From contig JAGTJL010000018.1 of the NCBI GenBank assembly GCA_020746875.1, positions 1,178,001 through 1,242,000 of the forward strand: DNA of 64,000 nucleotides, given 5' to 3'. The DNA is from Rhexocercosporidium sp. MPI-PUGE-AT-0058. Taxonomy: Eukaryota > Ascomycota > Leotiomycetes > Helotiales. Under the pieces are notes generated by a model. The model was not told where the DNA came from. It did no database searches and saw nothing but the letters and a program-made list of their open reading frames with translations. Below, piece after piece: positions 1-64,000 of the stretch (positions are counted from its first letter, which is position 1; every line of letters begins with the position of its first letter). Made by a program: the position numbers and the translations under genes.

Positions 1-28
1 TTGCATCTTAATTAATAAGGAGCAATAG

Positions 29-997
29 CTTATAGTCTCTATTTACGTAGACGACTTAGTAATAATTGGCCCAAGCGTTAATAATATCAAATCCTTTATT
101 AAAGAGCTTAAAAAACTCTTTAAATTAAAGGATTTAGGGCTAATAAAGGACTACTTAGGTATAAATATCGATTATAACCTAGACAAAGGTTATATAAAGC
201 TAAGCCAAGAAAGCTATATTAAGAAAGTGCTAGCGCGGTTTAATATGACCGACTGTAAGCCTAAAGATATACCAATGGATTCGAAGGCTAAGCTAGAGCC
301 TAATCCTAATCAGGCTAATAAAGAGGAAATAAATCAATATCAGCAAATTATAAGCTGCCTCTTGTTTCTTACGCTAGCAACTAGACCCGATATTTGCTAC
401 TCGGTTATAAAGCTCGCTCGATTCGCTAGTAACCCTAGCACCGATCACATGATTGCCTTTAAAAACGTGCTTAAATACCTAAAAGGATCAAAAAAGCTAG
501 GGCTAATCTACGAAAAAAGCTCTAGTCGATATATAAGCGGCTATTACGACGCCGACTACGCCGGAGATATTGGTACGGCTAAATCGACTAGCGGCTTGAG
601 CTTTTACTTAGCGAGTTGCTTATTCAGCTGGAAAAGCAAGCTCTAAAGTATTATAGCTCAAAGTACGACTGAGGCCGAATATATAGCTATTAATTCGGCT
701 TTTAAAAAGGCTGTTTATATAAAGCAGCTTCTAACCGAATTAGGCTATTACATACAGGAACGATTCCCTGTTTATACGGACAATAACGGCGCTCTCTTAT
801 TGGCTAATAACTCTCAATTTCACGAGAGGACTAAGCATATTACCGTCAAATATCACTACGTCCGCGACCTCATAAATCAAGGCGAAATAGACCTAATTTA
901 TATAAGAGGGTCTAAACAAAAAGCCGACGGCTTTACGAAGCCGCTAGATAAGCCTAAATTCATTGAATTCATAAGGCTTTTGAGACTAGCCGAATAA
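29..997 (+). pseudogene. Copia retrotransposon pol 3' part (RT end + RNase H), RIP-damaged
   Basis: One reading frame carries the C-terminal half of a Ty1/Copia polyprotein. The reverse-transcriptase active-site motif IYVDDLVIIG is read at 41-70, followed by the Copia connection (YLGINID, ARFNMTDCKP) and the RNase H region with DADYAGD near 550, STTEAEYIA at 662-688 and the typical tail KQKADGFTKPLD near 920-950. Two in-frame stops break it: TAG at 26-28 and TAA at 644-646. The second sits where Copia proteins normally have Q (KL-Q-S), so CAA to TAA by RIP explains it. The element enters from the left window edge. Inactive; family assignment is secure, exact family name unknown. Confidence 0.9.
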
Positions 998-1012
998 GGC
1001 TAAAGCGGAGGA

Positions 1013-1590
1013 AATAAGATTATAATTTGTATTTCTCTCTTCACAACTGGCTTACCCTCCGCAAAGGGTTATTTCATGTATTTAATCTATTCTTATAAAT
1101 ATAAGCTCTGCTTTAAAGCTAGCTTATATATAAGCTTATAAAGCTATTACGTCACTCATTAAGAAGGCGTATTGGATTTCACTTCGGTAACTCGTGCCGA
1201 TTCTACCCTAGAATAGCCGAAGGAATTTCCACTGCTTACGCGGCCCGGAAATTACCTTCGTATTCTGGGAAATTACGCTCGTATTCAATTACGTAGCTCG
1301 TATAAGCTACGTAATTAGTTACGTAGTCGTAGAAGCTTCTAGAGAAGCTATTATTTTGTATATAACTACCGTAGAGCTCTTTTAGCTCTTCAAGCAAGCA
1401 AGCAATCAATTCTACTTTGTCTTTGATCACGTGTCCTCACCTACTGCGCTTCCTCATTCTGATTGGCTCGCCTATTCTCACATTTGCGTAAGCTTATCTT
1501 CTTTAGCTATAAAGTATTTAACGTCGGAAATATTATAAAGACTAAAAGTAATTAAGAAGTCCTCGCGGTTAAATCCTAATAGAGTCAACA
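1013..1590 (+). repeat. probable 3' LTR of the Copia fragment (borders approximate)
   Basis: Directly after the pol stop there is a purine-rich stretch (AAGCGGAGGAAATAAG) that could be the polypurine tract. The following ~570 bp have no coding potential, contain a CCAAT-like box (GATTGGCTCG, ~1459) and a TATA-like box (TATAAAGTATT, ~1509), and stop at AGAGTCAACA, a plausible LTR end in CA, exactly where a HET coding relic begins on the other strand. The partner LTR is outside the window, so this is inference from position and promoter-like content. Confidence 0.35.
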
Positions 1591-1609
1591 GCTTCTTTTA
1601 TTTGATAAC

Positions 1610-2362
1610 AGAAGAGTAAGATATACCTCTCGAGGCCTTGTCAATCTCCTCTCGAAGCCGCGCTAACGCCTTGTCCTTCCTTTTACCGTAAATAAATAGT
1701 ATATAAATATCAAAAATTCCTAGCAGTGAATATGCCTTGTCTTCTTTATAAATCGTCTTACGATATTCTGCCTACGAAAATCGCTTAGCAACCGTGAATC
1801 CAAATAAACGGCTTCCTCGAAGGGCTCTAGCTGAAATGCTTATTACTTCGCAGATATGCCTTTGTAAGAAGACTTTATTACTTAATAAGTCCTTATCTTT
1901 ATAGAAGAAGTCGACTGATACCTGCGCAATCAGCTCTTATAAAATCCAGCCGCGTCTAAACTATTCGCTTTTTCGAAATAACAATTCTTAAAATTCGTTA
2001 ATATTATCGGCCAGAATAACGCGAGGTCGCGAAACATCCAGTAAGTAAACGTAGCACTTAATCGCATCCCGATACTAGCGAAACATCGAGTTAATCGCGT
2101 ATTAATACTCTACGATATTAGATTTATCGATATAATAGGTATTCACTTAAAAGTATCGTAAGCCGTTACGCCTCGCCTATTCTCCGCAAAACTATATCTT
2201 TCTATAGCCGGCCTTACTTATGCCCGTGCCGTTTAATAAATCGTTATATATAACCTCCTCTACTCCTTATTTATTTAAAAGTATTACATATTTCGATATA
2301 TTATTCTCGGCGAACTAAGTTAGGCTGAAGTCGCTATCGATATCGCACTACAGCAGACGCAT
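1610..2362 (-). pseudogene. HET-domain protein, RIP-mutated and cut off by the adjacent LTR
   Basis: Reading the minus strand from the ATG at 2362 gives MRLL-CDIDSDFSLT, then the HET (PF06985) landmarks in order with stops between: a degraded 'AILSHTWG' box, RYF-VNTYYIDKSN (normally WVDTCCIDK), INSMFR-YRDAIKCYVYL, RRGWIL-ELIAQ (normally RGWTLQELLAP), RALRGSRLFGFTVAKRFS and EDKAYSLLGIFDIYI. The stops fall on former W and Q codons, the RIP signature. The HET domain ends at about 1610 and the frame then meets the LTR-like block, so any NACHT or other C-terminal domain was lost or never present. HET proteins trigger cell death on fusion of incompatible hyphae; this copy is dead. Confidence 0.75.
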
Positions 2363-2872
2363 TTTTCAGCTGGCTTCGAGTCGACGAGTCGAGGATTGCA
2401 GAAGAAGAGTTTTCGATAGTAGTTAAGCCTTCGAATTAATATAAATACAAAAATAAAAGACTTTAGCTCAAGTTGCGGCTGGCGCACTTAGCTTGGCGGC
2501 AGCCTCGCGGCAATAGCATCGTCGTACATTACTAAAAGCGCGCAAGACCGACTCGGTCGCTTAAGCTTAACGAAAGAATAATAAAAGTCATAAGTAATAT
2601 AGATATTCGAAGCCAATCTCGGTAGATTATAATAAGTTTCGTTACTAAAGGAGAAGATAAAGAAATCTGGGATTTAAGTAATAGAAAAAATATTTAAAAA
2701 CCCAGAACTTACCTTTAATTATTTATTAAATGTCGAGCGTTTTAGCCTAAAGTCTTAAATTAACATTTGTAAAATTAATATTAAGATATAATAAGATATA
2801 AAACGTAACTCGCCGACGGGACTACTAACTTAAGTAAAGAACCTTTAGAATTAAGCTTTATATAGAAGTCAC
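2363..2872. other. AT-rich intergenic relic, nothing recognised
   Basis: A short GC-richer part near 2380-2560 could be the former 5' flank of the HET relic; the rest is TA-rich. No reading frame, repeat border or RNA gene could be supported. Confidence 0.5.
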
Positions 2873-4731
2873 GTGATTACTTATAGTCTATGCAGCTGCC
2901 CGTTCCACTATTTATTCAGATATCCCATCTCATTCTGGCATTGCCACTACGACGTTATACACGACCGTGCTAATAAAGTCCTTACAGAAGGCTTCTTACT
3001 AGGTAAGTCTCGAACTTATAATACTAGATTAAAACGCAATAAAGTCCCTCTCTTTACCTTTTATTATCGTGTGCAAAGGCGACGCTCGAAAGAACAAAAG
3101 GCTTAAAGTTAATAATACCTCATTTTATTAGAAAAGAAAGCTTTAAAAAAATATTTTATAAGAATATCCGACCTCGGTAACCTTATGCGGATTAAGTTCG
3201 TACCTTCCTTAGCCTTTATTATCGCCTGCTAACGTTCGACGACCGAAAGACCCGTTAACCTTTTTAATAAGAATTAAGGCGATAAACTGAAAACGTTATA
3301 AGAAAAACATATACGACAAGATTATATATTAGTTCGATGTGATCGGAGAAATATTACGGGATCCGGCTATTCTACTAGAGAATGTCTATAATATAAACGA
3401 GACGAGAGTTATACTTTACATACTCGGCTTTATTAAAGTCTTAATTAATAAGGATAATCCCCGAGATTATAAAAGCGCCGGGGCTAAGCGGACGATAATA
3501 ACTGCCATCGAGTATATAAGTGCAAACGGTAGGTCTTTATTACTTATAATCATTTAGCTAGCTATTACCTATCGTAATAATTAGATTACGTTTTCTACTC
3601 TTAAATAATATTATATATGCTCCGAATCTGAATATATTGATTTTAAGATTAACTTTAAGTAACTTAAGCGTGTATTTAATTTATAAATAAAAAGACGTAT
3701 TAATTAAAAACCACGCGTATTAATTTGTGACGGCTTTAGGACGTACGAAAGCCTTGAAATCTTGGAGTTCTGCTTAAAAAACAATATTATATTATGTCGT
3801 TTACTATCTTATACCTTACATAAGCTTTAGCCTTATAATATTAGACCATTTATACTTTTAAAGGCAGCCTATCGAGAACGACTTAAACGACTGTTTTAAG
3901 AAGGTATTAATACTATTGGCAAAAGAACATTTCACCTCTTTATATAGCTTTACGCGGGAGAAGGAGTTTACGAAGAGGAATATTACCTCGGCATAAGCTG
4001 CAACTGGTTTATTTTCATATAATCTAAATAAAATACTCAGAAATACACCAAAGCTCTTTACTTAACCGACCGGTCCAGAAATCGATGCAACAAATGCGGT
4101 TGCTTATTTATAAAATAAAGCTATATAAACATTTATAATACTTATATTAGTTAAAGGTCTTATATCGCTATATAACCAGATTAAATAAGATACTCAAGTA
4201 CTTAATGCAGCGAGTACATAGCATTTACAAAAGCGAGTACAGAAACTTGCAAATACGACTTAATTATCGTTTGCCAAATATGCTTTCTTTAATAATCGAA
4301 ACCAATTCTTGACTAAAGCAAATAATAAAACTAAAGTTCGCAGATCGACTAAGTTAATAGTTTTAAGAAAAGCGAAAGTTATAAGTTATGAGGACATCGA
4401 GGAAGCACGAGTAAAACGTGCTGCGAAAGACGCTATTAAAAGCAAAAGAAAACGTAGTCAAAAGAGTAAGAATACAAAGCTAAAGGTAAGTAAGGTAGAG
4501 CCAGAGTCAGAAGTAGAAATGGAAGTGGAAATGGCGAGTAGTATGAAGAGGGTAAAAAAAGGCAAAGGCACTCGTATCCGGCGGCGTAGAAGTACCGCGG
4601 TAAAAGCATAAAAGCCAGAAGTAGAGTCAGGAACACAGCCAGAACCACAGCTAGAAACACAGCCAGAATCAGAATCAGAACCACAATTAGAGCCCGCGCC
4701 TTAAAGGGCACTAGTGGCGCGCATATATTAA
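2873..4731 (+). pseudogene. Fot1/pogo-type transposase (DDE superfamily, CENP-B-like), RIPed
   Basis: Residual motifs match fungal Fot1/pogo transposases: an N-terminal helix-turn-helix part (RANKVLTEGFLLGK, RRSKEQKA, PSLAFIIA), NIYDKIIY-FDVIGEILRDPAIL around 3305-3370, the DDE core piece ENVYNINETRVILYILG at 3378-3428 (normally NMDETGVML) with KDNPRDY, a second piece PRVLICDGF near 3710, then CRLLSY. The C-terminal tail (4309-4731) is lysine/arginine-rich, then acidic, and ends RALVARIY. Many stops at former Q/W codons. The tail recurs in non-RIPed form at 19520-20190 (minus) and 31645-32070 (plus). TIR ends were not identified. Confidence 0.8.
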
Positions 4732-5860
4732 ATAAGCGCATGTTAATTTATTATATCTCATTTTTGTTACAGTATCACTTAATAGTAAGGATTTTGTAAT
4801 CGAGGAACAAAGATTATATATCTCTAGATAATTTACTTTATTAAAGCTTCCTTATTCCGACCGTAATATTATTTTGTTTTAATTTTAGATTTTATAAGTT
4901 CGATTCTTTATCTTCTTACTTATCTTATTCTGTACCTCTCGAAAAATAATGACTTTTATATAAGTATATATATATTCCTAAATATACACGCTATATACCG
5001 CTATTCGAAGAGATACGGCTAAGAATTTGAACTCGTAAGCCAGTTACTTCTAGCATTTAGGCCAGTCGTCTTCTTAAATCCATGCCCGTCGATAGGCGCT
5101 ACATAAAACTGTGAAATGCGTATCGATATCGCTACTCATAAGATAACTTGGTCCGAAGAGGATATTTAAGTTAAAAAGAAAGTAAGGACTTCAGTAACGT
5201 TCGCGACGTTGCTTGCCTCTATTATTAAATTCTAGGTCAGCGTGCTAAATAAAGCTATGAATATAAAATTTAAAGTCCTGTAGACGAAGTATATTAACAA
5301 CTTATTAAAATAATCTGTATAAATAAGGCATTGCGATCGATGCTACTGCTGACCTATTGTTATTAAGAAATAAGGCATCCTTATCTCACGATACAAGCCC
5401 CGCAGCTTTCCTGCTGATTATATAAGCGGAACTGCGGCGAAACTACCGAGGCTTTGCGGCGAGGTGCGGAGTGAGTCCTTTAGCCGAGTATCGTGAATTC
5501 CGTCAATCAGAAGTATTGAACCGTATAGCGGCCCTGTAATCATTTGCGCGCTATAGTAGCCACAAAGCTTATGAAAGTCTTGGATAAAAAATTATAAATC
5601 TAAAGCTTAGTTAAGATCTTTTAAGACGTATAATAGAGAATAAGAGATTACTAATGTAGCTATAGTTGAAAGCTTATACTAAAGCATAAATAAAAGCTTT
5701 TTATAAATTAGGCAAAAGAATGGCGATGCGATAATAAAATTTTCTTTAGAAGTTGTTAAATAATAATAAATAGCTATGTAATACTACTGGATTTTTCATG
5801 TTTATGAATTAATAAGCTGGTATGGAGTTGAGAATAAATAAAATTAAGGTACCTTATGTT
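4732..5860. other. Fot1-type 3' flank (shared with 19.1-19.5 kb) then AT-rich unknown sequence
   Basis: The first ~420 bp (to about 5150) can be aligned by eye with the reverse complement of 19090-19519: shared blocks include AAAGCTTCCTT, GCAGTCGTCTTCT-like and CGCTACTC. Differences are mostly C/T and G/A, as expected if this copy was RIPed and the other was not. From 5150 to 5860 nothing is recognised; one GC-richer patch near 5380-5560 has no coding signal. Confidence 0.5.
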
Positions 5861-6015
5861 TTTCTTGGCACGTAGGGTTTCTCGGCACGTAAGGAGGGAC
5901 GTTAGAGGGGATGAGATGCTGGAACCATGACAGCCAGGCAAGAAGACATAAGGGGCATGTAAATATTGATAGCTACTGATAGCAGGTGATTACGCACTGA
6001 GCAATATGCCGCATG

Positions 6016-6032
6016 AGCGACCATTGGTCGCT
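6016..6032. repeat. 17-bp perfect palindrome upstream of the HNWD relic
   Basis: AGCGACCATTGGTCGCT is an inverted repeat of 8-bp arms around a single T and contains a CCATTGG core. It lies about 350 bp upstream of the HNWD start in a stretch (5861-6383) that is less AT-rich than its surroundings and may be the old promoter. A binding-site role is speculation. Confidence 0.3.
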
Positions 6033-6383
6033 AGGATCGGTCTATGAATAAATCAATCAATTAATGACATAATCAATTAATAACCAAAGGCACTCGCGTC
6101 TGCGTCTCTTGACTACTATGATTGGACAGAGCGAGCCTACCTTACAATATAACAAGAGCGTCGAGACTGCATTCAGCTGTGCAGCTTAGACAGCAGAGTC
6201 ACTTTAAGGGATTCACAAACTCTAAAAAGACTTTATATTTGGGTATATATTCTGCTTTACTTTTATATTACTGACTACAATTAACCGCCTCGTACGCAAT
6301 CATTACTAACTAGTGCCTACTCCATTTTGCTACACCTAAACCCCACCCGACGTCATTTCGAGCGTCTAGCTCCGCAAGTAGTT

Positions 6384-9145
6384 ATACGTCTTCTGAAACG
6401 CAGCGATAGTGGCAGATTTACTCTTACTAAAGAATTCATTAGCGATAATTAAATCCCTCTTTACGTAATACTTTTGCATACGTAAGAAAAGGATTATAAG
6501 GAGGTTACCTTTGAGGATATAAGAAATAAAACTAGCGAGCGTAAGCCTAATTATAAAAAGATACGATTTTGTAAAGAATAAGCTAAATAAAATAATCTGC
6601 GGTACTTTTAAATTGACACATACTATATTAATAAGAGAAATAATACCGAACTTACGCGCTTTATTAATTTTATGTTTCGTTAGTATTAAAACGCAACTCG
6701 ATATTATGTCTATTTATCGGACGTCTCTATTCTTTCCCTTAACGATAACCACGAGTCTAATCTATAGTCGTGGGAATCGGATTTCCGGAGTAGTAAATGG
6801 GTTCACTCGAGGTTAAACGCTTTGAGAGCTCTTTACCCCGGCCTCGGTCGAGTTCTTCTTTTAAGAACGTAAACGGCTTAATAATAAAGATTCCTTAGGG
6901 ACATAAATCGATAAAATAATTAATATTCTTCGTATTATACTTTAAAGACATCCGTTGTCCTAGTTTAGCATCGAAGAGCAATTGCAGTAAATATAACACC
7001 GTGATATTAAAGAGGAAGAAGATAAAGTATACTTATTAATTAGTATTTGTAGCGTCTACCTACCCCTTTTATATAGTGAAGGACGAGTCAGTGCATACGG
7101 CCGACTCCGAGAGACAGTTAATAAAGTATAAAAATATTTATAAGACTTACGTATTACCAATCCTCGTAATAATAAGAAGAGTATTAAAGATGCTAAGGGT
7201 AAATTACTAAAAGAATTTTACTATTAAATCCTAAAAGAGTCCGACTTTTAATAATAGTGTAAAAGTTAATAGAATTAATTACTTTAAATTAAAGGCAATC
7301 TTAGTAAAGGCAAGACGATACTCTATAATAGAATAATTAATAAGTTAAAGAAGGCGATACCTAAGTTTACTCTTTTATTATATTTTTTCTGCCAGGCTAT
7401 TAATTACTGGATTAATTACGTTACAACCGTGCTACGCGGTTTAATTTATCTTTTCATCGCTTAAGAGCCGTTTTTTACCTTATATATACAAACGAAATAC
7501 GACTAGGCTAATAAAACGCTCTTTGAAGATATTAATGCCTTAGTTGTGCTGTCCAAGATCCTTATTAATATCCTGTAAGACCTAAGCTTAATTGTGACTT
7601 ACTTATTTGTCGACGCGCTTAACGAATACATAATAGACTTACCGAGACTTTTAGACTTTATTATATAAACCTCGTCGGATTCGTCTCGTATCAAGTAGAT
7701 TGTTTTTAGCCGCAATTAGTTAAATATCGAGAAAGCTCTCGACTTTATAACGTAGAAATTAAGTCTTAAGCTTAATAAAAAATCTGTTTTCGCTGCCGTT
7801 ACGTTATTTATTTAAGTTAAGGTAAGATAATTAGCGACGCGAAATAAATACCGTAATAATATACGGGAAGCGGATTAGTAATATTTAATATTAAATATAT
7901 ATAATACTTTTCTTTAAGTGGCTTTAATTTACTAAGAGTTAAGAGATCTTTCAAGATAATAAACTTAGTAAAAGTTAACCGCGATTCCAGTAAGACTTAA
8001 TGCCCTTTACTAACGAATGTTAAACTAAATTATAAACTCAAAATATATTGAGCTTTATATAAATATACTAGCTGTTATCTTGGCTATATATTAGCCGGTT
8101 ACTTTAAACAAATTAAAAGCTTTTATGGAAATGCTTAACGGAGTTATAATAATGATAAAGTTGTATTTAAAGTCATTAGTCTTTATGGCTCCTTTTTAAC
8201 GCTTTAAGAACACATTATATTTTTTATTTATTAATCTACTAAGGACTTTTTAATTAAAAAGCTATTTAGAGATATCTTTCCTTCTAGAATACGGGATATA
8301 TATTATAAAATCGTCTCGCGATTATTATAAGCTATGTCTAGTATACTTAAACGTAATGTCTATAAACTAGCCGCTCTTAAGATCTTTATTAATAAGGTTC
8401 AGCTACTTATTCCGGACTTATTAGCTATAGTATAATACTCTTGTTTTTATTAAGTTAACTATCTACTTAATATAATAATAAAGATATGTAAAATAAACTC
8501 AGAGACGGTGGCTTAATTCATAAGTTTTTGTATTAGAGCTTCTTTTATTGGCATAAAGCACTTGGTTTATTAAAAAGCTCGTTAAATATTATTATAATAG
8601 TTCAGAAGCTCGTGAACCGGGTATAGGTAAGTCTTTGCTTTCTTTCAAGTAATATATTATAATATATTTAAAACACTAACTTTAATAAGGCCAATGAAAG
8701 TCCCGATCTACTTGCATTTATATATAATGTAAAGAGGTTTGCTTTATATAGCCGATTAATAATAAAACAAGTGCCCTTTTAATTACATTGTTTAATACTT
8801 ATTTTTAGCCTAAAGAAGAGTATTATTAAAGTAATATTTAAGAAGTATATCCTTACTTAAATTTAAAGAAAGCTTAAAGTACAAGCGCATTAGAGTGCGG
8901 CCCTCCAGACGCTCGAGGGCCACTCGGATTAGGTCTCGTCAGTCGCCTTCTCACCCGACGGCAAGCTAACGATTAATTTATTTATATTAAATAAATAAGT
9001 AAAAGAAGCATATAAGAATATCCTTTGGCTCCCTCTCGATTACCGATCCACGTATAAAGTTATTTAAGATAAAAGTATCGTCTTAAAATATTCATTAAGG
9101 AGACTTTCATTTCTTTAAGTAAAATAAGGGCTTAAGCTTATAGTC
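6384..9145 (+). pseudogene. HET-NACHT-WD40 (HNWD, het-e/het-d-like) NLR protein, RIP-inactivated
   Basis: Three domains follow in order. HET: starts (M)RLLKRSDSG at 6384 (ATG now ATA), IPLYVILLHT, EKDYKEVTFEDI, LRYF-IDTYYINKRNN, NATRYYVYLSDVS, then EEEDKVYLLISICSVYLPLLY at ~7000-7080. NACHT: KGNLSKGKT P-loop (normally GDPGKGKT) near 7290, RGLIYLFIAQ, Walker B YLFVDALNEY at ~7600, LLDFIIQTSS, ALDFITQKLSLKL. WD40: a single repeat LQTLEGHSD-VSSVAFSPDG near 8910, then a C-terminal cap (ILWLPLDY) to about 9145. Dozens of stops sit at former W/Q codons. In this family WD repeats sense the partner allele and their number varies; here the array has only one recognisable repeat. Normal family length is well over 900 residues, so the gene was full length before decay. 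Confidence 0.85.
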
Positions 9146-10785
9146 CTAAAGTAGTATATTATAAACGTTATATTATTGTTTTAATATAATATCCCTTTTC
9201 CTTTTATTTCTATTTCCCAAAGGGTTTTAAAGGAGCGTATAGATTTATAATAATTAATAATTGCCATTCGGTTCTAAAATCTTTTAAATTAATCTACGTA
9301 TAGTATAATAGTCGATGCACTAACTGTAATTCTGCGGGCTCTTGCTTAGAGTTGGGAAAGCCAGTGCCACAGGAAAGCAGATGTCACTCGCTAAATTTAC
9401 ATGCGACCCGAGAGCCAAAAACGTAGATTCGCAGCATTTAAGCATGCGCCACCACGAAAGCAAAATAAATTCGATACTTTAATGAAATAATCTTGCGGCT
9501 ACGCGACATTTCTTTTTTTATTATTATAGCTTTGCGTAGTCGTTGAGTAATTAATTGTGTAAGTATTAGTTTTTAATTAAATTCGCGACTTTTACTTGCC
9601 AAATTCTCGCTTTAACACTTGCTTTCCCTAATTATAAGCGATCATCTAAAAGCACTACGCCACGGCCACTACGAGCCACGGTGAACCCCAGCACAGTAGG
9701 GCTATAGCAAAAGATCTTCCTCGCTTAAATTTTAGGGGTTTATACCCTTCTTAAGAGCAGATTCGTTTATTAACGCTGAGCTTAATTAAGTCTCTTTCGC
9801 CCTAGTAAAAATAGCAATTCGGCGGGTATAATACTTAACGAATTCTCGTTTATAAAATAAGGAGCAAACTATATAAACGGCCAATAATGTCCAGGTACAG
9901 TGTATTAATGTATGACATATTATAAGTGTAGATATAGAAGTCTTAGAGGAGGCCGAAGACTCCGGGGAGGCTTAATATACTTAATACTAAAACGTGAATT
10001 TATATCTACATTACTAAGGATAAGTTCTCGAAGGCGATCCTCTAAACTGCCACTATCTTAGCCAGATAAGAAAATCTTTTAAAATATTAATTATATAATA
10101 CAGCGATATCACAATAATAAAGTTCATAATTTACTCTACCTTTGCTTTATCAACGATCCGGTGCTTTACCCCAACCCCGTGAATCCCACTTATATACGCA
10201 ACCGGTTCATACTAACTATGGCCTTACATATACTAGCTAAGAATAATCCTATTGCGGTCCTTACATTGCCTCTCTAAAGCGTTAAGCTAGGTTTAATTTA
10301 TAAATATTATATGTAAAAGGCTACTAAAAATATATAAACGAGTTATGGAAAAAATAACAATTTATAAAAGGCTTTAAATACTAAGCTTATAAAGGAAGCT
10401 GCGCTAGTTAATAATCCGCGGACCGTGCGCGCGTTAATAACTATAAATTAAATATAATAAGAATTGAGTAGCCCTTATTGCGGTTGTTGCCTTAGGCTGG
10501 TATTAATCCATTTTATACAAGGCGTGGAGGGCATAAAGCTATAATAGACGACGTATATCGAATAACATTTACGTCTTTTAATATTAATAATTGAAATATA
10601 ATAAAGCTGCCTTAACTTAATACTTATTAATAAGTGACATTATATTATATATAACAACGTATAAAAGACTTCAAACATAAGACAGTGAAAAAGTAATAAA
10701 TAAGTAACAAAAGGTATATAATATAACTATTAATTTATACCTAAACACGTAATAACAAAGGGAGAAACGGAGGAGGAAAGAAAGA
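9146..10785. other. AT-rich RIPed spacer
   Basis: Contains GC-richer islands at about 9330-9480 and 9650-9720, and short inverted motifs (for example GGCCGAAGACTCCGGGG region near 9950). No frame, TIR pair or RNA gene could be supported. Probably old transposon sequence. Confidence 0.45.
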
Positions 10786-10793
10786 AAAAGATC

Positions 10794-11477
10794 CAGTGTG
10801 AAAAATGATTTGATTTGATTTGATTAATGGCTATTAATCATATTCAAATCAAGCAAATTCTTGATTAATATAAGAGCCGCATCCTAATTGGGACTAGATA
10901 TTAAAACTAAGCTTAAAGAAGATTAGTATATACTAATAATAGAATCAATTAAAGTCTAACTGTTCGGTTAATCTAGAGAGCCTCACTTAACCTAAATAAA
11001 GTAAGAAACATATTTTATTTAATTTATAACACTTAATTAGTGATTAATATTGGATTAGTAAGCCTTATTAACAACTTAGTAATAATATATTCTGTTTTAA
11101 GATCGAAAAGCAAAAGGTTTTATTAATAGAAAGCCTATTTATAAGCAAGTGTTTGTATTTGTCAGCAAAATTCTAAATACTAATTTGAAGAATTCAACAG
11201 GTTTCTACTTGTTATTTATTTAATCAAGCAGTTTATAAGTTGATTATTCTTTAATTCATTCATTATTTATTAAAATACTCGCTTATTTAATCTATTCTTA
11301 TATTATATATAAATATCTAAAGAAAAAAGTCATTAATCAAATTAATCTAGATTAATGTAGATTAATTAATTAAAATCAAATCAAATCAAGTAAAATTTCG
11401 ATTAATCAAAATCAAATCAAATCAAATCAAATTAATCAAATATTAATTGATTTATATGATTAATTTTGCTCACACTG
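10794..11477. mobile_element. hAT-type non-autonomous element (MITE) with 8-bp target duplication
   Basis: Ends are CAGTGTGA (10794) and its complement TCACACTG (11470-11477), typical of hAT elements. Both sides are flanked by the identical octamer AAAAGATC (10786-10793 and 11478-11485), the expected hAT target duplication. The 684 bp have no transposase frame. Both subterminal regions consist of repeated TTTGA/TCAAA runs (GATTTGATTTGATTTGATTA left, AATCAAATCAAATCAAAT right), which could be transposase-binding repeats. Boundaries are exact. Confidence 0.9.
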
Positions 11478-11529
11478 AAAAGATCTAAGCCTTGCAGTTA
11501 TACGCTCTTAATATATTATTAAAGTATTA

Positions 11530-14166
11530 AAATATAGTTCCGTAGATACTCTCTACGTGATTCTAGAGATACTACTTATGTTATAGCCCTATTTAATAAA
11601 CCTTATACTAGAGCCGATTTCCTTCTTTAATATAAGCTAAATGCTTCCGCTTAAAGTGCTTCGTTAAGTCTCCCGGACTAGCAAACTTATAAATACGCTT
11701 TTCGAACGGCAAGCTTTACTCCCTTAAGTAAAGGAAGCAAGTAATAGTTCTCTTTTTTATAAACACTAATAACATAGCGTTATTTAACGCTTACTTCTCG
11801 GCCCCGACGGCTGCCAACTGTGGATTAGTCTCCTTCGACGGCATCGGACTCGCCTTTCGCGTCGACGGCCTCGCACGTAGTTAGGCAGCCCCGCCCCCTT
11901 CCTAAAAGTGGCAGTAAGCAGCAACCGCATCGATAGCCGCATTACGGCGGTTAAACTCCTCTTTTATAATCATTCCTAGGAGCGTCATTATCGTCTCGAC
12001 TAAGCGCTTCTAAATCAGGGGCATCTTATCGTTCTCGTCTAAAATAGTCTTTACGTCCTAATTAAGCTTAAGCCCAGTAAGCCGCCGCTCGATCTTATTA
12101 ACCAAGTGTTCTAAATCCCAGCGGTCTTAAAAGTGCTTAAGAAGTACAGCTCTTAGCCGCTGCCTAGTGTTAAAGATTACTTAACTAATAATCCGGTACC
12201 TAAGGTGTTGTATCGCCGTGCCTAAAAGCGGCGCTTCCACTTCTCCCGCTCCGCAACGAGGCGGCAGACATCAAAATCCTAATTAACGGACAAGGATTAC
12301 TTAAGCGTGAATTCTTGCGGCCGGTCAGGATCGATCCAGCGAGTCATCCGACAGGCCGCCCGCATCAAGTCGCGCTAAGGTTTGTAACTAAACACAATAG
12401 CTCGAGTATTAGCGGTAACCGTCCGTCGAAGATAGTACTTAATAAAAGTATTAATTTTAGCGTGTTATATAATTATATTCTAAAATGCGTCGCTCATATC
12501 ACCTGTCTATTTACAGTTAACATATCGCGCGGCGAGGAGAAGTAGGGTTATGAAAAAGAAGCTATAAAATACATACTACTCTAATTAAAGGCGTTGCCCG
12601 CACCGTATCGAAGCGAGTACGGACACGTGATTTACGGGAACCCGTAAGCACGCCTAGCCGCTTTACCTACTTTAAAAGGGTCGTATATAATAATTACTAG
12701 TCGGGTAAAATCTTCTACCTATAAGGTGTCCTAATAGATTTGCGGAAAACGAGGATATTAACTAGTTCTGGCTTTAGATACAAGGGCAGCTACTCATAGC
12801 CAGGCGGGATATCTAGCTCGCTAATCCTCTGGCCGACGTGAGACTCGGGGCCAAAAACGCGTTATCGGCAAAGATAAGGCCTAAGAAGGCGACGTGCGGA
12901 CTAAAGACTAAGGACGGGTCAAAGATAACCTCCGGGAATGGAAACGTATTCTTAGCTTTTATATAAGTCGCACCTCTCGTTAAAATAAAGAGGAAGAGAA
13001 ATTAAAAAGATAAGAAACGGCTCAAAATAAAACTTACGCCTCTTTCGTACCAAAATACTTCTTCGTGAACTCGCACGTAAACTCGATCAGGATCCGATGA
13101 GGCCCGCTACTAAGGTCCCGGAGCAAGTTCACCGCAATATCGCTATAACAAAGGTTTAAGATCGCTGAAAGTCGGTTTTCAGAGAAAATACCTAGTTAGT
13201 TAAAGAGGCTAGTAACGATGCGGTGCCGGCCATATATATACCTCTACTTCGTCGTCGTCAAGTTAATCTATAGGACGCCTATGAGATCCTCGATATATAT
13301 CGCCGTATTATCGCGCTTCTTCGTTATCAAGCGATACTTCTTCGCCAGCTTCTTAAGGACCTATAACAAAGATATTTATTAGCCTCTTATTAACGATAAT
13401 TCGGACTAAATTAAGCGGGCAGACGAAAATCACTACTCACCCAATGCATATAACAATTCAGCTTCGCCTTAACCTTCTCCCCAGTCGCCCGTTCGTACAC
13501 CAGCCGGAAGACCTTTTAATATATCCCAAACGTGCTAACTGACTTAATCCCTACAAGCCTCCTCCCACCCTTCCCCCGACGTTAATTCAATACCCATTCG
13601 AAGAAGGCTTTAAGCGTACGGCGAGAGATAATCTACATCATCCCGGCAAGATCCTTTCGTACATATTTATAATACTTTTAAAGAGAGTCAAATCAGTGAT
13701 TTAATAACAGAAGACGGCAGGCAAGAAGGGAATAAGATGTATACCGATGGAACTGTCCCTCGATCATGTTTAAGAAAAGGAGGCTACTATTATTATATTC
13801 TTTATTTTTATCCTCGGATTCGTCAAAGTTATTTTCTTAATCGAGGTAATACTCTGGCGGGTAGGCGTTCTCCTCTCCAGTAATCCACGCCAGATCTGCC
13901 TCGTTATCTCTATCAACAATTATATCAACGTCCATCGATGCGGTATCAGCATTGTCCTCGCGACCGAGCCACTGCAGATCTGGCAGCTCTACCTCGTCGT
14001 CTCCATCAACATCGGTATCAACGTCCGTCGGCTCAGTATCAGCGTCGGTCTCCTCTTGCTTATCTCTTGTATCAAAGCAGCTCTCGATGTCTGACCTATC
14101 GCTATCGGAGGAGGAGGAGGACGAAGGGCTTAGTATTAGGGTTAGTTATTGGCGACGGCGCATAGC
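11530..14166 (-). pseudogene. DUF3435 / FluG-type tyrosine-recombinase-like protein with C2H2 tail
   Basis: Reading the minus strand: an acidic N-terminal part almost free of decay (ELPDLQWLGREDNADTASMD, LAWITGEENAYPPEYYLD, 14080-13830), then MIEGQFHRY, a putative intron about 13360-13440 (GTGAGT...TTATAG), VLKKLAKKYRLITKKRDN, IYIEDLIGVL, YGRHRIVTSLFN-LGI, YSDIAVNLLRDLSSGPHRIL, NTFPFPEVIFDPSLVFSPH and, near 11600-11720, a C2H2-like end (YKFASPGDLTKHFKRKHL). This order is that of DUF3435 'FluG domain' proteins, a family that includes Starship captain recombinases. The 3' two thirds carry many RIP stops while the 5' 350 bp is GC-rich. Start codon not certain. The two plus-strand frames over 13938-14206 are antisense shadows. 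Confidence 0.7.
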
Positions 14167-14555
14167 GACTGGATCAACCGAAGGAGACGACGATGATAAC
14201 GATTAAAGCAAAGAATCAAGGCCAAAGATATTAAGGAGGAACCTGCTGCCCAAGTAACGGCAGCTGAAGGGGAGGGGGAGGGGAAGGGGAAGGGAGGGGT
14301 AGAGTGAAGAAAGTGATAGTTAAGTATGAAAGGCTTAGAGTAAAGAAGATAGAGAATGGAGGGAGGGAGGGCAGACGAATAAATATGAGGGCTGCCATCC
14401 TGAGTCACGAGGAGATGGAGGGCAGCCGTTTTCTACTCCCCTTCTCAGAAAGTGTTGGAACAGGATAAGAGAAGCGGTTCTCAGAATAATCCCTGATTTT
14501 TTTAGTGTTCCTGCAGCAGGTCGGCTGAGGTCCCTACCGCCGCGCCGCCTTAGCC
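14167..14555. repeat. purine-rich low-complexity tract and spacer
   Basis: 14265-14370 is nearly all A/G (runs of GGGGAGG and GGGAAGG); 14430-14500 contains two TTCTCAGAA motifs about 45 bp apart. No gene seen. The tract lies just upstream of the DUF3435 relic start. Confidence 0.5.
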
Positions 14556-14559
14556 ATCA

Positions 14560-15105
14560 GACACGCAAGCGCTAGGGCAGCGTGAGATTTTGGCAAGTCG
14601 GCTGCGGAAAGCAGCGACCAAATACGCTGAAAACAGCAGCTAGTTCGCTATCTTCTAAGCAAGCAGGACTTTGAGGATTGTAGCGTTCAAAACGCGCATA
14701 TATCGAGATCCCAGGCAAGATCAAGGCTGCTACAATAATACAAAGGGTTTGGCGCGGCCAGGAGCCACGTAAAAGCTTCAAAGCTTGTTGCAACAACGTT
14801 ACCCTAATATAAGCTGTAACGAAGGGCTTCCTGCGAAGAAGGAAGATCGTGGACACCCGCGTTAAAGATGCTACAGTATTAATTCAAAGAACGTGGCGCT
14901 GGGGAAAACACATGAAGAGTTAAAGACGGTATAAGCGCAGGGTAATCACTATCCAGGTACTGTGGCGAGGCAAGTATGCTCGCCGCAGATGCGAGGAAAT
15001 CCGTCAAGCGGAAGCTTCGTCCGACGTGGTGGCTTAAGGGAACTATAAGAACGGTTGGTTTGTAGAGTAATTTGCGCACTGGCGAACAGAGCTGATTAGG
15101 CCTAA
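14560..15105 (+). pseudogene. fragment of myosin V (class V myosin) neck: IQ motifs only
   Basis: Three consecutive IQ-motif units are readable in one frame: AATIIQRVWRGQEPRKS (~14733-14785), DATVLIQRTWRWGKHMKS (~14862-14920) and VITIQVLWRGKYARRR (~14946-14995), separated by the family spacing (FLRRRKIVDTRVK). IQ motifs bind calmodulin-like light chains in the myosin V lever arm. Upstream, TLRIVAFKT suggests an earlier IQ unit in another frame, so there are indels. No motor or cargo domain is present and the frame closes soon after 15000. This is therefore a captured or duplicated scrap, not a myosin gene. The minus-strand frames here are shadows. Confidence 0.6.
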
Positions 15106-15461
15106 GTGAAGTAGTATTCTTTGATTTTAATAGTTTTATTAACTACTCCTCGAACGTTTACATTCGCATAACCTCTTTTTAATTAAAGCTTGTCAGCACT
15201 TCTTGTGGATATGCCGGAGTCTTAACGCGTCTACAGTTCCTTAGTGTAATTGCCCTTGGAACTACTCTGACTGCTGAGCGTAAGGTAAGTTCCAGCTCTT
15301 GCTGATGCTTGCAAAGACGAAGCTATAGATTTATCGTGGTAATGGCACTGCATGTATCTGTCTCGTAAACGATATAAAGTATATTATTTTATATTAAGTC
15401 TTAGGTAGAGTAGGTTTAAATATTTTTATATTTAAATAGAGGTTTAATGTAACAAACTTAT
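15106..15461. other. spacer, nothing recognised
   Basis: Mixed composition with an AT-rich part at 15370-15450. No frame or repeat border could be supported. Confidence 0.45.
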
Positions 15462-15846
15462 TTATTCAAACTCCGTTTCTATTACTAAGCCCCGGGTTAC
15501 TCCTTTGGCGTATACTTGTAACGACCTCGTATATGGATCTAGGCCAAAGATATAAGGCTTATAAGGGACTCTTTCTGGTGCGGACGGCTTAAGAGTGGAT
15601 GCTGCAATTGTTAGGAAAAGGTACTTGCAGTGTAGAGATAGGTTATACCTCGAGCAGCTTTGCCGCAAACGCGGCAGATGTCGTAGCGGATAGAAACCCG
15701 ATAGCGTCTGAGTTTAAAGGCCAGCGATGTAAATCGTCGATACCGATAGCCCTATCTTCTTTAACGTATTTCTGTATCAACTCTATCGCGATTGAGGAAA
15801 GCGCCTTAATATCACGAGGTCTGCCATCCGACTTAACGTGTAGCAT
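15462..15846 (-). pseudogene. unidentified coding scrap in two overlapping minus frames
   Basis: One frame (15643-15846) reads MLHVKSDGRPRDIKALSS..., DLHRWPLNSDAIGFLSATTS; a second (15462-15668) reads LTIAASTLKPSAPERVPYK..., as if a single-base indel split one protein. The amino-acid make-up is protein-like and the region is GC-balanced, but I do not recognise a family. It lies between the myosin and permease scraps, so it may be another captured fragment. Confidence 0.25.
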
Positions 15847-15974
15847 TTGGAGAAGCTTACCTGGCCGAGGATAGCTGCGAGTTATCGTGCGTCAGGATAA
15901 GCTGGCGACCTTACGATCGGCTCGAGGGAGAGGGGCATATGCTCGAGGATAATGCAGAGGCCGCTGTCAGTCGT

Positions 15975-16133
15975 GAAGGCTTCCAGGGCGGTGATAATAT
16001 TTGGTACTTTCTACGCAACGGGATTCACTCTGAGGTACTCAGGTCCTGTTGGAGCTCTTATCGGTTATATTATTATTGGCATCGATATCTTCTTTACTGG
16101 AACTTCGCTTCTTGGGGTTCTTGTTTAACTTTA
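15975..16133 (+). pseudogene. fragment of an amino-acid permease (APC/AAT family), first membrane segments
   Basis: Reads GTFYATGFTLRYSGPVG followed by ALIGYIIIGIDIFF. This is the conserved G-T-G...G-x-L-x-x-x-G-P-x-G...G-Y-x-x-x-G segment of fungal amino-acid permeases (TM1-TM2 region, PF00324). The frame ends at a stop about 20 codons later (TAA near 16127) and the rest of a ~550-residue permease is absent. It is joined directly to a different gene scrap, so this is an orphan fragment. Confidence 0.55.
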
Positions 16134-16164
16134 CTAATTTACGAAATAGTACGAGACTAAACTA

Positions 16165-16652
16165 GTCAATAAGACGAAGACATACTACGAGACAGTCACG
16201 AAGGATCACGATAAGTACGAAACCAAGATAATCAAAATCTAGTACCCCAAGTACACCGCCTTAACCAAGTACGAGACTATCACGATCACTAAGCCTAGAG
16301 AGACCTACCCAGTCTACGAAACCAAAACGATCAAGACCGAGTACCTAATCTACACCACTGAGACCAAGTATAAGACCACCACCAAGTCACATGAAACTTA
16401 TCCTCCAGTCTACCAAACCACGAAAACCAACGAGGGCGAGCCATCGAAGCCAGTGTACACAATCGAGACCTACCCAGTCATTAAGCCCGTAGAGACCTAC
16501 CCCGTCCACGGCCCAACTACCACGCTCTCCGGCCACTCGGCACCGGAACCGGCAACCCTAAGGCAACTCCCACCTACGAGTTCACTGGTGGAGCTGGATC
16601 CAACAAGGTCGGAGGTCTTTTCATCGCCGCCGGTCTTGCCGCTGCTCTCCTG
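16165..16652 (+). pseudogene. 3' end of a repeat-rich, GPI-type cell-wall protein (frameshifted)
   Basis: The frame contains Thr/Tyr/Lys-rich imperfect repeats (TKYETITITKPRETYPVYET, TIETYPVIKPVETYPVHGP) typical of O-glycosylated wall proteins. An in-frame TAG interrupts it near 16231. After about 16530 the correct continuation is in another frame: NPKATPTYEFTGGAGSN then GGLFIAAGLAAALL and a stop at about 16652. That is a small-residue site plus hydrophobic tail, as for a GPI-anchor signal. The N-terminus with signal peptide is missing. Anchoring is inferred from the tail only. Confidence 0.5.
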
Positions 16653-17279
16653 TAAGCGTTGCTTCTGTAGGCATAGCATTGTTCCCGCGTCAGCGTACAA
16701 GGGGCGTGCACTTTTGGTTCAGGCGAGCCGCGTGATGGATTATCACTTTTCTCTTCTTGTATATAGTTCATCATACACTGTCATCATTGACCTTCGGGTG
16801 GACGATCGATCTGAGATGCTGATGCGACGGGCAGAAGCTATTATTAGTAATAAGAATTCTTTTCTTGGACTTCATGTCTGATGGTTGGTGTTGATCGCAA
16901 TGATCGTAGTGATTTCAATGTCATTGCCTTTATTCTTGGGCGAAGCATCCGCTTCAGCGCAAGCCCACTAGGGAGGTCTCTAGGGACTCGCTAATGCAAA
17001 GCGAGTCAACATCGGGCAGAGCAACGGTGGCCCAGCTCATTCCCTCTCTACGAATGACCAAATTGACATTAATTTTGTGATTCCGAGTTTGCATTGGGTT
17101 CTTCGATACATCACATCGACTAAACCAACCCGACTGATCCACGTATGGCTCTCCTTTACGGACCGCCCCAAAACAGGATGTCGGAACAGCCACCCAACCT
17201 ATCCATCTTCCCAAGACCCTGCTTCAGCTCATCGTTCCTGATCCTGCTATCTGATGACAACACCGTCATGATTCCTAGT
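16653..17279. other. intergenic, nothing recognised
   Basis: GC-balanced sequence between the wall-protein scrap and the 3' end of the membrane-protein gene. Short frames on both strands show no family resemblance. Confidence 0.5.
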
Positions 17280-18335
17280 TCACCTCATCTTTCCTTTCGG
17301 ACCCCAATAACCACACAACCGATACCCCAGCATCTTACTCGCTGCACTGGCCACTCCAGCAAGCAACATCCAAGTGAATAGCTCAACCACCGTCACCAAC
17401 ATTATAGAGGTAAATATCAGTCCACCAGCAGAGTAGTATAAACCCCAACAGAATTGTGCCACCCAATGCTGTTCTCCACCCTGGATGTTGTTGGACACTG
17501 GAGCCGTGGAGCTGCCACTCTGTCGGTGGTTGGCATTTGAAGAACCAGGCACTGCAACTGTCGATCTGCTATGCCCATTGATACCGCTTAATGTTTCTTC
17601 GTCTGCCGACACCAGAACGGTCGACTTGCCAGAAGTCCCAACTTCGTCTGTTGGAAAACCTTTTTGCCCCGAGCCCACGCCTTTGCCTGATTTATTCCGA
17701 TTTCGAAAGCGACCGATCGCGACTTCGACGGTCGCTGGTGCCAGAGCAACAATGAACCAAAGTACCACAAATGCTGGCACCGGACATCCTAGAGACGACC
17801 GTTTCGAATACACCTCCATCACCGCCAACAGTCCGTAAGACACTAACAAGAAAGCCACTAGCAGCACGAGTATCGCTGCAGAAATGATGGGTTGGAACAG
17901 CCGACCTTTCTTGATCTGCGTAGGATCCTCAGGGATAGTTGGATTCAGCCCTAACGCCCGGACAATAATCTCAATCACCCAACCGCTCTTGCTCGCGATC
18001 AATACGATGCGCTGTTCAGGCCATGCGATATCTTTTAGAATGAGAGGGACGAGCGCCATCACGATAGAGATGGCACCATATTGCTGTTTGCGAGTCTCTG
18101 GCACGAGGCCAAAGATGCAGTCAGCGTACCACCAGCACGCCATATTGTCCACAAAGTCAGGATCGTCGCCGCCGGGCCCACTGGTCAGGTTCGTCCACGC
18201 GCGGAACCAGGGATTGAAAGGTTGTGTGGGTGCCCATCCCAGGCCGTCGCAGAGTTCTGAGGAGTTGCTTGCGAGACTAGGAGTAAGGAGGTATATGCTC
18301 AAGATGACGAGGCTGAGTCGAGAGAAGGAAGCCAT
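17280..18335 (-). CDS. hypothetical four-TM protein with signal peptide (351 aa, single exon)
   Basis: An uninterrupted 351-codon frame. Residues 1-22 (MASFSRLSLVILSIYLLTPS...) form a classical signal peptide. Residues 23-80 are extracellular-like with Cys29, Cys67, Cys73 and NSS/NLT N-glycosylation sites. Hydrophobic spans at about 84-102, 149-173, 186-205 and 302-330 look like membrane helices. Residues 209-290 are a polar Ser/Gly/Thr-rich loop. The start context is good (GCGAAAATGGC). This layout occurs in lineage-specific fungal proteins of unknown function; I do not assign a role. The plus-strand frames across it are antisense shadows. Confidence 0.75.
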   Translation of the reverse strand: MASFSRLSLVILSIYLLTPSLASNSSELCDGLGWAPTQPFNPWFRAWTNLTSGPGGDDPDFVDNMACWWYADCIFGLVPETRKQQYGAISIVMALVPLILKDIAWPEQRIVLIASKSGWVIEIIVRALGLNPTIPEDPTQIKKGRLFQPIISAAILVLLVAFLLVSYGLLAVMEVYSKRSSLGCPVPAFVVLWFIVALAPATVEVAIGRFRNRNKSGKGVGSGQKGFPTDEVGTSGKSTVLVSADEETLSGINGHSRSTVAVPGSSNANHRQSGSSTAPVSNNIQGGEQHWVAQFCWGLYYSAGGLIFTSIMLVTVVELFTWMLLAGVASAASKMLGYRLCGYWGPKGKMR

Positions 18336-19089
18336 TTTCGCGGTTCTAAAGGAGCAAACGCGCAGGAAATTTCAAATCGACAAATATGACGGGTGCAAAG
18401 CCAGAGAAAGAGTAGCATATGAAGAAAACAAAGAAGAAGAAGGGGAAGTGGACCAGGCTGCTGAAGGCACAGTGAAGAGATATATCTTGAAAACCGGCCC
18501 TCAACTGATTCTTGTCAACCCCCCTGTCCGAGTTTATTTCCGGACCACTAAAGGGCCCATGCTTTAATATTGCGCTGTGATCCCAAACTCGACCAAGCCG
18601 CACTGGCTTCCCTAATTGGTCAAGCTAGTTGTCACCACGTCTTGGACTACGAACGGGACCATCCGCACAAGCGCTGTCTGTAAACACCTCCTTCTGAACA
18701 GGCTGATGCACGACCACTAGGTCACGTCAACTTCGCTTCCGACCATATCTGGGATCGCGAGTGGTTCCGATTTATGTTGCAACACACAGAGAGAGGTACG
18801 ATGACAGGGCGCGATTTTGACATGATTCTTGGGGTGAAAGGGGCCATACCTGCCAGGTTAGGCGCTTGCTACGATTAGGGGTCCTATTTCAGGACGTGGT
18901 GCATATACTTACGCAGGGCTGAAGTACAGCAGAACGGATTGCTGATGTGGCTTTTGCGGCACAGCACAGGTTGCAATTCTTGGCTCTATGTTGTGGTGTG
19001 TTACACGAAAAGTCGTCCGGGACTTCCGGCGTATTGCTGTCTTACATAATCCCTCCGCAAGCTTCCGGTGCCTGGGGTCTTTACTGTCA
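18336..19089. other. upstream region of the membrane-protein gene and spacer
   Basis: Includes the presumed promoter of the minus-strand gene; no convincing TATA box. A plus frame beginning at 18947 runs into the Fot1-derived repeat at 19090 and is not believed to be a gene. Confidence 0.45.
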
Positions 19090-19519
19090 GCAACGGTGTC
19101 AGGTCACCTCACGAGTAGCGACGTCTACATACATTTCGCGAACATCTGCAGCGTCCGGCGGGAGTAATGGACTGGAGAAGACGACTGCCACAAACCTACA
19201 AACTTTGGAAGCAATTGGCTCTACGGAATGCAATCGCTGGATGCATCTTCTCGAGACGGCGTACACATCGTGCATGTACAGGGACACACTCACGTGCGCA
19301 CGTTTCCGGACAGAACGACACGATCTGGCAAGAGTGGAAAACAGGCCGGGTGGGAAGATGAAGACTCGAATCTGCGAAATCCAAGACCAGAATAGCATAT
19401 TGTCACAGCCGGAACAAGGAAGCTTTGATGCAGTCTAGAGACATGATATCTTAGTTCCTCGATTGCAGATACATTACATTAGGTGATAGCAGGAATGAGA
19501 TACAGTATCATGCGCCCGC
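19090..19519 (-). repeat. Fot1-type 3' flanking repeat, non-RIPed copy
   Basis: Read on the minus strand this continues from the transposase-tail stop and aligns with 4732-5150 for about 420 bp, including ATCAAAGCTTCCTTGTTCC, a GTCGTCTTCT block and CGTCGCTACTCGTGAGGTGAC-type end. It shows the transposon 3' region extends well past the stop codon. GC content is normal here, AT-rich in the other copy. Confidence 0.55.
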
Positions 19520-20190
19520 TCAATACATCCGCGCCTCGGGAGCCCTCCAAGGCACGGACTCCAGTTGTGGTTCTGGCTGTTTTTCTGGCTCTGCTTCCGA
19601 CTCGCATGCCTCTGCCGCAGTCCTTCTATGCCTGCGGGTACGAGTGCCCCTGCCAGTCTTCACCTTCTTCGTACTACTCACCACTTCCACTTCTGGCTCT
19701 AGCTCTGCTTCACCTGCCTCTGGCTCTGTGTTCTTACGCTTCCGCCCGCGTTTTCCCTTGCTTTTGACCACGTCTTTTGAAGCACGCGCTGCTCGCGCCG
19801 CCTCGAAGTCCTCAAAGCTCATGACCTTTGCCTTCCCCTTGCCTAGTACAATTGGCTTGATTGATCGGCGAACCTTAGCTTCATTATTTGCCTCGGTCAA
19901 GAACTGGTTTCGATTATTCAAAAGAGCACATTCGGCAAACGATACTTGAGCGGCATTTGCAAGCTTCTGTGCACACTTTTGTAGACGCTGTGTACCCGTC
20001 GCATCAAGTGTTTGCGTATCCTGTTTGATCTGGTTGTATAGCGACATAAGACCCTCCGCTGACACAGGGGTCACAGGTGTTTGTACAGCTTCATCTTGAG
20101 GATAAGCAGCGGCTCTCGTTTCATCGGTTTCGGTACCGGTCGATTAGTTGGGGGGCTTCGGTGTATTTCTGAGTACTCTGTCCGGGTTAA
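19520..20190 (-). pseudogene. Fot1/pogo transposase C-terminal fragment, open and non-RIPed
   Basis: An open frame of over 200 codons begins in INPDRVLRNTPKPP (~20190) and continues SLYNQIKQDTQTLDATGTQR, NRNQFLTEANNEAKVRR, a basic patch (KSKGKRGRKRK), an acidic Glu/Pro part and ends WRAPEARMY with stop at 19520. It aligns end to end with the RIPed tail at ~4010-4731. The HTH and DDE core are missing: upstream of INPDRV the sequence is unrelated (LNTVVDNTLLLLQDS in the same frame, unrecognised). Without the catalytic core it cannot transpose. A residual stop lies after NTPKPPN. Confidence 0.7.
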
Positions 20191-21194
20191 TGGTCGGTTG
20201 TTCTATATCCGCCGATCGAGCAACCACCAGCTCTAACGGCGTGCTACAAATCTTCTCGGAATGAAGGATACTGTCCTGTAGCAGGAGCAGGGTATTGTCG
20301 ACCACAGTATTCAGCTGGTACCCAAAACAAAGATGGAATCCAGTTTGAGGGTATCAATATACCAGTAGGCATGGAACCCTTCCGAGGCCTCGGTATTCTG
20401 ACTGGCGTCGGTCGTCTTTGAGGCTACGGCTCCTTGTTCTGGATCCCACATATTTTCATAATTCTAGAGATCCATGTAGAACCAAGATGTGTGCCAAATC
20501 CGTCCGACACCGTCATCCCGATCTCGTCGAGCTTGAATTCTCCACCGTCCGAAGCAAGTCTGGAGACACTTCCCTAAATCACCCCGCAGGTTTGTCCTTG
20601 TCTATGTCATAAGGTCGACCGCCTGGTTCTCAATCATCCATGCCTGCCTCGACTTTGTTGTGGCGCTTCATGTTCCACACCGCAGCTTAGAGGCTTGTTT
20701 TGTAGTTCTTTGCGAGGGGATGGATGTGTGTGGAGACATGGACGCCCTCATTGACATCCACGGCATGGCCGCGACAACCTCGAGCGGCAGGCTCTTCATG
20801 ATTTCTTCAACGTAAGCTCGAGCAATCGACCGCTGGTCGCGTCATAGGTTGGTTCTGGGCCAGCGCGATCATTGGGAGAACGAAATGAAGTGTGCTTGTA
20901 TTTGCTTACGTTCTATCGTTACTTGAGTTGCGCGAACCGCATAGACTGTTTCGAGCGGTTGTATTGTATGTAGGTCTCGGGATTCGGAACCATTGGGATT
21001 ACTGCGCCACTGTGGCTGTAATTCATGTCATCTGCGTTGACAACTCATCGAGCACTTTCAAGCTCTGATAATGACAAGCCTCATCAAAACACGTCCAAAT
21101 ATATCCATACATCAAACACAGCCTATTCAATTATAACTTCTCAACCACACAGAGAGGTACTTGCGCAGGACCAACGTGGCTTCTTAGGCCTGCC
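20191..21194. other. GC-balanced spacer, no supported gene
   Basis: Several short protein-like stretches in different frames (plus: GTQNKDGIQFEGINIPVG at ~20320-20375; 20418-20612) suggest a decayed gene, but frames are broken and no family is recognised. The last 150 bp is the likely promoter of the HET gene. Confidence 0.4.
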
Positions 21195-21218
21195 TTGACT
21201 TTCGTTACTGAATCGAAC

Positions 21219-22490
21219 ATGCACTCGGGAGCCCGATGGCACGATGCGACGTGCGCCGCTCCACTCCTTAGCATCGATAAGTGTAGTAGAAAGGTTCAAT
21301 GCCAGACTTGCAGTTCATGTCTTCATCTGGACAAAATCGTCGCCAATCATACTGCAGTCAGTCCAGGTCTGTCTGTTCCCAAAGATGAATCTGAGGAGAT
21401 GAACTTATTCTGGCCTCTCTCTGTCCCATATACAAGAAGTGACCAGGCCACATCACTTGCTGGTGACAAGAGAAATCTTCAAGTTGGCGATTGTGTACGG
21501 AAAGATGCTCCTGTCGATCAAGTGAGCACCTCTCCAGTCTACATACATCGCCTTCAGCCCAGCGAGTTCCGCCTTGTCCATCTCGATGCGCCGCTCAGTG
21601 GTGATACAGACAGCCCGGTACATGCAGAGCTCAAGACTTATACTCATGACGATTGTCCAGAGTATGAGACAGTCTCTTATACCTGGGGAGGACAAGAAAA
21701 CGACAGCACACCTTGCAAGCCAATATCCATAGGTCCTTATTGGGATGTTCTGCTGCAGACAAAGAATTGCTGGGATATGCTTAAGCTTATGCGTCCATCC
21801 AGTGGGCAGCGAGTGGTCTGGGTCGATGCCATCAGCATCAATCAAAGTGATCAAATCGAGCGAGCCGATCAAGTAGCCAAGATGGGTCGAATTTACGAGG
21901 AGAGTATGCGGGTGTTTGTGTTTCTTGGGAGTGATGTCGTACACCCGATTGGAAATGCCTCATATCTAACAAGAAGAGAACTACACCACCTTACTCGAGA
22001 ATCGATGAACAGTGCCCAAGAAGGCTCGAGCCTACCTATCGTCTCTAACCTTGGTCGTCTTCTCGAGCTCAGATATTTCAGTCGAATCTGGGTTGTTCAA
22101 GAATTGATGTTATCTCGACAAGCAACTATTCGAATCGGGTCTTCAGAATACTTGGTCGATCACCAGACGAGCCGTAACATCGCAAAGAAAGATCCGACGC
22201 GGAGCTGGGATAGCACCGCAGCTCCTTGGTTTCAGCATGCAGGTCAGCGATATTTGACGGCAGAGGACCGGAACAGCCTGCTAGAAATGATGAAGTTAAC
22301 TTGGAAATGCCATTCTACTGACCCAAGAGACAAGGTGTTTGGCATTCTTGGTCTTGACCATTGGGAGCCTCCCATAAGACCGGACTACTCAATTTCAGTG
22401 AAACATGCCTTCATCGGCATTTTCGCTCATTGTCTTATTAATTTGAGAGACACTCGGGTGCTTTCTTGGGCTTCTGGAATCTACAGATAG
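21219..22490 (+). CDS. HET-domain (heterokaryon incompatibility) protein, probably truncated by a stop
   Basis: 423 codons from ATG 21219 (the frame opens slightly earlier but without ATG). The HET domain spans about residues 147-297 of this start: YETVSYTWGG, VVWVDAISINQSDQ, GRIYEESMRVFVFLG, RYFSRIWVVQELMLSR. A following CHSTDPRDKVFGILGL box and PDYS are also typical. The stop TAG at 22488-22490 falls inside the conserved region: the same frame continues SGCPSWIPAWNSPMAF for 28 codons, as intact homologues do (normally W...PSWVPDW). So the C-terminal part is lost by one nonsense change, or the stop is real and the protein is short. N-terminal ~100 residues are not conserved. Composition is normal, no RIP. 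Confidence 0.7.
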   Translation: MHSGARWHDATCAAPLLSIDKCSRKVQCQTCSSCLHLDKIVANHTAVSPGLSVPKDESEEMNLFWPLSVPYTRSDQATSLAGDKRNLQVGDCVRKDAPVDQVSTSPVYIHRLQPSEFRLVHLDAPLSGDTDSPVHAELKTYTHDDCPEYETVSYTWGGQENDSTPCKPISIGPYWDVLLQTKNCWDMLKLMRPSSGQRVVWVDAISINQSDQIERADQVAKMGRIYEESMRVFVFLGSDVVHPIGNASYLTRRELHHLTRESMNSAQEGSSLPIVSNLGRLLELRYFSRIWVVQELMLSRQATIRIGSSEYLVDHQTSRNIAKKDPTRSWDSTAAPWFQHAGQRYLTAEDRNSLLEMMKLTWKCHSTDPRDKVFGILGLDHWEPPIRPDYSISVKHAFIGIFAHCLINLRDTRVLSWASGIYR

Positions 22491-23018
22491 TCCGGTTGTC
22501 CCTCATGGATCCCAGCGTGGAATTCTCCAATGGCATTCGAGGCATCAGCGAATTCCACCAGTAATGACATTAGATAGTGGTCGTTGAAATGGCAAAGAGA
22601 GTTTGTGCATCAAATAGACCTATATTATTACCAGCGGTATAAACTTCGGTGCAGTCGTGCGACTCCTAAATACAGGGACTACTCCTAACGATACTGGCTA
22701 CAAGAAGATTTTGAAGCACGCAAAGCTAAGGGCGATTGGAATAAAATTAAATTCTCAGTAGTATAGTTCCTACCTATTGTGACGGGTCTAGAGAAATCCG
22801 AACAAGGACTATTCAGTTTTAATATTAACGTTGAAAAGTACCTTGGCGATATACTTGGAGTCAATAAGAGCATCGAAAGATCAGAAGAGAGGCCTTAGTA
22901 TGAAAAAGCTACTATTTCTGCTGGTTTTGGGGCTTCTACATGTTTACATGCATCGCATGCGCATGCGCATGCGCATGTACGATCTACAACACATACGTGA
23001 TGAGCCTCGGGGCTCAGA
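22491..23018. other. decayed 3' part of the HET gene and spacer with (GCATGC)n
   Basis: The first ~90 bp continue the HET frame after its stop. 22955-22977 is a short GCATGC repeat (about four units). The rest has short frames only. Confidence 0.45.
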
Positions 23019-23450
23019 ATGTCTGATAACTTTATCGAGATACGTCTGGGAAACGATATCTGGCCGCACAAAGTCGGACTCCTCTGGCTTTCAAAACAAA
23101 ACCGTAGAGTTAAAGTTGCGTTCGAATGGTGGCGCGGCGAAGATGCTGAATTTAAACCGATAGGAGGCGAGGAACCGCACGAGTCAGTAAATGAAATATA
23201 TATTAGAGCACAGGTGGACCGCCTCCTCTCTATCATAAAGTCCTCTCTGGACCGGTTGAATCTTTTTAGGCTGAGGGAGATGATAAAAGCTGAAGAAAAG
23301 TCTGGAAAACTTACCTCATCCTCTTCGCGCGAAACTTTCGCAAAGACACAGGGTCAGTCTTGGTCGATCCCATGTCTGCCCAGTGGAATAGCTCGGATCG
23401 AACAAGAATTCAAATTTGACGGAAATACTTATCAGGTTGAGATAAGATAA
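23019..23450 (+). CDS. hypothetical protein, 143 aa
   Basis: ATG at 23019 opens a 143-codon frame: MSDNFIEIRLGNDIWPHKVG, an amphipathic charged middle (VDRLLSIIKSSLDRLNLFRLR) that could form a helix, and a C-terminal IEQEFKFDGNTYQVEIR. No signal peptide or membrane span. I recognise no family. It could be an exon of a larger gene; the frame just upstream (MKKLLFLLVLGLLH, 22900) is in another phase. Composition is balanced, no RIP stops. Confidence 0.4.
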   Translation: MSDNFIEIRLGNDIWPHKVGLLWLSKQNRRVKVAFEWWRGEDAEFKPIGGEEPHESVNEIYIRAQVDRLLSIIKSSLDRLNLFRLREMIKAEEKSGKLTSSSSRETFAKTQGQSWSIPCLPSGIARIEQEFKFDGNTYQVEIR

Positions 23451-23565
23451 GTGAAATTGCGCCCTCGATTTCATCGACAGAATGCGAGGATGGGGCTACA
23501 TGAGAAGACAACCTGCAGTCACTATCTTTTGTCTCATCTACAAAGTATGTGGATCCATCGAACCT

Positions 23566-23620
23566 CCCTCCCTTCCTCTTTCCTTCCTCTTTCCTTCCTC
23601 CTTCCTTCCCTCATCACCAC
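23566..23620. repeat. CCTTCCTTT polypyrimidine tract
   Basis: Imperfect CTTCC/CTTTC repeats of about 55 bp, asymmetric pyrimidine strand on plus. Low-complexity only. Confidence 0.7.
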
Positions 23621-23750
23621 GGCCCGAGCTTAATATCTATATGCGAGTAGCGCAAAGCCCTATCTTTCCTGCATGGACCAATCTGGAGAGGTGGAAGGAG
23701 GTCACAGCAGAGGCTATTGCAAAACCTAACCACATATAGCCTATGTAGAT

Positions 23751-24480
23751 GTGATATTTCTCTTTGTGAACGCCTTCTCTTTTGCATCTTACACGGGCTG
23801 TCGACCCGCCGAGTTCGTCCGCTCCTCGAAGGGCAAAGCCAGCGAAGACCCTCTTGGGGAAGCAGAAGAGACTATCAAGCATAGACGACCGACAGAGAGA
23901 GGAGATAAACATGACGACAAGGGTGCCAACGCTGACGATGGCCTGGAGCACGACGATGATAGCGATGCTGGTGGTGGCCCTGAGTACGACGATGGCATCC
24001 TCTTCGACTCTGATGATGACGACGTTGGCCTCTATAACGAAGGCACAGACCAGAGCGCCGACGGCGATAGCGGATGGAGTAGTGATAGGACCGATGATGG
24101 GATCACCCGGGCCTTCACGCACATGAGCATTCGCTGCGACCCAGGCGCTCCAAAAGAGGTACCCAACGAGGTGATGGAGGGTGGGCCTCTTCGCAGCGGA
24201 TCCAGAGATTGTAGACCTCGAGCGACGATTTAAGGCCTTATCAACCGAGATTAAGTGGGAGCACAAGTTCATTAAGCGGGCGCCGAAGGAGAAGCGAAAA
24301 GAGCACGAAGACCTTCGCAAGCAACTCACGAATGCGAAGAAAGCTTGAGAACCGAGATCGAAGACGCATACCGGCAGGATTGCTTCTTTCAGATTCATAA
24401 TAAAATGATGAAGCGGCAACTGTAGAGGCACCTGGACAAGACTAAGGACGCTGAGGATACATTGATGCAAAGGATGTCGA
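23751..24480 (+). pseudogene. second DUF3435/FluG-type relic with internal deletion
   Basis: Begins in FASYTGCRPAEFVRSSKGKA (cf. the family's FTG-x-RPAE-x-V box), runs into a long acidic linker (YDDGILFDSDDDDVGLYNEG) and then directly into the family's C-terminal part DDGITRAFTHMSIRCDPGAP, KEVPNEVM. The recombinase core normally between these blocks is missing. A frameshift near 24185 moves the continuation to FAADPEIVDLERRFKALSTE, FIKRAPKEKRKEHEDLRKQL and IEDAYRQDCFFQIHNKMMKR. Not RIPed. The large minus-strand frame over 23637-24485 is its antisense shadow. Confidence 0.6.
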
Positions 24481-24870
24481 GCCAATTATTGACTGGAACC
24501 CCGCCATCGACACGCTCTACCTCCCGGATTTCCACCTCCCAGACCAGTACACTATTAACATTACACGCGAATTCGCCGAGCAGAGCGGCAGCTACATCAT
24601 CTACGTCAAAACCGATCGTTTGAAGCGCGGCTACTTTGAGGGAGGATCTGGTCAAGCGACTACGCAAATTGCGGCCGTCTGACAATTCCGAACTCCGCAA
24701 GCACCGCCATCCTCTCATGGGATGGGAAAAAGCCTTTCCAATATCGACACCCCAACCGGATTGGCTATTACTTCAAAGGTCGGGGGTGGGCAATATGGGG
24801 AGGCGTTTGGGGAATCGCTTGACTGGGCCAGCGACCTCACTAGCGCATGCGAAAATCATCATCAAGCATG
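24481..24870 (+). pseudogene. unrecognised coding scrap fused behind the DUF3435 relic
   Basis: A frame continues EPIIDWNPAIDTLYLPDFHL, DQYTINITREFAEQSGSYII, KTDRLKRGYFEGGSGQATTQ to a stop at about 24681, then further short frames. The make-up is protein-like, but it does not look like the usual DUF3435 C-terminus and I cannot name it. Possibly a foreign fragment joined at about 24480. Confidence 0.3.
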
Positions 24871-25488
24871 AATAATTAATGACTCTTTTCGTTTTCATGC
24901 CCTACGAACCTTTGACTTTTGTTTAGGGCGGGAAGTCGTTCTCGCTCCATTAGCAGGGGTAGAGAGAGGTAGATGAAGGAATTCATTCTGGACACCGAAT
25001 GTCACCTAATCCAGCCTCGACCATTCATTGCTACCAAAAATCCAGTTGATCTCTCCCTAAAATCGAGACACTCTTCGCACACCGACTTTTGATCCCGCCC
25101 TAACAAGAGTTATTTTCAAACCCCCGACTCAAGTGTTCCCACACCAGCACGCTGTGGCTGTTCCAATCCCGCCCTAATCCAGGGGGTTAACCTAACCCTC
25201 TTTCTAGGCACCGAAATCCAGCAACTCACGCCCTTGACGAAGTATTCGTGTGAGAATTCTTCCTATCTTCAACTTGATGAAATCAATCACGTTACCTGAT
25301 TGAATCCTCTCGGCCGCCCGCCCCTTCTCTGCCGGATTGAGCGACTTGACAGCGCTCATCACGTGCATGTATTTCTCGCATAATCACGTGGCGTCTTATT
25401 AAAAGATTATTATCAATACGGCCTATGTGAAAATAAAATTCTAGTATATTTTTTAGGTGAAGAAGGGTTTGACATTGATGTAGCACTG
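24871..25488. other. intergenic, with repeated CCCGCCCTAA motifs
   Basis: Noncoding. The motif (T)CCCGCCCTAA occurs at ~25092 and ~25168 and inverted (TTAGGGCGGGAA) at ~24924. No gene seen. Confidence 0.4.
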
Positions 25489-25550
25489 GCTGACGGACTG
25501 ACTGACTGACTGACTGACTGACGGACTGACGGATTGATTGACTGGCTGGG
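25489..25550. repeat. (GACT)n microsatellite
   Basis: Runs of GACTGACTGACT with interspersed GACGGACTGACGG over about 60 bp. The minus-strand Ser/Val-repeat frames called over it are artefacts. Confidence 0.9.
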
Positions 25551-25684
25551 CTGGCGGCCCCTGAAATGAGAAATGGGAATAGAAATCGGAAACAGAAACA
25601 GGACAGGCACGGTGGAAGTTGTGTAAGACATGTCACGTGGACATTCTTTCTTGATTGTAGCTGGAGTCAATCTTCCTTCAAATA

Positions 25685-25943
25685 CTACTACTATCCCCCC
25701 CCCCTTGTATAATGTTATTCGGCGGAGATGTGTGGGTAGCTGGCAAGGGTGTTTGACCAGTGAAATTAACTGCTTTCGGCTCTAGAAGTTTCTACTTGCA
25801 CCCCTTGATGTGATAACATGACACTTTGCCGAGACTATGGCAAGGCTCTGACAAGGCTCTCTAGCCAGTCAGAGGTGCTGTTTCCTGGATCCGACCCACA
25901 CATCTCCGCCGAATAACATTATACAAGGGGGGGATAGTAGTGA
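25685..25943. mobile_element. 259-bp MITE with ~50-bp terminal inverted repeats, TA-flanked
   Basis: 25685-25737 (CTACTACTATCCCC...TTGTATAATGTTATTC, GGCGGAGATGTGTGGGT) is repeated as reverse complement at 25889-25943. Identity is nearly complete except for the poly-C tract (12 C on the left, 7 on the right) and the outermost bases. TA lies immediately outside each end (25683-25684 and 25944-25945), fitting a Tc1/mariner-type target. The ~150-bp centre is noncoding. The near-identical arms suggest recent insertion. It lies roughly 370 bp upstream of the C2H2 gene. Confidence 0.85.
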
Positions 25944-26308
25944 TAAGCTCAAACGAGGCGGTACAACGACGAGCTGACCTCTCAGGGACCAGGTTGAGCG
26001 CCTCGGCAGCGGAACGGACACTAATTAGCTCGCTTAAACAAGCCACCACTCCTTGGGCGCGATTATTCCATTCGCTGTGGCCCAGGGGACAGAATGGAGC
26101 CTCAGCCAGCGGAGTCGAGAATTCAATTGTTTCTTAAATAATGATCATCGACCAACTTCCATTCACTCCTTTCATCCATCTCTCATCTCAAATCCAACAA
26201 GGCACAAATGAACCTTTTGCGACCGACCAGTGACCCTACTTCTCACAACAAGTGCCTTACGTACATAAACGACACCCACCTAGTAGCCTTGCACTCATAG
26301 TCGACCCA

Positions 26309-27467
26309 ATGACTGGACAGAATCTTTTCTTCGTTGGTACACGCTCAGGCAACGACTCAGAGTCCCTTGACCTCGTGAATCTTCCACCCAATCCACCCAA
26401 TCATAGCGGCTGTGGCATGCCTCTCGCAGAGTCCCTGACATTGAATCTCCCATCCAGCCCCCCCCATCATCTTGATTGTGGCCCACCTCTCACACAACCC
26501 TGTCTTCGCTTTGAAGAGCCGTGCTTCACGCCTCGCTGGTCACGTGATCTGGCGTGGGGTCCCAATGCCGAGGATGGCTGGCTTCCTTTTGGCGCACCAG
26601 CCGGCCTTGGAGAGTGGGGATTCGGCAAACCTGTGCTAGGGCTGAGCTTTGGAAACAACGACATTTACGACGGACAGGGCCAAGGCTGTACAAATGGCCG
26701 TCCTGCAGAATTTGGGGACTGGCGCCATGATTTCGAGCAAGGCGCCATAGGAGAACAGTGGTATGTACACAGTATTTACCTCCTGTATTTGTGCCAATAG
26801 CTACTGACAGATGTGCAGGAATGCTGAAATCAGGGTTCAGGATACACCGCTTCAATCAGTGTATCCGACTTCGCAAGGCATCGATAACCCCGACACTACG
26901 ATAAAATCCGCTCTTCATCACCGAGTCGAGAGCTACGGAGCAAATTCTTGCCACGAATGTTCCCTCCAATTTCCGCATATATCTGCACTCAACACTCACG
27001 CCAAACAAACTCAACACGCACCGTACGCATGCAACTGCGGTGGCACCTTTGCCAGATTCGATATCCTAGATCGCCATCTTCGGACATCCAACCCCCAGAA
27101 ATTCTATCCATGCCTATTCTGCTCCAAGCACTCTGGGCAAGGATCTTTCAAGCGCCTAGATAATCTCACGCAGCATCTTCGGGGATACCACAATCACGAG
27201 ATTTCTGTCGAGTCGCCCGATCATCCGCAACCATTGGCGCTGTTTTGTTGTCCCCACGAAGACTGTCTTTATCACCACGACGGGTTCGGTGCTCAGAAGG
27301 ATTTCACAAAGCATTTGCGCGAGGTTCACGACGAGAGTTTATACCCCTGTGATATTTCGGGTTGTGATAGAATTGGTGGCAGAGGGTTCTTTAGAAAGAG
27401 AGATCTGATGAAGCACCAAAGAGGTCATCTTGATGAGGATTCAGACTCTGCGTTGCACGTATCATGA
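26309..27467 (+). CDS. C2H2 zinc-finger protein, probable transcription factor (two exons)
   Basis: Exon 1 runs to 26760, then a 58-bp intron 26761-26818 (GTATGT ... CTACTGAC branch ... TGTGCAG), exon 2 from 26819 to the stop at 27467; the junction restores a Trp codon (GEQ-W-NAEIR). ATG 26309 is chosen as the first in-frame ATG (MTGQNLFFVG); the frame extends to 26252 without ATG, so another upstream exon is possible. The N-terminal ~150 residues are Pro/Gly-rich. Exon 2 has about five fingers: CHECSLQFPHISALNTHAKQ, CNCGGTFARFDILDRHLRT (degenerate), CLFCSKHSGQGSFKRLDNLT, CPHEDCLYHHDGFGAQKDFT, CDISGCDRIGGRGFFRKRDL with closing H-x3-5-H pairs. Likely nuclear, DNA-binding. Intact and not RIPed. 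Confidence 0.8.
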
Positions 27468-27792
27468 ATTTCAGCGTCACAAAAGTCAACTTGTAATTTC
27501 CTTTCACGTGTGTACTATCCGATAGCGTTGCCTAGGGAATCGTTCTACTGTCTGTATCTTTGAAAAGTTGTAGATACGGAGCTTAGTCAGCCTCCCTCCC
27601 ATCCCAGGCAGCGCTATCAACTAGTCACATAAGTCAGACACGGCAGAGCAGCCTGAGAATGCACTTAGAGACCATTTTAGCTCCCAAAGGGGCTCGTTCT
27701 GGGGCTCCCTTGATGCTCGGTTACACTTTCCTCGTCCATCTGGATATCGAAAGAGACAACCCAAGATTCCTCGTACGCGCAACATCACTACC
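27468..27792. other. intergenic, nothing recognised
   Basis: 3' flank of the C2H2 gene and 5' flank of the kinase-like pseudogene. No motifs worth naming. Confidence 0.5.
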
Positions 27793-30049
27793 ATGAACAA
27801 CTCTGATCCTCCTTCAAACAAACCCGCCAAGAACTCGCGCCTGTTCCCACTCTTCCACGCTCAAGTCTCTCTAGTCCTCAGAAGCTGCGCACTTGGTGTG
27901 CCGGTCGCGAGTATCTCAGTGGGGATAGCAACGATGGCGACAAAGGCAACGGAATCATCAGCCCTAGTGCTGGAACAGGAAGGGTGGTAGCAGATACAAG
28001 CGCAGAGAAAGACGAAGCCCAGAGTACTTCTGCCGATGTATTTTCAACAAGGACTGCAGTTGTAGAGGCAAGGGGGGAGGTGGAGGTGGGAAGGATCGCG
28101 ATGGAGGTGCTGGTGGACTTTGAGGCAAAGAGAGATACAGGAGATTCCGGAACTCATTCCGCAGAGGCAGGAGATTCTCCAGTCAGTTCCGCAGACGCTT
28201 GCGCGGACATTTCTGCAGTCGATGCCACGCATGATTCCGCAGAAGCGAAGGCAACGGTAGAAGCAGAGACAATTGATGATACCAGAATCAATACCAGTAG
28301 CGCACCGAGTGTAAAAGCGGGCGAAGGCATGGGGAGATGCTGAGGACAAAGATGGACAAAGTCGAAAGCGAAGGAAAATTGAGAAGTGTGAGACTCTTCC
28401 CGCAGCTGTACTAGAAGATATTGGTCAGATGGTCGGCTTTGGGGGAACTGGTCAACTGTTTGAGTATAAATCAGATTTGGTGTTCAAGATTGTATGGGTT
28501 CCCTATCTCCCTACCCTACCCTTCTTGGTTTTATTGCTTTTGTTTTCACAAGGGCTTTTTTGTAAAACCTTGTCTGCTGACTCTGATTCCTAGTACGTGG
28601 ATGCGACAACACTCCTCAATGAATTACGGACATATTCTCGACTTGCTGCCTCCTCATCCCCTCACCCTATTTCCCACGTCGTCGAAGGCGTCCTCTTACC
28701 ACAACCGTTTCTCGATAAACAAAGAACCCTCGGAAGCAAGTATGATACTCGGCAATTCACCCTATACCGCTATGGTCTTGTTCTTTAGCAATTGAAAGGT
28801 CCTCTTTTGTGTGATTTTCTAGAACAGGATTCTATTAGGAGATACCAAGTCGATACTTTACACCAAGAAATCAGATCGGCAGTTCAAAGAATGCATGAGC
28901 AAGGTGTCAGTCATAGGGATATTAAGAGCAATAACATCATGTTTCGTACCCAGGATATCAGACCCAGTCTCCATTCTCAAACCTCACCCTCTCGCCCTCG
29001 GACTCTCTTACATATTGGACAGGACTAAAATCGTATTACCAAGGCATGTGAAGATGCAAAAGACTAGTAAATCTTTGATTTTGGACGGGCCGTCTTTCGT
29101 TCTGATTGTTTATATGAAAATTGGAAGGAGTAGTGTTGGGTTGAACTAGTCAATATCGACGACATGTTCAGACCAAGAAGAGCCCAGATTGTAAGTGGCT
29201 GATGATATACCACCACCGACGAGTACTGGTTTTACGATGTAGGCTGTCGACTTATCAGGTCAATACCTCAATTCCAAAGTCGACTCAGTCGCCCACGATA
29301 TAGCCGCAGACGTTGACTCTCTTGATAATTGTTGCCTTGATGGCTCCCATTATAATAACCAAGAGACTCTACTTTCTATCCTCCGCGCCGCCGAGGCCCT
29401 CCCTAGATCCGCTTCTCCTCTCGTTCGTCTACTAATACCACGAATCCTCTCGCCCAGTCTCGATCTGATCGAAACTATCGTCAACATTTTCTGCAAAGCC
29501 AACAAGCCTAGACAGGCTCTTAGTTACCTCGCCAATCAAATCAAGGCGTGCCACCAGCAATCACAGACCTGCCATGACCGCTCAAATGAACCATCGTTCA
29601 TGTTCCTTCATTTCAAAAAACTACACGTCGCGAGAAAGCACTACTATCTTTCATACCGCCACATCACAGCCCTTCAAACCTTGCTCCCTATTCTCGAGGA
29701 TCGTTTGGGTCCCATGGATATCCAGAATTTAGAAATCAAGCGCGAACTATCACTTGTTATGTTCGACAGAGGTGACAAAGAGCATGCTAGGCTTTTGTAT
29801 CAAGAAGCTGTCATGATATCGGAAGAGAGGAACGGAGTGGGAAATAATCCGAGTGAAGAAAAGCATGGTACAGATCGTATGAGTGGAGGAGTCGGGGACA
29901 AGTGGAGTCATTCACAAGTCAAGGATCATGACAATGAGTCTCTGACAAGGTGGACGATGGTGATAAAAAGCACGCTGCGGGCATGGGACAAGAGGCTCAC
30001 CGAACGGGAGGAGGTTATTAGGAAGAGGGCTGCACTCTTGACTATGTGA
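27793..30049 (+). pseudogene. protein-kinase-like gene with frameshift and nonsense mutations
   Basis: A low-complexity N-terminal part (Ala/Glu/Asp-rich, 27890-28330) leads into a kinase-like fold: glycine loop MVGFGGTGQLFEYKSDLVFK (~28427-28490), a putative intron 28491-28594 (GTATGG...TCCTAG), VDATTLLNELRTYSRLA, hinge-like RYGLVL-QLKGPLLCDFL, catalytic loop VSHRDIKSNNIMF (~28909-28947), IFDFGRAVF (~29072-29100), then NIDDMFRPRRAQI, an intron 29191-29242 (GTAAGT...GATGTAG) and a C-terminal region of ~265 codons with one TPR-like helix pair (DKEHARLLYQEAVMISEERN). Damage: one extra G in the GGGG run near 28332 shifts the frame (EGMGRC-stop; one G fewer would give EGMGDAEDKD), a TAG at about 28786 in the hinge, a TAG after ENWKE near 29130. 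Not RIP-type changes. Conserved K and HRD are visible. Confidence 0.55.
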
Positions 30050-30199
30050 GAGGGGGGCAGAGGGTGGTTGTTCCCTTACGAGTTCTAAATGGCAAGCCAA
30101 ACTATCACTCGTGATCCGCCTAGTTTGCCGTCTTATCCCTGGTCCAGCTGTTCCTAGTCATTATCCTGCATCGCTAAGCTTAAGCTGCCACGAGATAAC

Positions 30200-31565
30200 T
30201 TAATAGAACCAGAAGGGCTTGCACTTCTTCTCCTTGAACAGTTCGCCGTGCATCGCGCCATGGATATATCCATCACCAACCACCACCCAATCATCACCGC
30301 TCCGCCTGATTACAAGCGGTAACGCACCTCCCTCAAGCAGAGCGATCGAATCTCCAGCCCGAGCTCCACTGTGAACCAAGCCCAGGAATTCTTTCTTCGT
30401 TCTAATCAACTTCCGAAAGATCCTAACCTGACAGGCAGTGAAGACCTTCGAGTCCCAAAGCTCATTGTCAAGAACTGGTCTCGGAGGTACCCTCGTAGAA
30501 TAACAGGAAGCAAATGGATCATTCTGAACAGAGAGCGTGATGAGATCTTTGTCGAATTCTTCGTATTGCTTCTCTGAATCATCGAGCAAGGCGCTCAGGT
30601 TTCCCATCGTCATCGTTTCGTAGAGTGCCGTGAACATCTTCTCACCCGTGGGCGAGTATTTCTTCTTCTTGGGATAGCGCGCAATGTCGTATCGCCAGTG
30701 AAACATCCGCTTCAGTCCGTTGGTCGTGGTATGGTGATCGGGTTGGATGGCTCCGTCGACTTTGATCGCGTCGATGATCATGCTAGAGAGCGGGAGCCGG
30801 ACTCGGTTGTTTGAGATGTCGAATCGCGGAGAAGCGAGTGACTCCTTCGTCGCGTTGAAGAGAACTTCACAAGGTCCGTGGATGCCTTCTTCCGGTCGAG
30901 TGTATACCACAGTATTTGGTTTATGCACACGCCAGTCCGGAACCCAGGATGGAAGATCACAAGCGCGGCCCGAGGTATACGATGCCAGTGCGGAGAGGAT
31001 ATCCAGATTGCGGTACTTTCGCAGCACTTTCGCTGCGAAATTGGTGTATGCAGCCTCAACGCTCTTTTCATATTCGAATCTGATATCCAGCCCTCCCGGT
31101 CCAGCATCAGATGAGAGTCCACAGAGTGCATATATCTTATCATGGCCCAGGGTAGCTTCTGCCATCCAATGCATAATTACCAGTGACAGGAGTGGCTTCT
31201 TCTTTCCTTGTTTCTGAGAGATGCGTTCCGCCCATACCGTGCCGAAATGCGATGGGAACCCTTTGTACAGATTCAAACCAAGCACCAGCGAGAGTGCTAG
31301 AGCGACGTCTTTCATACTCAGCACGTATGGACCGCACTGCATGATCGCATCAGTTGCCACTGCAGCTTCTTGAATTATCCAGATACGTCTCGCCCAAGAG
31401 CTATTGAGGAAGTGCGACAAGGTCGTATACCCCCTCTCCCACTTCCACGGAACCCCACAGGTTCTGGGATTGTCTTGTGAGAGGTTGTAGTACCGACTAT
31501 CGTTATCATTTCTTCTCTCCGCTCTTGGTAACCCGAAATACGAGGACCAGATCTCATCCGAGCAT
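30200..31565 (-). pseudogene. HET-domain protein lacking its N-terminus
   Basis: An open frame of 455 codons reads in from a TAA at ~31566: DEIWSSYFGLPRAERRN, WKWERGYTTLSHFLNSSWAR, RRIWIIQEAAVATDAIMQCG, HDKIYALCGLSSDAG, DLPSWVPDWRV and the C-terminal GDSIALLEGGALPLVIRR, VVVGDGYIHGAMHGELF. These are the second half of a HET protein: the end of the HET domain plus the usual 'IYALCGL', 'PSWVPDW' and C-terminal boxes. The first boxes (Y-x-ALSY-x-WG and W-I-D-A-x-C-I-N-Q) should lie upstream but at ~31566 the sequence changes to unrelated DNA followed by a Fot1 tail. The remaining frame is intact and not RIPed, so a rearrangement removed the 5' part. Confidence 0.75.
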
Positions 31566-31644
31566 TAAGCAAAAGGAATTTAGAAAGGCACGTACAGAAG
31601 ATCGTCAAGCTGGCCAGATATGGCTTATCGGAGGCGCCGTACAA

Positions 31645-32070
31645 AATGACCAGATTCGATTCCTAATTATAATTAACGACGAAGGCAAAGTCCGACGAAA
31701 AACAAAGCCGTTAATTTTAAGGAAGGCGAAGGTCATGAGCTATAAGGACCTTAAAGAAGCACGTGTAAAGCGTGCCGAAAAAGATACTGCCAAAAAAGCT
31801 AAAGGTAAGGGTAAACGCAGCCGCAAGCGTCGAAGTGCTACACCAGAAGCAAATGCTGCTATTCCGGTAAAAACGAAGCGTGGTCGAAAGCAGAAAAGTA
31901 ATCTGCCAGAAGCAGATGCGTCAGAGCAAAGTATTAAGGTAGCGCGGATGAGCGAAGCGCTCTTGCCAGAGACAGCGAGAGCCTCAGTGGTGCAGACTAC
32001 TAGAACGCCTGCTACGGAAGATAATATTATGCGAAAACCATGGAGAGCCCCAGAGGCGCATATATACTAG
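31645..32070 (+). pseudogene. third Fot1/pogo transposase tail fragment, open, non-RIPed
   Basis: Reads NDQIRFLIIINDEGKVRR, KPLILRKAKVMSYKDLKEAR, a long basic patch (KAKGKGKRSRKRRS ... KTKRGRKQKS) and ends WRAPEAHIY at the stop 32068-32070. It corresponds to the last ~140 residues of the tails at 4.3 and 19.5 kb. Its left border coincides with the broken end of the HET gene and its right border is ~175 bp from the piggyBac-fold element. The catalytic domain is absent. Confidence 0.65.
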
Positions 32071-32244
32071 CGGAAGATGCGGATAATGAGACTGCTATAC
32101 AGACAGAAAACTAATAGATTGGCCTTCTGTTGAATGTAGATGGAGGCAGCCCGCGCTGGCTTCGCGACTGCTTTATTGTATGGGGAATTGTCGTTCTTCG
32201 TTGATCTTTTGGCGCAGTAATAATAATGGCCGGATGGATGTTAT

Positions 32245-34307
32245 CACCTTAAGTGCGACAAACACAGCCCTTCAGGCTGTGCCGCCTGTAGCGACACGCT
32301 AAGTGGCCCCGCATTACAGGGCATATTGGCGCTAGTGCGGGATGTCAACAAAGACGTAAACAAAGCCTCTATCCCTACTAAAATCCCCATATTTTGACAG
32401 CATTCACGATGCCCACTACTGAAGTTCAAGATCCTACTGATGCGGGAACCCTCCGACCGAACGAAAAGCCCTTGGCCGCTAAAGGGACGCATTTTGAGCC
32501 TATGGAACTACCTGATTTTGACCTAGAGCTGCACTTACCTGAGGATGTCAGTCCGGACGATCCAATTACTCTTTTTACACAATATTATACGCCAGAAATC
32601 GTTGATCGAATAATTGAAGCAACAAATGCTTATAAGAGAGATATTCCCCCAGATACAGTCAAATCCCGTGCTTCTAAATGATACCCTACGACCCGCAAAG
32701 AGCTCTACTTGTTTCTAGCCTTTTGTATCTATATGACGATAGTTCCTATAAACAAAATATCAGACTACTAGAGTACTTATCCTATTACTCCTTTCCACTC
32801 AATTACCAAGTGTTTCTCCCGGGACAAGTTTCAAGAGCTCCGATTGCGATTCAGGATTTATATGCCTAGCGTTGAAAATACATACGAAAAGGTATGATAA
32901 CTCCACTAATTATTAATGAAATTCGCTGATTTTTAAAATAAGTAGAACCCCTTAACACGCACATTCAAGAGACCAACTGCCGGCTTTGGATCCCTAGTAG
33001 AGACCTAGCTGTAGACGAAGCAATTCAGCGATATCAAGGCCGGTCTAAGGAAAAAACGACTATTCCAAATAAGCCTACTCCAACAGGACTAAAGATATAG
33101 GTAGTGGCACAACGTGGTTTCTTCCTCCGATAGGTCTTCCATAAGCCAGGAAGAGGGAATGGACCTATCGGTATTTCTCAGCCAAAGAACCTCAACAAGA
33201 CGCAGTCTGTGGTACCATATCTTTTAAAATTATTACCGAAAAGAGCATATCATGTTTATGTCGACAACCTCTTTACAAATATGAAGCTTTTTGAGCACCT
33301 ACGGAAGCTAGGCTTTAGAGCTACTGGCACAGCAAGAACCTCTTCTGGAATCCTTCAAGATCTTGTTGATTTGAAGAAAGGAGATCACGGGACAAATGCT
33401 ATGCCATAGGGGACCGTATATACCTTCCCTACGGAGTCGAATATGGTCAATCAAACTGGGTTTAAGGATAGCGCCTTTGCTCTTGCTATATCGACAGTTT
33501 AGAACGGAATCAAGAAGGTATTACGCCTACGCAGACGGCCTAAGGAAACAGCCTCAAATGCTCGTACATCCCGTGTTCCCTTTGGAAATCAAGCTACCAA
33601 AAAGCTTTGGATTCCACAGCTCTACGACGCCTACAACTATAATATGGGAGCTGTTGATCTAGGAGACCAATTGCATGCATATAACAAAGGAAAGAGACGC
33701 CTTCGCCGCGGACCAGTACAAGGTCTTATGCAATTTATGCTATTAGTTGTACTCTCTAACTGCTTCTTAATCTGTTATCATTTTGACTACGAAGGAGAGC
33801 GCTCTATTAAGCTCCTTAGTCAAGACGATTTCAGAATACAGCTTATTAAGGCATTAATAGCCATAGGAAAGGATGCACCCGGATGTCGAAAACGCAGCAA
33901 TTCACGTATCTCTGAAGACCAAATTGAGGTGCCAGCACACCGCCATGAGCTAATCAAGATATCTACAAGAGCAGACTGTGCTACGTGTAAAAGAGGTAGG
34001 ATTTAGGACCGTCCCCGGAAGCGTGTTGCCTTGCAGGAAATTGCTCTGAATACTAGCCGTACTAGCCGCCGAAATGCGTCTTGGTATGGCTGTAAACAGT
34101 GCCAACTGTGGTTTTGTGACAATCAACGTTGCTTTAATATATATCATAAAAGATAATTAATCAATAGCTGCTCAAAAGACTGATTTTATATGGTAAATGA
34201 GGGGGTTTTAGCAGGCCTGAATTTTAGTGAGGCTCGCTTAATTAGCGAGGAGCTACAGGCTGTCCTACAGGCTCTTACAGGGTGTGTCGCGAGTCGCACT
34301 TAAGGTG
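32245..34307 (+). mobile_element. piggyBac-fold DNA transposon, copy 1 (2,063 bp)
   Basis: Ends are inverted repeats: left CACCTTAAGTGCGAC at 32245, right GTCGCACTTAAGGTG ending 34307. The flanks are TAT on the left and ATA on the right, compatible with an AT duplication in a TATA target. Subterminal sequences also correspond (GGCTGTG.. / GCCTGTAG..). The single coding frame between them is the transposase pseudogene. Same length and organisation as the element at 39034-52245 after removing its insertions. Confidence 0.85.
32409..34156 (+). pseudogene. piggyBac-like transposase (DDE_Tnp_1_7 fold), stops at former Trp/Gln codons
   Basis: From ATG 32409: ELPDFDLELHLPEDV, TLFTQYYTPEIVDRII, then a TGA at 32679-32681 where W is expected, YPTTRKELYLFLAFCIYMTI, SRDKFQELRLRF, AVDEAIQRYQGRS, AYHVYVDNLFTNMKLFEHLR, GFRATGTART, YDAYNYNMGAVDLGDQLHAY, NKGKRRLRRG and a Cys-rich end (CATCKRG ... 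CKQCQLWFCDNQRC) typical of the C-terminal zinc ring. The Asp residues in VDE, VDN and VDLGDQ fit the DDD catalytic set. Stops are scattered through, mostly TGG to TAG/TGA or CAG to TAG: moderate RIP. The two larger frames at 33209-33409 and 33644-34006 are pieces of it. Confidence 0.85.
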
Positions 34308-34765
34308 ATAGTCAAGAAAATAGAAATAGAGGTTGGCCTTGGTCTTACTTTCCCTCAGCCTTGCTTGTCGTGTCTGTGTTTGATTTGCCCCTTGGTCGTA
34401 TACTATCGTGTCATCCGGCGTGCTTGTAGTCGCTGCCACGCTATACCATCCTTTGAACTGCTATTGAGGTCTTCGGAGTGTCATCGCAGTCTCGTCGTGC
34501 TGCTTCGACTTCGGATATCTTTGCACTCGAGCCGGACATGCCATTGAAACTGAACTGTAAAATCGGTGACGGTCACGTCGTCCAAGTACGCAACGTAGGG
34601 ATCTCCGATAGCGGCGATAAAAGAGCGGATTCCCTAGCAGACCAGAGCTGAGAATCTTGGAGGTTCATCGTGTTGGGTAGAAGGTGGTGTTTCTTGTGAG
34701 TTGGGAAAGAGCCATTAAGGTATGCAGAAGGGGGCAGCCAAACATGGAGATAGGGAGAAATGAGT
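34308..34765. other. spacer between transposon and HET gene 3' end
   Basis: GC-balanced; plus frame 34284-34547 overlaps the transposon end and is not supported. Holds the presumed 3' UTR of the minus-strand HET gene. Confidence 0.45.
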
Positions 34766-37011
34766 TCAAACAAGAACAAATTCCTTCCATTCGTAACAAT
34801 CAAACACAGTTGTAAAGAACCCTTGAAAACTTGGATCGTCTTTCGTAACTCCTAAGCCGACTCGTCTCCACTTGTCCGCCTCATCCTCATCTGGGACAAG
34901 GAGCAGAAAATATACTGATTTAGTTGGCAGCCGCCCGTCATAGATGTACTCTCCGATCCAAACGGCCAAGCACTCGTCTAGTATCAACTCCAAATCACCG
35001 TCATCACAGAGACCCATTGCGAAGTGCTTGCCAACTGTATCGAAAATTCTCAACCGGTAACGGGCGGCGGGAAATCCAATCGTATAGTATTCAGCCTCGA
35101 TCTTCCATTTTTCCGGGATCAAACCGATAGTCGACTCTTTGGATTCGCATCGCACGTTTTTGCTCAGGGCTCTCAAGGTTATGGAACCTCTCAAGATAGC
35201 TCCAAACTTGTTAGATCCATGAGGCTCAACTCTCTGACGTATGATCGAAGCATCGTTAGTGGAGAAAGTGCGTTCGTCCTCGTAGGGTGCGAAGATAACA
35301 GCTCCATCAACAGCTGCCCAGGACCAACTTGGAGCCCGATAGGTATCTGCTTCTCTGGGATAGGAAGGGTAAGTGCGGCCACCACTCTGACGCCTATCCT
35401 TTAGCCATAGTAGACTTTGCGAGTCCTCTGCCCACAGTCCAGCCATATAATTGTATCCCGTTATCGTACTAAACACTGAGGCCAAGGCCGATATTGCCGG
35501 AAGTCGATCTGAAGATCGGCTCAAGGAGCGGCGAGTGTACTGCCGTACTAGTCTGTACCACACTGCAAATGCTCCGTTGCTTGGAGAATGCGGATCTCGA
35601 TCCATGTGCTGTAACACACGCTTGAAGTCATCACCTTCATAATTTGACAGGGAGCGCGAATCCACGGGATCAATATGCTCCGTCGCACTTCCTTCTCGCG
35701 CGGAGCAAGTCTTGCACTCCCAGAACATCTCATGTGAGCTAAAATGCAGTATTCTAGTCGATAGAAGCCGTTCTTGTAATGTCCAACCCCGTTGACTGAG
35801 TGCCGCAGTCTCGAAGATCTTCCTGCGACCGAATTCCTCTCTCGGACGAATGTAGACATTAGAGGTCTCGGAAAGCCTCAGAACTTGCGTCTTAGGACGC
35901 GAGTGAAGGAAACCCTCACTACTTCCTGATGCAGACAAAGCGGAAATAGTGAGATAAGCATTCTCATAATATTCTCCCATTCGGACACACTCGGTGGCCC
36001 AGTCATCTTCATCATCTTGGATAATGCACAGGGAATCAACCCAAAGGAAATCAATACCCAGAGCCCGTGTAACAGAGATTGCATCTTGAAAAGTCTTCGG
36101 GAGATCACCATATTTGATGCCTTTTTCGTGGCATTGAAAATTCGCCTTTGTGGTTTTGACAGCCCTATCTTGTCCCCAACAATATGAAAGTGCTGCGTAG
36201 GCAGCTTTTTTGCGTTTTGTACAGAGGATTGGACAAGTTGCACTAATATCGAGAAGTCGAGTTGGAACTGAAATGTTTTTGCTCTGTTTGCACCTTTTGT
36301 GTTCGATGGTGCAACTTGCAAGCCAGCTTCGTGCGACATTAAGGCATCCAACCTCAAATGGATCTGGCCAGATATTACGGAGGAAGATGTGATTGATGGC
36401 ATCTTCGTGGTTCCCTAAAGCACATTAGATATCAATCTCCGAGGTAGTTCCCTCTGCATACCTCGTTCTGTGAATAATTCGAAAGGAGTTGCTGGATACC
36501 CTGCGTACTTGTACCACAAATTACAGGTCTCTGGATCGATTGTTAGGTCAGCGGAGCAGAAAGTGTCCACCTTCCTAATATTGGCAACGAAGAACTCGCA
36601 CAGTGGACATCCCAGCGTGGCGCTTTCTTTCAGTATAGGGTATCGATGATGGCCAAATCCATACGAGCTAGAAGTGTCGATTTTCTGGCACATTATACAA
36701 CGGCCAGTAGGGTCGCTCCCGAAGGAAAATCTGAATCGCCACTTCATTGGGAACACTTTCCAGGCTGTACCAAGTATACCTGCATTCGGTGTGCTGTTTA
36801 AAGCTGCAGAACGGCTCAACTTTTTCTCGTCATCCTTCCAGGGCCGTGGTTCTGTCTTGAATGTAAGAGGTGGATAATTTGGCTCTCCTTTAGTTAGGGA
36901 TTTGAATTTATCAGGCCGAGGAGGATCTTCATCGTCGAAGATGTAGTCGTCCCAGTTAGGGTCCACCACGTCTCGTCTCAATCCTATGGTGGTGAAAATA
37001 TAATGCAACAT
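34766..37011 (-). CDS. HET-domain protein, intact, two exons (~732 aa)
   Basis: Exon 1 is 37011-36462; a 47-bp intron 36461-36415 (GTATGC ... TCTAAT branch ... CTTTAG) is removed; exon 2 is 36414-34766. The junction reads FELFTER-GNHEDAINHIF in one frame. Exon 1 holds a Cys-rich piece (CIMCQKID, CPLCEFF) common ahead of the HET domain. The HET domain is at about residues 256-395: YAALSYCWGQD, LPKTFQDAISVTRALGIDFL, WVDSLCIIQDDEDDW, YENAYLTISALSA, LSQRGWTLQERLLSTR. The C-terminal part contains RLPAISALAS, YMAGLWAE, YRAPSWSWAAVDG. All expected boxes are present without stops. The gene would act in non-self recognition and programmed cell death after hyphal fusion (family knowledge). It lies 400 bp from the transposon block yet shows no RIP. 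Confidence 0.85.
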
Positions 37012-37412
37012 TTGTGAGGATCGTTGAAAGACGTAATGCGAAAGGCTCGATAACTATCTTCAATTCAAAGGTCGGGGTGAGGCTGTCGTGGTTGTCTTGC
37101 GTGGACCTTTTGGCTACTACTTGTGCAAGCCTCCGCTGAGATAGAAAGCCTATGATCCTCTGATAAGGGTCAAATGATTTTGTAATAGAAACACAAGTGG
37201 TGGCAGATTAAATTAGAAAGTGAAGATTCCCGAGAGTAAGGCTACGGTAAAGTTGAGAAGAAGGATTAATTGCACAGCCACACCACCAACATCACCCGAT
37301 TCTGATTACGTACTCTGCCCACCAATCACAACGGGAGGCTGCTGGAGAGTGCATAAGTCGCTTCTTATTGGATCAATTATTTAATACTAGTGGCATTAAG
37401 CATTATCGAGTG
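37012..37412. promoter_or_regulatory. 5' region of the intact HET gene
   Basis: GC-balanced up to ~37360, then AT-rich. A CCAAT motif is present (CCACCAATCACAACGG, ~37318). No clear TATA box. No other feature. Confidence 0.35.
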
Positions 37413-37414
37413 TA

Positions 37415-38997
37415 CTAAGGCGAGCCGATTTGAAATCCGTCCATTTTGCCGATTGGCTTAACACACGAGCTCAGGAATACCAAAATCTAGAACACTAAAG
37501 ATACTTACTTTATTATAATAATTTCTATTAAATTGAAGTATTAATTATGAAACTCGTTTCCACCTTCACATTTTAAAATGAGAGTATTAATAACTGCTTA
37601 CTTAACAACTAATGCCTGAATTCTCTCTTAAGGGAAATTATCCTACTTTGCTTTTTACGCTCTTTCGGTCTATTCTATAGTATAAGGAGCATTTTAATCT
37701 TTTATAATTGCTATTTGGATTGGCATTTAAACTCTTTTAATTGCGTTTATATTAGTAGAATTATTAATATACTTTAATAAAGGAATTCCTGCTTTCTTAA
37801 GCTTTCGTTAAGTCTATTTACTTAAGTGTGAAGGAGTACCATCTTATTGGAAAAGATACGGAAGTTAATCGCTTTTAAAAGTATTAGGATCGTGACGTTA
37901 AACTATAAGCTCTTTTCAAAAAGGAATTAAATAAGGCTTAAGCACTTCGTAAGTATAACGCAAGTTATTAACTCCTTTACGAGACAGCCCTTTCTTGAAT
38001 TTATACGACTCTTAATAGACTTCTTATAAAGCTCTCTTTTTTGGCTATTTTCGCTTTAATACATCCTACTTCTTTTCTTTTTCTCTTTCTTGTGTATTAA
38101 ATAACTCGTGGCATTTAGCTTTTCATTCTTTATTGTTGATTTAATCCATTCGCTTTTGATTATCTTCCTTTTATTAATTGGTTTCGGGGTAGTAAATATA
38201 ATAAGGGCCTTTGTAGTTGTACGTAAAGCATCCCCAAAACATTGCTTTTGAGTAGTTGTTATACCACCGTTTAATGCAATTAGGATAATATTATTCTACA
38301 TCCCTTTTTAATCGAGAAATCCTTTGTATTTTACGTTTTATTAAGACGATTATTAAAGCCTCGTCTAAGAAGATAACTTTTCGCTACTCTTTAATTTCTT
38401 AATCTTTTTGTGAGAGAGTAATCTTATATTGTTGGCGTCTTTAAAGCTTCGTAAGACTAAGTTTTTTTGTCGATTTTAATTTGCGGAGGCCACGAGCTCT
38501 TAGTTTCTTTTTAATCGTATTACGGTGGAAATCAAAAAAGCCCTCTTCCGTCGTAATAATATGTTATAGTTTCTTTTGTTGTTTTTTATTTATTGTATAA
38601 GCTTTTAAGAGGTTCGTAATCTCTTCGTTAGAGATCTTTGGCTTTGCTTTGCTACCGGCTTTCCGTTGTATTTCTTCCACTTGTTATTGAATCGTTGGAG
38701 GAGGAAGGCCTTGCTCGTTGTATTGGATAAGCACTTTAGCGGAAGCATTCTTAATATTTGTCGTAATTGACTTAGTTAAACTAGCTTTCCGAGTAGCTTT
38801 AGCTTGGTGAATGTATTATAAGTAAGTTAAAAAGACAGCTTTATTAATGTTAGTCGCGTGTTTCCCTATTATATTAATTTAAAAGAAAGACATTAACAAT
38901 TGTGACGCGGGGCAGAAATTTTGGTGGGGAATGCTTACAAATTTGCTCGGCTACTACACAAATCAAAATGGACGGTTTTCAAATCGGCTCGCCTTCG
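37415..38997 (-). mobile_element. Tc1/mariner transposon with RIPed transposase on the minus strand
   Basis: Inverted ends: left CTAAGGCGAGCCGATTTGAA (37415), right complement of CGAAGGCGAGCCGATTTGAA (to 38997), continuing to CCGTCCATTTTG on both sides. TA occurs outside each end (37413-37414, 38998-38999). On the minus strand: GLPPPTIQ, KPKISNEEITNLLKAY, EEGFFDFHRNTIKKKLRARG (HTH region), VIFLDEALI, MFWGCFTYNYKGPYYIYYPE, a degraded LFQ-DGTPSHLSK near 37820-37850 (DDE_3 second Asp). Stops at Q/W codons. Tc1 family with 1,583 bp is normal length. Confidence 0.85.
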
Positions 38998-39213
38998 TAT
39001 TGGTAGAAGCTGAAATACTAAGTTACTGCCTATCCCCTTAACTGCTGGACGCACACTTTCCAGGGTGCAGCGCTAAAGCGAAGCGCTAAGTGGCCCCGCA
39101 TTACAGGGCCTATTAGCGCACGGTCCAGAATAAATAACAACATAAACAAAGACCCTCTTTTACTATTACACCCTACCAAAACTCTACAAAAATCAATGCA
39201 ATAATAATACTTA

Positions 39214-39969
39214 CATCTGCAAAAAAATCGAGAAGCGGACGTCCGCCAACGGCGCCAAAAGCGCCATTTTGGCGCTTTTGGAGCCAAAGTTGCATGTCGA
39301 AAATTTTGGGGACAGTTTCTCACCATAGTAAATTAAAAGCGCGCCGAAGGCGTAAAAAGCGCCGAAAGCGCCAAAAGCACCGAAATAGACTAGCGTATTA
39401 TAACCCCACTTTTAAAAGTGGGGCTTTATTATTTTATTTTATTTAATATATTAATAAGGTCTATAAAAGTATTAATAATATTAATAATGTATTAATAATC
39501 GTTATAATATAATAATAATAAATATGCCTCTTATCACGCCCGATTAGGGCTAGGGCCGGCTAGTGTACGCATATAATTTACCCGAAACGAACGATTTTCT
39601 TATTATAATTTTTTTAGCGTGGATATTCATAGCGTGAGAGCTTTAGCGAGACTAGTTTTTAAGACGTGCCCGACGAAATATAAGCGAAACTTAAAATTAA
39701 CGCTAATCTAACCGGATTCGATTAATTAAAAAAACGCCAAGATATATTTTTTTAAAATTATAATATTTTAGCGTTTAAATTATATTTATAGAAATTACTT
39801 AATTAGGCTTAGCGTTTATTAAAATAAAACTGGCGCTTTTAACACTAGCGACCGATTAAAATTTAAAAAGGCGGCTTTAAGCGTTAAAAGCGGCCTTTTA
39901 GCGAAAATGGCGAACATGGCGAAAATGGCGGATTTGAATTCTGGGCGTCCGCGAAATTTTTTGCTGATG
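39214..39969. mobile_element. 756-bp TA-flanked MITE, GC-palindromic ends, inside piggyBac-fold copy 2
   Basis: Ends: CATCTGCAAAAAAATCG and complement of CATCAGCAAAAAATTTCG, both followed by GCGGACG. TA sits outside each end (39212-39213, 39970-39971). Next to both ends are repeated GGCG/GCGC words (GGCGCCAAAAGCGCCATTTT left; GGCGAAAATGGCGAACATGG right) that can pair. The centre is AT-rich without coding. Copy 1 of the host transposon lacks this segment at the matching place, proving insertion. The minus frame 39030-39326 spans the junction and is not a gene. Confidence 0.85.
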
Positions 39970-40354
39970 TAGATTCGCATTTTAAGATCTTACCGATGCA
40001 GGGACGCTAAGGCCTCTTGCAGAGCCTTTACAAAAGGGGTCCGATTTCCAACCGGTCGAATGTCCGGATTTTGACACAGAGCTACGATTACCGGCAGATG
40101 TATTTATTAATAATCTAATTACCCTTTTTACATAATATTACATACCAGAAATAATAAATGGGATCGTCGAAGCCATTAATTCTTACGAAAAACTAGTTAA
40201 GGACGATTCTTTACCTTTATATCCGAGTTAATAATTCGTTCTCTATTACTCGCAAAAAGATTTACTTATATTTGGCCCCTTTCTTATTTACATAACAGTA
40301 TTCCTTATAAATAAAATCGAAAACTATTAAAGCACTAAAAGGTTTATACCTTTC

Positions 40355-40562
40355 TGGTTAGTCCGTAGGGATTCTTACCGATATGGAACTATAGCTTAGG
40401 GCCGAAACGGTGGGGTTTCGGTGGGGTTCCGGACCGGTATATAAGGAGCTTTACTCCCATCTTAGAAGGACACACCTTACAACACCTTTGAAATCACTTA
40501 ATAATATCGATATTTATTCAGGTGACTTTGTTGTTATATGTCCCGGTACAGTTATACCGACA
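40355..40562 (+). mobile_element. solo LTR (208 bp) of an unknown retrotransposon inside piggyBac-fold copy 2
   Basis: Starts TGGTTAGTCCG, ends ATACCGACA, flanked by TTTC on both sides (40351-40354, 40563-40566). Contains a TATA box (CGGTATATAAGG, ~40434) about 120 bp from the end. Absent at the homologous place in copy 1. No second copy of this LTR was found in the window. Confidence 0.75.
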
Positions 40563-40952
40563 TTTCTATTATATTACTAAATACTTCGCTCGAGATCGTT
40601 TCCAGGAACTGCGAATGCGATTTAAATTATTATCTTACTAAAGTAAAGATTTATATAAAAAGGTATATATCTCACTTATTTTCTGATCGATTTGACTAAT
40701 TTTTGCTTTAAGTAGAACCTCTAAATACTTATATTTAAGACAGCAATTTGCGGCTCTAAAAGCCTAGTCATGACGTAGCAATAGACGAAGCTATTAAACG
40801 ATATACTAGCCGGTCAAATTAAGTTACTACGATTCTAAATAAGCTTACACCAATAGGACTAAAAATATAAGTTATTTTATAACGTGAATATTTTCTCCGA
40901 TAAGTATTTTATAAACCAGGAAGAGGTAAAGGACTTATTAATATACGGAAAC

Positions 40953-41136
40953 TGTGGTATAGAAGTGGATTAAAGCGCTGTAAGCAGTTGTAATTGAATT
41001 AAAATGATTAATTATTCTTTTAAAAGCTTTAAGAATTAAGAGAAAACAGTTGTTCTTTTAAAAGTAGTCTACAGTAGCAGAACTTAATTAAGTCACGTAT
41101 AGTATTAAGAGAGCAGCTGCCCGTGCTTATACGACA
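40953..41136 (-). repeat. Copia 3' LTR
   Basis: 184 bp, plus-strand ends TGTGGTATAG and TTATACGACA. Pairs with 48683-48866 and with the split solo LTR at 49175/51257-51433. Confidence 0.9.
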
Positions 41137-41529
41137 CACCCCCTAGGCAATTAATAGTAATAAGCCACTGCTATTGTAATTAGCTGTATTAAGCGAGAGT
41201 AAATAATAAAAAAGAATTAGGCAAATAAATTTACTTATATATAGTAATTAGGCAAATAATTTAATTATATAAATTAACGATTTTCTCACTAAACTTAAAC
41301 CTATAAACACTCGACAATACACAGATCGACTACTTTCGATTTACTACTTAATTAATTTATTAATTAATTAATTAATTAATTACTCCCTTCGACACTATAG
41401 GTGTCTTCAAGCGCTCCGCCAGAATCGTTATAGCAGAACGACGATCTGCTTATTAAAGTAAGGTAAGTAGCTCGATTTTCAATTTATTAGTTTCGATTTA
41501 TTAATCGGAGATTAATTAATTAAAGAATA

Positions 41530-42468
41530 ATCGCTGACTTATAATAAGTTAAGGCTATTATTAATAATAAAAAGAAAGTCGTCGTTAAGGCATAATTATC
41601 GGCTGCTCCCGTCCCCGCCCCCGCTCCTCGCCGTGCCGCTACTGCTCCTCGGGCTTTAAAGTAATTAATAAGTGCTCGTATAATAGTCTATTTAAGTTAT
41701 ATTAATAGCGTCCTCTAAATAAATAGTAGTAATTAATATTATAATACCGTTAGAAAGGGTGTTTATTGCTTCGCCTATTCGTTCGGCCATAAGTGCGTAA
41801 TTACTCTTATTACTGCTTAAGCTCCTTTCCTTATATATTATAATACGTTAGAAAATAAAACTAATAAAAAGGTAAGTTAATTTAATTACTCCTTTTTTGC
41901 TTTTTAATTTATTATTAATTTTTTTAAGAGCTAAAGTAATTAAAAATCCCGGTCCGTACCGCCCTTAAGGGTAATAATATTAATAAAGCTATTATTACTG
42001 GCGCTACTATTGATTTTAGTAATAGAATTACTTTAAGAACTATTAATAGATTCGAAGGTAATAATAAAGATAATAATAATAAGGAGAACGGTAAGTTACT
42101 TACTTTATTTTTAAAAAATTAAATTAATTTAATTAATTTCTTAAAAGAAGAAAAAGAGCCTCTAGCTATTTTTATAACTTATGCTCGTATTACTAAAGAG
42201 AAGATTACTGCGGCTGCGGGTACTTTTTTCGTTAAGAAGAGTGGTGAGGGAATAGCTAATTATCTTACTGCTACTACTACTACTGAAGTTACTCGCGCCT
42301 ATAATCTTAACCCTAGTGTTTTAGCCTTTTAAGCTATGTCTACTTATGGAGTTATTCTTACTCTTAAATAAGAAGCTTAAGCTGCTCGCGTTAAGGAGCT
42401 AGTTAATGTAATAACTAATGCTTTAAGCGAGCTAATTCAGGAGGTTTTAGGCTTTTTTATTTTTTAAT
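41530..42468 (+). CDS. antisense reading frame with two putative introns inside the Copia element
   Basis: Between the pol end and the 3' LTR the plus strand is coding-like while the minus strand is not. Reading through RIP stops: an Ala/Pro-rich part (SAAPVPAPAPRRAATAPRAL, ~41607-41660), YYNTVRKGVYCFAYSFGHKC (a possible small zinc site), then GTAAGT at 41872 and AG at ~41930 mark intron 1; exon 2 reads IITGATIDFSNRITLRTINR, FEGNNKDNNNKEN; intron 2 is 42091-42147 (GTAAGT...TTAAAAG); exon 3 reads EEKEPLAIFITYARITKEKI, TAAAGTFFVKKSGEGIANYL, TEVTRAYNLNPSVLAF, ARVKELVNVITNALSELIQE, ending ~42468. No family recognised. Start unknown; currently broken by RIP stops, so inactive here. Confidence 0.45.
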
Positions 42469-42849
42469 AAATAAATTACTCTTTTATTTTTTAAAGCTTA
42501 AGAACCTCTTACTTTTTAAGTGTCCCTTTATATTTTAAAAACTAAAGCTTACGTTTCCCTTTAAATTAAAGAATCGTTAAGAGTAATTAACTCTTTAAAA
42601 TATAATAATTTATACTCCTAAGCTTAGTTAATTTTTAATAAAATAAAATTATAAATAAAAATTTATAAAAGAGAATTTTATAAAAGAATATATAATAATA
42701 TAAATAAAGCTTTTTAATTAAAAAGTAAGCTTATTATATAATTACTTTAAGAATAAATAAAAAGTAAAGAATATATATAAAAGACTACTTTAAAACGAGT
42801 CTCTTAAAAGAGTTGCTTTAGTTAAGTATAAACATTTACTAAGTTAATA

Positions 42850-45800
42850 AAAGTAATAAATGCTTTAAATTTCTGTCGAAAGAAGTTTTTAATAAGTCTA
42901 TTAATTAATATATAGCCTATAAGAAGATATTCTATTATAAAAGTGCCCTTTTAAAACTCTTAGCGCAATTATATATTTTAAATATTAACGTGGCGTAACT
43001 TAGTAAAAATACGCTAATTTTTACTAATAATTAACCGAATTATTTATTAATTATTATAAAAAATTATCTAAACTATTCTTATATTAAGGCGTAATTCTTA
43101 AAAGAATCGCTAAAGTATTATAAGTTTCTTGCCGGTGCGCTTAATTTTAAAAAGCTTTATTTATATTATAAATATAATAATTATATTTTATAAAACTACT
43201 CTTTAAAGAATTAAACCTTTAAAAAATATAAAAATATATTTATTAAAAGATTACTTTGTCTTAATATTATCCGCAAAAGAAGCATTTAATATTATTATAA
43301 AATGAGAGTCGCGTAGCTTATAACCATAAGTAATCGCTAAGAAACGAATGTTGAAAAGGTAACGAATTATTTAGTTAATTATAATTAAGTGCTTTTAAAA
43401 AGGATTAATTAAGAAATAAAAAAGCCTTAAAATAATAAAAGCGACGTCTACGCGTAATATAATTGTAATATAAAGTATTAATTTAACCTTTTCTTAAAAT
43501 TCTTTAATTTAAACTAAAGTGGCCTGTTTTAGATTTTTTAATAGCTCGACTTAAAGTAATAATATATTTAGGCAATTTTTATTTATTAACTCAAATCGAA
43601 GAGTAACCTTTTAAATATAAGTATCGTATATTAAAGAAATAATCTTTACTAATCGATTTTTAATAATATAAACGCTTAAGAACTACTCCGTTTACTCTCC
43701 TTCGATAAGCTTATATATTATATTTAAGCCGTTAATAATTAATTTAACGTCTTTAAAAGCCGAAATATAATAGAGCACTTAAATATCGTCGACATAAAAT
43801 ATTATAAACATTATACGTTACTCGTTTAAATATATAAGGCTCCTCTTTATAAGCGATTAACCTTAAAGTTGTTAAAGTATAAGTGAAGTTATTATATTAT
43901 AGCGCCGGTAAGTCCCTGAGTCCGTAAAGTACGCAATTAACCTTTACTATTATTCCGTCTTATTTAAAACTGTCCGGTAAATAATAGCGTATACGAGCAC
44001 TTGTCTTACTTTATTTAACGTTAATAAAGGCATTTATTATATTAAATTAAATTATTTTTAAATTAAATTAAGCTATAATAGCTATAGCGGTTTTAAAGGA
44101 GTAAATAACTAAAGTAGCTATATATATTAATAAAATTAACGTTTTAAGTTATAAGTCTCCTTTTATAACGACTTAAGAGCGACAGCAGGTTAAATACCCT
44201 AATGAATTAACTTTAGCGTGAAATACTTATTTTAAAGGAATTAATTACTTAATAATAAAGGTATATTTAACGACTTTTTAGTAATTACGCGACTTAAGGT
44301 TAATTATCTTTTTAATAACGTCGGCTCGGAAGTGCTCTCTTAACGAGTAGTTCTTAAGGTCTTTTTAATTTAATAAGTCCTTAAGCATTTATAATTAATA
44401 AATCCGTAGGAGCTTAACTAATTATCGAATTTCGATATTTTTAAATATAAACGCTAATATAATAACGTGAATTACGCTTAAGTCTTTTCCGTCTCTTTGC
44501 ACTAGTTCTTAATTAAGCCAGAAAGTCCTTAAAAAATCCTTTAAATGCTCGTAATTACTTAACGGTTATAATAATTCTGTAATTAGCTTTTTAATAATTA
44601 TTATATAAACGCTTCGATTCGGTTTCGTTACTTTACTATTAACTTAAGTCTTTCGACTTTTATTAATTGCTTAATTTTTTATTCTTTTCTTTTTAAGAGG
44701 TTTAAATAAGCCGGAATTTAATTCAATTAAAGCCAAAAGTAATAAGTATAAACTTAACTCTTTGTTTTCTTTTAATTCTAATAATTACAAATGCTTTTTA
44801 TACTTAATTACTTAAGGCAAAGTTTTTAATTACTTAAGGCCGACACTTTCTTTAAGTACTCTTTAACGCTTAAGACCGCGCTTTCGATTATATAACCCTT
44901 TAAAGTAAATTATAATTTATAATATTGGCTTCCGCTTAAGGTTTATATTACTCTAAAAGTTTAATATATTACGTAAAACACCTCTTTTAATTACGCTCTT
45001 AAACACTAATTATCTTAAAGTATCGGCTTATTTTAAGACTTAATTAAAATACTCGTAAATAAGAAGTTTAATATTCTTTTTTAATTAAATTACCCCCGAG
45101 TTCTTATTAATAAGCGATTAAATAAAATTAAAAGCTATTAAATTAATTAAAAATAGCGTATTTACTTTTATTAACTTAACTAAAGGGGAAGCAAATAGTT
45201 TTACTTTTAAGTATAAAAGCTTAACTAAAAGTTTTAATACCTCCGAGCTTATAAGCTTGTCGACTTTTATAGCGCTTATTGCTTCGCTTAGTTATTCTTT
45301 ATTTAAAGTAATAAATAATATTTTTAATTTTAATATATTAAATACGCTTAGTCGATTAATTATAATAAAACTAACGTCTTAATTTCCCTCTTTTTCTTTT
45401 AGCATTTTTATAAAATCTTTTAATATTAAGCGCGACTAGCCGACCGCTTTTTTTATATTTAAAGAGCCTAAATAAAAGAAGGTTTCGTTAAAAGTAATAT
45501 TTCGAGTTATTATTATATATTATAATTAAAGTATTTAAATCCTATAAATATTAAATAAAACGTATTTAATTAAGTAATTAAGGTGCGCTCGCGAGTTGAC
45601 TTTAAAAGCTCTTTTTTAGCGGAGAGCTTCTCGGTTTTTAATTATAAAGTAAGCTTTATAACCGTACGCATATAAGTTGCTTTAGTTAGGCCGTAAATCG
45701 GTTATTAACTTTAGCGTGAGCTTAGGGTCGTAATACTGAAAATACTGCCTAAACCAGGCTTAGAACACTTCGTTAAGACTCTTAAAGCCTTTACAAGTAA

Positions 45801-48600
45801 ATAAACTTATATTATAAAAAATAATTACCGCCATTATTAATTCCGTTTAAAGCGCCCGAGGTAAATTAGCGGAAAGGCGCATTTTAATTAATTTATCGAT
45901 TATTTCTTTGCCTACGCGCTCAGCTCCTTTATTAAGTTAGTATATATATAAGGAAGTAAATTTAATATTAATACCACTCTCTTTATACTACTTTTCATAC
46001 TTAATTAATTTATTAATTTCTATAACTAAAGTGTCGTTATCTTAGTGTATTTTATAACCCGAAAGCCTAAATTAGCGTCTCGTTTACGCCTTAAACAATT
46101 TAAGAGCATTTAAGACGGCAATTAACCCTTTAGTTTTCAAAAGCCGCCTATAAAATTTCTTATTATATTCGTCCTTAATTAATAAAAGCTAGTTATTTTC
46201 GTTAAATCCTATTAAAAAGTCAAATAAATCCTAAAAAATACAATAAAAAGGACGAGTAATTACTCTTTTTAATTAATAACAACTTATTACTTATTATACT
46301 ATAGCCACCGCATAATACTCGCATTTTAATCGAGTTAAGCCTTAAATCTCGATATTACGCGCATTTTTTATTAAGTTTTCTAAGGCTTCCTTTCTAAATA
46401 ACCGACGCGCAGATACCATAAGTAAGCTTCGTCGACTCGTGGTTTTAAATATCGTCTACTTAATTAAAAACCTTAGCAAATACTCCTCTTTAGCGTTAAA
46501 AACATTAAAAAGTTATAATTTAAATAAATTAAAATACGACAAATAATTAAAAAAAACCGAAAAGTAATTAAAAGGCTTATATTTAAAGAAAGCTAAGTTA
46601 AATTATCGCTATAATTACTTTAAAACCAGACTATCTTTAGCTATTCTTATGCGTAAAATATAATTTAAACTATTATATTAAACTCTTACTTATAAAAGGC
46701 GAGCTTTTAAAATAATATTAATATTAAAGCCTTTAATAATTACGACGTTCGAGAGGATTAAATCGCTTATATTCAGTCCGTTAAAGCCGTGGAAAGCACC
46801 TTTAAAGACTCGAGTACCGCGCCCCTTAATTATTAAGCTTAACGTTCCGGCCTTAACGCTATCGTCCGTAATAAATTTAATAAAGTTTTCGAGGACAAGA
46901 AAAGCTTTTAAATTTATTAAATAAGTAATAGCTCCGTTATCGAGTAAGGTATTCTCTATAAGCGGATAACGATTTATATTTATAGTAGCGTATACTTCCG
47001 CAATAATAAGAGCTTCGTCGAGAAATTTAAAGCTTATAAAGTAAGTTTAAACGTTTTTAAGGTATTTTACTTTTACTAAAGTAATTAGCTTTAGAGCCAT
47101 AAGAGTTATTAGTGCCTAAGTAAAAAAGGAATTACCGGAAGGCGGTCTAGAAGTTAATTACGTTATTAATAATATATTCTTATTAAGTTTAATAATTTCT
47201 CGGCGGAAGTTAAAGAAGTCGCTCTTTAATTAAAGTCGAGTCTTTTTAATTTCTTTTATTAATAATAAGTTCTTAAGGTTGCTCGCCGTCGAGCCGTCGT
47301 AATAATACCGAAGTCTATAACAATTAATAGCTTTATAGCGGTGAAAGTAATACTTATACGGGTAAGTATTTACTTACGTGTTTAGCGACTGGTTTCGTTA
47401 AACCGACGGGGTTATAAAAGCATTTGATTTTTCTTTAAGAATAATATATAAGCCTATTATCTTTTATTATTTAAAGGCTATAAATAATTCTTTATTAAAA
47501 ATAAATAATTAATTAACGTAATTAAATAAAAAGTATTAATTTACTACCTTAAGAGCATTATTTCTTAATAATTCAGAGTGTCGTTCGCGCGCTTATTCTA
47601 GTGCGAGCTTCTTTTACACCGCCTTAATAAAGTTAAGTACTATTAGCGGTCCTTTAACGTTTAATAAGTCGTATAAGAAAACATCTTAATAAGCCGCTCT
47701 TTATTTTTAAAGCTATTCCTTAAAATTAACTTGCCTTACTTTAATAACAGCGAGCTTCTTCTTATAAGTAGACTATGCTAGCGTGCGAGCACTTATTTTT
47801 AAAGAGGCGTAATCTTTTTTAAGGATCTAAAAAAATAATTAAAAAGTCTATAATTTTAATTAAGGGTCTTCGTTTATTATCTCGGTCAACTACTCCTTTT
47901 CTATACGAGCTTACTCGTTCTCGTATTCCCTAACTACTCCTTAATAGACAGAGGAATTAACTGTTTCCTAAATCTACTTATAAACTGCTTTATAGGCTCG
48001 AGCCTTTTCCGACTATTATACGAGCTTTTTTACGTATTCTTTTATAAGAGTAACATATATTAAAGTCATATTCTTAATTATAGCCTTTGTCAGTAGTAAT
48101 ACGCTCAGCTTAAGGCCTTTCTTTATAAAGTCGCGAGTATCTTCGTCTTACTTCGCTTAAGCTTAAAAATTATACTTAATAGCTTTTTTATTTTATTATA
48201 TTCTTAAATTATTTAATAATAAAGGTTTCGGTTCGGCGTTAAAAAGGTTAAAAGCAATTAATAACGTAAGGTTTATTAAATTTTATATTTTATAAAAGAT
48301 ATAAAAGGATTTAAACGCTTAATATTAAGAAGTCTAAGTGCGCTTATTATAATTAAGAAGGGTTTAATTATTTAAAGAAGAAGCTAAAGTTAAGTTTATT
48401 ATAGCGAAAGAGTTACTCTCGTGAGCTCCGAGTATTTAATAAAAAAGGAAGGACTAAAGAGGTATTAAGTCTAGTTACTCGGCTTTTATATTTGTCTAAA
48501 ATGGAATCGAAGAGTTAATAGAAAAACAGCGGTGTAAATTATATTTTATAATAAAATAGAAAACTCTATAACGTATAATAAATGCTTTCTATTTATAAAC
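42850..48600 (-). pseudogene. Copia gag-pol, RIPed
   Basis: In element order: a gag-like, coiled-coil-rich part near 48200-47500 (ENERARIEKE-type, KKKLAVIKVRQVNFKE, RERHSELLRNNALKVV with stops), integrase region unresolved, RT motif FYVDDI at ~43784-43800 with following SAFKDVKLIINGL, then RNase H: YLFNIRFLAITYGYKLRDSH, FIIILNASFADN, TQIKLFKIKRTGKKLIIL, FTKLRHVNIQNI and the tail TGYILIN-LIKNFFR (normally ADGLTK) near 42870-42930. Stops at nearly every former Q/W codon. Confidence 0.75.
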
Positions 48601-48682
48601 TTGCCTTATAGGCTTTATTTAAATTAATAACGTATAAAAAGAAAAACATTAACTTAATAGCTTTATTAACGGGGCTTATAAT

Positions 48683-48866
48683 TATAATGTAAAAGTAAAT
48701 TAAAGCGCTATAAGCAGTTGTAATTAAATTAAAGTAATTAATTATTCTTTTAAAAGCTCTAAAAATTAAAAGAAAACAATTATTCTCCTAAAGGCGGTTT
48801 ACAGTAACAGAACCTAATTAAGTCACGTGCAGTGCCAAGAGAGCAGCTGCCCGTGCCTATACGACA
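48683..48866 (-). repeat. Copia 5' LTR (element sense)
   Basis: 184 bp; plus-strand start TATAATGTAAAAG is a RIPed TGTGGTATAGAAG; end CCTATACGACA. Contains the ACGTGCAGTGCCAAGAGAGC block shared with the solo LTR. Confidence 0.9.
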
Positions 48867-49174
48867 GAAACTAAAAGAGTTAAATAATATATAAGCTATT
48901 ATACCGCACTTATTTAAGCCTACTTTTACTAGTAAAATACCACGTTTATTTAGACGATTTGTTTACGAATATGCTTTTACTCGAGCACTTACGGAATCTC
49001 GGCTATGCTGCTACCGGTATAATACGTATATCTTCTGGAATTATCGAAGACTTAGTTTAATTAAAATAGAGTGATTATAAAAAGATAGCTATGCCGTAAG
49101 GAACTGTATTTACTTTTCTAAAAATATTAAATTTAATTAATTAAGTCGGTTTCAAGGATAGCGCCTTTGCCCTT

Positions 49175-51433
49175 TGTCGTATCCCTTCGTCCGCTGAGAC
49201 ATGGACTACACTAGTAAAGGTGGTATAGCCCGGCCGCAGCCAGGGAGGCGAAGTATTATTTTATATATATTTACGTATAATTTATATTAAAAAGTACTTC
49301 ACGCTCGTGCAGCGTCGCGTTGTCTTAACTAAATTACATTCTTAAGACGCGCCTTATTAATTAAAAATAAAGCACCTTCTTAATAACTTTAATTTTAATG
49401 ATTTAAAATCTTTACCCCTTAAAAAGAAGGTAAAACTTATATTTCTTAATAATATATTCGAAGAATTATAAGCGTCGATTTTAAATCTTTTAAATGTAAA
49501 CCCCCGCGGCATACTATAGCGACTTTATTACCTTCTTTTCTTTTTTCTATATACCTATTCGATTATTTTACTTTATTCTTTACGCTTACTTTTTTGCAAA
49601 TTATTACTTTTAATATAAATCATTATACGAACTTATAACGAATGCGAGTTAAACAAAAAAGGGCGCGAGAATAGCGGGATATAATATTAAAGGAAATATA
49701 CGTCTTTTTAGGGGTATTAATATATATAGGAATCTACGACGAACTACGTATTGATTTGTATTAAAATAAGGATATTAAGAAAGGCCTTATTTATACGATT
49801 ATAGCTTATATTACACTCAATCGTTATAAGGAGATTAAAAAGTATTATTATATTTTTAATATTAAGGATAACGAATATTATAGCTATTACTTATTTATAA
49901 ATACGATTTAATAATATAAAATAAAACCTTTAGCTTTAGAGATTTAAGTTATATATTAACGTTATTATTCTTCTTTTATAAAAGTCAATATTAATAAGCT
50001 TATAGTTCGATGCTTTAAAAGCTAAGTACTCTTCTTTTTTAAACTTAATAAACCTTTTTTAATTTATATTAAATCTTTATATATATATAAGATATTAAAT
50101 AAACTAATAAAATAAGGCTATAAAATCTTCGGAATCGTAGATTATAAGTACATTTATAATTAAGTATAAAGCTCTCGAGTCAAAAGATTGCAGTCTCTTT
50201 TTAAGCATTTAAAGCTCATTTCGATAAGCTCTTTTATAAGATTTTTAGTCTTATCTTTATTACGAAAACGCCTAGCGGTCTATCTTAATAATTATTTTAC
50301 CTTAATACTTTTATTTAAGGAGCTTCGAATCTATAATTATAGTACTATTAGTATTACACGCCTATATGCCGCATTATCGTCCAATTTCGCTGTTTTAAAA
50401 GCTCGCTTTACTAATTCTTTACCTTAGAATACCTTATTTATAAAAGTAATAAAAAAGACGCTTTATTTAGCTTAATAAAGTAATAATATTATTTTAGCTC
50501 TTAATAGCATTTATATAGTTAATTAAGCTGAAGATTTTCGAGTTAAATTACGACGGCGGCTAGTAAAAATATTAACTAGCGGTTAAATCGTTAAACAAAT
50601 ATTCGTAAATAAGTATATTAAAGAATTAATAATTCCGCGTTTTATTAATAATTATAATCGTTATATAAGAGGAGTTAATCTAGCTAATTAATTTAGAGAA
50701 GTATATAAGGCTCATCGAGCTACTTATTAAAATTAGTAGCCTTTCTTTTACTGGCTACTCGATATGTCTTATATTAACGTATATAAGTTATATCTTTTGT
50801 ATATTAATAGCTAATAGCTATTAAATTACTTAAAATTTAAAGTCGAGTTATACCGACGGCTTTTCACTTACTTAATAAAAGTGTAATTTAATTAATTATA
50901 TATTAATTTAAGAAGTAAAAGATTTTTTAATTTTAATTTATTTTATTTATATTTTTAGGGAAAGCTCTTAGCGCGCAATTATTATGCGTAATATATATAT
51001 TAAAGAAAGCGTTAAAAGATATTAAAAAAAACGGTTTTTAATCTTTAAAAAAACTATATAATAATTATAACTTTTATAGTATTTCTTTATATAAGGAAGG
51101 GGAGTATTAGACTTAATTTCATTAGCCGCATATACTTTATTAATAAAGTTATATATAAAAGTATATAAAATAATATATTAGGCCCTTACTTCGCCTCTTG
51201 ACTCCCGGCCCGCACCACCCTTACTAGTGTAGTCCATGTCTCAGCGGACGAAGGAATAGGCACGGGCAGCTGCTCTCTTGGCACTGCACGTGACCTAATT
51301 AGGTTCTGCTACTGTAGACCGCCTTCAGGAGAACAACTGTTTTCTCTTAATTCTTGGAGCCTTTAGAATAACAATTAATCACTTCAATTCAACTACAACT
51401 GCTCGCAGTGCTTTGATCCACTTCTACACCACA
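49175..51433 (-). mobile_element. solo LTR of the same Copia family, opposite orientation, split by a DNA transposon
   Basis: The LTR begins TGTCGTA at 49175-49181 and resumes TAGGCACGGGCAGCTGCTC at 51257, ending CTACACCACA at 51433. The pentamer CCCTT flanks it (49170-49174, 51434-51438). It is the complement-sense of the 184-bp LTRs and is much less RIPed than they are. It interrupts the transposase relic of piggyBac-fold copy 2 after FKDSAFALC. Confidence 0.9.
49183..51255 (+). mobile_element. smaller piggyBac-fold transposon (2,073 bp) inside the solo LTR
   Basis: Ends CCCTTCGTCCGCTGAGACAT (49183) and complement of TCCTTCGTCCGCTGAGACAT (to 51255); TIRs extend through ACTACACTAGTAA and a GCGAAGTA block, ~70 bp in total. 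AT is duplicated at 49181-49182 and 51256-51257 within the LTR sequence TATA. Transposase relic on plus, ~49640-50890: GLIYTIIAYITLNRYKEIK, LALEI-VIY-RYYSSF, GYKIFGIVDYKY, VYLNNYFTLILLFKELRIYN, FINNYNRYIRGVNLAN, FREVYKAHRATY, PFFYWLLDMSYINVYKLYLL. These are DDE_Tnp_1_7 motifs (normally VYLDNYFTS, RGVDLADQ). Different family from the 2,063-bp elements. RIPed. Confidence 0.85.
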
Positions 51434-52253
51434 CCCTTATTATGTCGGTATTTTAAGACGGAATAAAAAAGGTATTACGACTAAGAAAACGACTAAAAGA
51501 GACGGCCTATTACGCAAAGACGTTAAGGGTTCCTTTTAAAAATCAACCGATAAAAAAGCTTTAGATTCCTAAGTTATACGACGCTTATAATTATAATATA
51601 AGTGCTGTTAATATAAGAGACTAATTATAAGCTTATAATAACGGGGAAAGACGACTCAGACGTGGCGTAATATAAGCTTTATATTATTTTAAGCTTATAG
51701 CTATCTTAAGCAATTACTACTTGCTTTACTATTACTTTAATTATTACTTAGATTATAAAATACACGTTAATTTACGTAATTATAACGACTTTAGGATTCA
51801 ACTCGTAAAAGCATTAGTAGCTATAAGAGAAGATGCACTAGGATATCGCAAACGCTCTTATTTTTCCTTATTTAAAAACAGTTTAAAGGTCCCTTTTTAT
51901 CGCTATAAGCTAATTAAAATGCTGACGAGAATTAATTATATTATATGTAAAGGGAGGAGGATCGGGGACCGGCCGCGCAAATGAGTCGTATTATTTAAAA
52001 TTATTAATAAAATAAGCCAGCTAAGCGACAAAAAGTCTTTTACTTACGGCTATAAATAATGCCAGGTCTCTTTTTATAAAACTAATTATTTTAATTTATA
52101 TTATAATAAATAATTATAAATATTCAGTCGATTTAGTGCTACAGCCTGAGTTTTGGTGAGGCTCGCTTAATTTAGGCTGTGCGGCCATTGGCTACAGCGC
52201 TCGCTACAGCGCTCTTCAGGTGTGCGGCGAATAGCAGTTAAGGGGATAACGTA

Positions 52254-53501
52254 CGGAAGGGGGTTGACAGTGGGTCTCGTACACCCCCCTGATTCTGCCG
52301 ATTTTCTATGCTGAATTAGGAAATTATCTATTATCCTGAAGGTCCTCCTTTTCGTACTCGAACCTCCCTAATTCACTTTAGTATTATATTTACAAATTGG
52401 TTTATTATATCAATAGTTATTTCGTTCTCCTAAATATCTTATATAGCCTTCATTAAGTCCTCGAGCTTCTAACTTCCGTGTGGTTTCTTATTCCGAAGCC
52501 TTTATTTAAGTATCCTCTAAATATTCTTAATTAGATTCAAATTAGGAGAGCAAGGAAGCTACTTAATCGAACGAATGTGGCATTCTACTCGTATAGCATT
52601 ATATAAACCACGATTCCTTATAATATTAACCTTCCCGTGTACGTTGTTATTGTCCACAATATAAAAGAAGTCTCTTAATTGTTTAAAGATCTCTTTTAAA
52701 GGTCCTCGAAGAATCTGATTTGCGTACTTTTGTTATATAAACCCTTTCCTTTCCCCTTCGTACGAAACAAAAATCAGTTTCGATTTATATCCGTATTTAA
52801 TTGCTGCTCACGCTATAACTAATTTATAGCTCGAATGGAATATAAACTAAATACAATCTAATTGTCGACGTTCTCCTCGTGCTCGTAATATCGTCTTTCG
52901 GCGCAAGAGATTAATACAAGTAATTGTCTTGTCTGTGAATCGACCTCTTTTTTAATACTCTTTCGGCCTATTCCAGTTCTTAATAGAAAAAGTTTATCGT
53001 TTAAGTCGATTTTCTTTTAAGATAACTAGTTTATAATCAGGTATATAATAGTAATAACCGTGCCTTTCGAAGGCTCGAAGAAGTGTTCGATCGCAGCAAT
53101 TGAGATTGAATTTTTTCCGAATCTTCGTGAGGCTTATTTGACGTCGATCGAAGTGGCCTGTAAACCACTTGATTATCTCTTCAATTTGCTTATAAGAGAC
53201 TACCGGTGAAGTACTAGGAGGCTTTGACAATCGATCGGGTTTATTAATAAGATATTATGCTAAAGACGGTGGGATTTGAAGCTTTCGAGCCGCCTCACGG
53301 ATTAAATAACCTTCACTTAAAAGGGTTTTAAATCGTACTCGAGTTGGGGTTTCGTGTGTCTAAGGCATTTTGATAATGTTTATCTAATATGAATTAAATA
53401 AGCAGCATAGTAAATCAATGAGGGAGGCATAGATTCTACAGCCTTCGATGCATCTCACCGCCTTACAAGGGTGTACGAGACCCACTGTCCACCCCCTTAC
53501 G
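52254..53501 (-). mobile_element. Tc1/mariner transposon (1,248 bp), transposase on minus strand
   Basis: TIRs CGGAAGGGGGTTGACAGTGG (52254) and complement of CGTAAGGGGGTGGACAGTGG (to 53501), continuing GTCTCGTACACCC. TA flanks at 52252-52253 and 53502-53503. Minus-strand transposase: the frame 53230-52994 reads SPVVSYKQIEEIIKWFTGHF, DRRQISLTKIRKKFNLNCCD, RTLLRAFERHGYYYYIPDYK (HTH region) and then with stops YGYKSKLIFVSYEGERKGF, FFYIVDNNNVHGKVNIIRNR (second catalytic Asp), PCSPNLNLIKNI-RIFK (normally SPDLNPIENIW). DD34D type. It starts only 8 bp beyond the end of piggyBac-fold copy 2. Confidence 0.9.
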
Positions 53502-53528
53502 TACTTGCATAGCGAGCGACGCACTGTA

Positions 53529-54304
53529 ATGTCCCACCCCACCATTCCGCCCATCCTTTTACACCAAAAACGGCGATTTTGAGGTATTAATATCTTTATA
53601 ATAAATTAATAAAAATCTATAATTTTTTATATTCGTATTTTATTAGCCCTTTTTAACTAAATTCGTAAAGCAAATTGCAATTCGGATCATAAATTACTAC
53701 GTAATCTTACATTTACGTTTTTATATATATAAAAAGTCAAAAATCACTTGTTAATAACTTCTTTAATAATGAATATTATTTTATAAAACTCAAAATTTAT
53801 GAAGATCGTATACAAATCTTAAGATTTTATAAATTTTAAAGTAATTATATTAGTAGTTGTATTTTAATTAAGTAATTAATTTCTCTTATACAAATTATTT
53901 GTATAGTGCCTTATACTTTACTTAATTGTAAATTGATTATTAATAAAATTAACTTAAAACTCAGGAATCTTAACATAAAATATAAAATACACCTTATGTA
54001 TAAGTTTTAAGGCTTTATATTAATAGTTATGGAAGTTATTAAGAAAAATACAAAAAATCAAATTTATACTAAATTTGTATAAGAGAAATTTCTTAGACCT
54101 TTAAATACTTAGTTTGTAATATTACGTAATACAAATTGAATATCCTTATAAATTATAATATTTCTAATAAAAAAATAATATTAATTTCTAGTTTCAGCTT
54201 ATTTATTTAATAAACCATAGAAATATTAATTATTAAAAGTAGTGAGTTTTGGTGTAAAAGGGGTGGCGGAATGGGGGGGTGGGCGGAATGGTGGGGTGGG
54301 ACGT
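53529..54304. mobile_element. 776-bp AT-rich element with TIRs, TA ends and a 16-bp flanking repeat
   Basis: Left ATGTCCCACCCCACCATTCC, right complement of ACGTCCCACCCCACCATTCC; TIR continues through CGCCCA and CTTTTACACCAAAA. TA lies outside both ends (53527-53528, 54305-54306). In addition TAGCGAGCGACGCACT occurs at 53510-53525 and at 54305-54320. The interior is AT-rich and noncoding. Confidence 0.75.
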
Positions 54305-54320
54305 TAGCGAGCGACGCACT

Positions 54321-55463
54321 TTTACCCCACTGTCCCACTGTAAGAATACTCTACAGTATTGAACCTATATCATCATCTGGGATTTGTGGTCATCTGTCAG
54401 CAGTAACCTTTCGACCAATCAGCAGGGTTCTCGAACTTTCCACGGGCATGACTGCTGCTCTACTCTTCTCCTCGACAACACCACACCACGATAAGCTGAT
54501 ATGGATAAAGCCAGTTAGGTACTGGCGCAAGGCGTTGCTCCTGGCGCACTCCGTACCGAATTCATACCGTGCCCTGGCAGATCTGGCAATATCCCTCGCT
54601 CTACCCTCCATCATCGTGCTCACGGACGACGCTCGATAGAAGAAAAGACCCAAAGCCAATAGTGCCTTATACCGTGGGAGGATTGTGGTCATCAAGTTTG
54701 TACAACAAATGTCCGTTGTTAGACAACCAATACGAATAAAGTTTATCCCTTCGATTGCTTTAGTGCTCGATCAGTGCAAAAAAGTAGCTTATAGCGCTTC
54801 TCGGAGTATATCGGGAAAGCGGAAAATATCGGCAAAATTTATTAGCCACATGGCAATATTACGTGAGCCAGGTCACATTTTCCTATGATTTTACGAATAC
54901 AATAAATTGCTCAGGAGCCCTTGCTCGCTTATCTTAGGAGGTACCGATCCATATGGCGACGTCGAGTGTCACTGCGCGTCCTGATCGGCATAAGGCTAAC
55001 AACGACTTCTTATTTTCGTAAGGTGACTTGAACATTATCCAACTAATTTATAAGTTTACAAGGCGAAATGTGTTCGATGCTAATATTATAAGTTGGTAGG
55101 CCCGAACATACTAGAAAAAGGGGTATATTTTAGATCGGAAACACAGCGACGACGCGATTATAATTTTCGAAGTTTTTAATTCAAGAGTATTCGGGAAGCG
55201 AACGTAATATAATTATTGTAGAAAATCGGCAGAGTTTTAAGGCGTTTATGAATTTAAAGCCTGCCGGATCTAAAGTATCTATGTTTTGTCTCGTTCCGGG
55301 GTGCGTCTCTCGACACAAGGATAGACATTAATATTAATTTTCTAGTTATTTAAAATATTAAGACGATTAAATTTTTCATATCAAATTATTAATTTAATTT
55401 CAATGGGAAGATCAGCTTGGCTGGTAAAAACCCAGCCGTAGCAGTCCCATACTTCAATCGGTA
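54321..55463. other. spacer; one unsupported minus frame at 54390-54695
   Basis: 54330-54880 is GC-balanced and carries overlapping frames on both strands (minus: TMMEGRARDIARSARARYEF; plus: LIWIKPVRYWRKALLLAHSV) but neither matches a family I know. 55020-55440 is AT-rich relic sequence. Confidence 0.4.
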
Positions 55464-57099
55464 TTACACGGTCTTTACGCCCTCTAGAGCTTTCTGTTCT
55501 ATCTGGATCTGCTGCCACGAGATGGGTCGAATGACTTCGCTTGAGAGCCCTAGGTCGTGAATTGCATCACCATGAGACTTGATCGCAGCTTCATCCAGCC
55601 GTTCCTCAACCAAATTGAATCTCCAGGCGTCATGCCGACGTACGACGGCTTCCCAAGCCTGGATTATAGATAGTTCTATGGTTAATTTCCATGTACCTCT
55701 CCAAATAATTCTGGCTTCCTGTATATTGCGGAACGCCTGATACTTGAAGAGCGCCGCCAGCCCCTTTCGTCCGTTCCAAATCTCCATTGTTTCTAGTTGT
55801 GGCATTTTAATAGCCGCTGCCGCCGCTGCCTGAAGCATAGCTCCAATATCGATCGAATTCTCGTCGGGCGTAAGTAATTTTGAAGTAAGCACAATCGAAA
55901 TTAGGTTTGGCCACTCCCAAGAGGGTTCGATTTCGAAGAAATGGCTAGCATCTACGATGAAAGATGCTGCGAGATGCTCAAGCTTCAGGCTGGCGAGCGC
56001 GATCATCCGGCTAACAGCTGGGGCTGGGTTGCGAATACTGTCGCATCTACTCAAGTCTTCCCCGAGCTGGAATCGCTGCATAACAGTTGGATACTGTTGA
56101 TTAAAGTTCTCGAAGACTACAAGTCTCTTGAGATTGTTGTTGAAACGTCGGATAGACTCGAAAAGATATCGGTAACCTAGATAACGGATGCGGATTATTA
56201 GCAATAGGGTAACTATACAAATGAGAGCAAGCAACAACTTGCGCAAGTATAGAGCAATACTCACCTCTATCTGTATTGCTCTGCAGAAAGTCCCATTCCC
56301 TCCAAGGCTCGTAGTGGACTTCCTGGAGTCTGGGAAAACGGGCAAACATATGTGCAAGCGAGCCTGGCTTCCATCTCCGGCGGTTTTGTTGCCGGAGAAG
56401 TAAACTGGTTACCGCCGGGACCGATGGAAGCTGATCCCACCATTGGATCTCCGACTGTTCACTATCAAACGGTCCCTCCTCCATAACTGAATGGAAAACT
56501 TTGCGTATAGCCGTCGAGGACGGAGCGGAGTGTCGAAAACCAGCGACCCAACCATGTCGAGGATCATGAGAGGCTTTGTCTAATATCATCTGCTCTATAC
56601 CACCACCACCTAGGGTATCGGGCATAAAGGTCACATATTTAAACCAATGTTCTGAGTCACTAGGCGAATAGATACTAATATCAAGTATCAGATCGCCGTT
56701 AAGATCCCATGTGCTGAGAATAGAGAACAGATTCTGGAATGTCGTGGTGATAGGGCAATTATCTGTATCGCTGATAGAAAATGCCTCTTCGTATTCCTCT
56801 GTGGGCGCGCACTTAGTGCAGTCATAGCTATCAAGTTCCAAACAGAACCAGATATAGCCAACGAGAGCCCGATTGCGATGAATCATAGAACTAAGATCAA
56901 CGAGGCGCGATGGCGTTAATTTGATTCGAGAGAAGTTAAATCGCTCGAGTTCTGTTTGCCATTCTCGAGACACTGTGGCCAAGCGAGCCAGTGTGCAACC
57001 GTCTTGCATCAGGGCTTTGAAGATGAGAAGCCGGATTTCTTCAGGTAAGCTATCCCATGTTAAAGCACATTGCTTCTTGTTAAGTGATATTGAAGACAT
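55464..57099 (-). CDS. F-box protein (two exons, ~515 aa)
   Basis: Exon 1 57099-56265, intron 56264-56177 (88 bp; GTGAGT ... TGCTAATAAT branch ... TATCTAG), exon 2 56176-55464. The junction reads QSNTDR-GYRYLFESIRRF in one frame. Residues 14-60 are an F-box: TWDSLPEEIRLLIFKALMQD then CTLARLATVSREWQTELERF. F-box proteins hold Skp1 and recruit targets to SCF ubiquitin ligase (family knowledge). The rest has scattered Leu-rich lines (FPRLQEVHYEPW, MPQLETMEIW, NIQEARIIWRGTW) as in fungal F-box proteins with weak LRR-like repeats; substrate unknown. Intact, no RIP stops. The separately called frames 55464-56357 and 56101-57099 are the two exons extended into the intron. Confidence 0.8.
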
Positions 57100-57885
57100 A
57101 GTGTAATAGACCGAGAGTGGTGATAATTTCGGTAATGAAGCGATGTAGGACCGTGAGTTAGAAAATTCAAGGTGTGAGTGCGTGCCAATGTAAAGCGGCC
57201 GGTAGCCGTTGGGTTAGCGTCCCAGCGGGACTTGCACGTGACCGGGAACACGAGTAGGCGATCCAGGTCGGCTCTCTGACCGAATTTTTACAATTTAAGC
57301 TGGAAGCTCTCGTACTAGATGGCGGAATCGACTCCCTAACAAACGTCATCCCGACTTTTATTGGATTTACAAAGGTAACTGTATTCTAGACCAACGCACG
57401 GATATGGAAACCATAGCCGATTCGCGAAGGAGCCAGAAGAGGATCCATGAGCATAATCCAGCTAATCTCATTAGCGTGCTCAGGGCTCAGGGCTTAGCTC
57501 AGGTTAGAGCAGCAATTGCTCAAGTCCAAAGATGTAAATGGATTTGGGTGAGGGTAATTTTGCTTTAAGATTATACGGGTCTTTGGAGCCCGTTCGGGGG
57601 CCAAGAGACGGATTGGAATCCTGGTCTAGCTTACTACCACGCAGTTTATGTTCGCACACTGCTCCTTACTGGAGCAAATACGAAAACGAAACCCCTCAGA
57701 AAACAGAGGTCAAAACCTCATGTTTTCGAGATGGAGGAACGGAAGCAGCCTAAGCCTGCTCCGGCACAGAATGGTACTGCGCCGGGTAACGAGTAGGTCC
57801 CGGTGGCGTAGACTTTTCAGACGAAACATGCTTTCGTCTTTGTTCACGAGATCGTTATGTTTAGTAGCGGAAACAACTTGTAGCA
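57100..57885. other. spacer with short unsupported frames
   Basis: Promoter side of the F-box gene, then GC-balanced sequence with a plus frame (RRSQKRIHEHNPANLISVLR, AQGLAQVRAAIAQVQRCKWI) that may be transposon-derived but is not recognised. Confidence 0.4.
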
Positions 57886-57889
57886 GGTT

Positions 57890-58150
57890 GGGCCAGGTTA
57901 TACTTAAATATTCACGGTGTATTCAGTTAGCGGGCACGACTCCAGGAAGTTTAAAAGTATCTCGTACGATAGAATCGGCGATTTGAAGCTCCTTTGCGAT
58001 TTGAGCTAGTTTCTTGCCCTCTTCGGCTTTCCTAACGATTTTCCCCGGAAGTATAAACTTAACTCCTTCTTAAAAGAGATATTCGCACTTCTTTCGGCCA
58101 GAGGTCGTCGTAAAATTATCATTTTATTACATTGAAGAAAGAAAGTGGAA
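57890..58150 (-). pseudogene. N-terminal HTH scrap of a Tc1/mariner-type transposase
   Basis: Minus strand reads TTTSGRKKCEYLF-EGVKFI, GKIVRKAEEGKKLAQIAKEL, QIADSIVRDTFKLPGV. The pattern of a basic start plus 'KIAKELQ...S-V' helix-turn-helix matches Tc1-type DNA-binding domains. No catalytic domain was found to its left. Partial and inactive. Confidence 0.45.
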
Positions 58151-58259
58151 AATCAGGAACGCGAAAAGTCGCGATTTACGCGAAATCGCGGAAACTTAAT
58201 TAGCCCCACTGTAATAGGAGAACCTAATTAATAAGATAGCCAAAGTTGCTTAAAATCTA

Positions 58260-60206
58260 ACACTAGCCGGGATGCCACTCACTAACATTTACCTTTACCT
58301 CTCTATTTCTCTGTACGACCTCAAATCTCCGGAGAGAATCTAACTTCGTACTTAACTTTATATCTGACTCCTCGAATCTAGCTTTCTAAATTCGAGTTTA
58401 TATTTAACTTCTTTATTTTGATTTTATAGACTTAACTTTCTCGATTTGACTTTCTAGATTTGACTTTATATTTAACTTTATTAACCTAACTTTGTTGACC
58501 TGACTTCGTAACTAAATTTGTACCTGACTTTATAGCTAATTTTATAAAACTAAATTCTTAGATTTCTTAGAGTTAACTTTTATAGTTTAGCTTTTTTAAA
58601 CTTACTAGTATCTAAAGTTGACTCTTTGATTTTTCGCACTTAATATTAAATTTAATTTAATATTTTAATATTTTTTAATTACATAAAATATTCGGCTTTA
58701 ATACTAATTAAAGTACTTTGATAACTACCTTATTAAATATTTACTTAAATAAGGCCTTAGAAAACTCAATAACGATTCTTTACGATAATAGCTGGATTAG
58801 TAAAGTTACTAATAAAATACGAATTTAAAAGACTTTTACAAAAGCTTTTATACGTAAAAGGCTTTTATAACGGTTTAAAGCTCTTAGAGCCTTGTTTCTA
58901 GCTCCTGCTAATCATTTCTTATTTGAGTAGCTGCCGACATGTCAGGAGTGGATCTAGTATAAGGGGGATCGAGGGTTCTACGGAAGGTTAGCAGGCTTGG
59001 CATACATCGCGTGTTAAGATTTCTGTTTATTTACTTCGGAGGGAAGCAGAGAGGATTTAAGAGGCTAGAGATCAGTTTGAATTACAATTGCCATACCCTG
59101 AACGTTTCGAATAGTAATTCCCTATAATCTGAACCTTACACGAGATTAGATAAGCCTTATAGAACTTACTTTTATATATTCCTTTTTATACTTTCTTTCT
59201 TACGTAATTATACGTTTTAAGAAACACTTAATATCTTTATATTCTCGCTATAAAATATAAATCGTTAATTATACGTGATTATTATCTTTTATAAAACAAG
59301 CGTTATATTGTTTATAACTCTTTTATTAATCTGTTTAAGAAAATAATAAATATCTTACCTTTTGAATTCATTTATAAATAATTATTATAAAACTAGCTTA
59401 ATACAGAAAAAGCTTATATTAAGTATAGCTTAACGAATAATATTAAATAAACTAATATTAATTATAAAAATATTAAAGTCTTTGCTTTCTTCTTCTTTTT
59501 TAATATAAAGCTAAAGAATTAACTAACTTTTATTTTCCGACTTTCTTTTTTTTACTCGACGAATTAAAATTAAGTCGAATACTTAATTTCTTTCTCTTAT
59601 AACCTTAATCTTATATTAAAAACGCAAATAAATCTTTTATTTTTTCTTTTATTCTTTTTAACGGCTCTCTTATAATAATAACGCTAAATAATATATAAAA
59701 TATATTTAAAAAGAATACAAATACTCTTAAAAAGAATACCAAGAAAAAGATACGTTATAATAAGAATTGCGTATTACGTAAGGCCTTATTATGTTATAAT
59801 AAAAACAAACAATATATTTGCAGCAAATAATTAATTAATTATAAGCAAAGATATTAGCTAAAACTCCGCTTTAAAGATTTGTAACTTTTAATACTAAAGA
59901 TAGCTTTATGCGAACTTTAATTAAAAATATGCTTCGTCCTAATACTTATTGTAATAAGGGAAAAGCACGGAGTACTCTCGTCCTTCTTCCTAATAATAGT
60001 AATAATTTTAACTTATATTATTGTAAGAATATATACCGTTCTCCTTCTGCCTTTACTATTTAAGTATATTTTATATTACTTGCATCGAGAAGATTTCAAA
60101 CTTTTATAATAAGCTTTTAAATACTATAATATATAGCGTAAAGCTTTAAGAAATATAATTCCAAAACTTATTACGTTATTATATTATATACTTTACAAAT
60201 AAAAAT
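58260..60206. other. AT-rich RIPed transposon debris
   Basis: 58300-58640 is a degenerate array of GACTTTATATTTAACTTTATT-like units (about 11-12 bp, TTTGACTTT/TTAACTTT). 58940-59110 is a GC-richer island with LTR-like look (GACATGTCAGGAGTGG, TATAAGGGGG). From 59150 on only AT-rich decay; no frame supported. Confidence 0.4.
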
Positions 60207-63092
60207 TATCGCGCCCTAGCGCAGTCTACTGGTCATGTGTATGCTCTCGTAAGCACTTACGTATATATATATTCGGGTTATAATCTTCTTTTATAAAAGA
60301 TAACGCTTACTTTAATACATTTTTTAAACCTTTATTCTTTACGTTAATTATAAAGCTCTTAAATTACTAAAAGCTTATTTTATTTCTATTTAATAATTAA
60401 GAATTATATTTATCTTTATAAGTTACTTTTAATATATATAGATTTTAAGCTTTAATTAAGCTTATTTAATTCTAATTTTATAATCTTCGTTTCCTTTTCT
60501 TACGCTTAAATCCTAATATACCTCTTAGCGCGATTATCGAGATATTATCGCACGACAGTCTTAGCGGTCTTAACGTAAATATTATATACTTAAAGCCTGA
60601 AGACTTTTTATTATAAATAAATTAATTAACTTTTAGCGCTTAAATACTCGGACTTTAGCTTTTTATTAATTTAAATACTTTAAATGTAAAAATATTAACT
60701 AAAATCATTAATAAAAATCTACGGACCGCTGAGTAAATCGCTTAGTAAAAGAATAATCTCGCTAAATTAAATTATATAATAAAGACGAACGAATATAATA
60801 AATAATTTTAAAAATAAGCGCTCAATTATTACGTAATAATTACGTTTTCTTTAAACTAAACAATTGCAAGCTTTAACGCTTTTATTGCCTTTTTTTTTAT
60901 TTGACTGCACGAGCTTATTAAAATAACCGCAAAATCTTATTAAAAGAAAGCCGAGGCCGAAGCTAAAGCGCATATTATAAAATGCGTAATATAATAATTA
61001 TAAACTACGGTATATTTTAAGCTTTACGAATAAATTAAAAAAACTATAGGCCGTTAATTCTTTAATATAGCCGCTACGTAGCTTATCGCTAAGAAAAGAG
61101 TTAATATTTAAGCATTAATTCGCACGCTTAAAATAGTTTTATATTAAATAAATATAACGATTTAGATAATAACTTATTAAAATTATTTATAATCTTTAAA
61201 TACAAAAAACGTCTAAAACTCAAAGGTTTAAATTATATAATATTAAAAGTTAATTCGCAAAAGGAACTTATATTATATGCCGGAAGTACTCGGTATTTTT
61301 AATATTAACTTTTTCTTAATTATAACTAGTAACTTTAATAGCTTATAAGCTTAAAAATACTTTCTTAAGATTAAAAAAGCCGACGAGCTCGGGATACTTC
61401 TTAAATACTCCTTAAAATAGCTTATACGACTATTTTATTTTAATTAAGCCGATCGCCAGTATTAATAGCTTATTAATAAAAAATTAAAGTATAATTATTT
61501 TTTTATTCTTAATTCACGCTTTAATAATAATAAAATACCCGACTCGAAAGGTTTTAATTTACTTAATAAAAGATTAAACTAATTTAAAATAAAAGGAAAA
61601 CTTATAGAAAAGGCATATTTATACTTAAAGAATAAAACTTATTATTAATCTCTCTTAAATTATATTTATTTTTAAATAATAATTTATAGAAAAGTATTTA
61701 TTAAATATTAAGATAAAATAACTCGTCTAAACCTAAAAATAAATAATTAATATTATAATAAAATCCGGCAGTAATTTGCTACGCTATAATAAAAAGCTTT
61801 TCGCGGGAAAATAAGCTCGAATAAGCTTTTCTTTTAATTAATAAAAAATCTCCTAACGAAATTAAATAAATAAGGATTTAATAAATTAAATAAAAAGAAG
61901 TTTACTTTTTTTGGAAACTTATTAAATAAAAGAGAAATAAGCGAGATCCACGCGTACTTAGTGCTCTTACTTAATCTGGCTAAGCATTTAGTTACGAGTA
62001 TATATTTCCTTTAGAATTTACTTTATTTTTTATTAGATTTTATTTTATTAAATAATTATAAAGCGATTAATTTAATTAATAATCGTTTAATATTATTAAA
62101 AAGATTTTTTATAAAATTTATTCTTAAGGATTTAATTAAGTATAAGAGTTCTTAATTATTTATTATCGGGCGCGGAACTCGAGTCATAAAAGAAGTGCTT
62201 AAGGGTCTAAATAGAAAATTATTTAATTTTACGCTTTACGACGTTATAATTATAGAAAACTTTTATATTAATATTATCTTTAAAGCTCGTTTTTATAAGA
62301 CTAGTCTTTAGTTTTATAATATAATCTATACTTTAAAATAAAACGAGGAAGGCTTATTAATTAGAGAATATTATATAATATAATAGCTAAAGCGTAAATA
62401 AAATCTCGTTTTCTTTAAATATAAGTTACGTTTAATTTATTTTTTAAATATTCATAATATATTTTTAAGCGTTATAAGAATTATAATATTTTTAACGCTT
62501 TTTAAAAAAGTAAATAAGCCGTATAGATTATCTAGAGATTATAAGTATCTTAAAATAGACTTAAAGCGTATTTAGTATTTACGAGTAAGTTATTTAAATT
62601 CAAATATTTTAAAGAAATTAATAAGCACGGCAAGAAATATTAAGATTATTAAAATAATAAGAAGAATTAAATATAAATAATATATTTTAATTTATATTAT
62701 TTAAATGATTTTTAAACGCGTATCAGAAAGGAAATTCTTTAAATTATTTTAAAGAGTTATTTAAGATTTATTTAATTATTCGAAATACTAAAATAATTAC
62801 TTTTAACTCCTTATATTTAAATGCGAATATAGCGGCTTACTAATTAATTATATATTATAAATAAAAGAATATAATAAAGTGTTTTAATATATTAAGAGCT
62901 TTAAAGCTTAAGTTCGAAAGCAGTTTAGACTTTTAATATATAAATTTAAATATAATTAAAAGAAAGTAATTATTATAATTCGAGGATTTACGAAATATAA
63001 GAGATAGGCTGATAAGCTCGGAATTAACCTCGAGCTCTTACTAACGGCAACTTATAAACTAAATAATAAAGCCGAAAGAGCTAATTAAAAAG
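60207..63092 (+). mobile_element. Copia retrotransposon, 5' part (LTR, gag, integrase), RIPed and interrupted
   Basis: Starts with an LTR beginning TATCGCGCCCTAGCGCAG (TGTC... before RIP) with TATA-like ACGTATATATATATTC; LTR end is probably near 60345 before a PBS-like ATTATAAAGCTC. Decayed gag/protease follow. At 63015-63085 the integrase end is readable: KLGINLELLLTATYKLNNKAERAN, the Copia 'Y-T-P-x-x-N-G-x-A-E-R-x-N' box. At 63093 it is cut by a second copy. Confidence 0.65.
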
Positions 63093-64000
63093 TGTCGCGC
63101 CTTAGCGCAGTCTACTGGTCATATGTATACTCTCGTAAGTACTTACGTATATATATACTCGGGTTATAGTCCTCTCTTATAAAGGATAACGCTTACTTTA
63201 ATAAATCTTTTAAACTCTTATTCTTTACGTTAATTATAAAGCTCTTAAATTATTAAAAGCTTATTTTATTTCTATTCGATAATTAAAAGCTACATCTGTC
63301 TTTATAAGTTACTTTTGGCATATATAGATTTCGAGCTTTAATTAAGCTTATTTAATTCTAATTTTATGATTTTTATTTCCTTTATTTATAATTAAACCTT
63401 AATGCCTTTTTTAGCGCGATCATCGAGATGTTATCGCATAATAGTCTTAGCGGTCTTAACGTAAATATTATATACTTAAAGCTTAAAGACTTTCCGTTAT
63501 AAATAAATCATTTAATTCTTAGCGCTTAAATGCTTAGACTTTAGCCTTTTATTAACTTAAATGCTTTAAATGTAAAAACACTAATTAAAATTATTAATAA
63601 AAATCCACGGACCGCTAAGTAAATCGCTTAGTAAAAGAATAATTTCGTTAAATTAAATTATATAATAAAGATAAACGAATATAATAAATAACTTTAGAAA
63701 TAGGCGCTCGATTGTCACGTAATAACTACGTCTTCCTTAGATTATATAATTGTAAGCTTTAACGCTTTTATTGCCCTTTTTCTTACTCGACCGCATAAGC
63801 TTATTAAAATAACCGCAGAATTTTATTAAAAGGAAGCCGAGGCCGAAGTTAAAGCGTATATTATAAAATACGCAATATAATAATTATAAACTATAATATA
63901 CTTTAAGCTTTATGAATAAATTAAGAAAACTATAGGCCGCTAATTCTTTAATATAACGGCTATATAACTTATCGTTAAGAAAAAAGTTAATATTTAAATA
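63093..64000 (+). mobile_element. second copy of the same Copia family (5' end only in window)
   Basis: TGTCGCGCCTTAGCGCAGTC starts at 63093 and the following 908 bp align without gaps over long stretches with 60207-61114; differences are mostly C/T or G/A. It continues past the right window edge. Same orientation as the first copy, inserted in its integrase. Confidence 0.75.

Follow-up and report, generated by a model that had tools for sequence, protein, structure and literature searches.

A base-resolved transposon nest in an ascomycete genome and a piggyBac-type lineage that most likely duplicates AT at TATA

TTAA is treated as the hallmark of piggyBac transposons and as a built-in outcome of the geometry of their dimer. 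We ask what to make of a locus in Rhexocercosporidium sp. MPI-PUGE-AT-0058 at which piggyBac-type elements, lying between AT and AT, form the first and the last layer of a nest of transposons. The locus lies in a window of 64,000 nucleotides (the whole stretch of DNA that was analysed). A host protein at 17280-18368 shares 92% identity with one of Leptodontidium, 85% with one of Rhexocercosporidium and 70-71% with two of Cadophora, as fits a helotialean ascomycete. A previous sequence-only reading had described four insertions, one of them itself occupied, in a single piggyBac-type element. This architecture holds, and every border and target duplication that it proposed is present in the sequence, exact to the base. 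The features are as follows (coordinates, strand where assigned, description; a slash marks the element border).

39034..52245, plus strand: outer piggyBac-type element, interrupted four times, 13,212 bp, borders read letter by letter; terminal inverted repeats (TIRs) CCCCTTAACTGCT (left, after TAT, at 39034) and AGCAGTTAAGGGG (right, before ATA, at 52245)
39032..39033: left AT of the outer element's target duplication (TAT/CCCC)
52246..52247: right AT of the outer element's target duplication (GGGG/ATA)
39214..39969: MITE, 756 bp; TA duplication at 39212-39213 and 39970-39971
40355..40562: solo LTR, 208 bp; TTTC duplication at 40351-40354 and 40563-40566
40953..48866, minus strand: Copia-type LTR retrotransposon, 7,914 bp; GAAAC duplication at 40948-40952 and 48867-48871
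40953..41136: first LTR of the Copia element, 184 bp
48683..48866: second LTR of the Copia element, 184 bp
49175..51433, minus strand: reversed solo LTR, split by the inner element; CCCTT duplication at 49170-49174 and 51434-51438
49183..51255, plus strand: inner piggyBac-type element, 2,073 bp; TIR CCCTTCGTCC; AT duplication at 49181-49182 and 51256-51257
32245..34307, plus strand: uninterrupted distant relative of the outer element ("sister"), TAT/CACCTT...AAGGTG/ATA, with several stop codons

Once the insertions are subtracted, the outer pieces sum to 2,059 bp, which reproduces the remainder calculated earlier. No stop-to-stop frame of 120 aa or more remains in the outer element (39034-52245). 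The nest is real: one dead piggyBac-type element was hit separately by four elements.

The sister had been put forward as a gap-free check of the four junctions. It backs them only roughly, because its identity to the outer segments is 65-76% per segment and the ends of two neighbouring segment pairs overlap on it, at 164-178 (15 bases) and 939-947 (9 bases). The four junction alignments contain 26, 8, 15 and 0 gap columns; relative to 100 shuffles, each scores over 14 standard deviations above the mean (more than 14 in every case). Unlike the proposed sister, an uninterrupted copy of 2,056 bp on contig C4 (L029, hereafter the C4 copy), found at 89% identity with the last outer segment as query, settles the contiguity of the five outer pieces. 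Blast pieces run in order across this copy, and in segment-by-segment alignment the outer pieces tile it at 1-181, 182-561, 562-947, 948-1249 and 1250-2056, with identities of 89.4, 91.1, 85.8, 87.7 and 88.5% and with 1, 3, 0, 1 and 0 gap columns (5 in total), respectively. At all four junctions the pieces abut with no overlap and no base missing, and the 240-base alignments across them hold 0, 2, 1 and 0 gap columns.

A search of the genome (62.7 Mb in 60 contigs) revealed further copies of the MITE, of both LTR families and of both piggyBac-type elements. The MITE, in which no frame of 120 aa was found (39214-39969), has at least 51 matches, and at least 26 copies, itself included, extend from base 1-2 to base 755-756 (among the best 40 of 69 candidates); being short, with TIRs, a TA duplication and many similar copies, it belongs with the MITEs of a TA-target superfamily. 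For the 208-bp LTR there are at least 40 matches, at least 32 of them spanning base 3-4 to base 206-208; its right border is borne out because the matches reach that far, and its first two or three bases are unmatched elsewhere (all among the best 40 of 62 candidates). The Copia LTR has at least 40 matches, at least 39 of which end at its last base (best 40 of 291 candidates), and the reversed LTR belongs to the same family, with 84.8% identity to each of the two Copia LTRs. The full element (40953-48866) has LTRs of the form TG...CA, a 5-bp duplication (GAAAC) and a Copia-type reverse transcriptase: a piece of RVT_2 protein from window positions 29-643 matches 43257-43754 on the minus strand (tblastn E 4e-10, 25% identity). 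No retroelement domain was found in the 3 of its 12 open pieces scanned with Pfam.

As to the order of events, an order over at least three generations had been claimed. Three levels are secure, because position alone dictates that the outer element came before the reversed LTR and the reversed LTR before the inner element; the nest does not rank the four first-level insertions in time. Four elements would have landed separately: the MITE with its TA duplication, the 208-bp solo LTR, the complete Copia-type element, and a solo LTR belonging to that Copia family. This last LTR, in reverse orientation, would later have been struck by a second piggyBac-type transposon. The further proposal that LTR and TIR divergence can date these steps fails. 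The two Copia LTRs (40953-48866) differ at 30 of 184 sites and all 30 differences are transitions, while segments B to E of the outer element (its pieces being A to E) differ from the C4 copy by 208 transitions and 11 transversions; divergence is no clock here because this bias looks like repeat-induced point mutation (RIP). For the gene region the ratio (CA+TG)/(AC+GT) is 1.25; the Copia element has 0.34, the inner element 0.38 and the MITE 0.85. Outer pieces A to E have 1.05, 0.70, 0.51, 0.46 and 0.60, the remainder of the reversed LTR has 1.23 and the sister 1.10. Judged from dinucleotide ratios and substitutions, most of the nest looks degraded by RIP, and the Copia element looks heavily RIP-mutated. 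Nested transposons in a fungus are an ordinary phenomenon, and the nest itself has little weight except as a clean example resolved to the base.

Profile and fold both identify the transposase as piggyBac. Better kept relatives of the outer element carry the piggyBac-superfamily domain PF13843 (DDE_Tnp_1_7), with matches in frames of L036 (2.7e-21 and 1.2e-18), L068 (1.5e-14) and L043 (2e-10). Within the window, the piece 33503-34003 taken alone falls below the cut-off (E 0.16), and a profile search of the genome scores 32933-33760 at 83 bits when stops are read through. The fold of a relative is that of piggyBac, with the DDD triad.

We then consider the target. AT stands on both sides of all 39 two-ended copies, all from one genome (20, plus 11 and 8 further ones), and 37 of them read TAT/.../ATA, the other two being CAT...ATA and GAT...ATA. 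A TTAA target with a 4-bp duplication occurs in none of the 39. The sequence-only reading had listed the AT duplications correctly; that TTAA would be expected of piggyBac went unremarked. Copies were located by end similarity, inverted repeats, a flank-blind pattern or eye, except for six (L036, L037, L044, L045, L046 and L054) that were found with the word TATCCC and are therefore not independent of TAT. Spacing was the basis for pairing the two ends of C3:327054-329038, and in the C6 copy the second end was recognised with up to four mismatches allowed. The flank-blind pattern returned 58 ends of the inner element's family, 57 of them with flanks. Of these, 52 read TAT (for two, on C12, the flank was taken from a separate reading) and the other five read CAT, GAT, TAC, TCT and TAA, once each; the last three lack AT beside CCC, and no partner ends were found for them. 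The same flanks surround L073, L075 and L082, copies recognised by the PF13843 profile and bearing different TIRs; among the 12 profile loci inspected, several already counted, L081 had no TIR pair.

Empty sites were sought by comparing the joined flanks of 31 copies (20 and 21, ten in common), 18 of them also against the whole genome (best 40 of 161 candidates). A related empty site was found for nine of the 31, namely L034, L035, L043, L052, L049, L050, L051, L054 and the inner element, and none for the other 22, which include the outer element. Removal of one AT leaves all nine without a gap at the junction; the alignments of L035, L043 and L052 have other gaps, located off the junction. 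The empty site of the inner element is the Copia LTR, with TGTCGTATAGGCAC present in the second LTR of the same nest, and the nearby start of the LTR limits its left arm to eight bases. The empty sites read TATA apart from CATA (at one of the two sites of L034 and likewise of L035), AATA (L052) and both sites of L051 (TGTA and TGTG). A second match for L054, on C1, measures 131 against 123 bases and contains a gap (best 40 of 161 candidates).

Because AT flanks 39 of 39 copies and nine empty sites are gap-free, we read this lineage as most likely duplicating AT at TATA, not TTAA. The locus is best explained as a dead, nested piggyBac-type element degraded by RIP, from a lineage with a DDD transposase of piggyBac fold that chooses TATA, with AT most likely doubled (probability roughly 0.86). 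Since TATA is palindromic, the same letters would be left if an element ending in TCCC...GGGA went bluntly into the middle of TATA without duplicating anything, and this account yields identical letters at every site examined. It would move the end one base off the CCC terminus shared with piggyBac, whose own ends are CCC, and blunt strand transfer is unusual for this class of enzyme; we prefer duplication because it keeps the CCC terminus, and consider blunt insertion improbable. The published AT-inserting ATon elements are, in the available part of their description, equally ambiguous (PMC3422177). The borders TAT/CCC and GGG/ATA can also be read as TA/TCCC...GGGA/TA, that is, as a TA duplication around an element starting one base further out, and TA is what the available text gives for the piggyBac-like truffle element Ti-tr1 (PMC3864998). 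Such a duplication predicts empty sites two bases shorter; it is contradicted by all nine, which need the full four bases, and is hardly credible.

An enzyme that retained the 4-base offset, as in piggyBac and PiggyMac, and lost one base per side in repair would fit the structural account, parts of which state that a 4-bp offset is dictated by the piggyBac active sites and that precise targeting of TTAA is confined to piggyBac (PMC7351741), as well as the report, available in part, that PiggyMac cuts four bases apart and keeps the central TA alone (PMC3408717). It requires all 39 copies to have lost exactly one base on each side, and a 4-bp TATA duplication would read TATA/CCC, as none of the 39 does; we regard it as very improbable. 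Another possibility is that the nest is ordinary and that insertion at AT is already common knowledge for piggyBac elements of fungi, through Repbase or other papers. One truffle case is in print (PMC3864998). Within the literature searched, which lay outside Repbase and most subscription papers and was in part available as partial text, published piggyBac accounts give TTAA, and none was found to state a rule of AT or TATA for any piggyBac lineage, so that we hold prior knowledge of such sites to be rather unlikely.

In the part of the structural work available, R275, Y283 and K290 of the piggyBac omega loop touch the hairpin and the adjoining major groove, and Y439 and N440 touch the hairpin loop (PMC7351741). 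The three omega-loop residues occur in none of the 38 aligned rows that cover all three positions: R is found in 0 of 38 at position 275 (T prevails, 21 of 38), Y in 0 of 39 at 283 (T, 33 of 39) and K in 0 of 39 at 290 (P, 36 of 39). None is present in 13 distinct readable copies of the host genome, several of them decayed. N440 is kept in 41 of 41 rows, and Y439 appears in 42 rows, one of which is an exon-1 piece placed there by misalignment. In piggyBat, R, Y and K stand at the same spacing as in piggyBac, judged by eye in the alignment. The change in the loop would go with the change in target as a correlation in a small comparison, with two TTAA transposases only and, among the other aligned proteins, a target known just for the host-genome copies.

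The borders, the empty sites, AT on both sides, the profile match, the fold of a relative and the omega-loop differences are observed; the mechanism built on them is proposed. A DDD transposase of piggyBac fold would select TATA and most likely join the CCC...GGG ends to target phosphates two bases apart, as against four at TTAA, such that an empty TATA would become TAT/CCC...GGG/ATA with the central AT doubled. We thereby infer a two-base strand-transfer offset, and the changed omega loop may participate in the changed target choice. That an ascomycete lineage exchanged TTAA and a 4-base offset for TATA and a 2-base offset, the omega-loop residues touching hairpin and target in piggyBac being replaced, is the history towards which we lean. 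If true, a single fold could evolve in both its offset and its choice of target, contrary to the view of a 4-bp offset mandated by the dimer. A natural lineage of the same fold with a 2-bp duplication and another target offers a direct comparison for what sets target and offset, and fungal elements of this kind would be overlooked or misnamed by annotation that insists on TTAA.

The first and last layers of the nest are a target-site variant of the known piggyBac superfamily. With piggyBac of Trichoplusia ni and piggyBat they share the PF13843 family, the fold, the DDD catalytic residues, conserved cysteines near the C-terminus and an element of about 2 kb with inverted repeats. They differ in having AT at TATA where piggyBac and piggyBat have TTAA on both sides, in not keeping R275, Y283 and K290 of the piggyBac omega loop, and in one inferred intron in the gene. 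The available part of PMC3864998 describes Ti-tr1 of Tuber indicum as piggyBac-like, with TA, no TTAA and a classification termed unclear; like the elements here it is from an ascomycete and has DDE_TNP_1_7, no TTAA and a 2-bp duplication, and unlike them it is reported with TA and has 52-bp TIRs, no empty site being mentioned in that text. ATon of Aedes aegypti, in the available part of PMC3422177, likewise has TIRs and an AT insertion shown by related empty sites, but is non-autonomous, with an unknown transposase and an animal host. PiggyMac of Paramecium, as far as the available portions of PMC8086355 and PMC3408717 describe it, is also piggyBac-related and uses a central dinucleotide rather than TTAA; unlike the fungal enzymes, it is domesticated, excises internal eliminated sequences and leaves 4-base overhangs centred on TA.

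Two piggyBac-type copies elsewhere in the genome (L036:361-2391 and L037:430-2460) are each 2,031 bp long and identical in sequence, lie between different flanks and contain long open frames. Because of this combination of identity, differing flanks and long open frames, the pair points to very recent movement of the element, in a genome with repeat-induced point mutation (RIP). A second pair, of copies 2,077 bp long and also with differing flanks (L074:1119-3195 and L076:1035-3111), shows 99.3% identity across 2,083 bp; both copies end in inverted repeats that match perfectly over 118 bases, a length that counts the TAT.

Other copies depart from full length. A relative of the inner element is stretched to 9,024 bp (L050:301-9324) and is evidently a further occupied copy. 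Seven copies of about 150-165 bp carry inner-family ends (L093, L094, L095, L096, L097, L098 and C6:1170207-1170367); their flanks read TAT...ATA in six of the seven and GAT...ATA in the C6 copy. Four internally deleted copies of 375-378 bp (L031, L032, L033 and L034) have outer-family-like ends. At L068:233-413, several piggyBac-type end sequences are crowded into a stretch of under 200 bases, and two of these ends stand back to back.

The window also contains the following features:

29-643, left edge of the window, open Copia-type reverse-transcriptase fragment (RVT_2, 1.5e-21)
21075-22487, HET-domain (heterokaryon incompatibility) frame, gene-rich part of the window
34766-36421, HET-domain (heterokaryon incompatibility) frame, gene-rich part of the window

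This Copia-type fragment has decayed much less than the Copia element in the nest (40953-48866, minus strand).

Within the nest, the remainder of the reversed LTR at 51256-51433 has a RIP index of 1.23, that is, almost no RIP signal, and its neighbours are strongly affected. So weak a signal would be expected under a length rule by which RIP leaves short repeats untouched.
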